Shown here one piece after another: positions 1 to 50,929 of a stretch of 50,929 bases of DNA. The notes under the pieces are model-generated. The model ran no database searches, was not told the origin of the DNA, and saw only the letters and a program-made list of their open reading frames with translations. How positions within the stretch are numbered: the first letter of the stretch is position 1; each line of letters begins with the position of its first letter. A program made the position numbers and the translations under genes. Source of the stretch: Bacteroidota bacterium (GTDB lineage Bacteria > Bacteroidota > Bacteroidia > B-17B0 > Aurantibacillaceae); the NCBI GenBank assembly GCA_025963735.1, contig JAOQAF010000202.1:1-50929 (forward strand), read 5' to 3'.

Positions 1-2
1 CA

Positions 3-980
3 TATAACTCACATCCTGATTCAGTTGGTTACACAAACAGCTATACCATGAGTATTAATTCCTCAACTGCTACATATAACTATGAGCATATTCCTGGTAA
101 AAGACCCTATATTTATGATTTTATCACCGATGGTTTAACATGGTTTTATAAAAAAGTTGACTCCATGTCAACTGAAGCGCCAAGTGGAACTCCAGCCGCT
201 GGTGGATATGATGAAAATCCATATGCTGTTGATGGTGGTAAAAAAGTTGTTTCTGACGCCCGTATTCAGGCAAGCCGTACTCCGGATGGAAAATACGTTT
301 TCTATTCATGGACAGAAACTGATACGAATTTTGTAACTGGTAGCTTAAAATATAATATTAACCCTGATATCAAAGTTCGCGCGTTGGATGTAATAGGTAC
401 CCCTACAACTACACCGGGCGGAAACGGCGCATATTATGTGCTACCTGGCCAGGAAATTAACGTTAGTTCTGTTGGTAACAACGGCCAGATAAAAGGTAAA
501 TCAGTGATGCATTATATGTCAACTACTTGTAGTTCTCTTACCCCAATAGTAGTTGGAGGTACCACTACAGGTTCGGTTACTATTCCTTTTACTGTATCAC
601 ATAGCGATAATGCGGCCCCTCCATCTATTCCTTTCGAATCCATTTCTGGTATTGCTCACTACTTTAACGCGGCTAAATTAACCTTCACTATAAATACTGT
701 TGGTTTTAAAGAAAATGTGTTGGGAAGCGTTAGCAATAGTTATGTGTATCCTAACCCTGCTTCTCACAGCGCAATTCTTTCTATTGACATGAAAGACAAT
801 GCTGTGGTAAATGTAGAGGTTTATAACACAATTGGTCAATTGGTAAAAAGCAGCAAAAACACTGCCCAGGTTGGTGAGAACAACTTTAACATCGATCTTG
901 CCAACTTATCTTCAGGCATTTATTTAGTAAATGTTAAAGTTGGTAATGCAGTAAGCACTAAAAAACTTATTGTTCAATAA
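3..980 (+). CDS. T9SS type A sorting domain protein, 5' end cut by window edge
   Basis: The reading frame is open from the first complete codon at base 3 and aligns with the middle of the next gene (1096-3294), so the Met at 48 is internal and the true start lies outside the window. The visible part is the C-terminal half of a secreted protein of probable beta-propeller type, about 80% identical by eye to its downstream neighbour. The last ~80 residues form a T9SS type A sorting domain with the YPNP motif, the GIYLV motif and a basic KKLIVQ end. By family knowledge this tail directs transport across the outer membrane and is then removed. It is the first of three tandem paralogs. The substrate or binding partner is unknown. 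Confidence 0.85.
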   Translation, partial: YNSHPDSVGYTNSYTMSINSSTATYNYEHIPGKRPYIYDFITDGLTWFYKKVDSMSTEAPSGTPAAGGYDENPYAVDGGKKVVSDARIQASRTPDGKYVFYSWTETDTNFVTGSLKYNINPDIKVRALDVIGTPTTTPGGNGAYYVLPGQEINVSSVGNNGQIKGKSVMHYMSTTCSSLTPIVVGGTTTGSVTIPFTVSHSDNAAPPSIPFESISGIAHYFNAAKLTFTINTVGFKENVLGSVSNSYVYPNPASHSAILSIDMKDNAVVNVEVYNTIGQLVKSSKNTAQVGENNFNIDLANLSSGIYLVNVKVGNAVSTKKLIVQ

Positions 981-1001
981 TCTTAATTAATTCTTAAATT
1001 T

Positions 1002-1033
1002 AAAGCCGTTCCCTTCAGGAGCGGCTTTTTTTT
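1002..1033 (+). terminator. Rho-independent terminator after first T9SS paralog
   Basis: A ten-pair stem (AAGCCGTTCC against GGAGCGGCTT, one G-T pair) with loop CTTCA is followed by a T run. Near-identical hairpins follow the next two paralogs, so the terminator seems to have been copied with the gene. Confidence 0.85.
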
Positions 1034-1095
1034 GAGTTAATCAGTAATAATAAAACAGACACTACTATTGAACCTTTAAAATTTAAAAAATAAAC

Positions 1096-3294
1096 ATGAA
1101 AAAACATCTACTATTGAGCTCCGCATTATTGGCAGCAATAAGCGTGTACTCTCAGGACGAACAGGCGATGCCCGCCGGCAAAGTAAACAACGTTGAAAGA
1201 AACGCCCAGCGTCTTCTTAAAGCAAGAATGCCTGAGCCAACTGTTAACACACACAGTACAGCTTCACCAGCGATTAAGCATACCGCTACAAATGCTAAAA
1301 CGGCTAGCCCTCCGGTAGGAACCTGGGGTATAATTGCAGGCTCAAGAAACGCTTACGGTGTTATCACTTCGCAAAACCGTCCTTTAAACTATAATTCAGC
1401 AATTAATGCTATTTCTTTTATTCACCGATGCAGCCCAACTTATATTGGTAGCCCGGCGGATAATTCGGGATCTATGGTAGCTGAAATTTCAACAGACTGG
1501 GGTGTTACCTTTGACAGTACTTGTATCTGGAGCGATGGAACCTATTTGGCACGTCACCCACAAGGTGGAATTTTTAATCCTCCAGGAAATACCAATATTT
1601 CAAATGCATATGTAGTGGGTATGGGACCTGCTTTAAATGGCGCCGATTTTAACGGGAACTGGTTTGCATCAAAGCAATTAGGTGTTCCGGGTTCTACGGT
1701 TTACAATACTTCAGCCAGTGCTGCTGCCGGTGCAATGCAATATATAAGCGCTACTCCAATAACCAATACCATGGTTGGACGCGCTGATTTTGCACAGGTA
1801 TGTTTTAGCAGTACCAATGACGGTAAGGTTAGAGCCTTAAGTCAGATTTTTGGCGATGTTACCGCTACTACTGAAACAGGTCAAGCCTACCGCGGAATTA
1901 ACATTGTTAAAGGTACTTTTAACTCCGGTGTATTTAACTGGACCGGCGACTCATTAATGTTTGACCCCATTGTGCGGACACGTTCTGATGGCCCGGCCAA
2001 TCTTCATAAAATGGCAACAGGTGAGCCTCTTATGGCCTGGAACGAAGCCGGTACTGTTGGTTATGCAGTAGTGGTGGGCGTTCGCGCTGTGCCTACTAAC
2101 TCTCAAAGTTCAGGTTACCAGCCAATTGTTTGGAAAACGACAAATAGCGGTGCCTCATGGTCAACTGTTCCAGCCATTGATTTCGCGTCTCCAACTTTTT
2201 CAAATGTATTAAAGCGCATTGATCCAACTACAACAAACACGAACGTAACTATTCCTCAGTTCAATTCAATAGAAGGTTACGGTGCCGTGGTTGATGCCAA
2301 TGGTTTATTACACTTTGTTTCTACAGTAATAAATACTTCTAACTCTAATCCTGATTCGGTTGGTTACTCCCAAACTTATACAATGAGTGTAAATTCTGCT
2401 ACCGCAACTTATAACTGGCCTCACGTAAAAAACAAGAGACCTTACATTTACGATTTTATTACTGATGGTTTAACCTGGTTTTATAAAAAAGTTGACTCCA
2501 TGTCTACCGAAGCTCCAAGTGGAACACCAGGAAGTGGCGGGTATGATGAAAATCCATTTGCTGTAGACGGAGGAACTAAGTTTGTTACTGATGCACGTAT
2601 TCAGGCAGGTCGCACTCCGGATGGTAAATATGTATTTGTTTCATGGTCTGAAACGGATACAAACTTTGTAACCGGCAGTTTAAAGTATAACATTAACCCT
2701 GATATTAAAGTGCGTTCCATCGATGTTATTGGAACCCCAACCACTTCACCAGGTGGAAACGGTGCTTATTATGTAATGCCAACTGAATTTAATATCAGTG
2801 CGGTTGGTAATAACTCGCAAATTAAAGGCAAATCGGTGATGCATTACATGTCTTCAACCAGCAGCTCAATTACAGTTAGTGGGAACACAGCTTCAGTGAC
2901 TATCCCTTTTACTGTAACGCACAGTGATGGTGCTGCGCCTCCCGCTATTCCTTTCGAGTCTATTTCAGGAAACGCCCATTACTTTATAGCGGCCAAATTA
3001 AATTTATTCACAATTGGCATTAAAGAAAACGCTTTAGGAAGTGTAAGCAATAGTTATGTGTATCCAAACCCTGCTTCTCAAAGTGCTATCCTTTCCATCA
3101 ACATGAAAGATAACGCTCTTGTGAATGTAGATATTTATAATACTATTGGTCAACAAGTGAAAAGCAGCAAACACACTGCCCAGGTTGGAGAGAACAATTT
3201 AAACATTGATCTTTCAAACTTAAGCGCCGGCATTTACTTAGTAAACGTTAAAGTTGGTAATGCTACAAGCACTAAAAAACTGATTGTTCAGTAA
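1096..3294 (+). CDS. Secreted Asp-box-like protein with T9SS type A sorting domain
   Basis: 732 residues. An N-terminal signal peptide (MKKHLLLSSALLAAISVYSQ) is followed by a low-complexity linker rich in Ala, Thr and Pro, to about residue 75. The body has segments resembling Asp-boxes (S-x-D-x-G-x-x-W) of sialidase-type beta-propellers, such as STDWGVTFDSTCIW near residue 130 and TTNSGASWSTV near residue 350. The last ~80 residues are a T9SS type A sorting domain with YPNP, YNTIGQ and KKLIVQ. It is probably exported to the cell surface or medium through the T9SS. No catalytic residues can be assigned, so adhesin, binding protein and glycan-active enzyme are all possible. It is flanked by paralogs on both sides. 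Confidence 0.88.
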   Translation: MKKHLLLSSALLAAISVYSQDEQAMPAGKVNNVERNAQRLLKARMPEPTVNTHSTASPAIKHTATNAKTASPPVGTWGIIAGSRNAYGVITSQNRPLNYNSAINAISFIHRCSPTYIGSPADNSGSMVAEISTDWGVTFDSTCIWSDGTYLARHPQGGIFNPPGNTNISNAYVVGMGPALNGADFNGNWFASKQLGVPGSTVYNTSASAAAGAMQYISATPITNTMVGRADFAQVCFSSTNDGKVRALSQIFGDVTATTETGQAYRGINIVKGTFNSGVFNWTGDSLMFDPIVRTRSDGPANLHKMATGEPLMAWNEAGTVGYAVVVGVRAVPTNSQSSGYQPIVWKTTNSGASWSTVPAIDFASPTFSNVLKRIDPTTTNTNVTIPQFNSIEGYGAVVDANGLLHFVSTVINTSNSNPDSVGYSQTYTMSVNSATATYNWPHVKNKRPYIYDFITDGLTWFYKKVDSMSTEAPSGTPGSGGYDENPFAVDGGTKFVTDARIQAGRTPDGKYVFVSWSETDTNFVTGSLKYNINPDIKVRSIDVIGTPTTSPGGNGAYYVMPTEFNISAVGNNSQIKGKSVMHYMSSTSSSITVSGNTASVTIPFTVTHSDGAAPPAIPFESISGNAHYFIAAKLNLFTIGIKENALGSVSNSYVYPNPASQSAILSINMKDNALVNVDIYNTIGQQVKSSKHTAQVGENNLNIDLSNLSAGIYLVNVKVGNATSTKKLIVQ

Positions 3295-3316
3295 GCCTCT
3301 TTTACTTTTTAAATTT

Positions 3317-3346
3317 AAAAGCCGTTCCTCTGGAGCGGCTTTTTTT
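3317..3346 (+). terminator. Rho-independent terminator after second T9SS paralog
   Basis: A twelve-pair stem (AAAAGCCGTTCC against GGAGCGGCTTTT, one G-T pair) closes a three-base loop and ends in a T run. It ends only 14 bases before the next ATG, so the next gene needs its own promoter or readthrough. Confidence 0.85.
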
Positions 3347-3359
3347 ATATCTTTAAAAT

Positions 3360-5459
3360 ATGATCAAACAATTGTTTTTAGGGCTTTTATTCTTCTCCAC
3401 TTTAAATTATTTTGCCCAGGAAGAAACAATTGAAAATATCATTAATACTCAAGTGGCTTTCCCCATAAGCAGTCCCAGCACATCATGGACAATAATTGGA
3501 GGTTCAAGTAATTTATTTGGTGTTTTGGAAAGTGAATCAAGGCCGTTACAATATCATTCAGCCTTAAATGCAATTTCTTTTATTCATACGTGCAGTAATT
3601 CTTATTCAGCCTCGCCTGCAAATAATGCCGGAGCCATTGTCGCGCATATTTCCACTAACACGGGAAACAATTGGGACAGCACCTGCATTTGGAGCGACAG
3701 CAATTACTCAGGCGCTTTTCCTCAAGGAGGTATTTTTAATCCTCCGGGCAATACAAATATTAATTCTGCTTATATAGTTGGCACCGGTACTGCTAAAGAT
3801 GCTTCGGGTAACTATAACGGCGGCTGGTATGCTTCCAAACAACTTGGCACAGCAAATTATAATTATACTGCCAGTACGCTTTCTGGTGCCATGCAACTTT
3901 TAGGCAATGCGCCGGTAACCAATTCTGTTGTAGGAAAATCCGATTTTCCTTCTTTTGGTTTTACAAGCACAAATGATGGAAAAATAAGAACACTTGGCCG
4001 AATATGTAAAAACATTAACCTAAACAGTCCGTCAGGCATCAGATACAGAGGGTTATCGCTTGTTAAAGGCACTTTTAATTCCGGTGTTTTTAATTGGACC
4101 GCAGACTCCTTAATGTTTAATAATGTAATTCATACATATGATTCTGCAAATGCAAACAACAAGTATAAAATGGCAATTGGAAACCCTGTTATGGCATGGA
4201 ATGACGCCGGCACCGTGGGATACATTATAACAGTTGCTGTTAGGGCCGCATCAAGTAATTCACAGAGCATGGGTTATCAGCCTGTTGTTTGGGTTACTAC
4301 TAATAACGGCACCTCCTGGAATATAGTACCCTCAATTAATTTCGCATCGCCAACTTTTTCAACAATTTTAAAGCGCTTGAAGCCTACTGAGACAGACAGT
4401 ACTTTAATTATTCCGCAGTTCAATACCTCTGAGGGCATAAGCGCTACAGTTGATGCCAATAATAAGTTACATTTTTTATCTACCATTGTCAGTACCCGCA
4501 GCTCAATTGCACTTGATTCGATGAACACAAGCTATGTTTATACCATGAGTGTTAATACACCAACAGCAACTTATAAATGGCCGCATATACCGGGTAAACG
4601 TCCTTGCATTTACGACTTTATGACTGATGGTTTAACATGGACATACAAAACAATAGACTCATTAAGTACAGAAGCGCCCGGCGGATTTTCGGGCAAAGGC
4701 GGATACGCTGAGAATCCGATTGCTGCTGATAGCACCGGGGTAAAACTGGTGTCGGATGCAAGATTGCAATTAAGCAGGATCCCTGGAGGACAGTACATCT
4801 TTTATTCATGGGCTGAATCTGATACCAATTTTATAACGGGAAGCTTAAAATATAATGTCAATCCCGATATAAAAGTTAAATGTATGTCAGTAACAGGTTT
4901 GCCTTCTTATCAATTATCATCGTCTGCTAAAATTAATATAAGCAGCATTGGTAACAATCTTCAGGTTAAAGGAAAATCACTAATGCATTATATGTCGCCT
5001 TTAAGCAATTACGTTTCCTATTCTGATCCTACCCTGATCGTTATGTGTCCTTTTACAATAACACACAATAACAATGCACAACCACCCTCCATTCCATATT
5101 CTCCAATCTTAAACAACTCTCATTTTTATTATTCAGCCACTATGCAATTTAGCTTACCCCAGGGAGATCCAATGGGAATAGGTTTTAAAGAAAATATTTT
5201 AGGAAGTGTTAGTAATAGTTATGTATATCCTAACCCTGCTTCTCACAGTGCAATTCTTTCAATTGATATGAAAGATAACGCTGTTGTGAATGTAGATGTT
5301 TATAACACCATTGGTCAACAGGTGAAGAGCAGCAAACACACTGCGCAGGTTGGCGAAAACAATTTGAACATTGATCTGTCAAACTTATCTTCCGGCATAT
5401 ACTTAGTAAATGTTAAAGTTGGTAATGCCACCAGTACTAAGAAACTGATAGTTCAGTAA
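3360..5459 (+). CDS. Secreted Asp-box-like protein with T9SS type A sorting domain
   Basis: 699 residues, third and most diverged body of the tandem family. A signal peptide covers about residues 1-19 (ends NYFAQ). It lacks the long linker of its neighbour. Asp-box-like segments include STNTGNNWDSTCIW and TTNNGTSWNIV. The final ~80 residues are a T9SS type A sorting domain that is almost the same as those of the other two copies, although the bodies differ much more. The ATG follows the upstream terminator by 14 bases, and a weak TATCTTTA box at 3348-3355 nearly touches it. Probably surface-exposed or released; ligand unknown. Confidence 0.87.
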   Translation: MIKQLFLGLLFFSTLNYFAQEETIENIINTQVAFPISSPSTSWTIIGGSSNLFGVLESESRPLQYHSALNAISFIHTCSNSYSASPANNAGAIVAHISTNTGNNWDSTCIWSDSNYSGAFPQGGIFNPPGNTNINSAYIVGTGTAKDASGNYNGGWYASKQLGTANYNYTASTLSGAMQLLGNAPVTNSVVGKSDFPSFGFTSTNDGKIRTLGRICKNINLNSPSGIRYRGLSLVKGTFNSGVFNWTADSLMFNNVIHTYDSANANNKYKMAIGNPVMAWNDAGTVGYIITVAVRAASSNSQSMGYQPVVWVTTNNGTSWNIVPSINFASPTFSTILKRLKPTETDSTLIIPQFNTSEGISATVDANNKLHFLSTIVSTRSSIALDSMNTSYVYTMSVNTPTATYKWPHIPGKRPCIYDFMTDGLTWTYKTIDSLSTEAPGGFSGKGGYAENPIAADSTGVKLVSDARLQLSRIPGGQYIFYSWAESDTNFITGSLKYNVNPDIKVKCMSVTGLPSYQLSSSAKINISSIGNNLQVKGKSLMHYMSPLSNYVSYSDPTLIVMCPFTITHNNNAQPPSIPYSPILNNSHFYYSATMQFSLPQGDPMGIGFKENILGSVSNSYVYPNPASHSAILSIDMKDNAVVNVDVYNTIGQQVKSSKHTAQVGENNLNIDLSNLSSGIYLVNVKVGNATSTKKLIVQ

Positions 5460-5479
5460 TCTTTTTTATTTTTAAATTT

Positions 5480-5511
5480 TAAAGCCGCTCCGGATATGGA
5501 GCGGCTTTTTT
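5480..5511 (+). terminator. Rho-independent terminator after third T9SS paralog
   Basis: A perfect eleven-pair stem (AAAGCCGCTCC against GGAGCGGCTTT) with loop GGATAT is followed by a T run. Sequence and place match the two upstream terminators. It lies between convergent genes and may also help stop the aminotransferase transcript. Confidence 0.85.
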
Positions 5512-5536
5512 GTTGTAATATATTTGTTTTAAATAA

Positions 5537-6793
5537 CTATGATAATTTTTCAAGCGCGGAACGCAGACTGGTTATAACCCCCTCTACATCTTTAATACTG
5601 CAGGTTCCAACCGATAAGCGATACCAGTCTGAATCAATTGAAGCACCAAACGCGTAAAAAGGAACTATGGCCAGTTTTGCTTCATCCAGTAAGTATTTTG
5701 TAATATCTTTTGTGCTACTTAATGTTTGTCCGCTTGCCGTTTTTTTACCGTTTAGCGAAAATCTTACCGTTAAATAAATCGCTGCCTGAGGTGTTATAGA
5801 ATCAACATTATGACCTTCCGATTTTAGTTTCTGAAAGCCCGAATGAAAACCGGTGAGTCGCTCGTTAATTTTTTGTTTTTGCACAACAAGAAACTCATCA
5901 TACTTATTTAACTGCGACAAATAAGCTGCCGTAGCCATCTGTTCCGCCTTTGGAGCCCAGGCCCCAACATGCGTTAATATAGCTTTCATTTTATCAATAA
6001 TAAATTTTGGACCCATGCTCCACCCTACCCGCACACCGGTTGCGGATAATGATTTGGAGATGCCGTCAACAAAAACAGTGTAGTTTTTCATTTCCGGACG
6101 AAGAGATACCGGATCATAATGTTTGATGTCGCCCATCATTAAGGCCCAATAAATCTGATCGTACATAAGATATAATGGTTTTTGATCAGCACCACGTTTT
6201 TTATTTTCGGCTAATACAAGGTCGCATATTTCTTCCAGTCCTTTTTTTGTAAAGACAGTACCGGTTGGATTTTGTGGCGAGCAAAGAGCAATCAGAGATG
6301 CCTGCGAAACATAAGGACTAATATCCGCCGCGCTGGGCATAAAATTATTTTCAGCCTTTGCTTCAATAACCTGTTGTTTGGCCCCATTAAGGTAGCTGTA
6401 ATGATTGTTGTTCCACGAAGGCACAGCAAACACTACAGTGTCACCTGGATCTACCAAAGCCTTAAATATGGCGTAAATAATTGGCCTTGCGCCTCCCGCT
6501 ATTAATATTTCATCGGTTTTATAATCCAGCCCGCCGCGCTCTTTTAATAACTCACTTACCGCCTGCCTTAATTCAAGCATTCCATCGGCAGCCGGATAAT
6601 TGGTCTGATCGGCAAAATATGCATCCACAATTAATTGCTTCAGCTCAGCAGGTATTGGAAATTCCTTTGGATTAAAATCGCCAATGGTAAGGTTATAAAT
6701 TTTTTCGCCTTGTTTTACTTTTTCATTTACTTCGGCAGCCAGTTTAATTATCTCCGAACCTACAATGTTTTCGGCTAGTTTAGAAACTTTCAT
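5537..6793 (-). CDS. PLP-dependent aminotransferase, class I/II
   Basis: 418 residues, fold-type I aminotransferase of the aspartate aminotransferase superfamily; it moves an amino group between an amino acid and a 2-oxo acid in the cytoplasm. The visible landmarks are the NYPAADG segment near residue 70 (substrate/PLP region), CSPQNPTGT (the NPTG loop), the YDQIYW segment (PLP ring contact), and GISKSLSATGVRVGW, which holds the Schiff-base lysine and the phosphate-binding Arg. Length is normal for the family. The substrate cannot be told from sequence. It is transcribed divergently from a LacI-family gene, and its promoter TTTG-N20-TAGGTTTG (6858-6827) overlaps an operator-like repeat, so control by that regulator is likely. 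Confidence 0.9.
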   Translation of the reverse strand: MKVSKLAENIVGSEIIKLAAEVNEKVKQGEKIYNLTIGDFNPKEFPIPAELKQLIVDAYFADQTNYPAADGMLELRQAVSELLKERGGLDYKTDEILIAGGARPIIYAIFKALVDPGDTVVFAVPSWNNNHYSYLNGAKQQVIEAKAENNFMPSAADISPYVSQASLIALCSPQNPTGTVFTKKGLEEICDLVLAENKKRGADQKPLYLMYDQIYWALMMGDIKHYDPVSLRPEMKNYTVFVDGISKSLSATGVRVGWSMGPKFIIDKMKAILTHVGAWAPKAEQMATAAYLSQLNKYDEFLVVQKQKINERLTGFHSGFQKLKSEGHNVDSITPQAAIYLTVRFSLNGKKTASGQTLSSTKDITKYLLDEAKLAIVPFYAFGASIDSDWYRLSVGTCSIKDVEGVITSLRSALEKLS

Positions 6794-6826
6794 AGAGTGA
6801 TAAGTGTATTCGTTTATATTATTTTA

Positions 6827-6858
6827 CAAACCTAATTCAATAAATAATAGTAATCAAA
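6827..6858 (-). promoter_or_regulatory. Bacteroidota-type promoter of the aminotransferase gene
   Basis: On the minus strand TTTG (6858-6855), a 20-base spacer and TAGGTTTG (6834-6827) match the -33/-7 consensus TTTG-N19-20-TAnnTTTG. The predicted transcript start near 6820 gives a leader of about 25-30 bases. Confidence 0.65.
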
Positions 6859-6868
6859 CGCTTTTATA
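6855..6868. promoter_or_regulatory. Operator-like repeat, left arm
   Basis: CAAACGCTTTTATA is the exact reverse complement of 6954-6967. It contains the AAnCGnTT pattern with a central CG that is common in LacI-family operators. The -33 TTTG of the aminotransferase promoter lies inside it. Confidence 0.55.
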
Positions 6869-6875
6869 TTTATTC

Positions 6876-6935
6876 AGATAAAGGATTTTGCCTATAAAAA
6901 TAGTAAAATCGTCTTTGTAAGTTCAACCTTTATCT
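6876..6935. repeat. Inner inverted repeat in divergent control region
   Basis: AGATAAAGG (6876-6884) is the exact reverse complement of CCTTTATCT (6927-6935). The pair nests inside the larger operator-like repeat and its centre is within about 6 bases of the outer centre. It could be a second protein site or chance in AT-rich DNA. Confidence 0.4.
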
Positions 6936-6953
6936 AAATGCTTTTAATTATTT

Positions 6954-6967
6954 TATAAAAGCGTTTG
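6954..6967. promoter_or_regulatory. Operator-like repeat, right arm
   Basis: TATAAAAGCGTTTG, the exact reverse complement of 6855-6868. The central CGs of the two arms are 103 bases apart, close to ten DNA turns, which would allow looping. The -33 TTTG of the lacI-type gene lies inside this arm. Confidence 0.55.
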
Positions 6968-6994
6968 CTTTTCATTAAATAAAGTTTAGTTTTA
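6964..6994 (+). promoter_or_regulatory. Bacteroidota-type promoter of the LacI-family gene
   Basis: TTTG (6964-6967), a 19-base spacer and TAGTTTTA (6987-6994; seven of eight consensus bases) mirror the aminotransferase promoter. The leader would be about 30 bases. Confidence 0.5.
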
Positions 6995-7028
6995 TATAAC
7001 TGATTCTGTTACCCTAAACTCCCTCAAC

Positions 7029-8039
7029 ATGAAAAGACTACAACTCGAAGATCTCTCCAAACAGTTGGGCTACTCAAAAACCCTTATATCAATGGTTCTT
7101 AACGGTAAAGGAAACCAGTACGGGATCAGTAAAAAAACCCAGTCGGCTGTTTTAGAAGCGGTTTCCCAACTAGACTATACTCCGAATAAATTCGCGAAAG
7201 CGCTAAGAACAGGAAAAAGTAATTTCATTGGCTTAATTGTGGCCGATATTTCAAATCCGTTTTATTCTACCATCGCAAAAAACATTGAACACGTTTTATT
7301 CGACAGGGGATATAACCTTATGGTATGCAGCACCGAAGAAAATGAAGAAAAAGAAAAACGTTTGGTTGAAATGATGCTGAATCAACAGGGAGTAGATGGA
7401 GTTATTGTTGCTACCACTTTTAAAGATTCTTCTTTTTACGACCAGCCCAGGTTTGCAAAAACGCCTTTGGTTTTTATTGACCGGTTGCTTCCTTTATTTA
7501 ATACCAATTATGTGGTAATAGATAATTATGGCGGATCGCTTGAAGTTACAAACCACCTGATTAAAAGCGGAGCGAAAAAGATAGCCTGTCTTTCTATTTC
7601 CCCTTCTTATCTTAGCACAATTGAAGACCGCGTAAATGGTTACAAAGATGCTCTTACAAAAAGTAAATTAAAGCAAGACGCCAGTCTTCTAAGGCTTATT
7701 AGATTTGATCATATAAATGATGATGTGGATACATGCATTCAAGAATTGTTAATCAAACATCAGGATCTTGACGCCATTTATGCTTTGAACAATCACCTTG
7801 CAACGGCCGTTTTAAAAACACTGCGTAAAAAAGATTTTGAAAAACACGCCGATAAAATAAAAATTGCATGTTTCGACGACATCGAATTATTTAATATTAT
7901 TGATAAGAAAGTTTCTTCGGTATCTCAACCTATTGAAGAAATAGGTAAAAATGCTTCCTTATTGATTCTGGATATAATTGATGGTAAACAGGTAAACAAA
8001 TCCAACATTGTTTTAGCAACAAAGGTTATAGCACGTTAG
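7029..8039 (+). CDS. LacI/GalR-family transcriptional regulator
   Basis: 336 residues, the normal length. The N-terminal helix-turn-helix is LEDLSKQLGYSKTLISMVLNG (about 6-26), followed by the hinge helix YTPNKFAKALRTG (about 51-63) and a periplasmic-binding-protein-like sensor domain (about 65-336) with GLIVADISNPFY and the GVDGVIV segment. Family members bind a small effector, often a sugar or nucleobase, and repress or activate nearby genes. It is divergent from an aminotransferase; the shared 235-base region has mirrored promoters with matching repeats over both -33 boxes, suggesting that it controls that gene and itself. Its last 14 bases overlap the 3' end of the convergent SprT-like gene. 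The effector is unknown. Confidence 0.92.
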   Translation: MKRLQLEDLSKQLGYSKTLISMVLNGKGNQYGISKKTQSAVLEAVSQLDYTPNKFAKALRTGKSNFIGLIVADISNPFYSTIAKNIEHVLFDRGYNLMVCSTEENEEKEKRLVEMMLNQQGVDGVIVATTFKDSSFYDQPRFAKTPLVFIDRLLPLFNTNYVVIDNYGGSLEVTNHLIKSGAKKIACLSISPSYLSTIEDRVNGYKDALTKSKLKQDASLLRLIRFDHINDDVDTCIQELLIKHQDLDAIYALNNHLATAVLKTLRKKDFEKHADKIKIACFDDIELFNIIDKKVSSVSQPIEEIGKNASLLILDIIDGKQVNKSNIVLATKVIAR

Positions 8040-8670
8040 CCGGATCAAACAATTCCACCTCCGTTAGAGGGTTAAACAGGTAAACTATTCCTGATTTAAC
8101 TTCCACACATTTAATGCGCTTGCGTACTTTTTCTCCTTTTTTAAATATTTTACTGCCATTGTAAAGAAACAATGAGTCAGAAGGGATTCTTTCAAGAAAT
8201 AAAAGGTGTGAATGTTCATCATGCAATTTTAATACACGAAGTAAACGGGTATCTGTACAACTTGTAGCGGCCGGATTTTGCATGTAATTGCGTAAAGCCG
8301 CAAATATTTCAAGTGGAAAAATTTCAGTGTTCAAAAACGGGTCCATCAATATCTGAAAACTTCTTTTCCATTCTTTTCCGTGAGGCGCTACCGAATTTTT
8401 ATATTGATTGTAAGTTATTAAGTGCGCTACCTCATGCACCAACGTTATTAAAAAAGAAAACTTGTTTAAGTTATGGTTAACCGTAATGGTATGGTTTAAG
8501 CCGTCATGAGGCGAAGTGTAATCGCCAAGCCTTGTGCTGCGCTCGCGTTTAATTTTTAATTTAAAATCATACTCAACAATCCATTGCGCAATAACGGCTA
8601 CGCTTTGCTCTGGCAAATACTTTTTTAAAATGTCAGAATTTTTCTGATACTGAACAGCTCTTAAATCCAC
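8026..8670 (-). CDS. SprT-like zinc metalloprotein
   Basis: 214 residues with a SprT-like domain. The zinc-binding HEVAH motif (HExxH) is at about residues 79-83, preceded by ITVNHNLN as usual for the Bacteroidota members, with a possible third ligand in the APHGKEWK segment. Family members are thought to be metal-dependent proteases; Spartan-like relatives cut proteins bound to DNA, but the role of the bacterial proteins is unclear. The start is GTG: no ATG lies near the conserved N-terminal part. A perfect -7 box TAATTTTG (8682-8675) ends only four bases upstream, so the mRNA may be leaderless. It is convergent with, and overlaps by 14 bases, the LacI-family gene. Confidence 0.82.
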   Translation of the reverse strand: MDLRAVQYQKNSDILKKYLPEQSVAVIAQWIVEYDFKLKIKRERSTRLGDYTSPHDGLNHTITVNHNLNKFSFLITLVHEVAHLITYNQYKNSVAPHGKEWKRSFQILMDPFLNTEIFPLEIFAALRNYMQNPAATSCTDTRLLRVLKLHDEHSHLLFLERIPSDSLFLYNGSKIFKKGEKVRKRIKCVEVKSGIVYLFNPLTEVELFDPANVL

Positions 8671-8674
8671 AACA

Positions 8675-8682
8675 CAAAATTA
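8675..8682 (-). promoter_or_regulatory. -7 box (TAATTTTG) touching the SprT-like start
   Basis: An exact TAnnTTTG match on the minus strand, four bases before the GTG. A TTTG lies upstream (8711-8708), but the 25-base spacer is long, so support is moderate. Confidence 0.4.
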
Positions 8683-8771
8683 AAGACCTTTCATTAAAAA
8701 ACACGGGCAAATCCTTAACTTTACAAACAATATTTGTTAACTATTTTTTAATTGAATTAAGGAAATGTATA

Positions 8772-9548
8772 ATGAAAGCGGAAAAAATTATTGAGCATAT
8801 AGTAGCGTGGCTAAAGCAATATTCAGAAGATTCTAAAACAGAAGGTTTTGTTATAGGCATTTCAGGCGGCATTGACAGCGCAGTTACCTCTACCCTATGC
8901 GCCATGACGGGCAAACGGCTCATTGTTTTAAATATGCCTATCCGGCAGTTTAAAAATGAATTTGACAGAAGTAACGAGCACATTCAATGGCTAAAAACTC
9001 ATTTTAAAAATACAGAGTCTGATTCCGTTGAGTTAACTCCTGTACTGGAAGCATTTGAATCTGTTTTGCCGAAGCAAAATCAGGATTTTTTAAGCATGGC
9101 AAATACACGCGCCAGAATCCGTATGACAACGCTGTATGCCTTTGCAACACATCACCGTTTATTAGTTGCAGGTACCGGAAATAAAGTGGAAGATTTTGGA
9201 GTGGGTTTTTTTACAAAATACGGCGATGGCGGTGTTGACATTTCACCCATTGCAGATTTATATAAAACCGAAGTGTACGAACTTGCCAAAGCCTTAAATA
9301 TTGTGTCAGACATTCAGGCCGCCAAGCCTACAGATGGCCTATTTGCAGACGGGCGAACAGATGAGGATCAAATAGGAGCCAGTTACCCTGAGTTAGAGTG
9401 GGCCATGGAATATCTTGAGAAAAAAGAAACTTACACTTTAAATGACCGTCAGAAAAAAATAATGGAAATATTTAAATCCAGACACTCGGCTAATCGTCAT
9501 AAAATGATCGCCATACCCGTGTGTTTAATACCAAAGGAATTAAAATAA
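8772..9548 (+). CDS. nadE: NH3-dependent NAD(+) synthetase
   Basis: 258 residues. It makes NAD from deamido-NAD, ATP and ammonia, the last step of NAD synthesis, in the cytoplasm. The ATP-pyrophosphatase P-loop SGGIDS is at residues 31-36. Other family segments are RARIRMTTLYAFA, GTGNKVEDFGVGFFTKYGDGG and PTDGLFADGRTDEDQIG. There is no N-terminal nitrilase (glutaminase) domain, so it should use ammonia rather than glutamine. Length fits the short NadE type. The ybaB-like gene follows by six bases, so the two are probably cotranscribed. Confidence 0.95.
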   Translation: MKAEKIIEHIVAWLKQYSEDSKTEGFVIGISGGIDSAVTSTLCAMTGKRLIVLNMPIRQFKNEFDRSNEHIQWLKTHFKNTESDSVELTPVLEAFESVLPKQNQDFLSMANTRARIRMTTLYAFATHHRLLVAGTGNKVEDFGVGFFTKYGDGGVDISPIADLYKTEVYELAKALNIVSDIQAAKPTDGLFADGRTDEDQIGASYPELEWAMEYLEKKETYTLNDRQKKIMEIFKSRHSANRHKMIAIPVCLIPKELK

Positions 9549-9554
9549 AATAAT

Positions 9555-9863
9555 ATGTTAGGAAAGTTCGGAGACATGATGGGCAAATTGCAGGAAGCAA
9601 AAAAAATTGCCGAAGAAATTAAAACAAAACTTGATAATACCTTATTAACTTCAGAATCAGCCGGAGGAGATATTAAAATAGAAATTACAGGAAATAGAAA
9701 AGTAATACGCGTTTCCGTTGCTCCCGCTCTTCAGCATGGCGATAAACAACAGCTGGAAGAACATCTTCTAAAAGCGATGAACCAGGCTATTGGGATGGCA
9801 GATAAAATTCATGAAGAAGAAATGAAAAAAGTAGCAGGTGGACTGATGCCCGGTTTGTTTTAA
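9555..9863 (+). CDS. YbaB/EbfC-family nucleoid-associated protein
   Basis: 102 residues. It begins with the family's typical helix (MLGKFGDMMGKLQEAKKI) and has the central GGDIKIEITGNRKVIRVSV strand region, ending in a GGLMPGLF tail. Family members are small dimers that bind DNA non-specifically in the nucleoid; in many bacteria the gene follows dnaX and precedes recR, but here it follows nadE. Family membership is firm; the exact role in this organism is not known. Confidence 0.9.
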   Translation: MLGKFGDMMGKLQEAKKIAEEIKTKLDNTLLTSESAGGDIKIEITGNRKVIRVSVAPALQHGDKQQLEEHLLKAMNQAIGMADKIHEEEMKKVAGGLMPGLF

Positions 9864-9975
9864 TTCTTTTTTAAATAGGAATAACCTTCCGCAGTTGTAA
9901 CCTTCGATAAGAGCGCAAAATTTACCTTTCAGTAGCATGGCATGTTTTTTTATACAGTAAGGTAAATAAAGAACC

Positions 9976-10641
9976 ATGAAAAAAATATCGATTATTATAA
10001 TGGCTTGCGTATTCACATTAGGCGCATGCAAAAGCTGGAACAAAACTAAAAAAGGAGCTGCCATTGGGGCAGGAACGGGTGCGGTAGCGGGCGCAGCAAT
10101 AGGAAAGGCCGCGAACGATCACACTGTTTTAGGAGCTATAATAGGCGCTGCAGTTGGCGGAGTGGCCGGAGCAGCTATAGGTCATTATATGGATAAACAG
10201 GCTGCTGAAATCCAAAACGATGTAAAAGGTGCTAAAGTAGAGCGTGTGGGAGAAGGAATTAAAATCACATTTGATTCAGGAATACTTTACGATCTTAATT
10301 CCGCTGAATTAAAACCTGTGGCTACAGAAAACGTAACGCAACTTGCCAAAATTTTAAATAAATATCCTGATACTGAAATTTTGATTGAAGGTCATACCGA
10401 TAATACAGGTAGCGATAAAATAAACAATGAGCTTTCGGTAAGGCGCGCTGAATCTGTGGCCATGTCATTACGAAATCAAAAAATTAAAGAATCAAGAATC
10501 ACAACAAAAGGTTACGGTTCAACACAACCAATTGAAAGTAATGAATCTGCAGAAGGCCGCACACAAAACCGTCGTGTTGAAGTAGCGATTATGGCAGATA
10601 AAAAATTAAAGAAAGCGGCAAAGCGCGGTGATATTAAATAA
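9976..10641 (+). CDS. OmpA-family lipoprotein with glycine-zipper segment
   Basis: 221 residues. A lipoprotein signal ends in LGAC with Cys18 as the likely lipidated residue. Residues ~28-75 hold two runs of G-A-rich sequence (AAIGAGTGAVAGAAIG and the AIIGAAVGGVAGAAIG region), a glycine-zipper pattern that can insert in or span membrane. Residues ~95-205 are an OmpA C-terminal domain with IEGHTDNTG and NELSVRRAESV, which binds the diaminopimelate of peptidoglycan in relatives. It probably links the outer membrane to the cell wall. A Lys-rich tail follows. It faces the convergent phosphatase gene with six bases between. Confidence 0.92.
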   Translation: MKKISIIIMACVFTLGACKSWNKTKKGAAIGAGTGAVAGAAIGKAANDHTVLGAIIGAAVGGVAGAAIGHYMDKQAAEIQNDVKGAKVERVGEGIKITFDSGILYDLNSAELKPVATENVTQLAKILNKYPDTEILIEGHTDNTGSDKINNELSVRRAESVAMSLRNQKIKESRITTKGYGSTQPIESNESAEGRTQNRRVEVAIMADKKLKKAAKRGDIK

Positions 10642-10647
10642 TTTTTA

Positions 10648-12000
10648 TCACACTTTAATTCCAATTACCAACACATCATCTACCTGAGATAAATCACCTT
10701 TCCACGATTCAAATTTAATGCGAAGAGCATCTTTTTGCTCTTCCATTTTTTTATCCTGAATATTAATAAGGGTTTCTTTAAATTGTTTGTACATAAACTT
10801 TTTACCCTGGCCAAAAGAAGTGGTTTGGAGCTTATCCGATTTTTCTCCTCCGAACTGATCTGCAAATCCATCGGTAAATAAATAAATGCAATCGCCTTTC
10901 TTTAACGGAAAAAGATTATTTGTAAAAGGCTTTGATTGCGCTTCGTTGGAGGCCGTTAAAGGCTGTTTATCTGCTTTAAGCAATATTAATTCTTTGTTCC
11001 TGATAATGTAAACTGGATTGTTTGCGCCCGCATATTCCAAACGCATACCTTCGAAATCTATACAGCACAAAGCAATATCCATCCCATCCCGCAAAGGAGT
11101 GTCTTCGCTGTTTTTATTTAAACTTTGTTTAAGTTCTTTGTTTAAAAAATCCAAAGCATATGCGGCTGAATTCACGGTAAGATTATTCAGCGTTTGGTTT
11201 AACAATGTATTACCAATGATACTCATAAAGGCGCCCGGAACGCCATGACCCGTGCAGTCTACAGCTGCAACAACAAGGATGTTTGTTCCGGCTTTATATT
11301 GATACCCGTTCGCGGGAAATAAATCTTCCTTAATTTTATAATTATTAAACCAGTAAAAATCACCGCTCACCACATCGCGTGGCTGAAAAAATATAAATGA
11401 CTCTGGGGCGTACTCTTTTAGTTTTTCCTGTTCAATAAAAATAGAGCGCTGTATGCGTTTAGAATATTCGATGCTATCGGTTATGTCTTTTGTTTTTTCA
11501 TCTATAATGCGGCGTTGTTCGTTTATCTCCTGTTCAAAGCGAAGCCTTTCTGTTATGTCTCTTGCATAAATAACAATGGCAGGCCTTCCCGCAAAAGGTG
11601 CAACTTTTGCCGAGCATTCAACCGGAACAATTTTTTTTGATTTTGTTATAAATGGAATGTCGTTATATATTAAACCGCCTTTCTCCCAAACATCGGCCAC
11701 AGCGGCGGAACTACGTTCAAGATATTCTTTCGGGTGAAGATCAAAAAGCGACAACTGACTCAATTCCTTTTCACTATATCCTAAAAGTTTTGCAGCACTG
11801 GGGTTAGATTGATGGATCCTTCCGTCAACAATATCAATTACAATCATGGCATCATTGGCCTGATCAATTATACTGTTGTAGTTGTTCAGTTCTTTTGTGA
11901 CCAGCTCCAGGCTTCTTTCAGTTTTTCTTTTCGCAATAAAAACAGCCACCAAACAACCCGCCATAATAACACTTATAATAATAAGAATATATAAAAGCAT
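10648..12000 (-). CDS. Membrane PAS-domain SpoIIE-type (PP2C) phosphatase
   Basis: 450 residues. One N-terminal membrane segment (about 2-24), a PAS domain (about 38-155, with IDQANDAMIVID and SNPSAAKLLGYSEKEL), a coiled coil with the ITDSIEYSKRIQRSI signature typical of Bacteroidota members, and a SpoIIE/PP2C domain (about 210-450). Metal-binding acidic motifs are present: SGDFYWF, VDCTGHGVPGAFMS, LRDGMDIAL and TDGFADQFGG. Such enzymes remove phosphate from Ser/Thr of STAS anti-anti-sigma-type partners, but no STAS or RsbW-like gene is in the window. The ATG is two bases after the stop of the peroxiredoxin gene, so they are surely cotranscribed. The PAS ligand is unknown. Confidence 0.9.
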   Translation of the reverse strand: MLLYILIIISVIMAGCLVAVFIAKRKTERSLELVTKELNNYNSIIDQANDAMIVIDIVDGRIHQSNPSAAKLLGYSEKELSQLSLFDLHPKEYLERSSAAVADVWEKGGLIYNDIPFITKSKKIVPVECSAKVAPFAGRPAIVIYARDITERLRFEQEINEQRRIIDEKTKDITDSIEYSKRIQRSIFIEQEKLKEYAPESFIFFQPRDVVSGDFYWFNNYKIKEDLFPANGYQYKAGTNILVVAAVDCTGHGVPGAFMSIIGNTLLNQTLNNLTVNSAAYALDFLNKELKQSLNKNSEDTPLRDGMDIALCCIDFEGMRLEYAGANNPVYIIRNKELILLKADKQPLTASNEAQSKPFTNNLFPLKKGDCIYLFTDGFADQFGGEKSDKLQTTSFGQGKKFMYKQFKETLINIQDKKMEEQKDALRIKFESWKGDLSQVDDVLVIGIKV

Positions 12001-12002
12001 AC

Positions 12003-12983
12003 TTAATTCAGTTGTTCTACAATTGGAAAAATTAATGAAGGATTTAAAAACTCTCCAACTTTATCGGGTCTTGACACATAACGCACAACACCCGTTTTAT
12101 CAATCAGAAAAGAAGCCGGTAAAGGAATGCCCTCTTCGTACTTCTCGGCAAAATCATTATGATATTCTTTTAGTTGCACACCGTAAACCATCGCGGTTTT
12201 TTGTCCCTCATCTGATAAAACTTTAAATTCTAATCCTAGCTTTTCAACCATGCCTCTGTTAACGCCAACAGGATCAGGACCAATGGCCATCACAAAAACA
12301 TTTTTTGATTTAAACTTCTCATTATTTTTTTCATAGGTACGCAGCATCATATGGCATCCCGGGCACCAGTCGCCCCTTACAAAAATTAAAAGTAAATGAC
12401 GCTGCCCTAAAAAATCTGATAGCTTAATAGTAGTACCATCCTGATCAGGTAGTTCAAAAGCAGGAGCAGCCTTGCCAATTTGAACCCTGTAGCCACCTTT
12501 AGTTTGAGCAAGCAATTGTTTTTTATCTTTAAATATTCCCCAGGCCAAAAGGGCACTGAATACAAGAATAGGTGCAGGAAAAGTCCAGGCCTGCCAATCG
12601 TAGTAACCGGTTAAATTGCCGATAAAATACATTGCTACTGACAGCAAAAAAAACAAAGGTTCGAACCATGAGTGATTGGTGTAAGAAAAAACTCTGAACA
12701 GAACAATACGCAGTATGGAAGTGCAAGCTGCCATCAATAATGCAATTAAAATAAACGGGAATTTTATTTCAGGCAATTCAATGGCAAGGCCTAAAAGAAT
12801 GGCTGAAATAAATACTACCGAAAACTGATACCAGCTAGTATACTTAGATACCTCCTTAATAGAAGCGAAATAAGCAATGAGGGAAAACACGCAAGCAAGG
12901 ACATAATATTCAAAACTTAAACAAGCAATTGAAATTAAATTTAAAACAAGACCCATGCTTGTGCTTACATGAAATTTTTTCAT
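12003..12983 (-). CDS. Membrane-anchored peroxiredoxin-like thiol protein
   Basis: 326 residues. The N-terminal ~150 residues contain about five hydrophobic membrane segments, and residues ~167-326 are an AhpC/TSA (redoxin) domain beginning GKAAPAFELPDQDG. The active-site segment is RGDWCPGCHMMLR with Cys207 and Cys210, the form seen in the Prx-like AhpC/TSA group. It would reduce peroxides or other thiol-reactive compounds at the membrane face. Which side the domain faces is not clear; the number of membrane segments decides it. It sits between two PAS-SpoIIE phosphatase genes in the same direction (72 and 2 bases apart), hinting at a shared role in redox signalling. Confidence 0.85.
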   Translation of the reverse strand: MKKFHVSTSMGLVLNLISIACLSFEYYVLACVFSLIAYFASIKEVSKYTSWYQFSVVFISAILLGLAIELPEIKFPFILIALLMAACTSILRIVLFRVFSYTNHSWFEPLFFLLSVAMYFIGNLTGYYDWQAWTFPAPILVFSALLAWGIFKDKKQLLAQTKGGYRVQIGKAAPAFELPDQDGTTIKLSDFLGQRHLLLIFVRGDWCPGCHMMLRTYEKNNEKFKSKNVFVMAIGPDPVGVNRGMVEKLGLEFKVLSDEGQKTAMVYGVQLKEYHNDFAEKYEEGIPLPASFLIDKTGVVRYVSRPDKVGEFLNPSLIFPIVEQLN

Positions 12984-13055
12984 TTACCGGAATATCATTT
13001 ACTAAATATAATATAAATCCCGTCTAAATCAATTTCAATTAGACATCATTAACAT

Positions 13056-14216
13056 CTATATTTTTATTCCAATAATCAAAACATCGTCCGTTTGTTCTTC
13101 CTCCTGTTTCCAGTTATTAAATGAATATTCAAGATACGACTCCTGTTCTGCTAAAGTCATAGTTGAAGAGGTGCGCAGGAGTTCCTTAAAGTTTCGTTTA
13201 TTTAATTTTTTATTATTGCTGCCGCCAAACTGATCAATAAAGCCATCAGTAAACAGATACAAACAATCATCGGGTTGCAACATGATCACATGCTCCTCGA
13301 ACAGTTTATCCACATCATTATAAAATCCAAGAGGATAACGACTCGCCTTCAATTCAATTACCTGCTCTTTTCTCATAATTATCATTGGGCGGAAAGCCCC
13401 GGCAAAATGCATGCGGTTGGTTTTTTTACTTATGCTTATTATTGCAAGATCCATTCCATCGCTGCTAAGTTCGCTGCCATAAGAATTAATGTTTTTAAAA
13501 AGTTCTTTATCGAGTTCGTATAAAATCTGCGACACCGCCTTTATTTTTTTATTAATCAAAACTTCTTTAATGATGGAATTGGCAACCATGCTCATCATCG
13601 CGCCCGGAACACCGTGTCCGGTACAATCTACAAGTATGGCGTAACGGAATTCATCATCCTGATAGAAAAAATAAAAATCACCGCTTACAATGTCCTTTGG
13701 TTTATAAAGCACAAAATTATTATTGAAAACACCATTTATATATTCTTTCGACTGCAGGCTGTTTTGCTGAATGCGCTGCGCGTAGAAAATGCTGTCTTTA
13801 ATTTCTTTGTGTTGCTGTTGTAACTGGATATTTCGTTCAAGTAAATATTTCTCCTGGTTTTTCTTATCCGTTATATCATATCCTATGCCTATGATCTGAT
13901 CATCATTAAGATAAGATACATTCCATCTTATCCATTTTTTACCGCCATAAGACGTTTTAAAAATGTGTTCAAACGTTTCAACTGAATCTACATTACGACG
14001 AAGAACTGCAAGTATTTTCTCACGTGTTTTTTCACCCTCAGGTTTTGAAAAACGCGTTACTTCCCACCAATTACTTCCAATTAATTCGTCATTATCATAA
14101 CCCAGAAGCTGACAGGCTGATTTGCTCACGTACTCTGCGTTTCCGGCGCTGTTTAATACAACAACCAAAGCGTTTAATTTTTCCAGGATCTGCTCCTGAA
14201 TGTCAAATTGTACCAT
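13056..14216 (-). CDS. Cytoplasmic PAS-domain SpoIIE-type (PP2C) phosphatase
   Basis: 386 residues, related to the gene at 10648-12000 but without a membrane segment. A PAS domain covers about residues 5-125 (VVVLNSAGNAEYVSKSAC, LLGYDNDELIGSNWWEV), then a coiled coil with IKDSIFYAQRIQQNS, then a SpoIIE/PP2C domain with SGDFYFF, LVDCTGHGVPGAMMS, SDGMDLAI and TDGFIDQFGG. The metal-binding acidic residues are kept, so it should be active on a phosphoprotein. It is the first gene of a probable three-gene minus-strand unit with the peroxiredoxin and the second phosphatase. The partner protein is not in the window. Confidence 0.9.
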   Translation of the reverse strand: MVQFDIQEQILEKLNALVVVLNSAGNAEYVSKSACQLLGYDNDELIGSNWWEVTRFSKPEGEKTREKILAVLRRNVDSVETFEHIFKTSYGGKKWIRWNVSYLNDDQIIGIGYDITDKKNQEKYLLERNIQLQQQHKEIKDSIFYAQRIQQNSLQSKEYINGVFNNNFVLYKPKDIVSGDFYFFYQDDEFRYAILVDCTGHGVPGAMMSMVANSIIKEVLINKKIKAVSQILYELDKELFKNINSYGSELSSDGMDLAIISISKKTNRMHFAGAFRPMIIMRKEQVIELKASRYPLGFYNDVDKLFEEHVIMLQPDDCLYLFTDGFIDQFGGSNNKKLNKRNFKELLRTSSTMTLAEQESYLEYSFNNWKQEEEQTDDVLIIGIKI

Positions 14217-14272
14217 AACGGTTTATTTTTTTAAAAAAGAAAAAGAAAAAAAGGAATTTTATTGCTAAGAAT

Positions 14273-14293
14273 TAGCGCATACAAGTGGCGCTA
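14273..14293. repeat. Small inverted repeat in 214-base intergenic region
   Basis: TAGCGC (14273-14278) and GCGCTA (14288-14293) are exact complements around a nine-base loop. They lie between the divergent phosphatase and gamma-carbonic-anhydrase-like genes. Could be an operator, or chance. Confidence 0.25.
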
Positions 14294-14430
14294 TACATGT
14301 GATGCATGCAGCAAGCCGGCCAATATGTATGTAAAAAGAATTTCATTGTATGAAGACAAAAGTAATTCTATTTTTTATTTAATCAAATAAATTTACATTT
14401 TTGTGCGATTAATTCATAAATAAAAAAACC

Positions 14431-14943
14431 ATGCCTGTTATTTTACCCGTGAAAGGAATACTTCCCCAATTAGGAGAAAACTGTTTTGTTGCCCCTAACG
14501 CCACTATTGTGGGCGATGTAATTATGGGAAACGATTGCAGTGTTTGGTTTAACGCGGTTGTTCGTGGTGATGTAAACAGTATACGCATTGGCAACAAAGT
14601 AAACATTCAGGACGGCGCTGTTATTCATTGTACTTATGAAAAAACAAAAGTGCATTTGGGTAACAATGTGTCTATTGGGCATAACGCTATTGTACACGGA
14701 TGTAAAGTGCATGATAACGTTTTAATAGGAATGGGAGCTATTGTAATGGATAACTGTGAAATAGGCAGCAATACCATTATAGCCGCAGGAGCAGTAGTAA
14801 TGGAGGGAACCGTGGTACCTTCCGGATGCATTTTTGCAGGAGTGCCCGCAAAAAAAGTAAAAGACATTTCGGAGGAATTAATTAATGGTGAAATAAACCG
14901 GATTGCCAACAATTATCTTATGTACAGCAGCTGGTTTAAATAA
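14431..14943 (+). CDS. Gamma carbonic anhydrase/PaaY-family hexapeptide-repeat protein
   Basis: 170 residues with a left-handed beta-helix made of hexapeptide repeats (about residues 15-135). The metal-site histidines of gamma carbonic anhydrases appear to be kept: the His of AVIHCTYE and the two in IGHNAIVHGC. Relatives include Cam, CaiE, YrdA and PaaY; YrdA-type proteins often show little carbonic anhydrase activity, and PaaY is a thioesterase that protects phenylacetate catabolism. Its neighbour at 14952-15728 is a PaaG-like isomerase, which makes a PaaY-like role worth considering, but the genes are convergent and not an operon. The 3' ends are eight bases apart. Confidence 0.85.
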   Translation: MPVILPVKGILPQLGENCFVAPNATIVGDVIMGNDCSVWFNAVVRGDVNSIRIGNKVNIQDGAVIHCTYEKTKVHLGNNVSIGHNAIVHGCKVHDNVLIGMGAIVMDNCEIGSNTIIAAGAVVMEGTVVPSGCIFAGVPAKKVKDISEELINGEINRIANNYLMYSSWFK

Positions 14944-14951
14944 GTACTTAC

Positions 14952-15728
14952 CTATTCACCTTTGAACACGGGCTTTCTTTTTTCTAAAAAAGCATTCACA
15001 CCTTCTTTGTAATCATAACTCTGTGCTGATTCTACCTGCACATCCCGTTCGGCGTTCAGCTGATCCTGTAAACTATTACTGTATGATTGATTTAATAAAC
15101 GTTTGGTTAAACCGATCGCTTTGGTTGGCATGTCGGCAATATGCCGGGCGTTAATGAGCGCCTGATTCATCAGATCATTGTCGTCAAACATTTTATACAC
15201 CATGCCGTACTGCACTGCTTCTTCGGCGGTAACTTTATCGCCGGTAATCATTAACGCGCTTGCCATATTGAAACCAATCAGGCGGGGCAGCATAAAGGTT
15301 CCGCCGCTGTCAGGTATCAATCCTATTTTACTGAAGGCCTGAATAAAGCTTGCCGATTTTCCGGCGAATACAATATCGCACGCAAGAGCAATGTTTGCGC
15401 CGGCACCTGCAGCAACTCCGTTAACAGCAGCAAGCACCGGCTTCTCAATATTCCTGATTTTCAGAATAATCGGATTATAATGTTCTTCAACGATTTTTCG
15501 GATGCCCGGACCTTCCGCGTCTAGTGCTTCGGCAAGATCCTGACCCGCACAAAAAGCTTTGCCTTCACCCGTAATCAAAATGGCTCTTACGTTAGCGTTT
15601 TTTTCAGCGTTTTCAAGTTCAGAAATAAGTTCCAGAGCCATGGCTCTGTTAAAACTATTATATTTATCAGGCCTGTTAAGCTTCAGTATTAATACATGAC
15701 CTGTTTGTTCCGTTATAATAAATGACAT
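14952..15728 (-). CDS. paaG: Enoyl-CoA hydratase/isomerase family protein, PaaG-like
   Basis: 258 residues, crotonase superfamily, full length. The oxyanion-hole segment is GKAFCAGQDL and the second is AAVNGVAAGAGANIALACD. The acid/base position reads IGLIPDSGGTF, with Asp as in PaaG, rather than the Glu pair of true hydratases. PaaG converts ring-epoxidised phenylacetyl-CoA to its oxepin form and also shifts double bonds in a later intermediate. A general fatty-acid isomerase is the alternative. A PaaI-like thioesterase and PaaJ-like thiolase lie about 24 kb downstream. The DUF1569 gene lies 21 bases upstream in the same direction. Confidence 0.8.
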   Translation of the reverse strand: MSFIITEQTGHVLILKLNRPDKYNSFNRAMALELISELENAEKNANVRAILITGEGKAFCAGQDLAEALDAEGPGIRKIVEEHYNPIILKIRNIEKPVLAAVNGVAAGAGANIALACDIVFAGKSASFIQAFSKIGLIPDSGGTFMLPRLIGFNMASALMITGDKVTAEEAVQYGMVYKMFDDNDLMNQALINARHIADMPTKAIGLTKRLLNQSYSNSLQDQLNAERDVQVESAQSYDYKEGVNAFLEKRKPVFKGE

Positions 15729-15749
15729 GGTATTTTTAATTACATGAAG

Positions 15750-16202
15750 TTATACCCCAAACTGCGACAAGTGATGATCAAGATGCTTGGTTTGAAGAAT
15801 GTCCCACTCAACCGGAGTCAGCTCTCCAAAAAACGGATGCGGATCGTTGGTTAATCCTGCTATTCCCTTTTCCTGAAATTCTTTGATTAATTTTATAAGT
15901 TTTGCTTTTTCAACATCAAACACTTTCTGATCCACAATTTTAGCCTCGGCAAAAGTTGGAAGGTTTTTTTTAAAGCCAACATCGCTCAATAATTGTTTCT
16001 TCGCTCTTTTACCAAATAAAAATTTTATCAGTTTATTTATCTTTGGTTTTAAAGAGCCGGAAGCTATCTCTAACGGTTTCTGGCAATGATGTAACATTTG
16101 TGCTACATCCATTTTTCCCCAAAGCGCAGGTGTTGAAGGAGACAATTTGTTTATACGATTTATAAATTCTTCGGCATCAAGCCAGTTAAAAAGACTTTTC
16201 AT
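15750..16202 (-). CDS. DUF1569 (DinB-like) protein
   Basis: 150 residues. The pattern WGKMDVAQMLHHCQKPL near the N terminus and HPFFGELTPVEWDILQTKHLDHHL near the end are those of DUF1569 proteins, which resemble the four-helix DinB/YfiT fold. The spread histidines (HH near residue 40, and HLDHHL near 143) could form a metal site as in DinB-like proteins. The function of the family is unknown. Its start overlaps the end of the upstream gene by 17 bases, pointing to cotranscription. Confidence 0.8.
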   Translation of the reverse strand: MKSLFNWLDAEEFINRINKLSPSTPALWGKMDVAQMLHHCQKPLEIASGSLKPKINKLIKFLFGKRAKKQLLSDVGFKKNLPTFAEAKIVDQKVFDVEKAKLIKLIKEFQEKGIAGLTNDPHPFFGELTPVEWDILQTKHLDHHLSQFGV

Positions 16203-16938
16203 TTCGAGTTGTTATTTTTAGTTTATATTTGTAATTATTTACATCATATACCGGAATATCCATTATAAAATTACTTATACTTTCCGGGTCCATAAACCTG
16301 TTTTTATAATTTTTATAATAATATTTATAGGATTTGGTATTTAGTTCTTCTTCATGTTTCATCTTTTCATCATTTGAACGGCTAAGAGCCAGCAATTGAT
16401 ACCCTAATCCCGTTTCAAGCACTTTTAATTCGGCCTCATGCTCCAGTTTAGTTCTGCCCTTTTTTGAGAGGTTTTTAAAATGCCAGAAAATCATATCAAA
16501 AAAACCACTTGTGCTTAAATTTTCAATTATGGCTACTTGCCTTGATATTAAACCAATACGCGAATTAATATTCAGATTAAGAAAAATAAGGCTGTCTAAC
16601 CCCTTTGTTGTACCTGAACTTAATGCAATAGTGTATTTTCTTTTTTCAGGTGACTGAAACATGGAAGAAAACGAGGGTATTGTTTTCGAAATTTTATTAC
16701 CCCGCGTGGCGCTTATTTCAATTTGTTCAAACTCCATTTTTGGAAAAAATTTTAAAACATATTCAAATTCTTTTTTGTAGGATAAAAGCAGATCTTGTTT
16801 TATAACTGTTTTTTTTGATGTATCGCTAAACTGTTTTATGATATCGGCTGTTACACTTTTATAATAAATATCCTGTCCCATTAATCTTCCCTTTATAAGA
16901 AAAGCGAATGCGAATGTGACAAATATCATTTTATACAT
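16186..16938 (-). CDS. Secreted or membrane-attached protein of unknown function
   Basis: 250 residues; I do not recognise a family. An N-terminal hydrophobic segment (MIFVTFAFAFLIKG) ending near MGQD looks like a signal peptide. The rest is a mixed, Lys- and Ser-rich sequence with the segment TKGLDSLIFLNLNIN and a charged helix near residues 165-205. It contains no cysteine. Translation may start at 16938 or at the Met three codons on (16929). A perfect -7 box TAATTTTG (16950-16943) ends four bases before the first ATG, so the later start or a leaderless mRNA is likely. The DUF1569 gene overlaps its end by 17 bases. Confidence 0.6.
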   Translation of the reverse strand: MYKMIFVTFAFAFLIKGRLMGQDIYYKSVTADIIKQFSDTSKKTVIKQDLLLSYKKEFEYVLKFFPKMEFEQIEISATRGNKISKTIPSFSSMFQSPEKRKYTIALSSGTTKGLDSLIFLNLNINSRIGLISRQVAIIENLSTSGFFDMIFWHFKNLSKKGRTKLEHEAELKVLETGLGYQLLALSRSNDEKMKHEEELNTKSYKYYYKNYKNRFMDPESISNFIMDIPVYDVNNYKYKLKITTRNEKSF

Positions 16939-16942
16939 TCTT

Positions 16943-16950
16943 CAAAATTA
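16943..16950 (-). promoter_or_regulatory. -7 box (TAATTTTG) of the unknown secreted protein gene
   Basis: An exact TAnnTTTG match on the minus strand, four bases before the first ATG. No clear -33 TTTG is visible at the usual distance. Confidence 0.4.
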
Positions 16951-16983
16951 GGGAATTAATTCTATTTTTACAGACCTTATTTT

Positions 16984-17859
16984 ATGTTATACATCCTCGC
17001 CACCATTGTTATCAGCGTTTTTTTACTGATCATTTTTAAATTGTTTCACATATATAATGTAAACAGTTTTGTAGCCATATTTATCAATTATATAACGGCT
17101 TGTGTTACAGGATTTCTTTTTTTAAATGAAACTGTTAATGCCCGGGAAATTTTGAATGCCGATTGGGTTAAGATCAGTATACCGTTGGGAGCAGTTTTTA
17201 TCTGCATATTTTATCTTATCGGGCAAACTGCCCAGCGGATAAGTATTGCAACAGCTTCAGTGGCCAACAAGATGAGTGTGGTTATTCCCGTAATGTTTTC
17301 CGTTTTTTATCTCCATGAAGAACTCTCCTTACTTAAAATTACAGGAATAGTTCTTGCTTTGGTGGCAGTGTATTTATCCTCTGCATCAAGCGGAGATAAT
17401 CCGCACCTTAAAAAATTATTCTGGCTACCCGCCCTGGTTTTTATTGGCAGCGGCATTATTGATACTACCATCAACCTCACGAATTCTTTATTTATTAAAA
17501 CATCGTACGACAGTGTCCTGTTCACCATCTTCACTTTTTTATCGGCCTTTTGTATTGGACTGATTGTTATTACCTACCAGCTAGCAACTAAAAAAACAGA
17601 ATGGAAAAGTGTTTTTAATGTAAAAAATATTGTTGCTGGTATCGCACTTGGCATTCCCAATTATTTCAGCATTTATTTTATTTTCAAATCGCTCGATACA
17701 AAATTACTGGGCAGTGCTCAGCTTTTTCCTGTATTAAATCTGTGTAACGTAGCCCTTGCAGCTATAACGGGTTGGCTTATTTTCAAAGAAAAACTTTCTA
17801 TTATCAATGTAGCGGGAATTATACTGGCACTTATTTCCATTATTCTTATTGCGGTGTAA
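16984..17859 (+). CDS. DMT-superfamily (EamA-like) transporter
   Basis: 291 residues, strongly hydrophobic, with about ten membrane segments in two halves, as in the EamA drug/metabolite transporter family. Each half ends in the typical helix after a glutamate: HEELSLLKITGIVLALVAVYL and FKEKLSIINVAGIILALISII. The family moves small metabolites across the inner membrane, often outward; the substrate cannot be told. A TATTTTTA box (16963-16970) lies 13 bases before the ATG. Its stop codon overlaps the start of yigZ (TAATG), so translation is likely coupled. Confidence 0.85.
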   Translation: MLYILATIVISVFLLIIFKLFHIYNVNSFVAIFINYITACVTGFLFLNETVNAREILNADWVKISIPLGAVFICIFYLIGQTAQRISIATASVANKMSVVIPVMFSVFYLHEELSLLKITGIVLALVAVYLSSASSGDNPHLKKLFWLPALVFIGSGIIDTTINLTNSLFIKTSYDSVLFTIFTFLSAFCIGLIVITYQLATKKTEWKSVFNVKNIVAGIALGIPNYFSIYFIFKSLDTKLLGSAQLFPVLNLCNVALAAITGWLIFKEKLSIINVAGIILALISIILIAV

Positions 17860-18473
17860 TGCTTTTTTCAGACTCATATTTTACAGTTGTGAAACCTGCG
17901 CAGGGCATGTTTAAAGACCGGGGCTCCAAATTTCTGTCATTCATTTTTCCTGTAAACACTGAACAGGAAATAAAAGATTCGCTCTTGCTGGTAAAAAAAG
18001 AAAATCCCTCTGCCAATCATTATTGTTATGCATGGCGACTGGGTGTTGATGCAGCGGCGCACCGTGCAAACGATGACGGAGAGCCTTCAAACAGTGCAGG
18101 AAAACCAATTCTCGGCCAGCTTCAAAGTAAAGATCTAACCAACACTTTAATTATTGTTGTACGGTATTTCGGAGGAACGCTTTTAGGAGTAAGCGGTCTA
18201 ATTAATGCATATAAAACGGCGGCTGCCAATGCCATTTTAAATTCTGAAATAGACGAAAGATTTATCTTGTTTGAATATAAAATAGAGTTTAGCTTTGAAG
18301 ATATGAATTTAGTGATGAAGATTTTAAAAGACACAGATTCAAGAATTGTTGAACAAAATTTCGATGCTATTAATTCCATCCTTTTTAGAATTAAAAAGCA
18401 AAATACTCATCTGCTCGAAGAAGGATTGAAGAATTTATACCAAACCAAATTACATTACATTAAAACATTATAA
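17859..18473 (+). CDS. YigZ/IMPACT-family protein
   Basis: 204 residues from the ATG at 17859, which overlaps the stop of the transporter gene by one base. An upstream in-frame Met at 17772 is less likely, because it would add 29 residues read out of frame through the transporter. The UPF0029/IMPACT domain is clear: HYCYAWRLG, NDDGEPSNSAGKPILGQL and VVRYFGGTLLGVSGLI. A C-terminal DUF1949-like part follows. The eukaryotic relative IMPACT modulates Gcn2; the bacterial role is unclear. The peptidase gene follows after four bases. Confidence 0.88.
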   Translation: MLFSDSYFTVVKPAQGMFKDRGSKFLSFIFPVNTEQEIKDSLLLVKKENPSANHYCYAWRLGVDAAAHRANDDGEPSNSAGKPILGQLQSKDLTNTLIIVVRYFGGTLLGVSGLINAYKTAAANAILNSEIDERFILFEYKIEFSFEDMNLVMKILKDTDSRIVEQNFDAINSILFRIKKQNTHLLEEGLKNLYQTKLHYIKTL

Positions 18474-18477
18474 TCTT

Positions 18478-19425
18478 ATGGCAGCCAAAAAAAGTAATTA
18501 CGATACTCTTAAATTAATGTGTCATATTCCGGCACCGAGCGGTAACGAGATAGCCATGAAACAGTTTCTGTTGTTTTATATTTCCGAGAATTCAAAGAAA
18601 TGGAAAGTTAAACCTAAGATTTTTTCAGGCCCTGAATTTCAGGATAATATTATTCTTGTTTTTGGCAAACCCCGTACCGCTATTTTTGCCCACATGGACA
18701 GCATTGGGTTTACGGTGCGATATGGCAAACAACTCGTAAAAATAGGTGGTCCGGTTTTAAAAGACGGATTTAAATTAATAGGCAGCGATTCAAAGGGTGT
18801 TCTGGAAGCGGAATTAAAACTCAATGCAAATAAAAAAACCGGCGCTGTAAGTCTTGAATATAAAGCCAAAAGAGATTTTGAAACCGGAACTGAACTTACC
18901 TTTAAACCTAACTGGCGCGAAGATAAAGACCATATCCAATGTTGTTATATGGATAACCGGCTTGGAGTTTATAACGCTTTAAAAGTGGCTGAAACTCTTA
19001 AAGATGGAGCTATTGTTTTTAGCACATGGGAAGAACATGGTGGCGGAAGTGTTCAATACCTCCAACGTTTTTTACATAAAAAATTTAAAATCAAGCAGGC
19101 TCTCATTTCTGATATCAGCTGGATCTCGGATGGTGTACATTATGCAAAAGGTCCGGTAATCAGCCTTCGCGACAGCTTAATACCAAGGCGGAGTTATATA
19201 AATAAAATAATAGAAATAGCTAAGAAAAATAAATGCGCTTACCAGCTTGAAGTGGAAGGCAGCGGAGGAAGTGACGCGGGCGCTTTACAAATGAGTGAAA
19301 ACCCGTGGGACTGGTGTTTTGTTGGTGCGGCTGAAGAATTTGTTCATACACCGGATGAAAAAGTTCATAAAAAAGATGTAGAGGGTATGATAAAAATTTA
19401 TCAGGTGTTAATGAAAGAACTTTAA
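18478..19425 (+). CDS. M42/M20-like metallopeptidase
   Basis: 315 residues. It resembles M42 aminopeptidases: HIPAPSGNE near the N terminus, then possible metal-site segments IFAHMDSIGF, CCYMDNRLGVYNAL, STWEEHGGGSVQ, LISDISWISDG and, at the end, GGSDAGAL and EFVHTPDEKVHKKDVEGM. M42 enzymes take N-terminal residues from peptides and are often tetrahedral complexes. The catalytic Glu segment reads EEHGGG rather than the more usual EEVGxRG, so substrate or activity may differ. It lies four bases after yigZ in a probable three-gene plus-strand unit with the transporter. Confidence 0.82.
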   Translation: MAAKKSNYDTLKLMCHIPAPSGNEIAMKQFLLFYISENSKKWKVKPKIFSGPEFQDNIILVFGKPRTAIFAHMDSIGFTVRYGKQLVKIGGPVLKDGFKLIGSDSKGVLEAELKLNANKKTGAVSLEYKAKRDFETGTELTFKPNWREDKDHIQCCYMDNRLGVYNALKVAETLKDGAIVFSTWEEHGGGSVQYLQRFLHKKFKIKQALISDISWISDGVHYAKGPVISLRDSLIPRRSYINKIIEIAKKNKCAYQLEVEGSGGSDAGALQMSENPWDWCFVGAAEEFVHTPDEKVHKKDVEGMIKIYQVLMKEL

Positions 19426-19453
19426 ACCAAGGTTGCGGCAGTGCTAACCGCTA

Positions 19454-20302
19454 TTAAAAGTGGTAATCTTTATAATCCTTCGAAAACTCTTCTTCTTTTA
19501 TTCCCTTGTTTATTTCGAGCTTTGTAAACTCATAATTTTCAAACATCCCTGCATCATCGCTAAGACTAACAACCAATGGCAGCATGGTTTTTTCATCAAT
19601 ATACAAAGTGGCTTTTTTACAAAATAAATTGGGCACCTTTAAAACCCTTCCTTTTTTAATATACCCGTATTCATTTAATAAATCGTTTTTATAACGAACC
19701 AGGTAATCATTAACTGTAAGCTTAGAGGCAATGTAGCTCACCGTTTCCTTTTCGCCTGTTATGTAATCTACATAACCATAATTTTTATTTTCGTATTCAA
19801 CCAGATAACAGGTATATCCGTTTTTTTGAACCTTGCCATAATATTTAAAATTATTGATTCCTTCTTTATCTTTGCTTATCGTTAACGCAATTGCAATTCC
19901 TACAAATTCAAAACCCAGTTCGTGGATGGTATAATGACGGTTTTTGCGCATGAGGCTGCCGGTTGGATCTAATTGAAGAGAAACATAAGGAAAAGCATTT
20001 GGTTTAACCAGGGCCTTATTATTAAATTTTCCGGCGTTATAAAGTATTTCAATTTTTTGAGAAGGATTTTTAAAATATAATTTACGCGGGTGTGTTTGAA
20101 GTTTAATTTCAGAAATGGCAGTATGAAAGGTAGTCTCCACGCGTTCCAGGGCAGAAATTCTGGCACGCAGCGTTTTTACCGCTTTTATTGAATCATTCAT
20201 TTGCTGAAGGATTTTGGCCGGCTTAAGGTCGTAGGGAAGTCTGAAGGAAGCTAACAGTAATCCGAAAAGAAAAAGAAATATATAAGTTCGCTTCAATGTC
20301 AT
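19454..20302 (-). CDS. DUF1571 family secreted protein
   Basis: 282 residues. A signal peptide covers about residues 1-20. The body resembles DUF1571 proteins, which look like LolA/outer-membrane lipoprotein-sorting folds: lines such as LYFKNPSQKIEILYN, EYENKNYGYVDY and LYIDEKTMLPLVV. The function of the family is not known; the fold suggests binding of a lipid or hydrophobic molecule in the periplasm. A perfect -7 box TAAATTTG (20321-20314) lies 11 bases before the ATG. The gene is divergent from kdsB with only 57 bases between. Confidence 0.75.
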   Translation of the reverse strand: MTLKRTYIFLFLFGLLLASFRLPYDLKPAKILQQMNDSIKAVKTLRARISALERVETTFHTAISEIKLQTHPRKLYFKNPSQKIEILYNAGKFNNKALVKPNAFPYVSLQLDPTGSLMRKNRHYTIHELGFEFVGIAIALTISKDKEGINNFKYYGKVQKNGYTCYLVEYENKNYGYVDYITGEKETVSYIASKLTVNDYLVRYKNDLLNEYGYIKKGRVLKVPNLFCKKATLYIDEKTMLPLVVSLSDDAGMFENYEFTKLEINKGIKEEEFSKDYKDYHF

Positions 20303-20313
20303 TTTTAGAAATA

Positions 20314-20321
20314 CAAATTTA
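20314..20321 (-). promoter_or_regulatory. -7 box (TAAATTTG) of the DUF1571 gene
   Basis: An exact TAnnTTTG match on the minus strand, 11 bases before the start codon. No convincing -33 TTTG at the right distance. Confidence 0.45.
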
Positions 20322-20337
20322 CCTAATACTTTTTAGT

Positions 20338-20345
20338 TATTTTTG
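20338..20345 (+). promoter_or_regulatory. -7 box (TATTTTTG) of kdsB
   Basis: An exact TAnnTTTG match, 14 bases before the kdsB ATG. Together with the opposite box at 20321-20314 it makes a compact divergent promoter within 57 bases. Confidence 0.45.
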
Positions 20346-20359
20346 ATCTTTACAACAAC

Positions 20360-21100
20360 ATGTCTATTATAGGAATTATTCCGGCGAGATACGCCTCAAG
20401 CCGCTTCCCCGGCAAACCTTTGGTTGAAATCAAAGGAAAATCAATGCTTGAACGCGTTTACACGCAGGCAAAAAAATCGTCTTTATTAACTGAAATAATT
20501 ATTGCCACCGACGATAAACGCATTGAAGACCACGCCCTTTCTTTTGGCGCAAAGGTTGTTATTACTAAAGAAGAACACCCAAGCGGAACAGATCGCTGTT
20601 TTGAGGCTTACACTTTAAATGGAAAGCAATATGATTATATTCTAAACATACAGGGAGATGAACCCTTTCTTGATCCGGAGCAAATTAATTCGCTTGCCGA
20701 AGCGTGTAATTCGGATGTGCAAATTGCAACCCAAATGATAAAGTGCACCAGCTATGATGTTTTGTTTGATAAAGGAGAAGTTAAAATCATTTTAAATTCC
20801 AACAAAGAGGCCTTGTATTTTAGCAGAAATGTTATTCCTTTTATAAAAAATAAAGAAGAAAAAGAATGGCACCTGCATTATAATTATTTCAGGCATGTGG
20901 GCATGTACGCTTACAGGGCCGACATTCTGGAGAAAATAACACTACTTGCCCCTTCTGATCTTGAAAAAGCTGAATCGCTTGAGCAATTAAGATGGCTTGA
21001 AAATGGTTTTAAAATTAAATGTATTGAAACTTCTTTCGATAGTCATTGCATAGATACCCCTGAAGACATTGACAAGGTACTGAAGCTAATGGGTATTTAG
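20360..21100 (+). CDS. kdsB: 3-deoxy-manno-octulosonate cytidylyltransferase (CMP-KDO synthetase)
   Basis: 246 residues, normal length. It activates KDO with CTP to CMP-KDO for attachment to lipid A in lipopolysaccharide synthesis. The nucleotide-binding start IIPARYASSRFPGKPL is unmistakable, and IIATDD, SGTDRC, NIQGDEPFLD, YFSRNVIPF and HVGMYAYR follow in order. Cytoplasmic. No other LPS gene is adjacent; it stands alone between a divergent DUF1571 gene and a T9SS cargo gene. Confidence 0.96.
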   Translation: MSIIGIIPARYASSRFPGKPLVEIKGKSMLERVYTQAKKSSLLTEIIIATDDKRIEDHALSFGAKVVITKEEHPSGTDRCFEAYTLNGKQYDYILNIQGDEPFLDPEQINSLAEACNSDVQIATQMIKCTSYDVLFDKGEVKIILNSNKEALYFSRNVIPFIKNKEEKEWHLHYNYFRHVGMYAYRADILEKITLLAPSDLEKAESLEQLRWLENGFKIKCIETSFDSHCIDTPEDIDKVLKLMGI

Positions 21101-21134
21101 CTCATTTTTCAGAAAAACTAAGGATATTTTTTTA

Positions 21135-21142
21135 TACATTTG
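21135..21142 (+). promoter_or_regulatory. -7 box (TACATTTG) of the small T9SS cargo gene
   Basis: An exact TAnnTTTG match. Its last three bases form a TTG that is in frame with the gene, but as part of the promoter it is unlikely to be a start codon. The likely ATG at 21158 is 15 bases further on. Confidence 0.5.
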
Positions 21143-21157
21143 GTTAAATCAAAAATT

Positions 21158-22162
21158 ATGAAAATGAAAAAAATTTATTTGTCTTTATTATCTCTTACAT
21201 GTGCAATGGGCATTAACGCGCAAACACTAACCCAGGCTAATCATGCGCCTGCAGCTGGTGATATGTTTAGTGTATATCAATGTGATTCAACGAACATCAC
21301 ACCTGGAGCTTCAGGAGCCGGTGCGGTTTGGAATTATTCAACCATTGTAACACATTCAAACATAGTAAGCAATTATACTGCTTCTGCGGTTACAAACACT
21401 GCTTATCCTAACGCTGATATAGCAGTTGCTTCAGGAACAAATGACATTTCTTATTTCAAATCTACAACTTCAAATTTAAAATACTTCGGCGGAAATATTA
21501 ATTTAGGTGCGGTTGCTGCAACTTTAAATTATACTTCACCAGCAGTATATGCCGGATACCCGATGACTCTTAATTCAAATACGACTTCAACAACCGGTGG
21601 CGCTTTATATATTAGCGGAAACACCGGAAGCTTTACAGGTAATTCAAATGTTGTTGCTGACGGTACGGGTACTTTGATTCTTCCAGGCGCAACTTATACG
21701 AATGTATTGCGCGTTGTAACCACACAAACTCTTAACTACACTGTTTCTATTATTACCGGAGTAGTAACTCAGTTAAACTATAATTATTATGCTGCGGGTA
21801 TTAAAAACCCTGTCTTTACTATTTCAACCTCTACATTAACAGGTGCAGGTGCTTCTACACAAACGTTTGTAACAAGATCTAAACCATCCAGCGTTGGAAT
21901 TGAAAAGAACACAATGAACACAATTGAAATGTCGGTATTCCCTAACCCGTCTAACTCATTTGTAAACTTTGCCACAGAAAGCAAAAATGCAGCGTCGGTA
22001 ACTATTTACGATCTTAACGGCAAAGCAATTGAAACTAAAAATTTAATTAACGGTTCTGTAAAATTAGATGTTAGCAATTATTCAGTTGGAATTTATTCTT
22101 ACAAAGTGATCAGCAACACCAACCATGTTTTAAAAACCGGTAAACTTAGCGTAGCTCACTAA
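21158..22162 (+). CDS. Secreted protein with T9SS type A sorting domain (small-cargo family)
   Basis: 334 residues from the ATG at 21158 (21164 also possible). A signal peptide ends near GINAQ. The mature part begins LTQANHAPAAGD, the mark of a small family that also includes the genes at 44466-45485 and 45504-46511. A beta-rich, Thr/Ser/Asn-rich body of about 220 residues is followed by a T9SS type A sorting domain (about 255-334) with VFPNPSNSFV and GIYSYKV. Body function is unknown; no catalytic motif is seen. It should be exported to the cell surface by the T9SS. A hairpin terminator follows. Confidence 0.82.
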   Translation: MKMKKIYLSLLSLTCAMGINAQTLTQANHAPAAGDMFSVYQCDSTNITPGASGAGAVWNYSTIVTHSNIVSNYTASAVTNTAYPNADIAVASGTNDISYFKSTTSNLKYFGGNINLGAVAATLNYTSPAVYAGYPMTLNSNTTSTTGGALYISGNTGSFTGNSNVVADGTGTLILPGATYTNVLRVVTTQTLNYTVSIITGVVTQLNYNYYAAGIKNPVFTISTSTLTGAGASTQTFVTRSKPSSVGIEKNTMNTIEMSVFPNPSNSFVNFATESKNAASVTIYDLNGKAIETKNLINGSVKLDVSNYSVGIYSYKVISNTNHVLKTGKLSVAH

Positions 22163-22179
22163 TAACTATTAATTTTTTT

Positions 22180-22207
22180 AAAGCCACTCTAAATGGGTGG
22201 CTTTTTT
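22180..22207 (+). terminator. Rho-independent terminator after small T9SS cargo
   Basis: A nine-pair stem AAGCCACTC against GGGTGGCTT (one G-T pair) with loop TAAAT is followed by a T run. Confidence 0.8.
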
Positions 22208-22230
22208 ATTTACATTATAAACTCTATTAA

Positions 22231-22671
22231 ATGAACATTGAAGAAAAAATTAACGGCGATATTAAAACTGCCATGCTTGCCAAGGATTCGAAAAAACTTG
22301 AAGCCCTTCGCGCCATTAAATCAGTTATCCTTTTATTAAAAACATCACCTGAGGGTTTAACCGAAGACAGCGTTAATAAAGCGCTCCATAAAGAAGTAAA
22401 AAAACGTAAAGAATCTGCTGAAATTTATAAATCACAAAACCGTGCCGATCTTGAAGAGGTGGAATTATCTCAGGCAGCGGTGATGGAAGAATATCTGCCC
22501 AAACAAATGAGTGAAGAAGAAATTAAAACCGAACTAACTAAAATAATTTCATCGGTGGGCGCTTCAGGGCCTGGAGATGTTGGTAAAGTTATGGGGGCCG
22601 CATCCAAAGCGCTTGCAGGGAAAGCAGATAACAAACTTGTTTCTGTTTTGGTAAAACAATTGTTAGGATAA
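22231..22671 (+). CDS. GatB/YqeY domain protein
   Basis: 146 residues, the normal length for free-standing YqeY proteins. The family pattern is clear: EEKINGDIKTAMLAKDSKKLEALRAIKS at the start, then the KRKESAEIYKSQNRADLEEVE helix, EYLPKQMSEEEI, and the GDVGKVMGAASKALAGKAD end. The fold is related to the tail domain of GatB, the tRNA-dependent amidotransferase subunit, but a role in tRNA metabolism is only an inference. It is followed by a terminator shared with the convergent tonB gene. Confidence 0.9.
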   Translation: MNIEEKINGDIKTAMLAKDSKKLEALRAIKSVILLLKTSPEGLTEDSVNKALHKEVKKRKESAEIYKSQNRADLEEVELSQAAVMEEYLPKQMSEEEIKTELTKIISSVGASGPGDVGKVMGAASKALAGKADNKLVSVLVKQLLG

Positions 22672-22690
22672 AAATATAAAATGAAAAAGC

Positions 22691-22720
22691 GAGCGGCAAA
22701 AATATGTCCGCTCCTTTTTT
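22691..22720. terminator. Likely bidirectional terminator between yqeY-like and tonB genes
   Basis: A six-pair stem GAGCGG against CCGCTC with an 11-base loop. A T run follows on the plus strand and a T-rich run follows on the minus strand, so it may serve both genes. Confidence 0.7.
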
Positions 22721-22732
22721 GTAGGCTTAAAA

Positions 22733-23521
22733 TTATTTCACTTTAAATTTTATAGGCAGCTGATAATAAACTTTCACTGCTCTGCCATTCACTTTTCCCG
22801 GCGATTTAAAATCAGGAATCATGGAAACAACCCGCAGGGCTTCCTGATCAAGTCCGTATCCCAGGTTATTCAGCAATTTAAGATTGCAAACTTTTCCGTT
22901 TTGATCTACCACAAATTTCACATATACCGTTCCTTCTTTGCCAATTTCCAGAGCTTCATTCGGGAACTTTAATTTACTTCCAAGAAAAGCATACAAGGCT
23001 TTTAAGCCGCCTTCAAATTCAGGAGGACTGTCAGGAACAGCAAAAACAGCTTCACCAACACCAGAGTCAACAGTTGGTGTTGAAGCCACTGTTCCGCTTG
23101 ATGGCCCACCGGTGCCTTCCGTTGTCAAAGTTGAAGTGGTTGGTCCGCTTCCTGTTTCCATGTTAGTGCTGGTTTCAACAGCCGCGGTGTTGCTAATAAC
23201 CGTACTCATGGAAGAAGATCCTTCCTGCGATTTTTGTTGAGGAATGAAAGGCTCCGGTAATTTAGGAGGCTCCAGGCTTACCTCAACCGTATACACGCTG
23301 TCATCAAGCAAAGTTTGAATCGCCGCGCTTTCATCTGCAGGTTTATTACTCATGAAAAAAGCAACACACATGATAGTTCCAAAACCTGATAACATCAATG
23401 CAAGCGATTTTAAGATAGTATTCCCATAAGCGGAACGAATGGCATAAGCTCCATAACTTTTATTCCGGTTGGCGAAAATAATTTCATTTACTTTTTGCTG
23501 GTTGTTTATTAAATAGCTCAT
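22733..23521 (-). CDS. TonB-family energy transducer
   Basis: 262 residues. A short cytoplasmic start with the NRNKSYGAYAIR pattern typical of Bacteroidota TonB proteins, one membrane segment (about 35-55), a periplasmic linker rich in Pro, Ser, Thr and Gly (about 80-165), and a C-terminal TonB domain (about 175-262) with FPNEALEIGKEGTVYVKFVV and VYYQLPIKFKV. It transmits inner-membrane proton force to outer-membrane receptors. No ExbB or ExbD gene is adjacent. The TonB-dependent receptor at 35802 is a possible client but any receptor could be. Confidence 0.9.
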   Translation of the reverse strand: MSYLINNQQKVNEIIFANRNKSYGAYAIRSAYGNTILKSLALMLSGFGTIMCVAFFMSNKPADESAAIQTLLDDSVYTVEVSLEPPKLPEPFIPQQKSQEGSSSMSTVISNTAAVETSTNMETGSGPTTSTLTTEGTGGPSSGTVASTPTVDSGVGEAVFAVPDSPPEFEGGLKALYAFLGSKLKFPNEALEIGKEGTVYVKFVVDQNGKVCNLKLLNNLGYGLDQEALRVVSMIPDFKSPGKVNGRAVKVYYQLPIKFKVK

Positions 23522-23707
23522 ACTTTAAGTTTTAGTTTATGTAATTAACCCATCTTTAATTTTTGCGTATTGGTTTAAAGATCATATGATAAATTTAATA
23601 CGACAGCCCGCAAAGAAATACTACTCTCTTAAAAGTGGCGGGGTTTACTTTTTAAGTGGACAGAACTGTGCGTAAAATGGTTTGAACTTTAAATGGAAGT
23701 AAACAAT

Positions 23708-24667
23708 TTAAAATGTACAGTCATCCAACGATCTGCGGTTTCCTTTTTGAGGAGACATCTCTCCGCCAAAAATAGGCGAGATACTGATCATGACCTCCGC
23801 TGTGTGTGGCGCGGCGTATAACATTTTATTAATGGAAAAATCATAAGCCAGGCCAATATTAAAATTGCGCAGTACCCTGAATTGCACTATGGCACATAAG
23901 AAATTCCTTCCACGGATACTTGCACCAAAAGCCAGTTTTTTATCGTAGTAATTCATAACGTTTAATTCTACGGAAGGAAGAGCCGTTACTGAACCCCGGA
24001 GGTTAGTTGCCACCATAAATGTATTATAATCGTTCAGTTTGATTTTTTTACCGGCACTTATATTATAGTGTGGGAGCAGTTTTGATGGACTCCCATTTTG
24101 ACCTCCGATGCCGGATTGACTGAACAAAGTAATTTGCTGCAGCGAGAAATCGGCAAAAAACTTTTTGGAAGAAAGCCTTACGCCGGGCACCAAATCCGGA
24201 TAGGCAATTACTGAGCCTGAGCTCTTCATTACAGCAGGATCATTTCTATCGAGGTTATTCAGCGTAAGCTTGTATTGTTTAATGCCGGCAAACAAGCCCG
24301 CTGACAATACTATTTTTTTTGTAAGTAATAAATGAAAGGTATAAGACAACCAAACGTCGTTCTTTACAAAATTTCCGTTCTGATCCTGGTCAACATACAT
24401 CCCAACATTATGCCAATGGCTGTAACTTCTTTGCGGAACAAAATTATAATTGAAGGATACAAATTCTGATTTAGGATTATTACTTAATCCGATCCACTGT
24501 GTTCGTGCACCGAAAATAATTTCAAATGGTGCATTTACAGCAGTACCGGAAGCTGCCGGGTTATAACCAATTTTATTAAAAATAAACTGTGTGTATTGAG
24601 GAAATTGCTGTGCCTTATCCTCGCTAATTATGAAAAGAAAAAGAAAATATAAAACTGATTTTCTCAT
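23708..24667 (-). CDS. PorP/SprF-family T9SS-associated outer-membrane protein
   Basis: 319 residues. It has a signal peptide (to about residue 19, EDKAQ) and a Bacteroidota PorP/SprF-like barrel pattern: FPQYTQFIFNKIGYNPAASGT at the start, then ARTQWIGLSNNPKS, AGLFAGIKQYKL, LVPGVRLSSKKFFADFSLQ and NIGLAYDFSINKM. Proteins of this family sit in the outer membrane and are needed for secretion or attachment of a partner carrying a type B sorting domain, as SprF is for SprB. The ATG overlaps the stop of the upstream type B protein gene by four bases, so the two are almost surely a cognate pair. Confidence 0.92.
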   Translation of the reverse strand: MRKSVLYFLFLFIISEDKAQQFPQYTQFIFNKIGYNPAASGTAVNAPFEIIFGARTQWIGLSNNPKSEFVSFNYNFVPQRSYSHWHNVGMYVDQDQNGNFVKNDVWLSYTFHLLLTKKIVLSAGLFAGIKQYKLTLNNLDRNDPAVMKSSGSVIAYPDLVPGVRLSSKKFFADFSLQQITLFSQSGIGGQNGSPSKLLPHYNISAGKKIKLNDYNTFMVATNLRGSVTALPSVELNVMNYYDKKLAFGASIRGRNFLCAIVQFRVLRNFNIGLAYDFSINKMLYAAPHTAEVMISISPIFGGEMSPQKGNRRSLDDCTF

Positions 24668-25239
24668 CTGAGTATTGTTACATCGCCTTTGAGTAAGTTA
24701 TGTTTGTTGCTTCCGTCATAATAAAAGACATAATAATACGTGCCATCTAAAGCGTTAATCCCGTTCCATTTTCCATCCCAGGGCATATAATTCCCTTTCT
24801 GTGAATGAACCTGTTGACCCCATTTATTAAATACATATAATTCAAAGTGGGGGTAATAATTCCAATTGGAAATTTGCCATAAGTCGTTATAGTTATCATC
24901 GTTAGGCGTAAAATGATTTGAGATACCTACAATGCATTTATCGTTTAAAATATTATAGGTTATAGTAGTATCGAGCTTGTGTTTAATTTTTATATGAACG
25001 TTGTAATTGTCAGCGCTGAGATCGGCGATACTGTAAACTCCGGTTTGCCCGTTACTCCATTCTATGGATAAAGTATCGTTATTTTGCAGACCCAACAATT
25101 GAATTCCTGCTGCGCCTTTGGTGCAATCTTCATTTTTTTGACTGGGATTTAATGTATAAGAACTCTGCGCGTTAATATAAAACGCACTCAGAAAAAAAAT
25201 AATAATATAAAATAATTTAAAGGAAATTTTATGAAACAT
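24664..25239 (-). CDS. Small secreted protein with T9SS type B (CHU_C) sorting domain
   Basis: 191 residues. A signal peptide covers about residues 1-24 (ends FYINAQ). Residues ~25-105 are a small beta-rich region with two Cys. The last ~85 residues are a gliding-motility-associated type B sorting domain: SNHFTPNDDNYNDLWQI, YVFNKWGQQVH, WDGKWNG and DGTYYYVFYYDG. Type B cargos are usually large adhesins; this one is nearly all sorting domain. The downstream SprF-like gene overlaps by four bases. The role of the small mature part is unknown. Confidence 0.85.
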   Translation of the reverse strand: MFHKISFKLFYIIIFFLSAFYINAQSSYTLNPSQKNEDCTKGAAGIQLLGLQNNDTLSIEWSNGQTGVYSIADLSADNYNVHIKIKHKLDTTITYNILNDKCIVGISNHFTPNDDNYNDLWQISNWNYYPHFELYVFNKWGQQVHSQKGNYMPWDGKWNGINALDGTYYYVFYYDGSNKHNLLKGDVTILR

Positions 25240-25341
25240 AGCGTGGATTAAAAGTACAAAAAATTAAATTTTTTTCAGGTTATTTAAGAGATAAATTTTA
25301 AATCTATGGTTGATTTTAATTGTATCTTTACCCTGATAGTT

Positions 25342-26283
25342 ATGAAGAACATAATTGATGCAGTAAGTAAACAGGCGCTTTGTGACGAGCTGAATAAAGA
25401 GCGTTATGTACGGAAGACCAATAATGGTCATAATGAAATATACATTATTACGCATCATAATTCACCCAATGTTATGCGTGAGATTGGACGATTACGTGAG
25501 GTAACTTTCAGGCATGCCGGCGGCGGAACAGGTAATGAAACAGACATTGATGAATTTGATACCAGCGATCATCCCTACCAGCAGTTATTGGTATGGAATC
25601 CGGCCGACAAGGAAATTGTGGGCGCTTACCGGTTCATTCTTTGTAAAGATGCTGAATATAAAAATGGTCATGTACATCTGGCCACTACCGAACTTTTTAA
25701 TTTCAGTCCTCAGTTTTGTGAAGAATATCTTCCTTATACAATTGAATTAGGACGATCTTTTATTCAACCTATGTATCAGCCAAGCGAGCAGTTTCGTAAA
25801 GGTTTGTTCAGCCTGGATAATCTCTGGGACGGGCTGGGCGCTATTGTGTTGGATAATCCGTCACAGAAGCACTTCTACGGAAAAGTAACCATGTATACCG
25901 ATTTTAATGTACAGGCGCGGGATTATATCCTTGCATTTATGAACCATTATTTTCCTGATCATGAAAAGCTTGTTGTTCCGATACACAGTGTTCGGATAGA
26001 AACGGATGTAAGCTCTTTTTTAAAAGAATTAGAAGGCCTGAATTATAAAGAAGGACATGCGTTACTAAATAAAAATGTAAGAAGTTTGGGGGAAAACATT
26101 CCTCCTTTAGTGAATGCCTATATGAACCTGAGCCCAACCATGAAGAGCTTTGGCACAGCCATAAACCCTACCTTTGGAGGAGTTGAAGAAACCGGCATTC
26201 TGGTAACAATTAACGATGTGTATGAAAGTAAAAAAGAAAGGCATTTTACTTCCTACCTTACAGAAAAGGCTCAGCGCCATTAA
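25342..26283 (+). CDS. GNAT-type lipid N-acyltransferase, GlsB/OlsB-like
   Basis: 313 residues from the ATG at 25342. An in-frame ATG at 25306 is rejected as a start because a -7-like box TATCTTTA (25323-25330) lies between the two. The family segment MREIGRLREVTFRHAGGGTG, then DIDEFD and YQQLLVWNPADKEIVGAYR, belongs to hemolysin-like GNAT enzymes that attach a 3-hydroxy fatty acid to an amino acid (ornithine in OlsB, glycine in Bacteroides GlsB). The product would be an aminolipid precursor in the inner membrane. The usual O-acyltransferase partner (GlsA or OlsA) is not adjacent. The substrate is not certain. The next gene, engB, is five bases away. Confidence 0.72.
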   Translation: MKNIIDAVSKQALCDELNKERYVRKTNNGHNEIYIITHHNSPNVMREIGRLREVTFRHAGGGTGNETDIDEFDTSDHPYQQLLVWNPADKEIVGAYRFILCKDAEYKNGHVHLATTELFNFSPQFCEEYLPYTIELGRSFIQPMYQPSEQFRKGLFSLDNLWDGLGAIVLDNPSQKHFYGKVTMYTDFNVQARDYILAFMNHYFPDHEKLVVPIHSVRIETDVSSFLKELEGLNYKEGHALLNKNVRSLGENIPPLVNAYMNLSPTMKSFGTAINPTFGGVEETGILVTINDVYESKKERHFTSYLTEKAQRH

Positions 26284-26288
26284 AAAAA

Positions 26289-26909
26289 ATGATAATAAAA
26301 AAAGCAATATTTAAACAAAGCGCCTCCCGTTTGCAGGAGTGTCCTAAATCGCATTTGGCAGAGTATGCTTTCATTGGACGCAGTAACGTGGGTAAGTCGT
26401 CGCTTATAAACATGCTTTGCAATAACAATGGGTTGGCAAAAACATCAAGTACTCCGGGCAAAACACAACTTATTAATTATTTTTTAATTAACGATAACTG
26501 GCACCTGGTCGATCTGCCTGGCTATGGCTATGCAAAAACAAGCAAAGATAACCGCGATAAATTTGAATCTATAATCAGCGATTATTGTCAGAAGCGCGAA
26601 AACCTTGCCACCTTATTTGTACTAATAGACAGCAGGCTGCCGTTGCAACGCATTGATCTGGAATTTATGCAATGGTGCAGCTCTAAAGAAATACCATTTA
26701 GTATTATCTATACCAAGGCCGATAAAAATTCGAAGGCAGAACTGGCCCGCAATATTAAAAATATTGAAACTGAATTAGCTAAACATTGGGAAGAGATTCC
26801 CAACAGCTTTATTACATCGGCCGAAAAAAAAATGGGACAGGATGAAGTTTTGGCGTTTATACACCATTACAACGAAGAGATAAAAAAGCATGATAATGAA
26901 AAATTCTAA
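26289..26909 (+). CDS. engB: Ribosome biogenesis GTPase YihA/YsxC (EngB)
   Basis: 206 residues. GTP-binding motifs are all present: G1 GRSNVGKS (residues 30-37), G2 SSTPGKTQLINYF, G3 DLPGYGYAKTSK, G4 YTKADK and the G5-like TSAEKK. The family assists assembly of the large ribosomal subunit and is essential in many bacteria. The gene follows the acyltransferase by five bases, and the next small gene follows closely. Confidence 0.96.
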   Translation: MIIKKAIFKQSASRLQECPKSHLAEYAFIGRSNVGKSSLINMLCNNNGLAKTSSTPGKTQLINYFLINDNWHLVDLPGYGYAKTSKDNRDKFESIISDYCQKRENLATLFVLIDSRLPLQRIDLEFMQWCSSKEIPFSIIYTKADKNSKAELARNIKNIETELAKHWEEIPNSFITSAEKKMGQDEVLAFIHHYNEEIKKHDNEKF

Positions 26910-26922
26910 CCCTGTGGTAAAA

Positions 26923-27252
26923 ATGGCTAGTGATTGGGAAACTTTGCAGATAAAATTAAATGAACGCTTCGGAGGAGAAATGGATTATGATACCATGCTC
27001 TTTATGATAGGACTTAACGAACTTGGCAAACCATTTAAAAAATACAAGAAGGATGAAAAACTGGAAGTGATGCATGTAGCTATTTGCACACTGCTAGAGC
27101 CCTTCGGTTTTTATGAATTTATCGGGAAAGATGAAGAAGGGTGGCCCCATTGGAAGTTGAAAGAAAATTTACCTCATCTCGATGCCAAACAACAAAACAA
27201 ACTCATTATCGATTCAATGATAGATTATTTTAAAAAGGGCGAGTTTATATAA
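26923..27252 (+). CDS. Small conserved-looking protein of unknown function
   Basis: 109 residues from the ATG at 26923; starts at 26890 or 26896 would overlap engB by 20 or 14 bases. The sequence begins ASDWETLQIKLNERFG and has MLFMIGLNELGK, LEVMHVAICTLLEPFGFYEF and DEEGWPHWKL segments, and is mostly helical. I believe similar proteins occur widely in Bacteroidota but know no function. Position right after engB suggests cotranscription. No cysteine motif, signal peptide or membrane segment. Confidence 0.7.
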   Translation: MASDWETLQIKLNERFGGEMDYDTMLFMIGLNELGKPFKKYKKDEKLEVMHVAICTLLEPFGFYEFIGKDEEGWPHWKLKENLPHLDAKQQNKLIIDSMIDYFKKGEFI

Positions 27253-27336
27253 TTCTTATAAAAGATCTAAATTTAAATACCGTTGGTATATTTATTGTAT
27301 GTTTAAACTGATTATCCTTATTTTAATTAAATAAAA

Positions 27337-28236
27337 ATGAAAAAATTCGAAATTAAAAAAATTCTTGTGCCCACTGACTTTTCAGATACGGCTGCCAATG
27401 CTTTAAAACAAGCCATTTCAATTGCAAAGGTTAATCACGCAAGCATTAAATTGATTCATGCTGTTAATTCGCTTTACACTACCGGTAGCGAACTTACTGT
27501 TCCTAATGAAAAACCATTTTTAGATAAGATCCAAAAAAGTGCTCTACTGCATTTAAAAACAATTGCCGGAACATATAAACTTTCAAGTGGTATCGACATT
27601 ACTTATGATGTTATTATGGGGGGTGTTGAAAAAGTAATTAATACAACTGCCTCAAAAGAAAAATTCAGTCTCATCATCATGGGTACCCATGGAACAACAG
27701 GAGCCAAAGAGTTTTTTATCGGAAGCAATGCTTATAAAGTAGTTCATAATTCAAGCTGTCCTGTAATTACCATACAGAAAAAAATTAAGAACGGTTTTAA
27801 AAATATTATCCTGCCTATTCGCTTAGGTCTTCACTCGCGCCAAAAAGTAGATTATGTGGTTGAGCTCGCAAAAATATTTGGTTCAACAATTCATATAACG
27901 GGCTTTACCTCAGACAGAAGCAAAGAGAGTAAAGACAAGGTAAAACAATATGTAAAACAGGTTGAGAAATATCTTGCCGATCAAAAATTACAATACACCT
28001 CCACCACTATTTTTGAAAACAATTTTACAAAGGAAATTCTCGCGCATGCTCATGGGCTACAGGCAGATCTTATAGCAATTATGAATGATAATGATTTCAG
28101 CCTGGATCAACTTGTCACAGGGCCTTATGCCAAACAGTTTGTGAACCATTCTGATATTCCGGTGTTAAGCGTGCCGGTTAAACAAAGCACCAATCTTAGT
28201 TATAGTCCTTATTTAAGTGGTGTAAGTCCAATTTAA
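27337..28236 (+). CDS. Tandem universal stress protein
   Basis: 299 residues with two UspA-like domains. The first (about 1-148) starts KKILVPTDFSDTAANAL and has the ATP-binding GTHGTTGAKEFFIGSNAYKVV motif and SCPVITI end. The second (about 155-285) starts NIILPIRLGLHSRQK and lacks the Gly-rich ATP motif, so only the first half is expected to bind nucleotide. Such proteins help survival in starvation or stress; the mechanism is usually unclear. Cytoplasmic. It stands alone with 84 bases upstream. Confidence 0.9.
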   Translation: MKKFEIKKILVPTDFSDTAANALKQAISIAKVNHASIKLIHAVNSLYTTGSELTVPNEKPFLDKIQKSALLHLKTIAGTYKLSSGIDITYDVIMGGVEKVINTTASKEKFSLIIMGTHGTTGAKEFFIGSNAYKVVHNSSCPVITIQKKIKNGFKNIILPIRLGLHSRQKVDYVVELAKIFGSTIHITGFTSDRSKESKDKVKQYVKQVEKYLADQKLQYTSTTIFENNFTKEILAHAHGLQADLIAIMNDNDFSLDQLVTGPYAKQFVNHSDIPVLSVPVKQSTNLSYSPYLSGVSPI

Positions 28237-28331
28237 TTTAATTTACTACCATTTCTTCTTTATTATGATAGTCCACAAACCAGACTAATCCTAAATAAAT
28301 AAAAACGGTATTTTGCTTCCACGGCTTGATG

Positions 28332-28339
28332 TATCTTTG
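28332..28339 (+). promoter_or_regulatory. -7 box (TATCTTTG) near the dioxygenase start
   Basis: An exact TAnnTTTG match, eight bases before the ATG at 28348. TTTG at 28312-28315 lies 16 bases upstream, slightly short for a -33 box. The transcript start would be at or next to the ATG. Confidence 0.5.
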
Positions 28340-28347
28340 TACGGCAA

Positions 28348-29235
28348 ATGGACCGCAAGCAATTTATAAAATCCCTTGGGATCCTCTCATTAACCGGAGT
28401 TAGCATGAAACTTAATTCTTTAAATTCAATTTTTGATAAAAGCGCTCCAACTGAAAGAATGCCTTTATTGTTCGTAGGTCATGGAAACCCTATGAATGCG
28501 ATTGAAGACAATGCATTTTCCCGTGAGATGAAAGCCATTGGAAAAACCCTGCCTAAACCGAAAGCAATTTTAATGGTATCGGCCCATTGGGAAACAAAAG
28601 GCACTTTTGTAACTGCACAGGATCTTCCCCCTACTATTCATGATTTCGGCGGATTTCCAAAAGAGTTGTTTGCCACGCAATATCCGGCTCCGGGGAGTAA
28701 GTGGCTAAGAGAAGAGGCCAAAAAATCTGTCACGCTAACAAATGTGGAGCTTAACGAAGATTGGGGTTTTGACCACGGCTGCTGGAGCGTAACAAAAAAT
28801 ATATTTCCTGAAGCTAATATACCTGTTATTCAACTGAGTCTGGATTACGGAAAAGACGCGCAGTATCATTACGATCTCGCCAAACAATTATCCTCGCTCC
28901 GGGAAAAAGGTGTATTGGTTATTGGGAGCGGAAACATGGTTCATAATTTCGGTTATGTTCAAATAAAGAATAATGACTTTAACGCTCCGTTTGGTCACGA
29001 CTGGGCTCTGGAAGCAAATGAAAAATTTAAAAAATATATTTTAACCGACGATCATAAGTCTTTGATTGACTATAAAAAACAAGGACGTGAAATCAATCTT
29101 GCAGTTCCAACGCCTGAACATTATTTGCCTTTATTGTATACGCTGGCACTTAAAGAAAAAAATGAAAACATTACTTTTTTTAATGATGTAGCACTTGCCG
29201 GATCTTTTAGCATGACCTCGGTGATGATTAAATAA
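28348..29235 (+). CDS. DODA-type extradiol aromatic-ring dioxygenase (YgiD family)
   Basis: 295 residues. It resembles 4,5-DOPA dioxygenases of the LigB type, which use Fe(II) or Zn(II). The expected metal and catalytic histidines are in FVGHGNPMNA, SAHWET, GNMVHNFGY and PTPEHYLPL, and the DHGCWSV segment is present. Members open catechol rings; E. coli YgiD acts on DOPA, but the natural substrate is unknown in most bacteria. The first ~30 residues (DRKQFIKSLGILSLTG) resemble the export leaders of Bacteroidota secreted oxidoreductases, without a full twin-arginine motif. It stands alone. Confidence 0.88.
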   Translation: MDRKQFIKSLGILSLTGVSMKLNSLNSIFDKSAPTERMPLLFVGHGNPMNAIEDNAFSREMKAIGKTLPKPKAILMVSAHWETKGTFVTAQDLPPTIHDFGGFPKELFATQYPAPGSKWLREEAKKSVTLTNVELNEDWGFDHGCWSVTKNIFPEANIPVIQLSLDYGKDAQYHYDLAKQLSSLREKGVLVIGSGNMVHNFGYVQIKNNDFNAPFGHDWALEANEKFKKYILTDDHKSLIDYKKQGREINLAVPTPEHYLPLLYTLALKEKNENITFFNDVALAGSFSMTSVMIK

Positions 29236-29510
29236 ATTGATCTGTTGACTATTAAGCCTACCGTTACAATCCGTAAACGATATTCTTAAATTATTCTTTA
29301 GGGATTTCCCCATAAATTTAAGTTAAGTAGTTAGTTATCTGTTGATAATTTATTCATAGATGCATTCTACTTATTCATCAACCAATAACCTTAGTTCGTC
29401 TCCAAAAAAACTAAAAAGCGTGAAATGTTTTCTACAAGTTCATAATACCGTAAATATTGTGCCAGCCCTTTCAAATTATTGTGTAAATTAGAGAAACTAA
29501 AACAATAAAC

Positions 29511-29978
29511 ATGGAAGTTAATCCTACCTTATCTTGGTTATTTGAAAAGTATCAACAGAACCCTAATGAAATATGGGATATTTCTGAAAGTTTTAATCCC
29601 CTGCTTCAGAATGCACCACACAATATTCACGCCTTAGGTACTTATCTTGTAACCAAAGGATTTGTAAAAAACCCTACTTTTTTGAATACAGGTGGCTTTA
29701 CCTGCACCATTACCACATTAGGAATTGTGCAAATAAGCAATGTATTGAATGATGTAAAATACATGATTCTGGAAGCGGCAATTGAAAAGGAAAAATCTTC
29801 TGTGATGGAAATTCTGGAAGTTGAACCAGAGCATATTAAACGCGCTCACGATTATACAAATTATTTAAAGCGCGCCGGAATCATTGAATGTATTTTCCAT
29901 AATAACGATGTACTGGCAACCCCTACTTTTTATGGAAGAGAATGGTATCATGCCAATAAACGCGCCTTCGCTAATTAA
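29511..29978 (+). CDS. Protein of unknown function, possible winged-helix tail
   Basis: 155 residues; not recognised. It is soluble, without signal peptide. The C-terminal half (KYMILEAAIEKEKSSVMEIL, then YTNYLKRAGIIECIF and a strand pair) has the shape of a winged helix-turn-helix, but this is a guess from pattern only. Two Cys are present. The upstream 275 bases hold no clear feature besides AT-rich DNA; a weak TAAATTAG lies near 29482. The gene ends at a bidirectional terminator shared with glutamine synthetase. Confidence 0.55.
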   Translation: MEVNPTLSWLFEKYQQNPNEIWDISESFNPLLQNAPHNIHALGTYLVTKGFVKNPTFLNTGGFTCTITTLGIVQISNVLNDVKYMILEAAIEKEKSSVMEILEVEPEHIKRAHDYTNYLKRAGIIECIFHNNDVLATPTFYGREWYHANKRAFAN

Positions 29979-30001
29979 TTGATTTAAAACCGCACCCCCA
30001 T

Positions 30002-30030
30002 AAAAAAAGCCGCAAATTGCGGCTTTTTTA
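30002..30030. terminator. Bidirectional terminator between unknown gene and glutamine synthetase
   Basis: GCCGC and GCGGC form a stem with flanking A and T runs on both sides (AAAAAAGCCGC against GCGGCTTTTTT), so it works on either strand. Loop AAATT. Confidence 0.85.
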
Positions 30031-30042
30031 TTTTTAATTAAT

Positions 30043-32232
30043 CTATCTTAAATACAGCATTTCCCTGTATTTTGGTAATGGCCAGGTCGCATCATCAACA
30101 ATATTCTCCAGCTTATCTACATTGTAACGTATAGTTTCAAAAAATGGTTTTACTTTTTCACAATAGGCATGCGCTTGTTTCTTTGATGTATCAAGGTTAT
30201 TGGCCTTTCTTCTTTCCTCAGTCATTTCATCTGCCGCCTTCTTTATAATAGTAACCCTCTCGCTTATTTCTTTTATCAGTTCAATCTGAGTGTCGGCAGC
30301 TTTTTTAAAATCACCGGCGCTCAAAATATTTTTTAATCCTGCGGCATTATCAATTAAAATTTTCTGATAAATCAGTGAAGCAGGAATAATCTGGTTGTTA
30401 ACCATGTCTGCTATAATACGCGATTCGATCTGAATTTTTTTAGTATAGGTTTCAAGGCTTATTTCATAGCGAGCTTCCTGTTCACGGTGATTTAATATGC
30501 CCTGTGACTCAAACATGTGAAGGGTCTTTTTACTGATCATTGCCTCCAGCGCTCCGGGTGTAGTAGGAATGTTATTTAGTCCGCGTTTTTTTGCTTCCGC
30601 TTTCCATTCATCGCCATAACCATTTCCTTCAAAACGAATGCGTTTGCTGGCTATAATATATTTTTTAAGCACCTGAAAAATGGCTGCATCTTTTTCAACC
30701 TTTTTATCCATTAAACCATCTACTTCATTTTTAAATGCAACTAATTGCTGAGCTACTATCGCATTAAGTACAGTCATTGGACCACCGCAATTGGCCGAGG
30801 ATCCAACCGCCCTGAATTCAAACTTATTTCCTGTAAAGGCAAAAGGCGAAGTTCTGTTTCTATCTGTATTATCTAATAAAATATCAGGTATTTTACCAAT
30901 GTTTAATTTAAGCGCTGTTTTTTCTTCAGGACTCATTTTTCCACTGTGCACTGCCTTTTCAAGCTCATCAAGCACTTTTGATAATTGTTCGCCCAAAAAC
31001 ACGCTCATAATGGCCGGCGGCGCTTCGTTTGCGCCCAGGCGGTGATCGTTATTGGCGGAAGCAATTGAGGCACGTAATAAATCCGCATGTTCGTAAACAG
31101 CCATTACGGTATTAACGAAAAACGTGAGGAACTGCAAATTGGTTTTTGGGGTTTTACCCGGCGATAACAGATTTTTTCCGGTATTGGTTGCCAGGCTCCA
31201 GTTGCTATGCTTGCCGCTTCCATTAACTCCTGCATAAGGTTTTTCATGTAACAGCACCCTAAAATTATGACGAATAGCCACCTTTTCCATAACATCCATT
31301 AGGAGCAGGTTGTGATCTACAGCCAGATTGGTTTCTTCAAAAACCGGAGCGCATTCAAACTGAGCAGGTGCTACTTCGTTGTGCCGCGTTCTCACCGGTA
31401 TTCCAAGCAAGTGCGCTTCATATTCAAAATCGCGCATATACGCCGCAACCCTTTCAGGTATCGAGCCCCAATAATGGTCTTCCAATTGCTGACCTTTTGC
31501 TGATGCATGCCCGAACAGAGTTCGGCCCGTTTGCTGAAGGTCATAACGTATATTATATAGAGCAGAATCCACTAAAAAATATTCCTGCTCCCAGCCTAAT
31601 GTGGCGATAACTTTTGTAACATTCTTATCAAAATACTGGCAAACGTCTGTCGCTGCCTTATCAACAGCGGATAATGATTTTAATAAAGGAGTTTTAAAAT
31701 CAAGGGATTCGCCGGTATACGAAATAAAAATAGTTGGAATACATAATGTCTGACCCCAGATAAAAGCCGGAGAGGTAGGATCCCACGCCGTATAACCACG
31801 GGCTTCGAATGTATTACGAATTCCGCCGTTCGGAAAAGAAGAGGCGTCAGGCTCTTGCTGTACTAAGGCATTCCCGCTGAAGCGTTCGATGGCTCTTCCA
31901 CCTTCTATGGGTTCAAAAAAACCATCATGTTTTTCTGCCGTAGCACCGGATAAGGGTTGAAACCAGTGAGTAAAATGAGTTACTCCTTTAGCCTGAGCCC
32001 AGGCTTTCATACAGGCTGCCACCTGATCAGCCATTTTCCGCTCAACAATAGTGCCCTGGTGCATGGAGTTTTGGATACTGTTGAATGCTTCTTCGGAAAG
32101 ATATTCCCTCATGGCATCTAATCCAAATACATCGGACCCATAATACTGCGACACCTGTTTTGTTGATTTATCAATTGGCACGGGTACACGTTTAATAACG
32201 TCCTGCATGGCTAAAATTCGTCTGCTTGTCAT
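30043..32232 (-). CDS. glnN: Glutamine synthetase, type III
   Basis: 729 residues from the ATG at 32232, which is the usual length for GSIII. It joins glutamate and ammonia with ATP to form glutamine. An N-terminal GSIII-specific part contains HWFQPLSGATAEKHDGFFEP and the signature LGWEQEYFLVD; catalytic segments ARHNEVAPAQFE-like (RTRHNEVAPAQFECAP), KPYAGVNGSGKHSNWS and NRTSPFAFTGNKFEFRA follow. The longer reading from TTG at 32262 is rejected: a perfect -7 box (32256-32249) lies inside it. The promoter GTTG-N20-TACTTTTG gives a leader of about 10 bases. Confidence 0.96.
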   Translation of the reverse strand: MTSRRILAMQDVIKRVPVPIDKSTKQVSQYYGSDVFGLDAMREYLSEEAFNSIQNSMHQGTIVERKMADQVAACMKAWAQAKGVTHFTHWFQPLSGATAEKHDGFFEPIEGGRAIERFSGNALVQQEPDASSFPNGGIRNTFEARGYTAWDPTSPAFIWGQTLCIPTIFISYTGESLDFKTPLLKSLSAVDKAATDVCQYFDKNVTKVIATLGWEQEYFLVDSALYNIRYDLQQTGRTLFGHASAKGQQLEDHYWGSIPERVAAYMRDFEYEAHLLGIPVRTRHNEVAPAQFECAPVFEETNLAVDHNLLLMDVMEKVAIRHNFRVLLHEKPYAGVNGSGKHSNWSLATNTGKNLLSPGKTPKTNLQFLTFFVNTVMAVYEHADLLRASIASANNDHRLGANEAPPAIMSVFLGEQLSKVLDELEKAVHSGKMSPEEKTALKLNIGKIPDILLDNTDRNRTSPFAFTGNKFEFRAVGSSANCGGPMTVLNAIVAQQLVAFKNEVDGLMDKKVEKDAAIFQVLKKYIIASKRIRFEGNGYGDEWKAEAKKRGLNNIPTTPGALEAMISKKTLHMFESQGILNHREQEARYEISLETYTKKIQIESRIIADMVNNQIIPASLIYQKILIDNAAGLKNILSAGDFKKAADTQIELIKEISERVTIIKKAADEMTEERRKANNLDTSKKQAHAYCEKVKPFFETIRYNVDKLENIVDDATWPLPKYREMLYLR

Positions 32233-32248
32233 TTTATCTGATTTTTGA

Positions 32249-32279
32249 CAAAAGTATATCAAAAAAAGGGGGGGTGCAA
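32249..32279 (-). promoter_or_regulatory. Promoter of glutamine synthetase III
   Basis: On the minus strand TTG (32279-32277), a 20-base spacer and TACTTTTG (32256-32249) fit the Bacteroidota pattern. The ATG at 32232 is 16 bases past the box. A run of seven G (32268-32274, plus strand) lies in the spacer. Confidence 0.6.
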
Positions 32280-32388
32280 CTAAAAAAGTATGAAAATTTA
32301 AGCCTTGGATCTTAAAAACAGATACATTAGTGCAAAATTATTAACTTTTATAAAAATGATGTTAATAACAGGTAACTAACTACGGCAC

Positions 32389-32416
32389 AAAAAAACCCGG
32401 CTTTGCTGGCCGGGTT
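32389..32416 (-). terminator. Rho-independent terminator after large T9SS protein gene
   Basis: An eight-pair perfect stem AACCCGGC against GCCGGGTT with a seven-base loop, followed on the minus strand by a T run, 22 bases past the stop codon. Confidence 0.85.
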
Positions 32417-32437
32417 AAAACAGTTGATAAAACTTTA

Positions 32438-35400
32438 TTAATGAAGAACGATTTTCTTAGTAACACTTTCCTTATCAGTAGTTACACGTATAAGTACAAC
32501 TTGGTTGTGAAGATCAAGATTAAGATGAGTTTCTGTTGCAGTTCCGTTAACGGTTATGTTTTCCATTAATTTTTGGCCAACAATATTATAAACGGATATA
32601 ACAGCTTTTGTATTTTGTGCGAAGATGGTATTAACAACAGCGCCATCGTTATCCTGATTTATAAAAATAGTATTGGCAACAGAAGCGCTGGAATTGTTAG
32701 AAACCCCTGTAGTTATTCCTTGCGCGCAAATGTTCAATTCGAAACGTGCCGCAGAAGTAGTATCATTAATGCTACAAATATAAGGACCGTTAGCCAGAGA
32801 ATGATTAACATTTAAAAGCTTATCTCTTAAAACCACGCAAGATGGATCAGGAAGATTTTGAAGGTCAATAGGCGAAATAGTATAAATACCGGTGCTAGCT
32901 ACCTTAACCAGAACCGGAATGCTTACACTTTGTGTTGCCGGAATAGGTAAACTGTTAATAGAATAATCCACATTACCGGTTCCTTTACTTGAAATAGAAG
33001 TGTAATGCGAATAGGCGCCCGGATACCCTGCATAACCAGGGGTTGTAAATAATTTATTTGCATCCCATTCTGCATCAAAAGTGCTAGTGGCCGCTGAGTG
33101 AAAACGGAAACCCGTTTCATCGGATTCGCCCGCGTTACCGTTTATTTTTAATTTTAATGTCAAACCAATATTTGCACTTGGCGATGCGGTTTTTAATAAT
33201 TGGTTTGCTACTGTATTATTAGAAACTTTATTTGACTCTGCGGAAATTAAAGAAGTGTTATTTAAAGCCTGAACATAAAAACCCTGACCCATAGGAATTA
33301 CGTCGGTTCCACCATTTGTTCCAAAACCTCCTACATAAGAAGTTGATGTACCAAGATCTGCATTATAAACATAAATCGCATCCGCTACCTGAAGATTGCC
33401 ATTTCGAAGTTTTGTCCATGAAATAGGCGAAGCATAGGGATTGGAAACTAAATTATAACCTTGTACAGATGCAGGCACCGTAGGTGTATTGGTTACAGGC
33501 ATAATAACCGGGCCGGTAACTGGCGCTCCTGTAACAGTCCAGATTTTATCTGCCGCAGATGAAGTGCTGGAAGCAAGATAAACCCAATAACCTTTACCTA
33601 CCACCAATGGATCGGTTACCACAATAGTTGTATCGTAACCATTAGGATCTGTTTCTTTCCACCCTTGTACCGATTCAAAATAATATCCGCCGGCAGAAGT
33701 TACTCCGGTAGCAGAACCTTCAATTGTCATAGGAATTTGGCCATACCAGCTATTGAATGTTTGTCCGCTGACACCACTTACACCTAACTGAGCCCATCCC
33801 GCAGAACCTCCTTTAGCGAAAGTTTCAACCGTTACATTTCCGCTTAGAGATCCGCCTGAACTGATTTCAGCAATGCGGCCTTTCAAATTCAAGGTAGATT
33901 TAAGAGTTAGATTTCCACCTGTATTCAAAGTAGCTCCGGTTATTTTAACTGAATCAGTAATCTCTATTGAATTCCCTAAATTTAGTGTAGATCCGGTCTT
34001 TGTAAGGTTCAGCGCCTTTATAGTTTTAGAACTTGAAGAGCTTTGATCCATAAACAAACCATTAGTAAGTGCTCCTGTTCCTCCTAAGGTAAGGTTGGAA
34101 CTGCCCGAGCCTATAAACACCCCAGCCGCAGCTGAGGCCGGAAAGGTCGTAGCGCCGTTTAATTTTAATGTTTTACCGTTTAAATTTATATTTCCATTGG
34201 ATAATGAAGCTGTGCTGGTTACCGATAAATCAGAACCAAGGGTTAACGTTTGCCCTGCGCGGTTAAGAAATAATTTATTAATACTAAATGTTGTGGCACC
34301 CGCCGCAAAATTAACTGTACCAATAGCACCTGATCCACCGATATTTAAAATTGAATTTCCCGTTTTAATAAAGCCTCCGGAAGTAGAGATGGGACCGTTC
34401 AAATATAAACTCCTTATAGGGGTTCCATTCATTTTATAACTTCCGTTAGTTGCATTAAAATTATTATTTACGGTAAAATCGCCGGCAGCTTGAATATCTG
34501 CCCCCCCAGAAATAGTCATGTTATAATGTGCGCTCGAAATCGGAGCAATTATACCGGCTGTTTGGGCATAATTTATGAGCGACCCTGTTTGGATATTCAC
34601 ATTGGCTGTAGGAAAAGTAATGTTTTGAAGAGTAAGTGTAGCTTGATTATTCACCTGTAGAGAAGTAGTTGACCCTACAAATAGTGTATGAGTCGTGGGA
34701 ATGGTTAAATTTATACTGGTGGTTCCTGTTCCAACATGAACGGTAGTAAGACTTCCGGTAAAAGAAATACTTGTTCCCGCCATATTTGAAAGATTAATGC
34801 TTGGCGCATTTGTAAAATAAAAAGTTTGAGCCTGAGCCGAAAAACTTGTTGGGGGAGTTCCTGTTCCATTGCCAGCTGTACCCCAAGAAGCTAAATTATC
34901 TATTTGACCAACGCCATTGTAATAAAAAATGGGAGAAGTTAAGCCTGTAATAATAATATCATCAACGGCATAAAAGTCACCTGTATTATTAGATGTAAAA
35001 GCTATTTTAAATTTCACGGAGGTAAAGCCATCAATAGAAGAAGGTAAAGTAATAGAAGGCACAGCAGCCCATGCACCATTATTAGAAACATTGGTAAAAG
35101 GAACTAAAATAGGATAAGTTGCGCCCCCATCTACACTAAAAAACAAAGAAAAAGTACGGGTAGATCCAACATCCAGTAAAGCATTAAAGTTCATGGTCAT
35201 ATTACTTTTTCCTAATGTACTAAAAACAGGAGATTCAGCAGATTCTGTTGTTCCGGAAACCCCGTCATAAGATGCCAGCATGTATCCTCCAGAGGATCCA
35301 GAAACAGTACAGGTAGCATAGCCGGGAGGCATTCCTGTTCCGTCTTCAGCATAGAAATCACCCGAAGATACCCATCCTGAAGGCAAAAAATTTCCGGAAG

Positions 35401-35512
35401 AACCCGAAAAGTTTTCTGAGAAAATTGTTACCTGCGCATTTAAATTCAATGAAAAAATACCGATGAATATTAATAATGACTTTTGAACAGCTTTAAAATA
35501 ATGTTTTTTCAT
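32438..35512 (-). CDS. Large secreted protein with T9SS type A sorting domain
   Basis: 1024 residues. A signal peptide (ends LNLNAQ) is followed by a jelly-roll-like domain (about 27-190: ENFSGSSG, GWVSSGDFY, FYAVDDIIITG) like the choice-of-anchor J / MAM-type modules. Residues ~195-560 are Gly-, Thr-, Asn- and Ser-rich repeats with the tone of beta-helix adhesins, then a region (about 560-880) with GGSAGWAQLGVSG, GKGYWVYLAS and GYNLVSNPYASPISW, common in Bacteroidota surface proteins. The C terminus is T9SS type A-like (VISVYNIVGQKLMENI, ends KKIVLH) but lacks the usual YPNP. Divergent from the TonB-dependent receptor. Ligand unknown; adhesin is the most likely role. Confidence 0.85.
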   Translation of the reverse strand: MKKHYFKAVQKSLLIFIGIFSLNLNAQVTIFSENFSGSSGNFLPSGWVSSGDFYAEDGTGMPPGYATCTVSGSSGGYMLASYDGVSGTTESAESPVFSTLGKSNMTMNFNALLDVGSTRTFSLFFSVDGGATYPILVPFTNVSNNGAWAAVPSITLPSSIDGFTSVKFKIAFTSNNTGDFYAVDDIIITGLTSPIFYYNGVGQIDNLASWGTAGNGTGTPPTSFSAQAQTFYFTNAPSINLSNMAGTSISFTGSLTTVHVGTGTTSINLTIPTTHTLFVGSTTSLQVNNQATLTLQNITFPTANVNIQTGSLINYAQTAGIIAPISSAHYNMTISGGADIQAAGDFTVNNNFNATNGSYKMNGTPIRSLYLNGPISTSGGFIKTGNSILNIGGSGAIGTVNFAAGATTFSINKLFLNRAGQTLTLGSDLSVTSTASLSNGNINLNGKTLKLNGATTFPASAAAGVFIGSGSSNLTLGGTGALTNGLFMDQSSSSSKTIKALNLTKTGSTLNLGNSIEITDSVKITGATLNTGGNLTLKSTLNLKGRIAEISSGGSLSGNVTVETFAKGGSAGWAQLGVSGVSGQTFNSWYGQIPMTIEGSATGVTSAGGYYFESVQGWKETDPNGYDTTIVVTDPLVVGKGYWVYLASSTSSAADKIWTVTGAPVTGPVIMPVTNTPTVPASVQGYNLVSNPYASPISWTKLRNGNLQVADAIYVYNADLGTSTSYVGGFGTNGGTDVIPMGQGFYVQALNNTSLISAESNKVSNNTVANQLLKTASPSANIGLTLKLKINGNAGESDETGFRFHSAATSTFDAEWDANKLFTTPGYAGYPGAYSHYTSISSKGTGNVDYSINSLPIPATQSVSIPVLVKVASTGIYTISPIDLQNLPDPSCVVLRDKLLNVNHSLANGPYICSINDTTSAARFELNICAQGITTGVSNNSSASVANTIFINQDNDGAVVNTIFAQNTKAVISVYNIVGQKLMENITVNGTATETHLNLDLHNQVVLIRVTTDKESVTKKIVLH

Positions 35513-35727
35513 TTATGCCTGAATTTAAATAGATTAAAATAATGTAAAGTAAATTTATAAAAAATCTATGCCACGACCAAATTTATTAAGCTATGTTTTT
35601 TTAAAGTTAGTCTTAATTATTCCCAAAATAAAAAGCTCGTCTACCTCGATACCGGAACTGTAGTTTTAATGCTTAAGCTGGCCAATAAATAAAATTATTC
35701 TCCATCTTTAAAAAATCACCCTTTTTG

Positions 35728-35746
35728 TAAGTTAAAGCTTAACTTA
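35728..35746. repeat. Perfect inverted repeat upstream of TonB-dependent receptor
   Basis: TAAGTTAA, centre AGC, TTAACTTA: eight-base arms with three bases between. It follows directly after TTTG (35724-35727) and precedes a TACATTTA box (35755-35762). Possible operator of the receptor gene, in the 289-base divergent region; the rest of this region shows no other clear feature. Confidence 0.4.
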
Positions 35747-35801
35747 ATAATAATTACATTTACCACTTAATTTTTCACAAAGCATTAAAAGCTTATTAGT
35801 T

Positions 35802-38168
35802 ATGAAGAGGATTAGTTCCCATTATACATTTCTGTTCTTGTCTTTTTTATTAATCAATGCCACCGTGCTTGCGCAAACCAATGGTACAGTTAAGGGGTTT
35901 GTTTATGACAAGGCCAACGGCGAACCCGTTCCCTTTACTAATGTATATTTAAAAGGTACAACTATTGGCGGTAATACCGATCTGAATGGTTTTTTTAATA
36001 TTACCCGTGTTCCTCCGGGGCCATACACCATCCTTGTTACAAGTCTTGATTTCGATACCATCAGCGAAACAATTAATGTAAAAGCGGGCGAAATTCTTTC
36101 CAAAAAATTCTTTGCAACCAAAGGCGGCGTTAAGCTGGAAGAAGTAGAAGTAAGCACCACGGCCGCAGAAAAAGTGGAAAATACCACGGTGGCTGTTCAA
36201 AAAATTGATCCCATTCTTATCAGTAAACTGCCAAGCGTAGGGGAGCCTGATATTGCCCAATACCTGCAGGTTTTACCGGGTGTTGTTTTTACAGGTGATC
36301 AGGGCGGGCAGCTATATATCCGCGGGGGTTTGCCGGTTCAAAATAAAGTGTTACTGGATGGACTTATTGTTTATAATCCTTTTCACTCCATCGGTTTGTT
36401 TTCGGTATTTGATAATGACATAATGAAAAACGCCGATGTATACAGCGCGGGATTTGGCGCTGAGTATGGCGGAAGAACCTCTTCCATCATGGATATTACA
36501 ACACGCGACGGAAATAAAAAAAGATTATCGGGTAAATTAGGTTTCTCAACTTTCGGCGGCAAGGCTACTCTTGAAGGTCCGCTTATTAAATTAAAAGACA
36601 ACGGTAATACAAGCGCTTCCTTTTTATTATCTGCCAAGCATTCTTACCTGCCTCAAACCTCTAAACTATTATACAGCTACGCCAACCCTAACGGTTTACC
36701 ATTTTATTATACTGATTTATACGGAAAAGCTTCCATTAATTCCACCAACGGAAGCAAATTCAGTTTGTTCGGATTTAATTTTACTGATAAAGTAAACTAC
36801 AGTGATATTGCCTCTTTTGCATGGAAAAACATTGGTCTTGGAACTAACTTTGTTCTTGTTCCTTCTAATTCCAATATTTTAGTGGAAGGTGTTTTTGCCT
36901 TCTCCAGGTATGGGATAACCTTTAAAAACCCGACCCTTGAAACCGATTCTAAAAGCAGTGATGTAAGCGGCGTTAACACGGGTTTTAATTTTGTAAAATT
37001 CTTTGGCAAACAGGAAATGCGCTTTGGTTTTGAAGGCGTTATCACCAACACCGATTTTAAATTACAAAATCCTTTATACGCGGTGGTTGAATTAAAACGT
37101 TCTACCATTGACTTTGCCGGCTTTTTAAAATATAAATTATTGGGTCCAAATAAAAGATTTGTTTTTGAGCCTAGTTTTCGCTTGCAATACTATGCTACAC
37201 TGGGTGTAATTTCACCTGAACCACGTGGAGCCATAAAAATAAACATCACTCCGAAAATCAGATTTAAAGGCGCAGCCGGATTATACAGTCAAACCATGAT
37301 CAGCGCTAACAGCGACAGGGACGTGGTTAATCTTTTCTATGGCTTTATAAATGCTCCAATGCCTGAAGAAATTTCAAAAAATTATTTAAACTATAAAGGC
37401 AATTTACAAACGGTGTCTTCTTCCGTGCAAAAAGCCACACACGTGGTGGGAGGTTTTGAATTTGATTTTTTAAAGTATTTTGAAATGAATGTGGAGGTAT
37501 ATCAGAAATTTTTTAATCAGGTAATAAACATTAACAGGGAAAAAGTTTTTGAAGATAACGCATTAAACGCATCGCGACCGGACGAAGTAAAAAAGAATTT
37601 TGTAATCGAGCAGGGCCGCACGCGGGGATTTGACGTTGTACTTAAATACGACCGTAAAAGATTTTACTTCTGGGCCGTATATTCGTTAACCTATAACGAT
37701 CGCTGGGTTGGAAATAATAACACCGGGGCAATTCTGAATTATCCGCCTAACTTCGACAGAAGACATAATATTAATCTTGTATCTTCTTATTCATTCGGAA
37801 AAAAGAAAAACTGGGAAGTGAACGCCCGATGGAATTTTGGAACCGGGTTTCCGTTTACTCAAACTCAGGGTTTTATTAATTCCTTTAATCCCGGAGGCAA
37901 TATTAATTACAATTACGGCACAGCCAATGGCAATGCCCTGAATTATATTCCATCTACCCTTAATGGCGGCCGTTTGCCAGACTATCACCGGATGGATATA
38001 GGTATTAAATACAAATACCACTGGAGCGAGAGAACTGTTTTAGAAATAAGTTTTGGCGCGACAAACATTTACAACCGCGCGAATATATTTTATGTGGATA
38101 GGTTTACATTTAAACGCATAAACCAATTACCTATCATGCCCAATTTAAATATGAGCTTTACGTTTTAG
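35802..38168 (+). CDS. TonB-dependent receptor with carboxypeptidase-like N-terminal domain
   Basis: 788 residues. A signal peptide (ends TVLAQ) is followed by a CarboxypepD_reg-like domain (about 28-100: GTVKGFVYDKANGEPVPFTNV, GLFNITRVPPGPYTI-like), a plug domain (about 115-230: LPSVGEPDIAQYLQVLPGV, GGQLYIRGGLPVQNKVLLDG) and a beta-barrel ending in NMSFTF. It imports or binds an unknown nutrient at the outer membrane with TonB energy. No SusD-like partner or FecI/FecR pair is adjacent, so it is a stand-alone receptor, not a classic polysaccharide locus. An inverted repeat upstream may be its operator. Confidence 0.93.
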   Translation: MKRISSHYTFLFLSFLLINATVLAQTNGTVKGFVYDKANGEPVPFTNVYLKGTTIGGNTDLNGFFNITRVPPGPYTILVTSLDFDTISETINVKAGEILSKKFFATKGGVKLEEVEVSTTAAEKVENTTVAVQKIDPILISKLPSVGEPDIAQYLQVLPGVVFTGDQGGQLYIRGGLPVQNKVLLDGLIVYNPFHSIGLFSVFDNDIMKNADVYSAGFGAEYGGRTSSIMDITTRDGNKKRLSGKLGFSTFGGKATLEGPLIKLKDNGNTSASFLLSAKHSYLPQTSKLLYSYANPNGLPFYYTDLYGKASINSTNGSKFSLFGFNFTDKVNYSDIASFAWKNIGLGTNFVLVPSNSNILVEGVFAFSRYGITFKNPTLETDSKSSDVSGVNTGFNFVKFFGKQEMRFGFEGVITNTDFKLQNPLYAVVELKRSTIDFAGFLKYKLLGPNKRFVFEPSFRLQYYATLGVISPEPRGAIKINITPKIRFKGAAGLYSQTMISANSDRDVVNLFYGFINAPMPEEISKNYLNYKGNLQTVSSSVQKATHVVGGFEFDFLKYFEMNVEVYQKFFNQVININREKVFEDNALNASRPDEVKKNFVIEQGRTRGFDVVLKYDRKRFYFWAVYSLTYNDRWVGNNNTGAILNYPPNFDRRHNINLVSSYSFGKKKNWEVNARWNFGTGFPFTQTQGFINSFNPGGNINYNYGTANGNALNYIPSTLNGGRLPDYHRMDIGIKYKYHWSERTVLEISFGATNIYNRANIFYVDRFTFKRINQLPIMPNLNMSFTF

Positions 38169-38231
38169 AATTTAAGCGCATCTTTAATTCCACTATTTTA
38201 TGTGTAAATTCGTATTATAAGCGCAAAAAAA

Positions 38232-38786
38232 ATGGCTTTCAAAATTTACACTAAAACAGGCGATAAAGGGTTAACCTCACTTATTGGAGGCACGCGCCTT
38301 CCTAAACATCATATACGCATTGAAGCTTACGGCACTGTTGATGAGCTTAATTCTCATGTAGGTTTATTACGGGATGTAATTGAAGATAAGGAAACAAACG
38401 AACTTCTGGTTTCGGTTCAAGACAGGCTTTTTACTATCGGTTCGCACCTTGCCGCCGACCCGTTAAAAAATAAAATGGTACTTCCTGCCCTTTTTGAAGA
38501 GGATATTCTTGCTCTTGAAAAAGCGATAGATCAAATTGATGAACTGGTTCCTGAAATGAAATCTTTTGTTTTGCCCGGCGGCCATATTCATGTTTCTTAC
38601 TGTCACATTGCGCGCTGTGTATGCCGCAGGGCCGAACGCGCTATTTTGCGTCTGGCTGAAAATGAAAAAGTAGACGATATTCATTTTAAATATCTAAACC
38701 GTCTTTCCGATTATCTTTTTATGTTGTCGCGCTGGTTAACACATCATTATAAAGCGGAAGAAATTCCCTGGAAACCTAAAAAATAA
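38232..38786 (+). CDS. Cob(I)yrinic acid a,c-diamide adenosyltransferase, PduO type
   Basis: 184 residues. It transfers the adenosyl group of ATP to cob(I)alamin to form coenzyme B12. The signature TKTGDKGLTSLIGGTRL is at the N terminus; EAYGTVDELNSHVG, RCVCRRAERAIL and NRLSDYLFMLSRW follow, as in PduO/MMAB enzymes. Cytoplasmic. No B12-dependent mutase is in the window. The PaaI-like gene starts three bases after its stop, so they are cotranscribed. Confidence 0.94.
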   Translation: MAFKIYTKTGDKGLTSLIGGTRLPKHHIRIEAYGTVDELNSHVGLLRDVIEDKETNELLVSVQDRLFTIGSHLAADPLKNKMVLPALFEEDILALEKAIDQIDELVPEMKSFVLPGGHIHVSYCHIARCVCRRAERAILRLAENEKVDDIHFKYLNRLSDYLFMLSRWLTHHYKAEEIPWKPKK

Positions 38787-38789
38787 AAA

Positions 38790-39203
38790 ATGGCCCCCGA
38801 AGAAATCACGGCCCACATGATGGCCAAAGACCAATTCAGCAAATGGTTAGGGATTGAAGTTCTTGAGGTAAAAAAAGGATATTGCAGACTTACCGCTACT
38901 GTTCGCGGTGAAATGCTTAACGGCTTTGGCATTGCCCATGGCGGATTTACTTACTCAGTGGCCGACAGCGCCCTTGCTTTTTCTTCTAATTCGCAGGGAC
39001 GTAAAAGTGTTAGCATTGAAACTTCCATTTCACATATAATTAGTCTGAAAGAAAACGACACAATAATTGCGGAAGCTGTTTGTGAAACAGAAACTGAAAA
39101 ACTTGGTCATTATAAAATCAAGATCGTTCTTTTAAATAATCCTGAAAAAGTAGTGGCCCTTTTTAAAGGAATAGTTTACAAAACAACAAAAATATGGGAT
39201 TAA
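38790..39203 (+). CDS. paaI: Hotdog-fold acyl-CoA thioesterase, PaaI-like
   Basis: 137 residues, hotdog fold. The segment LNGFGIAHGGFTYSVADSAL holds the HGG-containing helix and the Asp expected of PaaI thioesterases. Related PaaI enzymes free CoA from ring-hydroxylated phenylacetyl-CoA to prevent CoA being trapped; general acyl-CoA thioesterases are the alternative. The gene starts three bases after the adenosyltransferase and is followed, past a hairpin, by a PaaJ-like thiolase, which supports the phenylacetate link. Confidence 0.85.
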   Translation: MAPEEITAHMMAKDQFSKWLGIEVLEVKKGYCRLTATVRGEMLNGFGIAHGGFTYSVADSALAFSSNSQGRKSVSIETSISHIISLKENDTIIAEAVCETETEKLGHYKIKIVLLNNPEKVVALFKGIVYKTTKIWD

Positions 39204-39263
39204 TACATTCACAATTATAAAGTACAAACCAGAATAATCCTTAAAATATTTTATTACTAAATT

Positions 39264-39297
39264 AAACCCTGTATTTTTACAAGAAATACGGGGTTTT
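39264..39297 (+). terminator. Hairpin between paaI-like and paaJ-like genes
   Basis: A 13-pair stem (AAACCCTGTATTT against AAATACGGGGTTT, one G-T pair) with loop TTACAAG, ending in TTTT. It lies 13 bases before the thiolase ATG and could be a terminator of the preceding transcript or a leader structure. A TATTTTTA box (39272-39279) lies inside it. Confidence 0.55.
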
Positions 39298-39309
39298 AAA
39301 TTGAATAAC

Positions 39310-40515
39310 ATGAAACAAGCTTATATCATAAACGGACTAAGAACAGCTATTGGTAATTTTGGAGGAACATTGGCAAGCGTTCGAACAGATGATCTTGCGG
39401 CATTTGTATTAAAAGAATTAATAAAAAAAAATGAAGGTCTTGACTTTGAAAAGGTGGGAGATGTAATTATGGGCTGCGCCAATCAGGCGGGTGAAGATAA
39501 CCGCAACATTGCACGAATGGCTTCTCTTTTGGCAGGCTTACCTGTTAGTGTACCGGGTCAAACGGTCAACAGGCTTTGTGCGAGCGGGCTGAGCGCCGCT
39601 ATTGATGCTGCAAGGGCCATACAGGTTGGAGACGAAGAATTAATGATTGCTTCCGGGGTTGAAAACATGACCCGCGGCCCGTTAGTAATGAGCAAGGCTT
39701 CAAGCGCTTATGGGCGCGACCAGCAATTGTTTGACAGCAGCTTTGGCTGGCGTTTTATAAATCCGAAAATGAAAGAGTTATACGGTGTTGACGCAATGGG
39801 CGAAACCGCCGAAAATGTTGCTGAAAAATATAAGATCAGTAGGGCCGATCAGGATAAATTTGCTTTGTGGAGCCAGCAAAAAACCGCTAAAGCCGTAGAA
39901 AATAAACGCTTTGAAAAAGAAATTGTTGGCATGGAAATACCTCAGAAAAAAGGGAACCCCGTTCTTTTTTCAAAAGATGAATTTTCAAAAGCAGCAACCA
40001 CGCTTGAAGGACTTTCTAATTTAAAAGCTTCCTTTAAAAAAGACGGCACCGTTACTGCAGGAAACGCGAGCGGTTTAAACGATGGAGCCGCCGCTATCTT
40101 ATTAGCTTCGGAAGAAGGCGTTAAAAATAATAATTTGAAACCCATGGCCAGAATAGTGTCCAGCGCCGTTGTTGGCGTTGAACCGCGCCTTATGGGAATA
40201 GGACCTGTTGAAGCGGCTAATAAAGCCCTTAAGCGTGCAGGCCTTACTTTTAAGGACATTGAGCTGATAGAATTAAACGAAGCTTTTGCGGCACAAAGTC
40301 TGGCTTGTACACGGGCCTGGGGCTTGGCTGACAACGACGACAGGATAAATATAAATGGCGGGGCTATTTCATTAGGACATCCTCTTGGAATGAGCGGAAC
40401 GCGTCTGTTAAACTCTGCCGCTATAGATATTCAACTGCACACAAAAAAATACGCCCTTGTAACAATGTGTATTGGCGTGGGCCAGGGTTACGCGGTTATC
40501 ATCGAAAAGTGCTAA
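39310..40515 (+). CDS. paaJ: Acetyl-CoA acyltransferase, PaaJ-like thiolase
   Basis: 401 residues from the ATG at 39310; a TTG at 39301 is an unlikely start. Thiolase motifs are complete: nucleophile Cys in VNRLCASG, NEAFAAQSLA, GGAISLGHPLGMSG and the second Cys in MCIGVGQG. The segments SSFGWRFINPKM and YGVDAMGETAENVAEKY match 3-oxoadipyl-CoA thiolases (PaaJ/PcaF) more closely than general acetyl-CoA acetyltransferases. It would split 3-oxoadipyl-CoA into succinyl-CoA and acetyl-CoA at the end of the phenylacetate route. Substrate is an inference from resemblance. Confidence 0.85.
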   Translation: MKQAYIINGLRTAIGNFGGTLASVRTDDLAAFVLKELIKKNEGLDFEKVGDVIMGCANQAGEDNRNIARMASLLAGLPVSVPGQTVNRLCASGLSAAIDAARAIQVGDEELMIASGVENMTRGPLVMSKASSAYGRDQQLFDSSFGWRFINPKMKELYGVDAMGETAENVAEKYKISRADQDKFALWSQQKTAKAVENKRFEKEIVGMEIPQKKGNPVLFSKDEFSKAATTLEGLSNLKASFKKDGTVTAGNASGLNDGAAAILLASEEGVKNNNLKPMARIVSSAVVGVEPRLMGIGPVEAANKALKRAGLTFKDIELIELNEAFAAQSLACTRAWGLADNDDRININGGAISLGHPLGMSGTRLLNSAAIDIQLHTKKYALVTMCIGVGQGYAVIIEKC

Positions 40516-40555
40516 ATCTGATTAATTTTGTATCTTCGGTATCCCAAAATATAAA

Positions 40556-42130
40556 ATGAAAAGTAAAATATATTTAAGCGTTCTTTTAAGTTTTTTCCTG
40601 ATTCTATCCAATGGACAGAACAATAAAGATTTAAAAGTAATTACGGCGTCGGCCGAGAGTAAATTAAAAACCGAAAATTATGAAGACGCTCTTGAAGACT
40701 ATCTCCAGGCTGCGGTACTTGACGCTAAAAACGAAAGCATAAATTATAACACGGCGGTTTGTTACCTTAACAGTAACATCAATAAAGCTAAAGCGGTACC
40801 TTATCTTGAAAAAGTTACACGCAATGAAAAACACAACCCTAACGCAGATTATCTTTTAGGCCGGGCTTATCAATACGCCAACCGCTTTGATGATGCCATT
40901 GAGTCTTTTGAAAAATTTAAAAAAAATTCCAAAGGTTCGGAAGAAAATTTAAAAAGTGTAGAACAGGAAATACAACATTGCATCAACGCGAAAGAATTAA
41001 TTAAATTTCCAGTCGATGTGGTTTTTCAGAACCTGGGGAAAAACATAAATTCAGAATTTGCCGACTACTATCCTTTTGTTACTGAAAACGAAGCGTATCT
41101 TATCTACAACACACGGCGTCCAAAAGATAAAGAAGCAATAAAGCTTGCTAATGGTCAGTTTCAGAACACCATTCAGGTTTCTAAAGTTGTAAATGGCCTT
41201 TACATGCAAAGCTCGGAGGTTGGAGAGCCCATCAGTAAGGGAAATTCAGGCAATGAAATTATAGGTATGAATTCAAAAGGAAATTTATTGTTAATTAATA
41301 AACGGAATTTACGCGGTGAAAGTAAATTGTATCAATCGGAAATGCTTCCTAACGGTTCATTCTCGAAATTAGAAGAATTGCCCGCCACTATTAATGGTTC
41401 AGGTGATGTAATTGCTGCTTCCATTAACACCGAAGGCACCGTGATTTACTTTGCAAGTAACCGAAAGGGCGGTTTTGGAGGTACTGATTTATATGTATGC
41501 AATAAATTACCGAATGGTAAATGGAGTGAGGCAAAAAACATGGGGAAAGAAATCAATACATCTTCGGATGAAGATTTCCCTAACCTTTCACCCGATGGAA
41601 CAACCTTGTATTTCAGCAGCAAAGGCCACAGCAGTATGGGTGGTTACGATATTTTTAAATCATATTTAGATGAATCAACAGGGCAATTCGGTAAAGTTAA
41701 AAACATTGGTTATCCTATAAACACTTCCTATGACGATTTAAATTTCAGAATTTCAAAAAACGGAAGATATGGTTATGTTGCTTCTTTGCGTGGGGGAGGC
41801 CTTGGCGACTATGATATTTACCGGGTTTCATTTAATGAAGTGGATGTGGATTATTCAGTACTTATTGCTCTTCTTGAAGTTAAAGACACTATAACGGTTC
41901 CCGACTTCAGAAATACTTTTATTACGGTTAACGATAATATCACAAATGAAATAGTTGGCACTTATATTCCTAATCCTTCTTCAGGAAGAGTGATTATTAT
42001 TTTACCTCCGGGAAAATATACTATGTTGGTTGAATCTCCCGGCTTTAGAGATTATCAGCGCCCTTTGGAAATTCTTGATAAAGTTTCCTACCAGTCAGAA
42101 ATAAACCTAAATATACCTTTAACAAAATAA
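40556..42130 (+). CDS. TPR and PD40 (WD40-like) envelope protein without OmpA domain
   Basis: 524 residues. A signal peptide (ends SNGQ) is followed by TPR-like repeats (about 25-140), then PD40 beta-propeller repeats (about 200-430) such as VIYFASNRKGGFGGTDLYVC, FPNLSPDGTTLYFSSKG and YGYVASLRGGGLGDYDIYRV, and a small C-terminal beta domain (about 440-524: SGRVIIILPPGKYTMLVESPGF). The layout resembles Bacteroidota PorE-type envelope proteins, which end in a peptidoglycan-binding OmpA domain, but that domain is absent here. Role unknown; probably periplasmic. upp starts two bases after its stop. Confidence 0.82.
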   Translation: MKSKIYLSVLLSFFLILSNGQNNKDLKVITASAESKLKTENYEDALEDYLQAAVLDAKNESINYNTAVCYLNSNINKAKAVPYLEKVTRNEKHNPNADYLLGRAYQYANRFDDAIESFEKFKKNSKGSEENLKSVEQEIQHCINAKELIKFPVDVVFQNLGKNINSEFADYYPFVTENEAYLIYNTRRPKDKEAIKLANGQFQNTIQVSKVVNGLYMQSSEVGEPISKGNSGNEIIGMNSKGNLLLINKRNLRGESKLYQSEMLPNGSFSKLEELPATINGSGDVIAASINTEGTVIYFASNRKGGFGGTDLYVCNKLPNGKWSEAKNMGKEINTSSDEDFPNLSPDGTTLYFSSKGHSSMGGYDIFKSYLDESTGQFGKVKNIGYPINTSYDDLNFRISKNGRYGYVASLRGGGLGDYDIYRVSFNEVDVDYSVLIALLEVKDTITVPDFRNTFITVNDNITNEIVGTYIPNPSSGRVIIILPPGKYTMLVESPGFRDYQRPLEILDKVSYQSEINLNIPLTK

Positions 42131-42132
42131 TT

Positions 42133-42783
42133 ATGATTCATAACCTTTCTCAGCAAAATTCCATATTCAACCAGTTTATTTTAGAAATCAGGGACGCTAC
42201 AATTCAAAAAGACAGCATGCGTTTTCGCCGGAACATGGAGCGAATGGGAGAAGTATTTGCCTATGAAATCAGTAAAACTTTAACATACAACGACGTTAAA
42301 ACCACTACGCCATTAGCGGAAGCTGATTGCAAACAATTAAGTTCTCAGCCTGTTATTGCAACAATTCTCAGGGCCGGCCTTCCTCTTCATATCGGCATCT
42401 TAAATTATTTTGACGCTGCCCAGAACGCCTTTGTAAGCGCATACAGAAGACACCACAAAGATAATACATTTGAGATTGCACTTGAATATGTGGCCTGCCC
42501 CGATCTTAACGGAAAAGTTGTTATACTTTGTGATCCAATGCTTGCCACCGGCGCGTCAATGGTTTTAACATACAAGGCACTTCTGGCCAAGGGCACACCT
42601 TCCCACACTCACATCGTTACAGCCATTGCAAGTCAGTCAGGCATCAATCATTTAAAAGCCAACATGCCAAATATCAATTATACAATATGGTGCGGTGCCA
42701 TAGATGAAGAATTAACAGCTCACGCTTACATTGTACCGGGTTTAGGGGATGCAGGCGATCTGGCCTTTGGAAGTAAATTATAA
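42133..42783 (+). CDS. upp: Uracil phosphoribosyltransferase
   Basis: 216 residues. It makes UMP from uracil and PRPP in pyrimidine salvage. The segment TILRAGLPLHIGIL, the PRPP-binding loop CDPMLATGASM and the C-terminal PGLGDAGDLAFG are diagnostic of UPRT. Cytoplasmic. It sits two bases after the PD40 gene, and its stop overlaps the bshC start by one base (TAATG), so the three are an operon. Confidence 0.95.
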   Translation: MIHNLSQQNSIFNQFILEIRDATIQKDSMRFRRNMERMGEVFAYEISKTLTYNDVKTTTPLAEADCKQLSSQPVIATILRAGLPLHIGILNYFDAAQNAFVSAYRRHHKDNTFEIALEYVACPDLNGKVVILCDPMLATGASMVLTYKALLAKGTPSHTHIVTAIASQSGINHLKANMPNINYTIWCGAIDEELTAHAYIVPGLGDAGDLAFGSKL

Positions 42784-44378
42784 TGTTTGATGTAAAAACA
42801 AACTTTTTAAATGACACGGGTGTATTAAACAACCTGGTTAAAGATTATATCGATAGAAATAAAAAGCTTGACCACTTCTATGATTATTATCCCGACCAGA
42901 AAGGTTTTGAGGGGATCTTAAAAAATAATAATTACGCTTCCCTCGACAGAAAAAAACTTACCGAAATTCTTCTCGAGCAGGCTTCAACTGTTGAGAATTC
43001 ATCTCAAAAAAGTAAAAATAACATCGAGTTATTATTAAACCAAAATTCGTATACAGTTACTACCGGACATCAATTATGTTTGTTTACCGGCCCCCTTTAT
43101 TTTATATATAAATTATTTTCTGCCATTAATCTTGCAGAAGAATTGAAAACACTTTTTCCTGACAAGAATTTTATTCCGGTATATTGGGAAGCAAGCGAAG
43201 ATCATGACTTTGAAGAAATTAACCATTTTAATTTATTTGGAAAAACGCTCAAATGGGAAACTGATCAGCAGGGCGCCGTTGGTAATTTTGAAACACAGGA
43301 CTTACAATCCCTTCTTCCTTTAATAAAAGAAATTTTCGGAAATACTGCGAATGCTCTTTATCTTGAACAACTTTTTGAAAAGGCCTATTTGCAACATTCC
43401 AGTCTTTCTTCAGCAACCCGTTATCTTGTTAATGAATTGTTTGGTGCATATGGCTTAGTTATTGTTAATGGTAATGATGCGCGGTTCAAAAAACAATTCA
43501 TCACCCATTTTAAAACCGACATCTTTGATAATCTTGCTTTTAAAAAAGTTACAGAGCAAATTGAAGAACTTAAAGCATTAGGATATGGCGCGCAGGTTAA
43601 CCCGCGGGAGATTAATTGTTTTTATATGGAGCGTGGCTTAAGAGGCCGACTTGAAAAACAAAATGAAAATTATAATGTTATTGGCACTGACCGTATTTTT
43701 ACAAATGAAGAAATAAATTCTGTTGTTGATAATGAACCTGAAAAAATCAGTCCTAACGTTGTACTAAGGCCTTTGTACCAGCAGGCCATTCTTCCTAACA
43801 TTGCGTATGTGGGCGGGCCCGGCGAATTGGCTTACTGGCTTCAGTATAAAAGCATGTTCTCGGCTTTTGGCATTACCTTTCCTGTTCTTGTTCCGCGTGC
43901 CTTTATAACTCTGGTTGAGAAAAACGTTAAAAATAAAATTGACAAACTTGATTTTAATCTGGAAGATGTTTTTAAAGATGAAGAAATACTCATAAAGATT
44001 TTTCAGGTAAGATCAAATAACATCTTTGATCTTGGTATGGAAAAAGAAACGCTTGAAAAGTTATACGCTTCCATTTCAGAAAAGATAGCGCATATTGACA
44101 AAACACTGGTTAATACTGTATCAGCCGAATTGCAGAAAACTTTAAATGGAATGGATGTTGTTTCCGGAAAAGCAAACAGGTCATTAAAACAAAGGTCGGA
44201 GACTGAAATTAATCAGGTTAAATTTATTAAAGACAAATTATTTCCGGGTAAAATACCGCAGGAACGTTTTGATAACTTTTCAGCTTTTTATATTAAATGG
44301 GGCCCCGAATTTTTTAAAATATTAAAAGATAACATTCGTCCCCTCTCGCTTTTACATACCTCATTGGTTGAGAATTAA
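42783..44378 (+). CDS. bshC: Bacillithiol biosynthesis cysteine-adding enzyme BshC
   Basis: 531 residues, normal length. It adds cysteine to glucosaminyl-malate, the last step in bacillithiol synthesis, the low-molecular thiol of Firmicutes and many Bacteroidota. The family segments are VTTGHQLCLFTGPLYFIYK, FIPVYWEASEDHDFEEIN, PNVVLRPLYQQAILPNIAYVGGPGELAYW and the C-terminal coiled coil. bshA and bshB are not in the window. The ATG overlaps the upp stop, suggesting coupled translation. Confidence 0.94.
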   Translation: MFDVKTNFLNDTGVLNNLVKDYIDRNKKLDHFYDYYPDQKGFEGILKNNNYASLDRKKLTEILLEQASTVENSSQKSKNNIELLLNQNSYTVTTGHQLCLFTGPLYFIYKLFSAINLAEELKTLFPDKNFIPVYWEASEDHDFEEINHFNLFGKTLKWETDQQGAVGNFETQDLQSLLPLIKEIFGNTANALYLEQLFEKAYLQHSSLSSATRYLVNELFGAYGLVIVNGNDARFKKQFITHFKTDIFDNLAFKKVTEQIEELKALGYGAQVNPREINCFYMERGLRGRLEKQNENYNVIGTDRIFTNEEINSVVDNEPEKISPNVVLRPLYQQAILPNIAYVGGPGELAYWLQYKSMFSAFGITFPVLVPRAFITLVEKNVKNKIDKLDFNLEDVFKDEEILIKIFQVRSNNIFDLGMEKETLEKLYASISEKIAHIDKTLVNTVSAELQKTLNGMDVVSGKANRSLKQRSETEINQVKFIKDKLFPGKIPQERFDNFSAFYIKWGPEFFKILKDNIRPLSLLHTSLVEN

Positions 44379-44465
44379 ACACTCGTTTTGGGTTTTGATG
44401 GTCATGTTAATTTTTTAATGAGACTATGAAAATTTTGTCTATTTTTAGTACTTAAAAATTACACT

Positions 44466-45485
44466 ATGAAAAAACTTTTACCCGCAATTTTATTGATTCT
44501 ATCCTTAAAAAACTACTCTCAGAATTTTGTATTAACGCAAGCTGCTTATGAACCGGCTATAGGCGATACAAGTCGTAATTATGATCTGGATACAACCGCA
44601 TTTACAACCGGATTAATGACAAATATTACCGGCAGCAACGCTGTTTGGAATTATCAGTCACTGGTTACCAATACCGCCATAATTACATCAGCCTATGTGA
44701 GTCCATCAGCAGTAAGCAGTTCAACTGATTACCCCGGATGTACTTTTGTTCAGAAACAAGGTGGGTTAAATAACTTTTTTAAATCTGTTACTTCACCAAC
44801 TACGCAAACTGAATTTATGGGACTATACGCCACGGGCCTTTCCATGAATTTTACAAATACCGCTATAGTTGCAAAATACCCAATGGCCTTTAATACAAAT
44901 ATTGTTGATCCGTTTTCAGGGTCGTTTACCTTTTCAACCACAAGCGGCAACGCGGCAGGAACTTCAACTGTAACTGTTGATGGAATAGGCACTCTTAATT
45001 TACCAGGCGGAATTACACTTACAAACGTACTTAGAGTAAAAAGCATGCAAAACATTAACCTTACCATCAGTGGGTTTCCATTCGCCTCCATTAAACAAAA
45101 ATCATATGATTTTTATCATGCTTCTCAGAAATATCCGATATTAAACATTAATTATACTTCCACGGCGTTAACCGGCCAAAGTTCTACAGTAACAGCAAGC
45201 GCTTCAGGAAATAAAAATTATTTTACAGTGGTAGGCATAAAAGAAAATTCTCTGGTTGACGCTTCAATTTCTATATATCCTAACCCGTCCACTGAAATTT
45301 TATATATTACATCCGCTTCATCCATTAACCCAATAAATATTGAGATTTACAGCCAACTTGGTCAATGCATTTACCGTAAAGGTTTTGAAAGTAAAATTGA
45401 TGTGAGTTCTTTTGCTTCAGGAATTTATTTCCTTGTAATAAAAAGTGAGAAGGGCATCGCCAGAAAAAAGTTTATTAAAGAATAA
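44466..45485 (+). CDS. Secreted protein with T9SS type A sorting domain (small-cargo family)
   Basis: 339 residues. A signal peptide (ends KNYSQ) and a mature start LTQAAYEPAIGD place it in the same family as the genes at 21158 and 45504. A beta-rich Thr/Ser/Asn-rich body is followed by a T9SS type A domain (about 258-339) with SIYPNPSTEIL and GIYFLVIKS, ending KKFIKE. Body function unknown. A TATTTTTA box (44440-44447) lies upstream. The next gene starts 18 bases after its stop and is a paralog, so this is a tandem duplication, probably cotranscribed. Confidence 0.82.
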   Translation: MKKLLPAILLILSLKNYSQNFVLTQAAYEPAIGDTSRNYDLDTTAFTTGLMTNITGSNAVWNYQSLVTNTAIITSAYVSPSAVSSSTDYPGCTFVQKQGGLNNFFKSVTSPTTQTEFMGLYATGLSMNFTNTAIVAKYPMAFNTNIVDPFSGSFTFSTTSGNAAGTSTVTVDGIGTLNLPGGITLTNVLRVKSMQNINLTISGFPFASIKQKSYDFYHASQKYPILNINYTSTALTGQSSTVTASASGNKNYFTVVGIKENSLVDASISIYPNPSTEILYITSASSINPINIEIYSQLGQCIYRKGFESKIDVSSFASGIYFLVIKSEKGIARKKFIKE

Positions 45486-45503
45486 AAACCTAATCAAATA
45501 TCT

Positions 45504-46511
45504 ATGAAAAAAATCTACATTACCTTATTAAGCGGCTTGTTTATCAATCAGCTTTCCGCACAAACCTTAACACAGGCTGCGCATGAGCCGGTTTCGGGCG
45601 ATATGAATTCTTATAAAGGGTACGACTCTTCAGGAGTTGTTCCTAAAAATACAGGAGCCGGCATGTCATGGAACTTTTCCTCCTTTACAATAAATACCAC
45701 TACAACTTCTTCTACTTTTACTACCGCTACTTCAGTTCCTGCGGCTACTAACTTCCCCGGAGCAACTACGGCAGAAGATCAGGGAAGCGGTAATTACAAT
45801 TTTTACAAAACAGTTGGATCATCATACGAGTCGCTTGGAAGCAGCTCGCCAAGTGGTGATTTTACGTATACCAATTCAGCGGTAGCGGTTGTTTGGCCTG
45901 CAACCATGGGCTATTCACTTACCGACGCTTTTTCAGGAACTGTAACCGGAGGTTTTAGCGGTACGTTGGCAGGTACTGTTACTACCCAGGGAACCGGTAC
46001 GGGTACTATTACTCTTCCAGGCGGGCTGGTTATGACTAACATTTTGCAGGTAAGAGTAAAAAATAATGTGAATTTAAATATTACAACTCCCTTCCCTTTA
46101 ACAGCAACTGTTACCGGAGTAGATTACATGTATTATCATTCTTCACAAAAGTTTCCTGTTTTACGCGTTTCTTATTCTGCAACTACAGGATTTACGAATA
46201 CTTCATCGGCAACCATTGAATTAAACAGCGCAATCATCACTGGTTTAACGGATAAGAATTTTGACGCTACATTCCAGATTTTCCCAAATCCGGCAAAAGA
46301 TGCGTTTAATGTAAGACTTACTAATACTGAGAATTCTAATGGCACTATTGAAGTGTTTAACAGCATTGGCCAGCTTGTAAAAGTAATTAATCTTGGCAAC
46401 TCACCGGTTATACAACACTCTGTTTCCCTGACAGATCTTAACAGCGGCATTTACATTGTTAAAACAACTTTAGGTAATAAAGTTTCTTCACGTAAACTTA
46501 TCGTTGAATAA
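45504..46511 (+). CDS. Secreted protein with T9SS type A sorting domain (small-cargo family)
   Basis: 335 residues. A signal peptide (ends QLSAQ), a mature start LTQAAHEPVSGD and a Thr/Ser-rich beta body like its neighbour at 44466 and the gene at 21158. The sorting domain (about 255-335) has QIFPNPAKDAF and GIYIVKTTLG and ends RKLIVE. No catalytic or binding motif is recognised. It should be exported through the T9SS. A strong terminator follows. Confidence 0.82.
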   Translation: MKKIYITLLSGLFINQLSAQTLTQAAHEPVSGDMNSYKGYDSSGVVPKNTGAGMSWNFSSFTINTTTTSSTFTTATSVPAATNFPGATTAEDQGSGNYNFYKTVGSSYESLGSSSPSGDFTYTNSAVAVVWPATMGYSLTDAFSGTVTGGFSGTLAGTVTTQGTGTGTITLPGGLVMTNILQVRVKNNVNLNITTPFPLTATVTGVDYMYYHSSQKFPVLRVSYSATTGFTNTSSATIELNSAIITGLTDKNFDATFQIFPNPAKDAFNVRLTNTENSNGTIEVFNSIGQLVKVINLGNSPVIQHSVSLTDLNSGIYIVKTTLGNKVSSRKLIVE

Positions 46512-46530
46512 ATTACTGTTTTTTAAATTT

Positions 46531-46566
46531 AACCCCCCCGGAAACATTATTTCCGGGGGTTTTTTA
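46531..46566 (+). terminator. Rho-independent terminator after small T9SS cargo pair
   Basis: CCCCCGGAAA against TTTCCGGGGG, a perfect ten-pair stem with loop CATTA, followed by a T run. Confidence 0.85.
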
Positions 46567-46577
46567 TTTATTCGCCT

Positions 46578-46585
46578 TATCTTTG
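46578..46585 (+). promoter_or_regulatory. -7 box (TATCTTTG) of the Sco-like pair
   Basis: An exact TAnnTTTG match 12 bases past the terminator, seven bases before the ATG at 46593. No -33 TTTG is visible at the normal place, which falls in the terminator T tract. Confidence 0.45.
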
Positions 46586-46592
46586 CGGTCAG

Positions 46593-47252
46593 ATGAAAAA
46601 TAAAAAGTGGCTCCTTCTTTTAATAATAGCCATCCCTTCCTTTATGTGGGTGCTCCTCGAAACAAGCACAATCAATTCGTACAAACTTCACACCTACGGT
46701 CCAAAAAAAAACATTGGCCGTAACGACACTTTATATTATAAAGTGCCCGACAGTGGTTTTACTGAGCTTTTAAAATACAACCCCGCCCCTATTCCTTTTG
46801 TTATTGATTCAACCAACTATCCTTTTTACGCAATCATGTTTATTAAGGGTATTTATTCGAATGAATCCTACAGGGTACCCGGGCTTTGGGAATATTTAAA
46901 TTATAAAAAAGAAAAGATAGGCCACATACATGTGTTTTTAGTTACTGAAGGAAAAGAAGGTCATATACAAACCGCTCTTGAAAAGTTTACCGATAACAAT
47001 AAAAATGTTCGTTTTTTGAGTTTAGCGCAGCCCAAATTTGATAGCATTAACCATCTTTATTTTAAGGAAAAACCAATTCACATTGATTATAGCTTTTTTG
47101 TACTTATTGACAGTAAAAGAAATATAAGAGGATATTATGACGGACGCTTTGTTTCAGAGATAAAAAGGTTAATTGATGAATACAAACATTTGCGTTTAAA
47201 AGATGAAAAACAAAAACTAATCAATCAAAATGAAATTAAAAGTAATTCTTAA
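46593..47252 (+). CDS. Sco-like thioredoxin-fold protein lacking all cysteines
   Basis: 219 residues with an N-terminal membrane anchor (about 6-24). The rest resembles the Sco protein coded next to it: both have YGPKKNIGRND / YGEKKIGNMD near the N terminus and IDSKRNIRGYYDG / VDTKGRVRGMYDG near the end. It has no cysteine, so the CxxxC copper/redox motif is missing; the Sco histidine before that C-terminal strand is also not obvious. It is probably a structural or regulatory partner. Its last 23 bases overlap the Sco gene, so translation may be coupled. Confidence 0.7.
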   Translation: MKNKKWLLLLIIAIPSFMWVLLETSTINSYKLHTYGPKKNIGRNDTLYYKVPDSGFTELLKYNPAPIPFVIDSTNYPFYAIMFIKGIYSNESYRVPGLWEYLNYKKEKIGHIHVFLVTEGKEGHIQTALEKFTDNNKNVRFLSLAQPKFDSINHLYFKEKPIHIDYSFFVLIDSKRNIRGYYDGRFVSEIKRLIDEYKHLRLKDEKQKLINQNEIKSNS

Positions 47253-47856
47253 TGCTCTGGTACTATTTACATGTTTAGTTTCCTGCCATAATAACAAAAC
47301 CAACACATTCTTATTACCTGTTTACGGCGAAAAAAAAATAGGTAACATGGATACAATTTATCACACCGTTGGTGAATTTAATTTTACTAATCAATACGGT
47401 GAAGCCATAACAAATGCCACCGTTAAAAATAAAATCTATGTGGCTGATTTCTTTTTTGCCACCTGTCAGAGTATTTGCCCTGAAATGAGCAAGAACCTGA
47501 CGCAGGTTCAAAAAGAGTTTGCAAACGACGATTCGCTTTTAATCCTGTCACACAGTGTAAATCCGAGACACGATACTGTTCAGGTTCTTAAAAATTATTC
47601 GGAAACCTACGGTGCGAGAAAAAACAAATGGCATTTTTTAACCGGAGATAAAAAACAAATTTACGAACTTGCCAAAACCAGTTACCTTGTAAATGCTTTA
47701 GAAGATGATGGCAGTGCCGAAGGCTTTTTACACAGCGAATTATTTTTACTTGTAGATACAAAAGGGCGGGTGCGCGGAATGTATGACGGAACAGATCATG
47801 CCGCGGTTACCAAACTTATCTCAGACATTAAGCTTTTGAAAAAAGAAAAGAATTAG
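47230..47856 (+). CDS. SCO1/SenC-family lipoprotein
   Basis: 208 residues. A lipoprotein signal ends in LVSC with Cys19 as lipid site. The Sco motif CQSIC (CxxxC) is at Cys79 and Cys83, and the conserved His of SELFLLVD (about 168) is present, so copper binding is likely. Sco proteins deliver copper to the Cu(A) site of cytochrome c oxidase or act as thiol reductases. No oxidase gene is in the window. It overlaps the cysteine-free Sco-like gene upstream by 23 bases and is convergent with the TlpA-like pair. Confidence 0.88.
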   Translation: MKLKVILNALVLFTCLVSCHNNKTNTFLLPVYGEKKIGNMDTIYHTVGEFNFTNQYGEAITNATVKNKIYVADFFFATCQSICPEMSKNLTQVQKEFANDDSLLILSHSVNPRHDTVQVLKNYSETYGARKNKWHFLTGDKKQIYELAKTSYLVNALEDDGSAEGFLHSELFLLVDTKGRVRGMYDGTDHAAVTKLISDIKLLKKEKN

Positions 47857-47872
47857 CGAACTACTGCCGAGT

Positions 47873-49390
47873 TTATTTATTCCCTTTTTTGTCCATATTA
47901 TCCAGCACTTTAAGCATGTCAATAACCTGATCTGAACTCAGGCGCTTTGCTTTTATTTTTTTATCCTTGTCAAGAATATAAATTACAGGTGTTGAATAAA
48001 TATCAAACCGCTCCTTTAAATTATTGAGATGAATCGGATCGAAAACATTAATGAACTCTAGCTTTTTATCAATGATAAATTTTCTCCACGCTTCAAAATC
48101 GTCTTTGGTTTGAACAGCAAAAACTTTATAGTCAATCTTTCCTTTCAAAGCTTTAAGATTATCCTGAAGCTTTGGTATTTCAGTCTGGCAGTGCCCGCAA
48201 TCTGAAGCCCAAAAAACCAACACGGTATATTTAGCATTCACCTGGTAAAGTGTTTTAAACATGGGCGTTAATTTTTCCAGGTTTTTATAATAAAGATCAG
48301 TTACACTTTTACTGGTTTTACATGTATCAAAACCCATCTTCATCACTTGTTTTCCGTAGGTAGTATCAATCATGTATAATTCCGAAACCTTGGCATCCAG
48401 TAATAAATTCCGCATAATATCCACACGTTCCTTTATCTTTTCAATTGTTTCAGGTGTATACCCCAATTTTTTTGAAGCACCATTAATAATATATTTGTCG
48501 GCCATGTGCACGAATACTTTATCAAAGCCCATAATTTTGCTTTGTTCGTATTTATAGGTAAAGTATACCACCAGCGTGTTATATATTAAACTGTCCTTAC
48601 TGCATTTTGCTATCACCTTATCTATTTCATTTATAACGGTATCGGGATGCTGTACAATAACATTGTCGAAATATTTTTTCACGCGGTCGTCAAAAAAAGG
48701 AGTGCGGATAATTCTATCATCTTTAAAATTGATCCCGTCAAAAAAATGACCTTTATAGTAATAGTACTGATACACGCTGTCCGGTCTGCCATTACTGGCC
48801 TTGGGTGTAACGGGGGGTTCCTTGTCGGTTTTAAGGTTTAAAACGTCATACACAAACGTTCCTTTAACCTTTTCCATAAAGTCAGCGTCAAATTTTTTCA
48901 CATCTTCATTCAGAGCTTTAAATTTTTCATTGATAAACTTCGTGCTGTCTTCTTTGCTTTTCCCCTTAGTTTGGTCTCTTATTTTTCCGAACTCCAGATT
49001 TTTATTGGTTATAAATTTAATGTAGGAAAAAAAAATTTCATTTTCTTTACTACCCACAGATTTAAGACTGTTTACAATATCAGACACATCAGTGGTAATA
49101 CTGAATTTTTGACTTTCATTCACAAAAAAATCAAAGTATATGGATTTCCCCTGACTCACCAGAGTGTAAACTCCTTTATCCAGTGGCTTTTTACCTTTAA
49201 ATTCCACCAAACCATTTTTAATTTTCTTGCAAGTGTCAACAATAAATTGCTGATCCCATGTATATTTTACCAGATACATGGCCGTATCCTTAGTGCCTTT
49301 AAAGTTGATTTTTATTTCGTGAGCATTTTGAGCTTGGAGTTTTATTCCCAAAGAAAATATCACTAACAGAAAGAAAATAAATTTATTCAT
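47873..49390 (-). CDS. Periplasmic TlpA-like thioredoxin with large N-terminal domain
   Basis: 505 residues. A signal peptide (ends IKLQAQ), a DUF4369-like beta domain (about 22-120), a middle helical region like DUF5106 (about 120-350) and a TlpA/thioredoxin domain (about 360-500). The active site is WASDCGHCQTEIPKL with the CGHC pair at residues 398-401; the cis-Pro segment is YSTPVIYIL. It probably reduces or exchanges protein disulfides in the periplasm. A tandem paralog lies directly upstream on the same strand (gap 24 bases). Function of the long middle part is unknown. Confidence 0.85.
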   Translation of the reverse strand: MNKFIFFLLVIFSLGIKLQAQNAHEIKINFKGTKDTAMYLVKYTWDQQFIVDTCKKIKNGLVEFKGKKPLDKGVYTLVSQGKSIYFDFFVNESQKFSITTDVSDIVNSLKSVGSKENEIFFSYIKFITNKNLEFGKIRDQTKGKSKEDSTKFINEKFKALNEDVKKFDADFMEKVKGTFVYDVLNLKTDKEPPVTPKASNGRPDSVYQYYYYKGHFFDGINFKDDRIIRTPFFDDRVKKYFDNVIVQHPDTVINEIDKVIAKCSKDSLIYNTLVVYFTYKYEQSKIMGFDKVFVHMADKYIINGASKKLGYTPETIEKIKERVDIMRNLLLDAKVSELYMIDTTYGKQVMKMGFDTCKTSKSVTDLYYKNLEKLTPMFKTLYQVNAKYTVLVFWASDCGHCQTEIPKLQDNLKALKGKIDYKVFAVQTKDDFEAWRKFIIDKKLEFINVFDPIHLNNLKERFDIYSTPVIYILDKDKKIKAKRLSSDQVIDMLKVLDNMDKKGNK

Positions 49391-49414
49391 TATTATTAAA
49401 TTGTATAAATATAA

Positions 49415-50929
49415 TTATTTGGAATGTTCTTTTTCCATTTTTTCAAACAACTCAAGCAGCTCAACAACCTGCTCATGACTTACTTTTTTTGCCTTTATTT
49501 TCTTATCACGGTCAAGAATATAAATGACAGGGGTAGAGTTAATGTCGAACCGCTCTTTTAAATTATTAAGGTGCATTGGATCAAAAACATTTATGAAGTC
49601 AAGCCTTTTTTCCTGAATAAACTTGCGCCACGGTTCATATTCGTCCTTTGTTTGAACGGCAAATACTTTATAATCTATCTTGCCTCTGATCTTATCTAGA
49701 TTTTCTTTCAACTTGGGAATGTCAGTCTGGCAATGCCCGCAGTCTGAGGCCCAGAATACGAGCACTGTGTATTTAGCATTAACGCTCGAAAGAGTTTTAT
49801 AAAGCGGCTTTAATTTTGATTCATTTTTATAATAAAGGTCACTTAAGGTTTTACTCGATTTACAGGTATCAAATCCCATTTTCATCACTTCCTTGCCATG
49901 TATGGTGTCAATCATATATAACTCCGCCACTGTCGCGCCCGGAAGAAGGTTCCTGATAATATTTACCCTTTCTCTTATAATCTTTATTGTTTCGTCGGTA
50001 TAAACCCCTTTTGCCTTTCCATTTAAAATGTAATTATCAGCCAGGTGAACAAACACTTTTTCATAAGTTAAAGAATTACCATTTTTATCGAACAGCATAT
50101 TTTTATTTGTTTCGGCTTTGTATGTAAAATGGCCAAGCATGAGGTTATAAACCAGGTTGCCTTCAGTGCAGCGCGCGAATAATTTATCAAGTTCCTTAAT
50201 CATTGTATCAGGATGCTGAATAATTACAGATTCAAAATATCTTTTTATACGTCCTTCAAAATACGGCGTTCTGATAATGCGTTCATCTTTAAAATTAATA
50301 CCGTCGAAGAAATGATTTTTATAATAATAATACTGGAACAAACTGTCTGGTCTTCCATTACTCGCTTTGGGCACCTCAGGCGCTTCTTTTTCTATTCTCA
50401 AATTTACAAAGTCTGCAAGAAAAGTCCCTTTGTGTTTATCCAGAAAATCTTTATCTGCCTGTTTTGCTTCTTTGGTAAAAGCCGCTGTTTTTTCTGTCAT
50501 AAACGTAGTGCTATCGGCCCGGCTCTTGCCTTTTGTTTGATCACGCACCTTTGCAAATTCCTGATTTTTATTATTGATGAATTTGAGATAATTAAAAAAA
50601 TCTTCATTTTCTTTACTGCCCGAAAATTTTAGTGTTCCACCAAAGTCGGCCACATCGGCGCTTACAGAAAATTTTTGCGACTCGTTAATGATAAAATCAA
50701 AATAGGTAGTCATGCCCTGACTTACTAAAACGTAAATACCTTTATCAAGATCTTTTTTGCCTTTAAATTCTGCAACACCGTTCTTCACTTTTTTACAGGT
50801 ATCGGCTACATATTTTTGATCCCATAAATATTTCACCAGATACATCACTGTATCTTTACTTCCTTTAAAATTAACTTTGATATCGTATCCCGTCTGAGAT
50901 TTTGCAAATGTTGTAAGTAGCGCCAGGGT
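49415..50929 (-). CDS. Periplasmic TlpA-like thioredoxin, 5' end cut by window edge
   Basis: Open to the right edge: 27 further codons precede the GTG at 50848 and read as the end of a signal peptide then TGYDIKVNFKGSKDT, which matches the paralog at 47873. So the true start lies beyond the window and the internal GTG or ATG is not the start. Same layout as the neighbour: beta domain, DUF5106-like middle, TlpA/thioredoxin domain with WASDCGHCQTDIPKL (CGHC coded at 49741-49730) and NSTPVIYIL. The two genes are a tandem duplication and probably cotranscribed. Confidence 0.85.
   Translation of the reverse strand, partial: TLALLTTFAKSQTGYDIKVNFKGSKDTVMYLVKYLWDQKYVADTCKKVKNGVAEFKGKKDLDKGIYVLVSQGMTTYFDFIINESQKFSVSADVADFGGTLKFSGSKENEDFFNYLKFINNKNQEFAKVRDQTKGKSRADSTTFMTEKTAAFTKEAKQADKDFLDKHKGTFLADFVNLRIEKEAPEVPKASNGRPDSLFQYYYYKNHFFDGINFKDERIIRTPYFEGRIKRYFESVIIQHPDTMIKELDKLFARCTEGNLVYNLMLGHFTYKAETNKNMLFDKNGNSLTYEKVFVHLADNYILNGKAKGVYTDETIKIIRERVNIIRNLLPGATVAELYMIDTIHGKEVMKMGFDTCKSSKTLSDLYYKNESKLKPLYKTLSSVNAKYTVLVFWASDCGHCQTDIPKLKENLDKIRGKIDYKVFAVQTKDEYEPWRKFIQEKRLDFINVFDPMHLNNLKERFDINSTPVIYILDRDKKIKAKKVSHEQVVELLELFEKMEKEHSK

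Follow-up and report, generated by a model that had tools for sequence, protein, structure and literature searches.

The window, by which we mean the whole stretch of 50,929 nucleotides that was analysed, raises the question whether a very small type B cargo of the T9SS, encoded directly ahead of a PorP/SprF-like gene, forms a genuine secretion pair, and what such a cargo could do. We found that the pair is real, conserved and unusually small (Table 1). The claim in the earlier note of a small type B cargo whose gene overlaps that of its own SprF-like partner by four bases was confirmed by the coordinates and the profile matches. The cargo scored 65.5 bits against the CHU_C profile PF13585 (cut-off 27) and 56.8 bits against the TIGR04131 type B sorting domain (cut-off 35), and the SprF-like protein, hereafter the shuttle, matched PF11751 (E 6.6e-44) and TIGR03519 (151.4 bits; cut-off 90.55). 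On basis of these curated profiles, membership of the two proteins in the type B and PorP/SprF families is certain. The genome (3.47 Mb in 269 contigs) contains 18 matches to PorP/SprF as well as 33 type B domains, and among the latter the open frame of the cargo is the shortest, with 199 codons against 264 for the next and 500 to 2900 for most. No PorE-like gene was found beside the window pair, the downstream neighbour of which is a TonB-family gene. A type A CTD protein (TIGR04183) is encoded near the pair at window positions 21140-22162 (+), and similar genes are found near the pair in relatives of the same genus (g1). The reading we favour, and consider likely, is that the pair constitutes a T9SS type B secretion module in its one-repeat form, with a cargo that would be displayed on the cell surface and possibly coupled to the gliding track.

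Table 1. Positions of the pair and its parts within the window.
Feature	Position	Strand	Basis or remark
Type B T9SS cargo gene, 191 aa	24664..25239	-	PF13585 E 4.9e-18, TIGR04131 E 1.9e-15; orthologs 181-203 aa
Signal peptide, residues 1-24, hydrophobic stretch ending ..YINA|Q	25168..25239	-	Read by eye from the sequence; kept in relatives
Probable single SprB-type repeat, diverged (residues 25-103; Ig/FN3-like sandwich)	24931..25167	-	AlphaFold2, profile match, Cys table
Type B sorting domain (CTD), residues 104-191	24667..24930	-	Profile matches; T9SS-CTD-like fold
ATGA, cargo stop and shuttle start, 4-bp overlap	24664..24667	-	Arrangement common to most relatives
PorP/SprF-like outer-membrane shuttle gene, 319 aa	23708..24667	-	PF11751, TIGR03519; PorV is top PDB match of a low-confidence model
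Cys317 in periplasmic C-tail (..LDDCTF-end)	23717..23719	-	Near-invariant in clade

The cargo model (AlphaFold2 with 17 orthologs; mean pLDDT 89.5) consists of two beta domains. The C-terminal one is closest to the translocon-bound CTD of NucA (8glk_D; 73 residues superposed at 2.1 A, Z 8.2) and also resembles PorZ (5m11; Z 8.0). In a PDB sequence search the cargo matched nothing but the CTD region of Aureispira GhpA (E 2e-4). For the N-terminal domain, Foldseek and VIA returned generic Ig/FN3 matches only. The profile of its family matches the repeats of the ~2880-aa adhesins of the same genus, and comparison of this profile with SprB repeats gave an hhalign probability of 92%, with column shuffles reaching at most 1%. 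A SprB profile built from the giant adhesins matches most of the small orthologs outside g1 (E ~1e-3 to ~4e-11); the window cargo alone matches it weakly (E 0.045) and shows no match to Pfam SprB (PF13573). The repeat is flanked by Cys39 and Cys102, which are invariant in 34/34 relatives and presumably form a disulfide. We infer that the ~80 residues ahead of the sorting domain are one diverged SprB repeat. The earlier note had taken about this number of residues as the mature protein that remains after removal of the sorting domain. The stretch exists, but it is not a separate passenger, given that functional type B signals measure 150-235 aa (PMC12618676) and that type B CTDs are thought to stay uncleaved (PMC10202324). 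The signal thus spans nearly the whole mature protein, and the cargo, with ~167 mature residues, is probably practically all signal plus one repeat.

A mature cargo that barely exceeds a functional signal could also be non-adhesive, merely closing the extracellular side of the shuttle and thereby licensing its exit from the translocon to the track, in which case the shuttle would be the working part. The observation that only SprB-loaded SprF joins GldK (PMC12635249) would suit such a cap or plug. We nevertheless regard it as improbable, as the repeat has been kept as a SprB-type fold with two invariant cysteines and under purifying selection, and as orthologs with two, five and 11 repeats occupy the same operon position, which would be needless for a pure plug. 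Since the stretch in front of the CTD reads by profile as one diverged SprB repeat, a shortened adhesin is the more economical explanation.

To follow the pair across relatives, 199 related genomes were searched for orthologs, and presence and absence were counted in the 65 family genomes that are at least 90% complete. Genus (g) and family (f) codes are the labels of the search tool, with g1 and f1 being those of the window; score thresholds for clade members were placed by eye where the lists of scores show clear gaps, and the divergent G025 copies count as present. Cargo orthologs of similar size were recovered throughout genus and family, measuring ~181-203 aa in 49 of the 65 near-complete genomes. 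Within this set, 49 genomes have both the cargo and the SprF clade and 16 have neither, with no exceptions, and because both states occur inside the genera g1, g6, g8 and g9, the co-occurrence does not go back to one inherited split. In the 30 loci read in detail the cargo measures 183-203 aa (the start of one is unclear) and the SprF-like gene overlaps or abuts it in 24. Pairwise dN/dS lies at 0.04-0.11 across the full cargo (repeat domain 0.07-0.13, CTD 0.01-0.11) and at 0.03-0.07 for the shuttle, which indicates that the cargo is under purifying selection.

The number of repeats varies between families at the same operon position: the cargo has 960 aa and 11 SprB repeats in G110 (f25), 648 aa and five repeats in G153 (f55), and ~270 aa and two repeats in f16; f1 and f21 have one repeat. 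The longer orthologs of f25 and f55 could suggest that the window cargo is the degraded remnant of a larger adhesin. This reading is in effect ruled out, with a residual probability that we deem negligible, by the steady size, the intact frames, the dN/dS of ~0.04-0.11 and the strict co-occurrence with the shuttle; relatives of the same size and order, for which the earlier note had proposed to search, were found, the size being the same in more than 50 genomes. As the shuttle tree places f25 and f55 outside f1, f16 and f21, shortening is the simpler direction, and the small one-repeat form may be derived, yet stable. The suggestion that it might be the smallest natural form of the pair held up as well, in that 181-203 aa is the lower end of the range surveyed and longer orthologs occur elsewhere.

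Among PDB entries, the shuttle model is closest to the T9SS translocon component PorV (6h3i_F, E 1.4e-7; the mean pLDDT of the model is only 63.8), and a PDB sequence search with the shuttle gave nothing credible. The tail cysteine is kept in 24/24 paired orthologs and in 23/23 diverse members, and is found in every complete clade member except G004, where it is a Ser. The C-tail is variable save for this residue, reading DC[TS]F in most of g1 and CPxFDF elsewhere. As the tail lacks the Cys-X-Cys of SprF proper and has the single near-invariant cysteine instead, the shuttle is classified as SprF-like and not as SprF. P. gingivalis PorG works with one tail cysteine. In F. johnsoniae, the Cys-X-Cys in the tail of SprF bonds Cys343 of GldK by a disulfide through which the adhesin is coupled to the moving track and which forms only once SprF carries SprB, and a single-cysteine variant of SprF cross-links inefficiently (PMC12635249). 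The window genome encodes both GldK, with three non-lipid cysteines, and GldJ, and by analogy track coupling of the window shuttle via its one tail cysteine is plausible.

Cognate pairing of a type B cargo with the adjacent SprF is experimentally known (PMC12618676, PMC9143113), and on the model of characterised relatives the favoured module would work as follows. The cargo would enter the periplasm via Sec, its C-terminal region would be taken up by the SprA translocon, and the co-translated SprF-like barrel would then collect the cargo and stay bound, and the uncleaved SprB repeat would therefore stay displayed on the cell surface. Finally, the tail cysteine would link the loaded shuttle to a partner in the periplasm; as with SprF, this would most likely be GldK of the gliding track. 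This last step, which would turn the cargo into a very short mobile SprB-type surface stub, may apply, although we put its chances slightly below even. Mobile substrates in F. johnsoniae have no PorE-like gene beside the pair (PMC12618676), and the window pair resembles them in this respect. The cargo is most likely a minimal, surface-anchored and possibly track-borne stub of the SprB type.

Two simple markers of mobility were considered and discarded. Two shuttles of the window genome combine a tail cysteine with a PorE-like neighbour, so that the cysteine is no clean marker of mobile shuttles, and a tally over three genomes likewise gave no clean split between mobile and PorE-linked ones. 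Nearly every family genome encodes GldJ, whether or not it has the module; the module therefore does not track gliding ability, and the presence of GldJ is uninformative as a link between the two. An SprF-like gene with the tail ..ISCPSF and no adjoining cargo lies directly upstream of gldJ in the window genome (G000:C211:10783-12830, L115), and likewise in G001 and G030. Two giant type B adhesins, with 2876 and 2884 aa, are encoded at G000:C9 (L185) and C161 (L186), with SprB repeats read in the C9 protein, and each is followed by an SprF-like gene without tail cysteine. Another SprF-like gene (G000:C16:1025-1847, L121) is split into two frames and is probably a pseudogene or an assembly error.

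Three features go beyond what the earlier note had described: the near-invariant tail cysteine, a TPR gene in trans and a duplicated shuttle at a second locus. Outside the window's genus the pair closes a three-gene operon of periplasmic TPR protein, cargo and SprF: in g4, g6, g7, g8, g9, g10, f16, f21, f25 and f55 the gene for the TPR protein (~235 aa) immediately precedes that of the cargo. The TPR protein has a signal peptide, as judged by eye, and two invariant C-terminal cysteines 22 residues apart, which probably pair with each other; an intermolecular disulfide with the shuttle via these cysteines is disfavoured for that reason. No OmpA-like or propeller domain was found in the protein, and no homologs were found in viral contigs. 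No description of such a TPR companion was found in a search of open-access literature, outside of which most subscription journals fall, and as a T9SS partner the protein is apparently undescribed so far.

In the window's genus the TPR gene resides at a second locus (G000:C215:8388-9071; L107:1886-2572, -) beside a second SprF, which is sister to the SprF clade of the window, indicating that SprF is duplicated in this genus. Nine g1 genomes have a cargo without adjacent SprF, the result of one event on the cargo tree (support 98/98), and eight of these retain the SprF and the TPR gene of the second locus, the ninth (G005) being 73% complete. Conversely, six g1 genomes have the window-type pair together with a TPR gene that stands alone at the second locus (two read directly), and nine near-complete g1 genomes lack both the TPR gene and the second shuttle. 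The TPR gene adjoins the cargo in G042 and G050, where the shuttle is located elsewhere; in G045 (L191:3404-5373) one small cargo is followed by two tandem SprF-like shuttles. In near-complete genomes the cargo is always accompanied by at least one shuttle of the clade, but not always the same one, which argues for a natural shuttle swap: the lineage without the cargo's own shuttle presumably uses the paralog of the second locus, as deduced only from gene loss.

The TPR protein would be a third, accessory component, which by analogy may anchor or chaperone the complex. It could even be that this protein, and not the gliding track, holds the loaded shuttle in the manner of the TPR part of PorE, possibly via the tail cysteine, leaving a fixed surface protein. 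The position of the TPR gene immediately before the cargo in the genera g4 and g6-g10 and in four other families is in line with this, as are its persistence in trans in those g1 genomes from which the second shuttle was lost and the proposal that the TPR-bearing PorE bridges PorP and peptidoglycan (PMC9143113). We consider such a static anchor unlikely, since the TPR protein lacks the OmpA-like and propeller domains, its two cysteines are probably engaged internally, and 10 near-complete genomes have cargo and shuttle without it. A bolder extension of the favoured module, which we offer tentatively and think has a lesser chance of being right, is that TPR protein, one-repeat cargo and single-cysteine shuttle form a distinct class, in which the cargo would act as loading key for the track and the shuttle would be naturally replaceable by a paralog.

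The determinants of cargo-shuttle specificity of type B substrates still need mapping (PMC12618676). A cargo of ~167 mature residues, near the minimum size of the signal, provides a natural minimum for cargo-shuttle recognition, and dozens of orthologous pairs, one lineage without its own shuttle and a series of 11, five, two and one repeats in the same operon position allow direct tests of recognition and of the parts played by the tail cysteine and by the apparently undescribed TPR partner.

Among known systems, Fjoh_1677, which serves three orphan type B substrates, is likewise encoded apart from its cargo, as in the lone-cargo g1 genomes; its service to three substrates was shown by pull-down, whereas the swap in g1 is inferred only from gene loss. 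With PG1035-PorP-PorE of Porphyromonas gingivalis the module probably shares a PorP-like barrel that anchors a type B cargo and a TPR-containing periplasmic partner. PG1035, however, runs at ~50 kDa, and PorE is a large lipoprotein that contains propeller and OmpA-like domains, whereas the TPR protein of the module is small and TPR-only. Like SprB-SprF of Flavobacterium johnsoniae, the window pair consists of a type B CTD cargo with SprB repeat, followed by an SprF-like shuttle with cysteine in its periplasmic C-tail. It differs from that system in that the cargo carries one diverged repeat where SprB is a giant adhesin, in that the shuttle has one tail cysteine in place of the Cys-X-Cys of SprF, and in that the module family is associated with a gene for a ~235-aa TPR protein.
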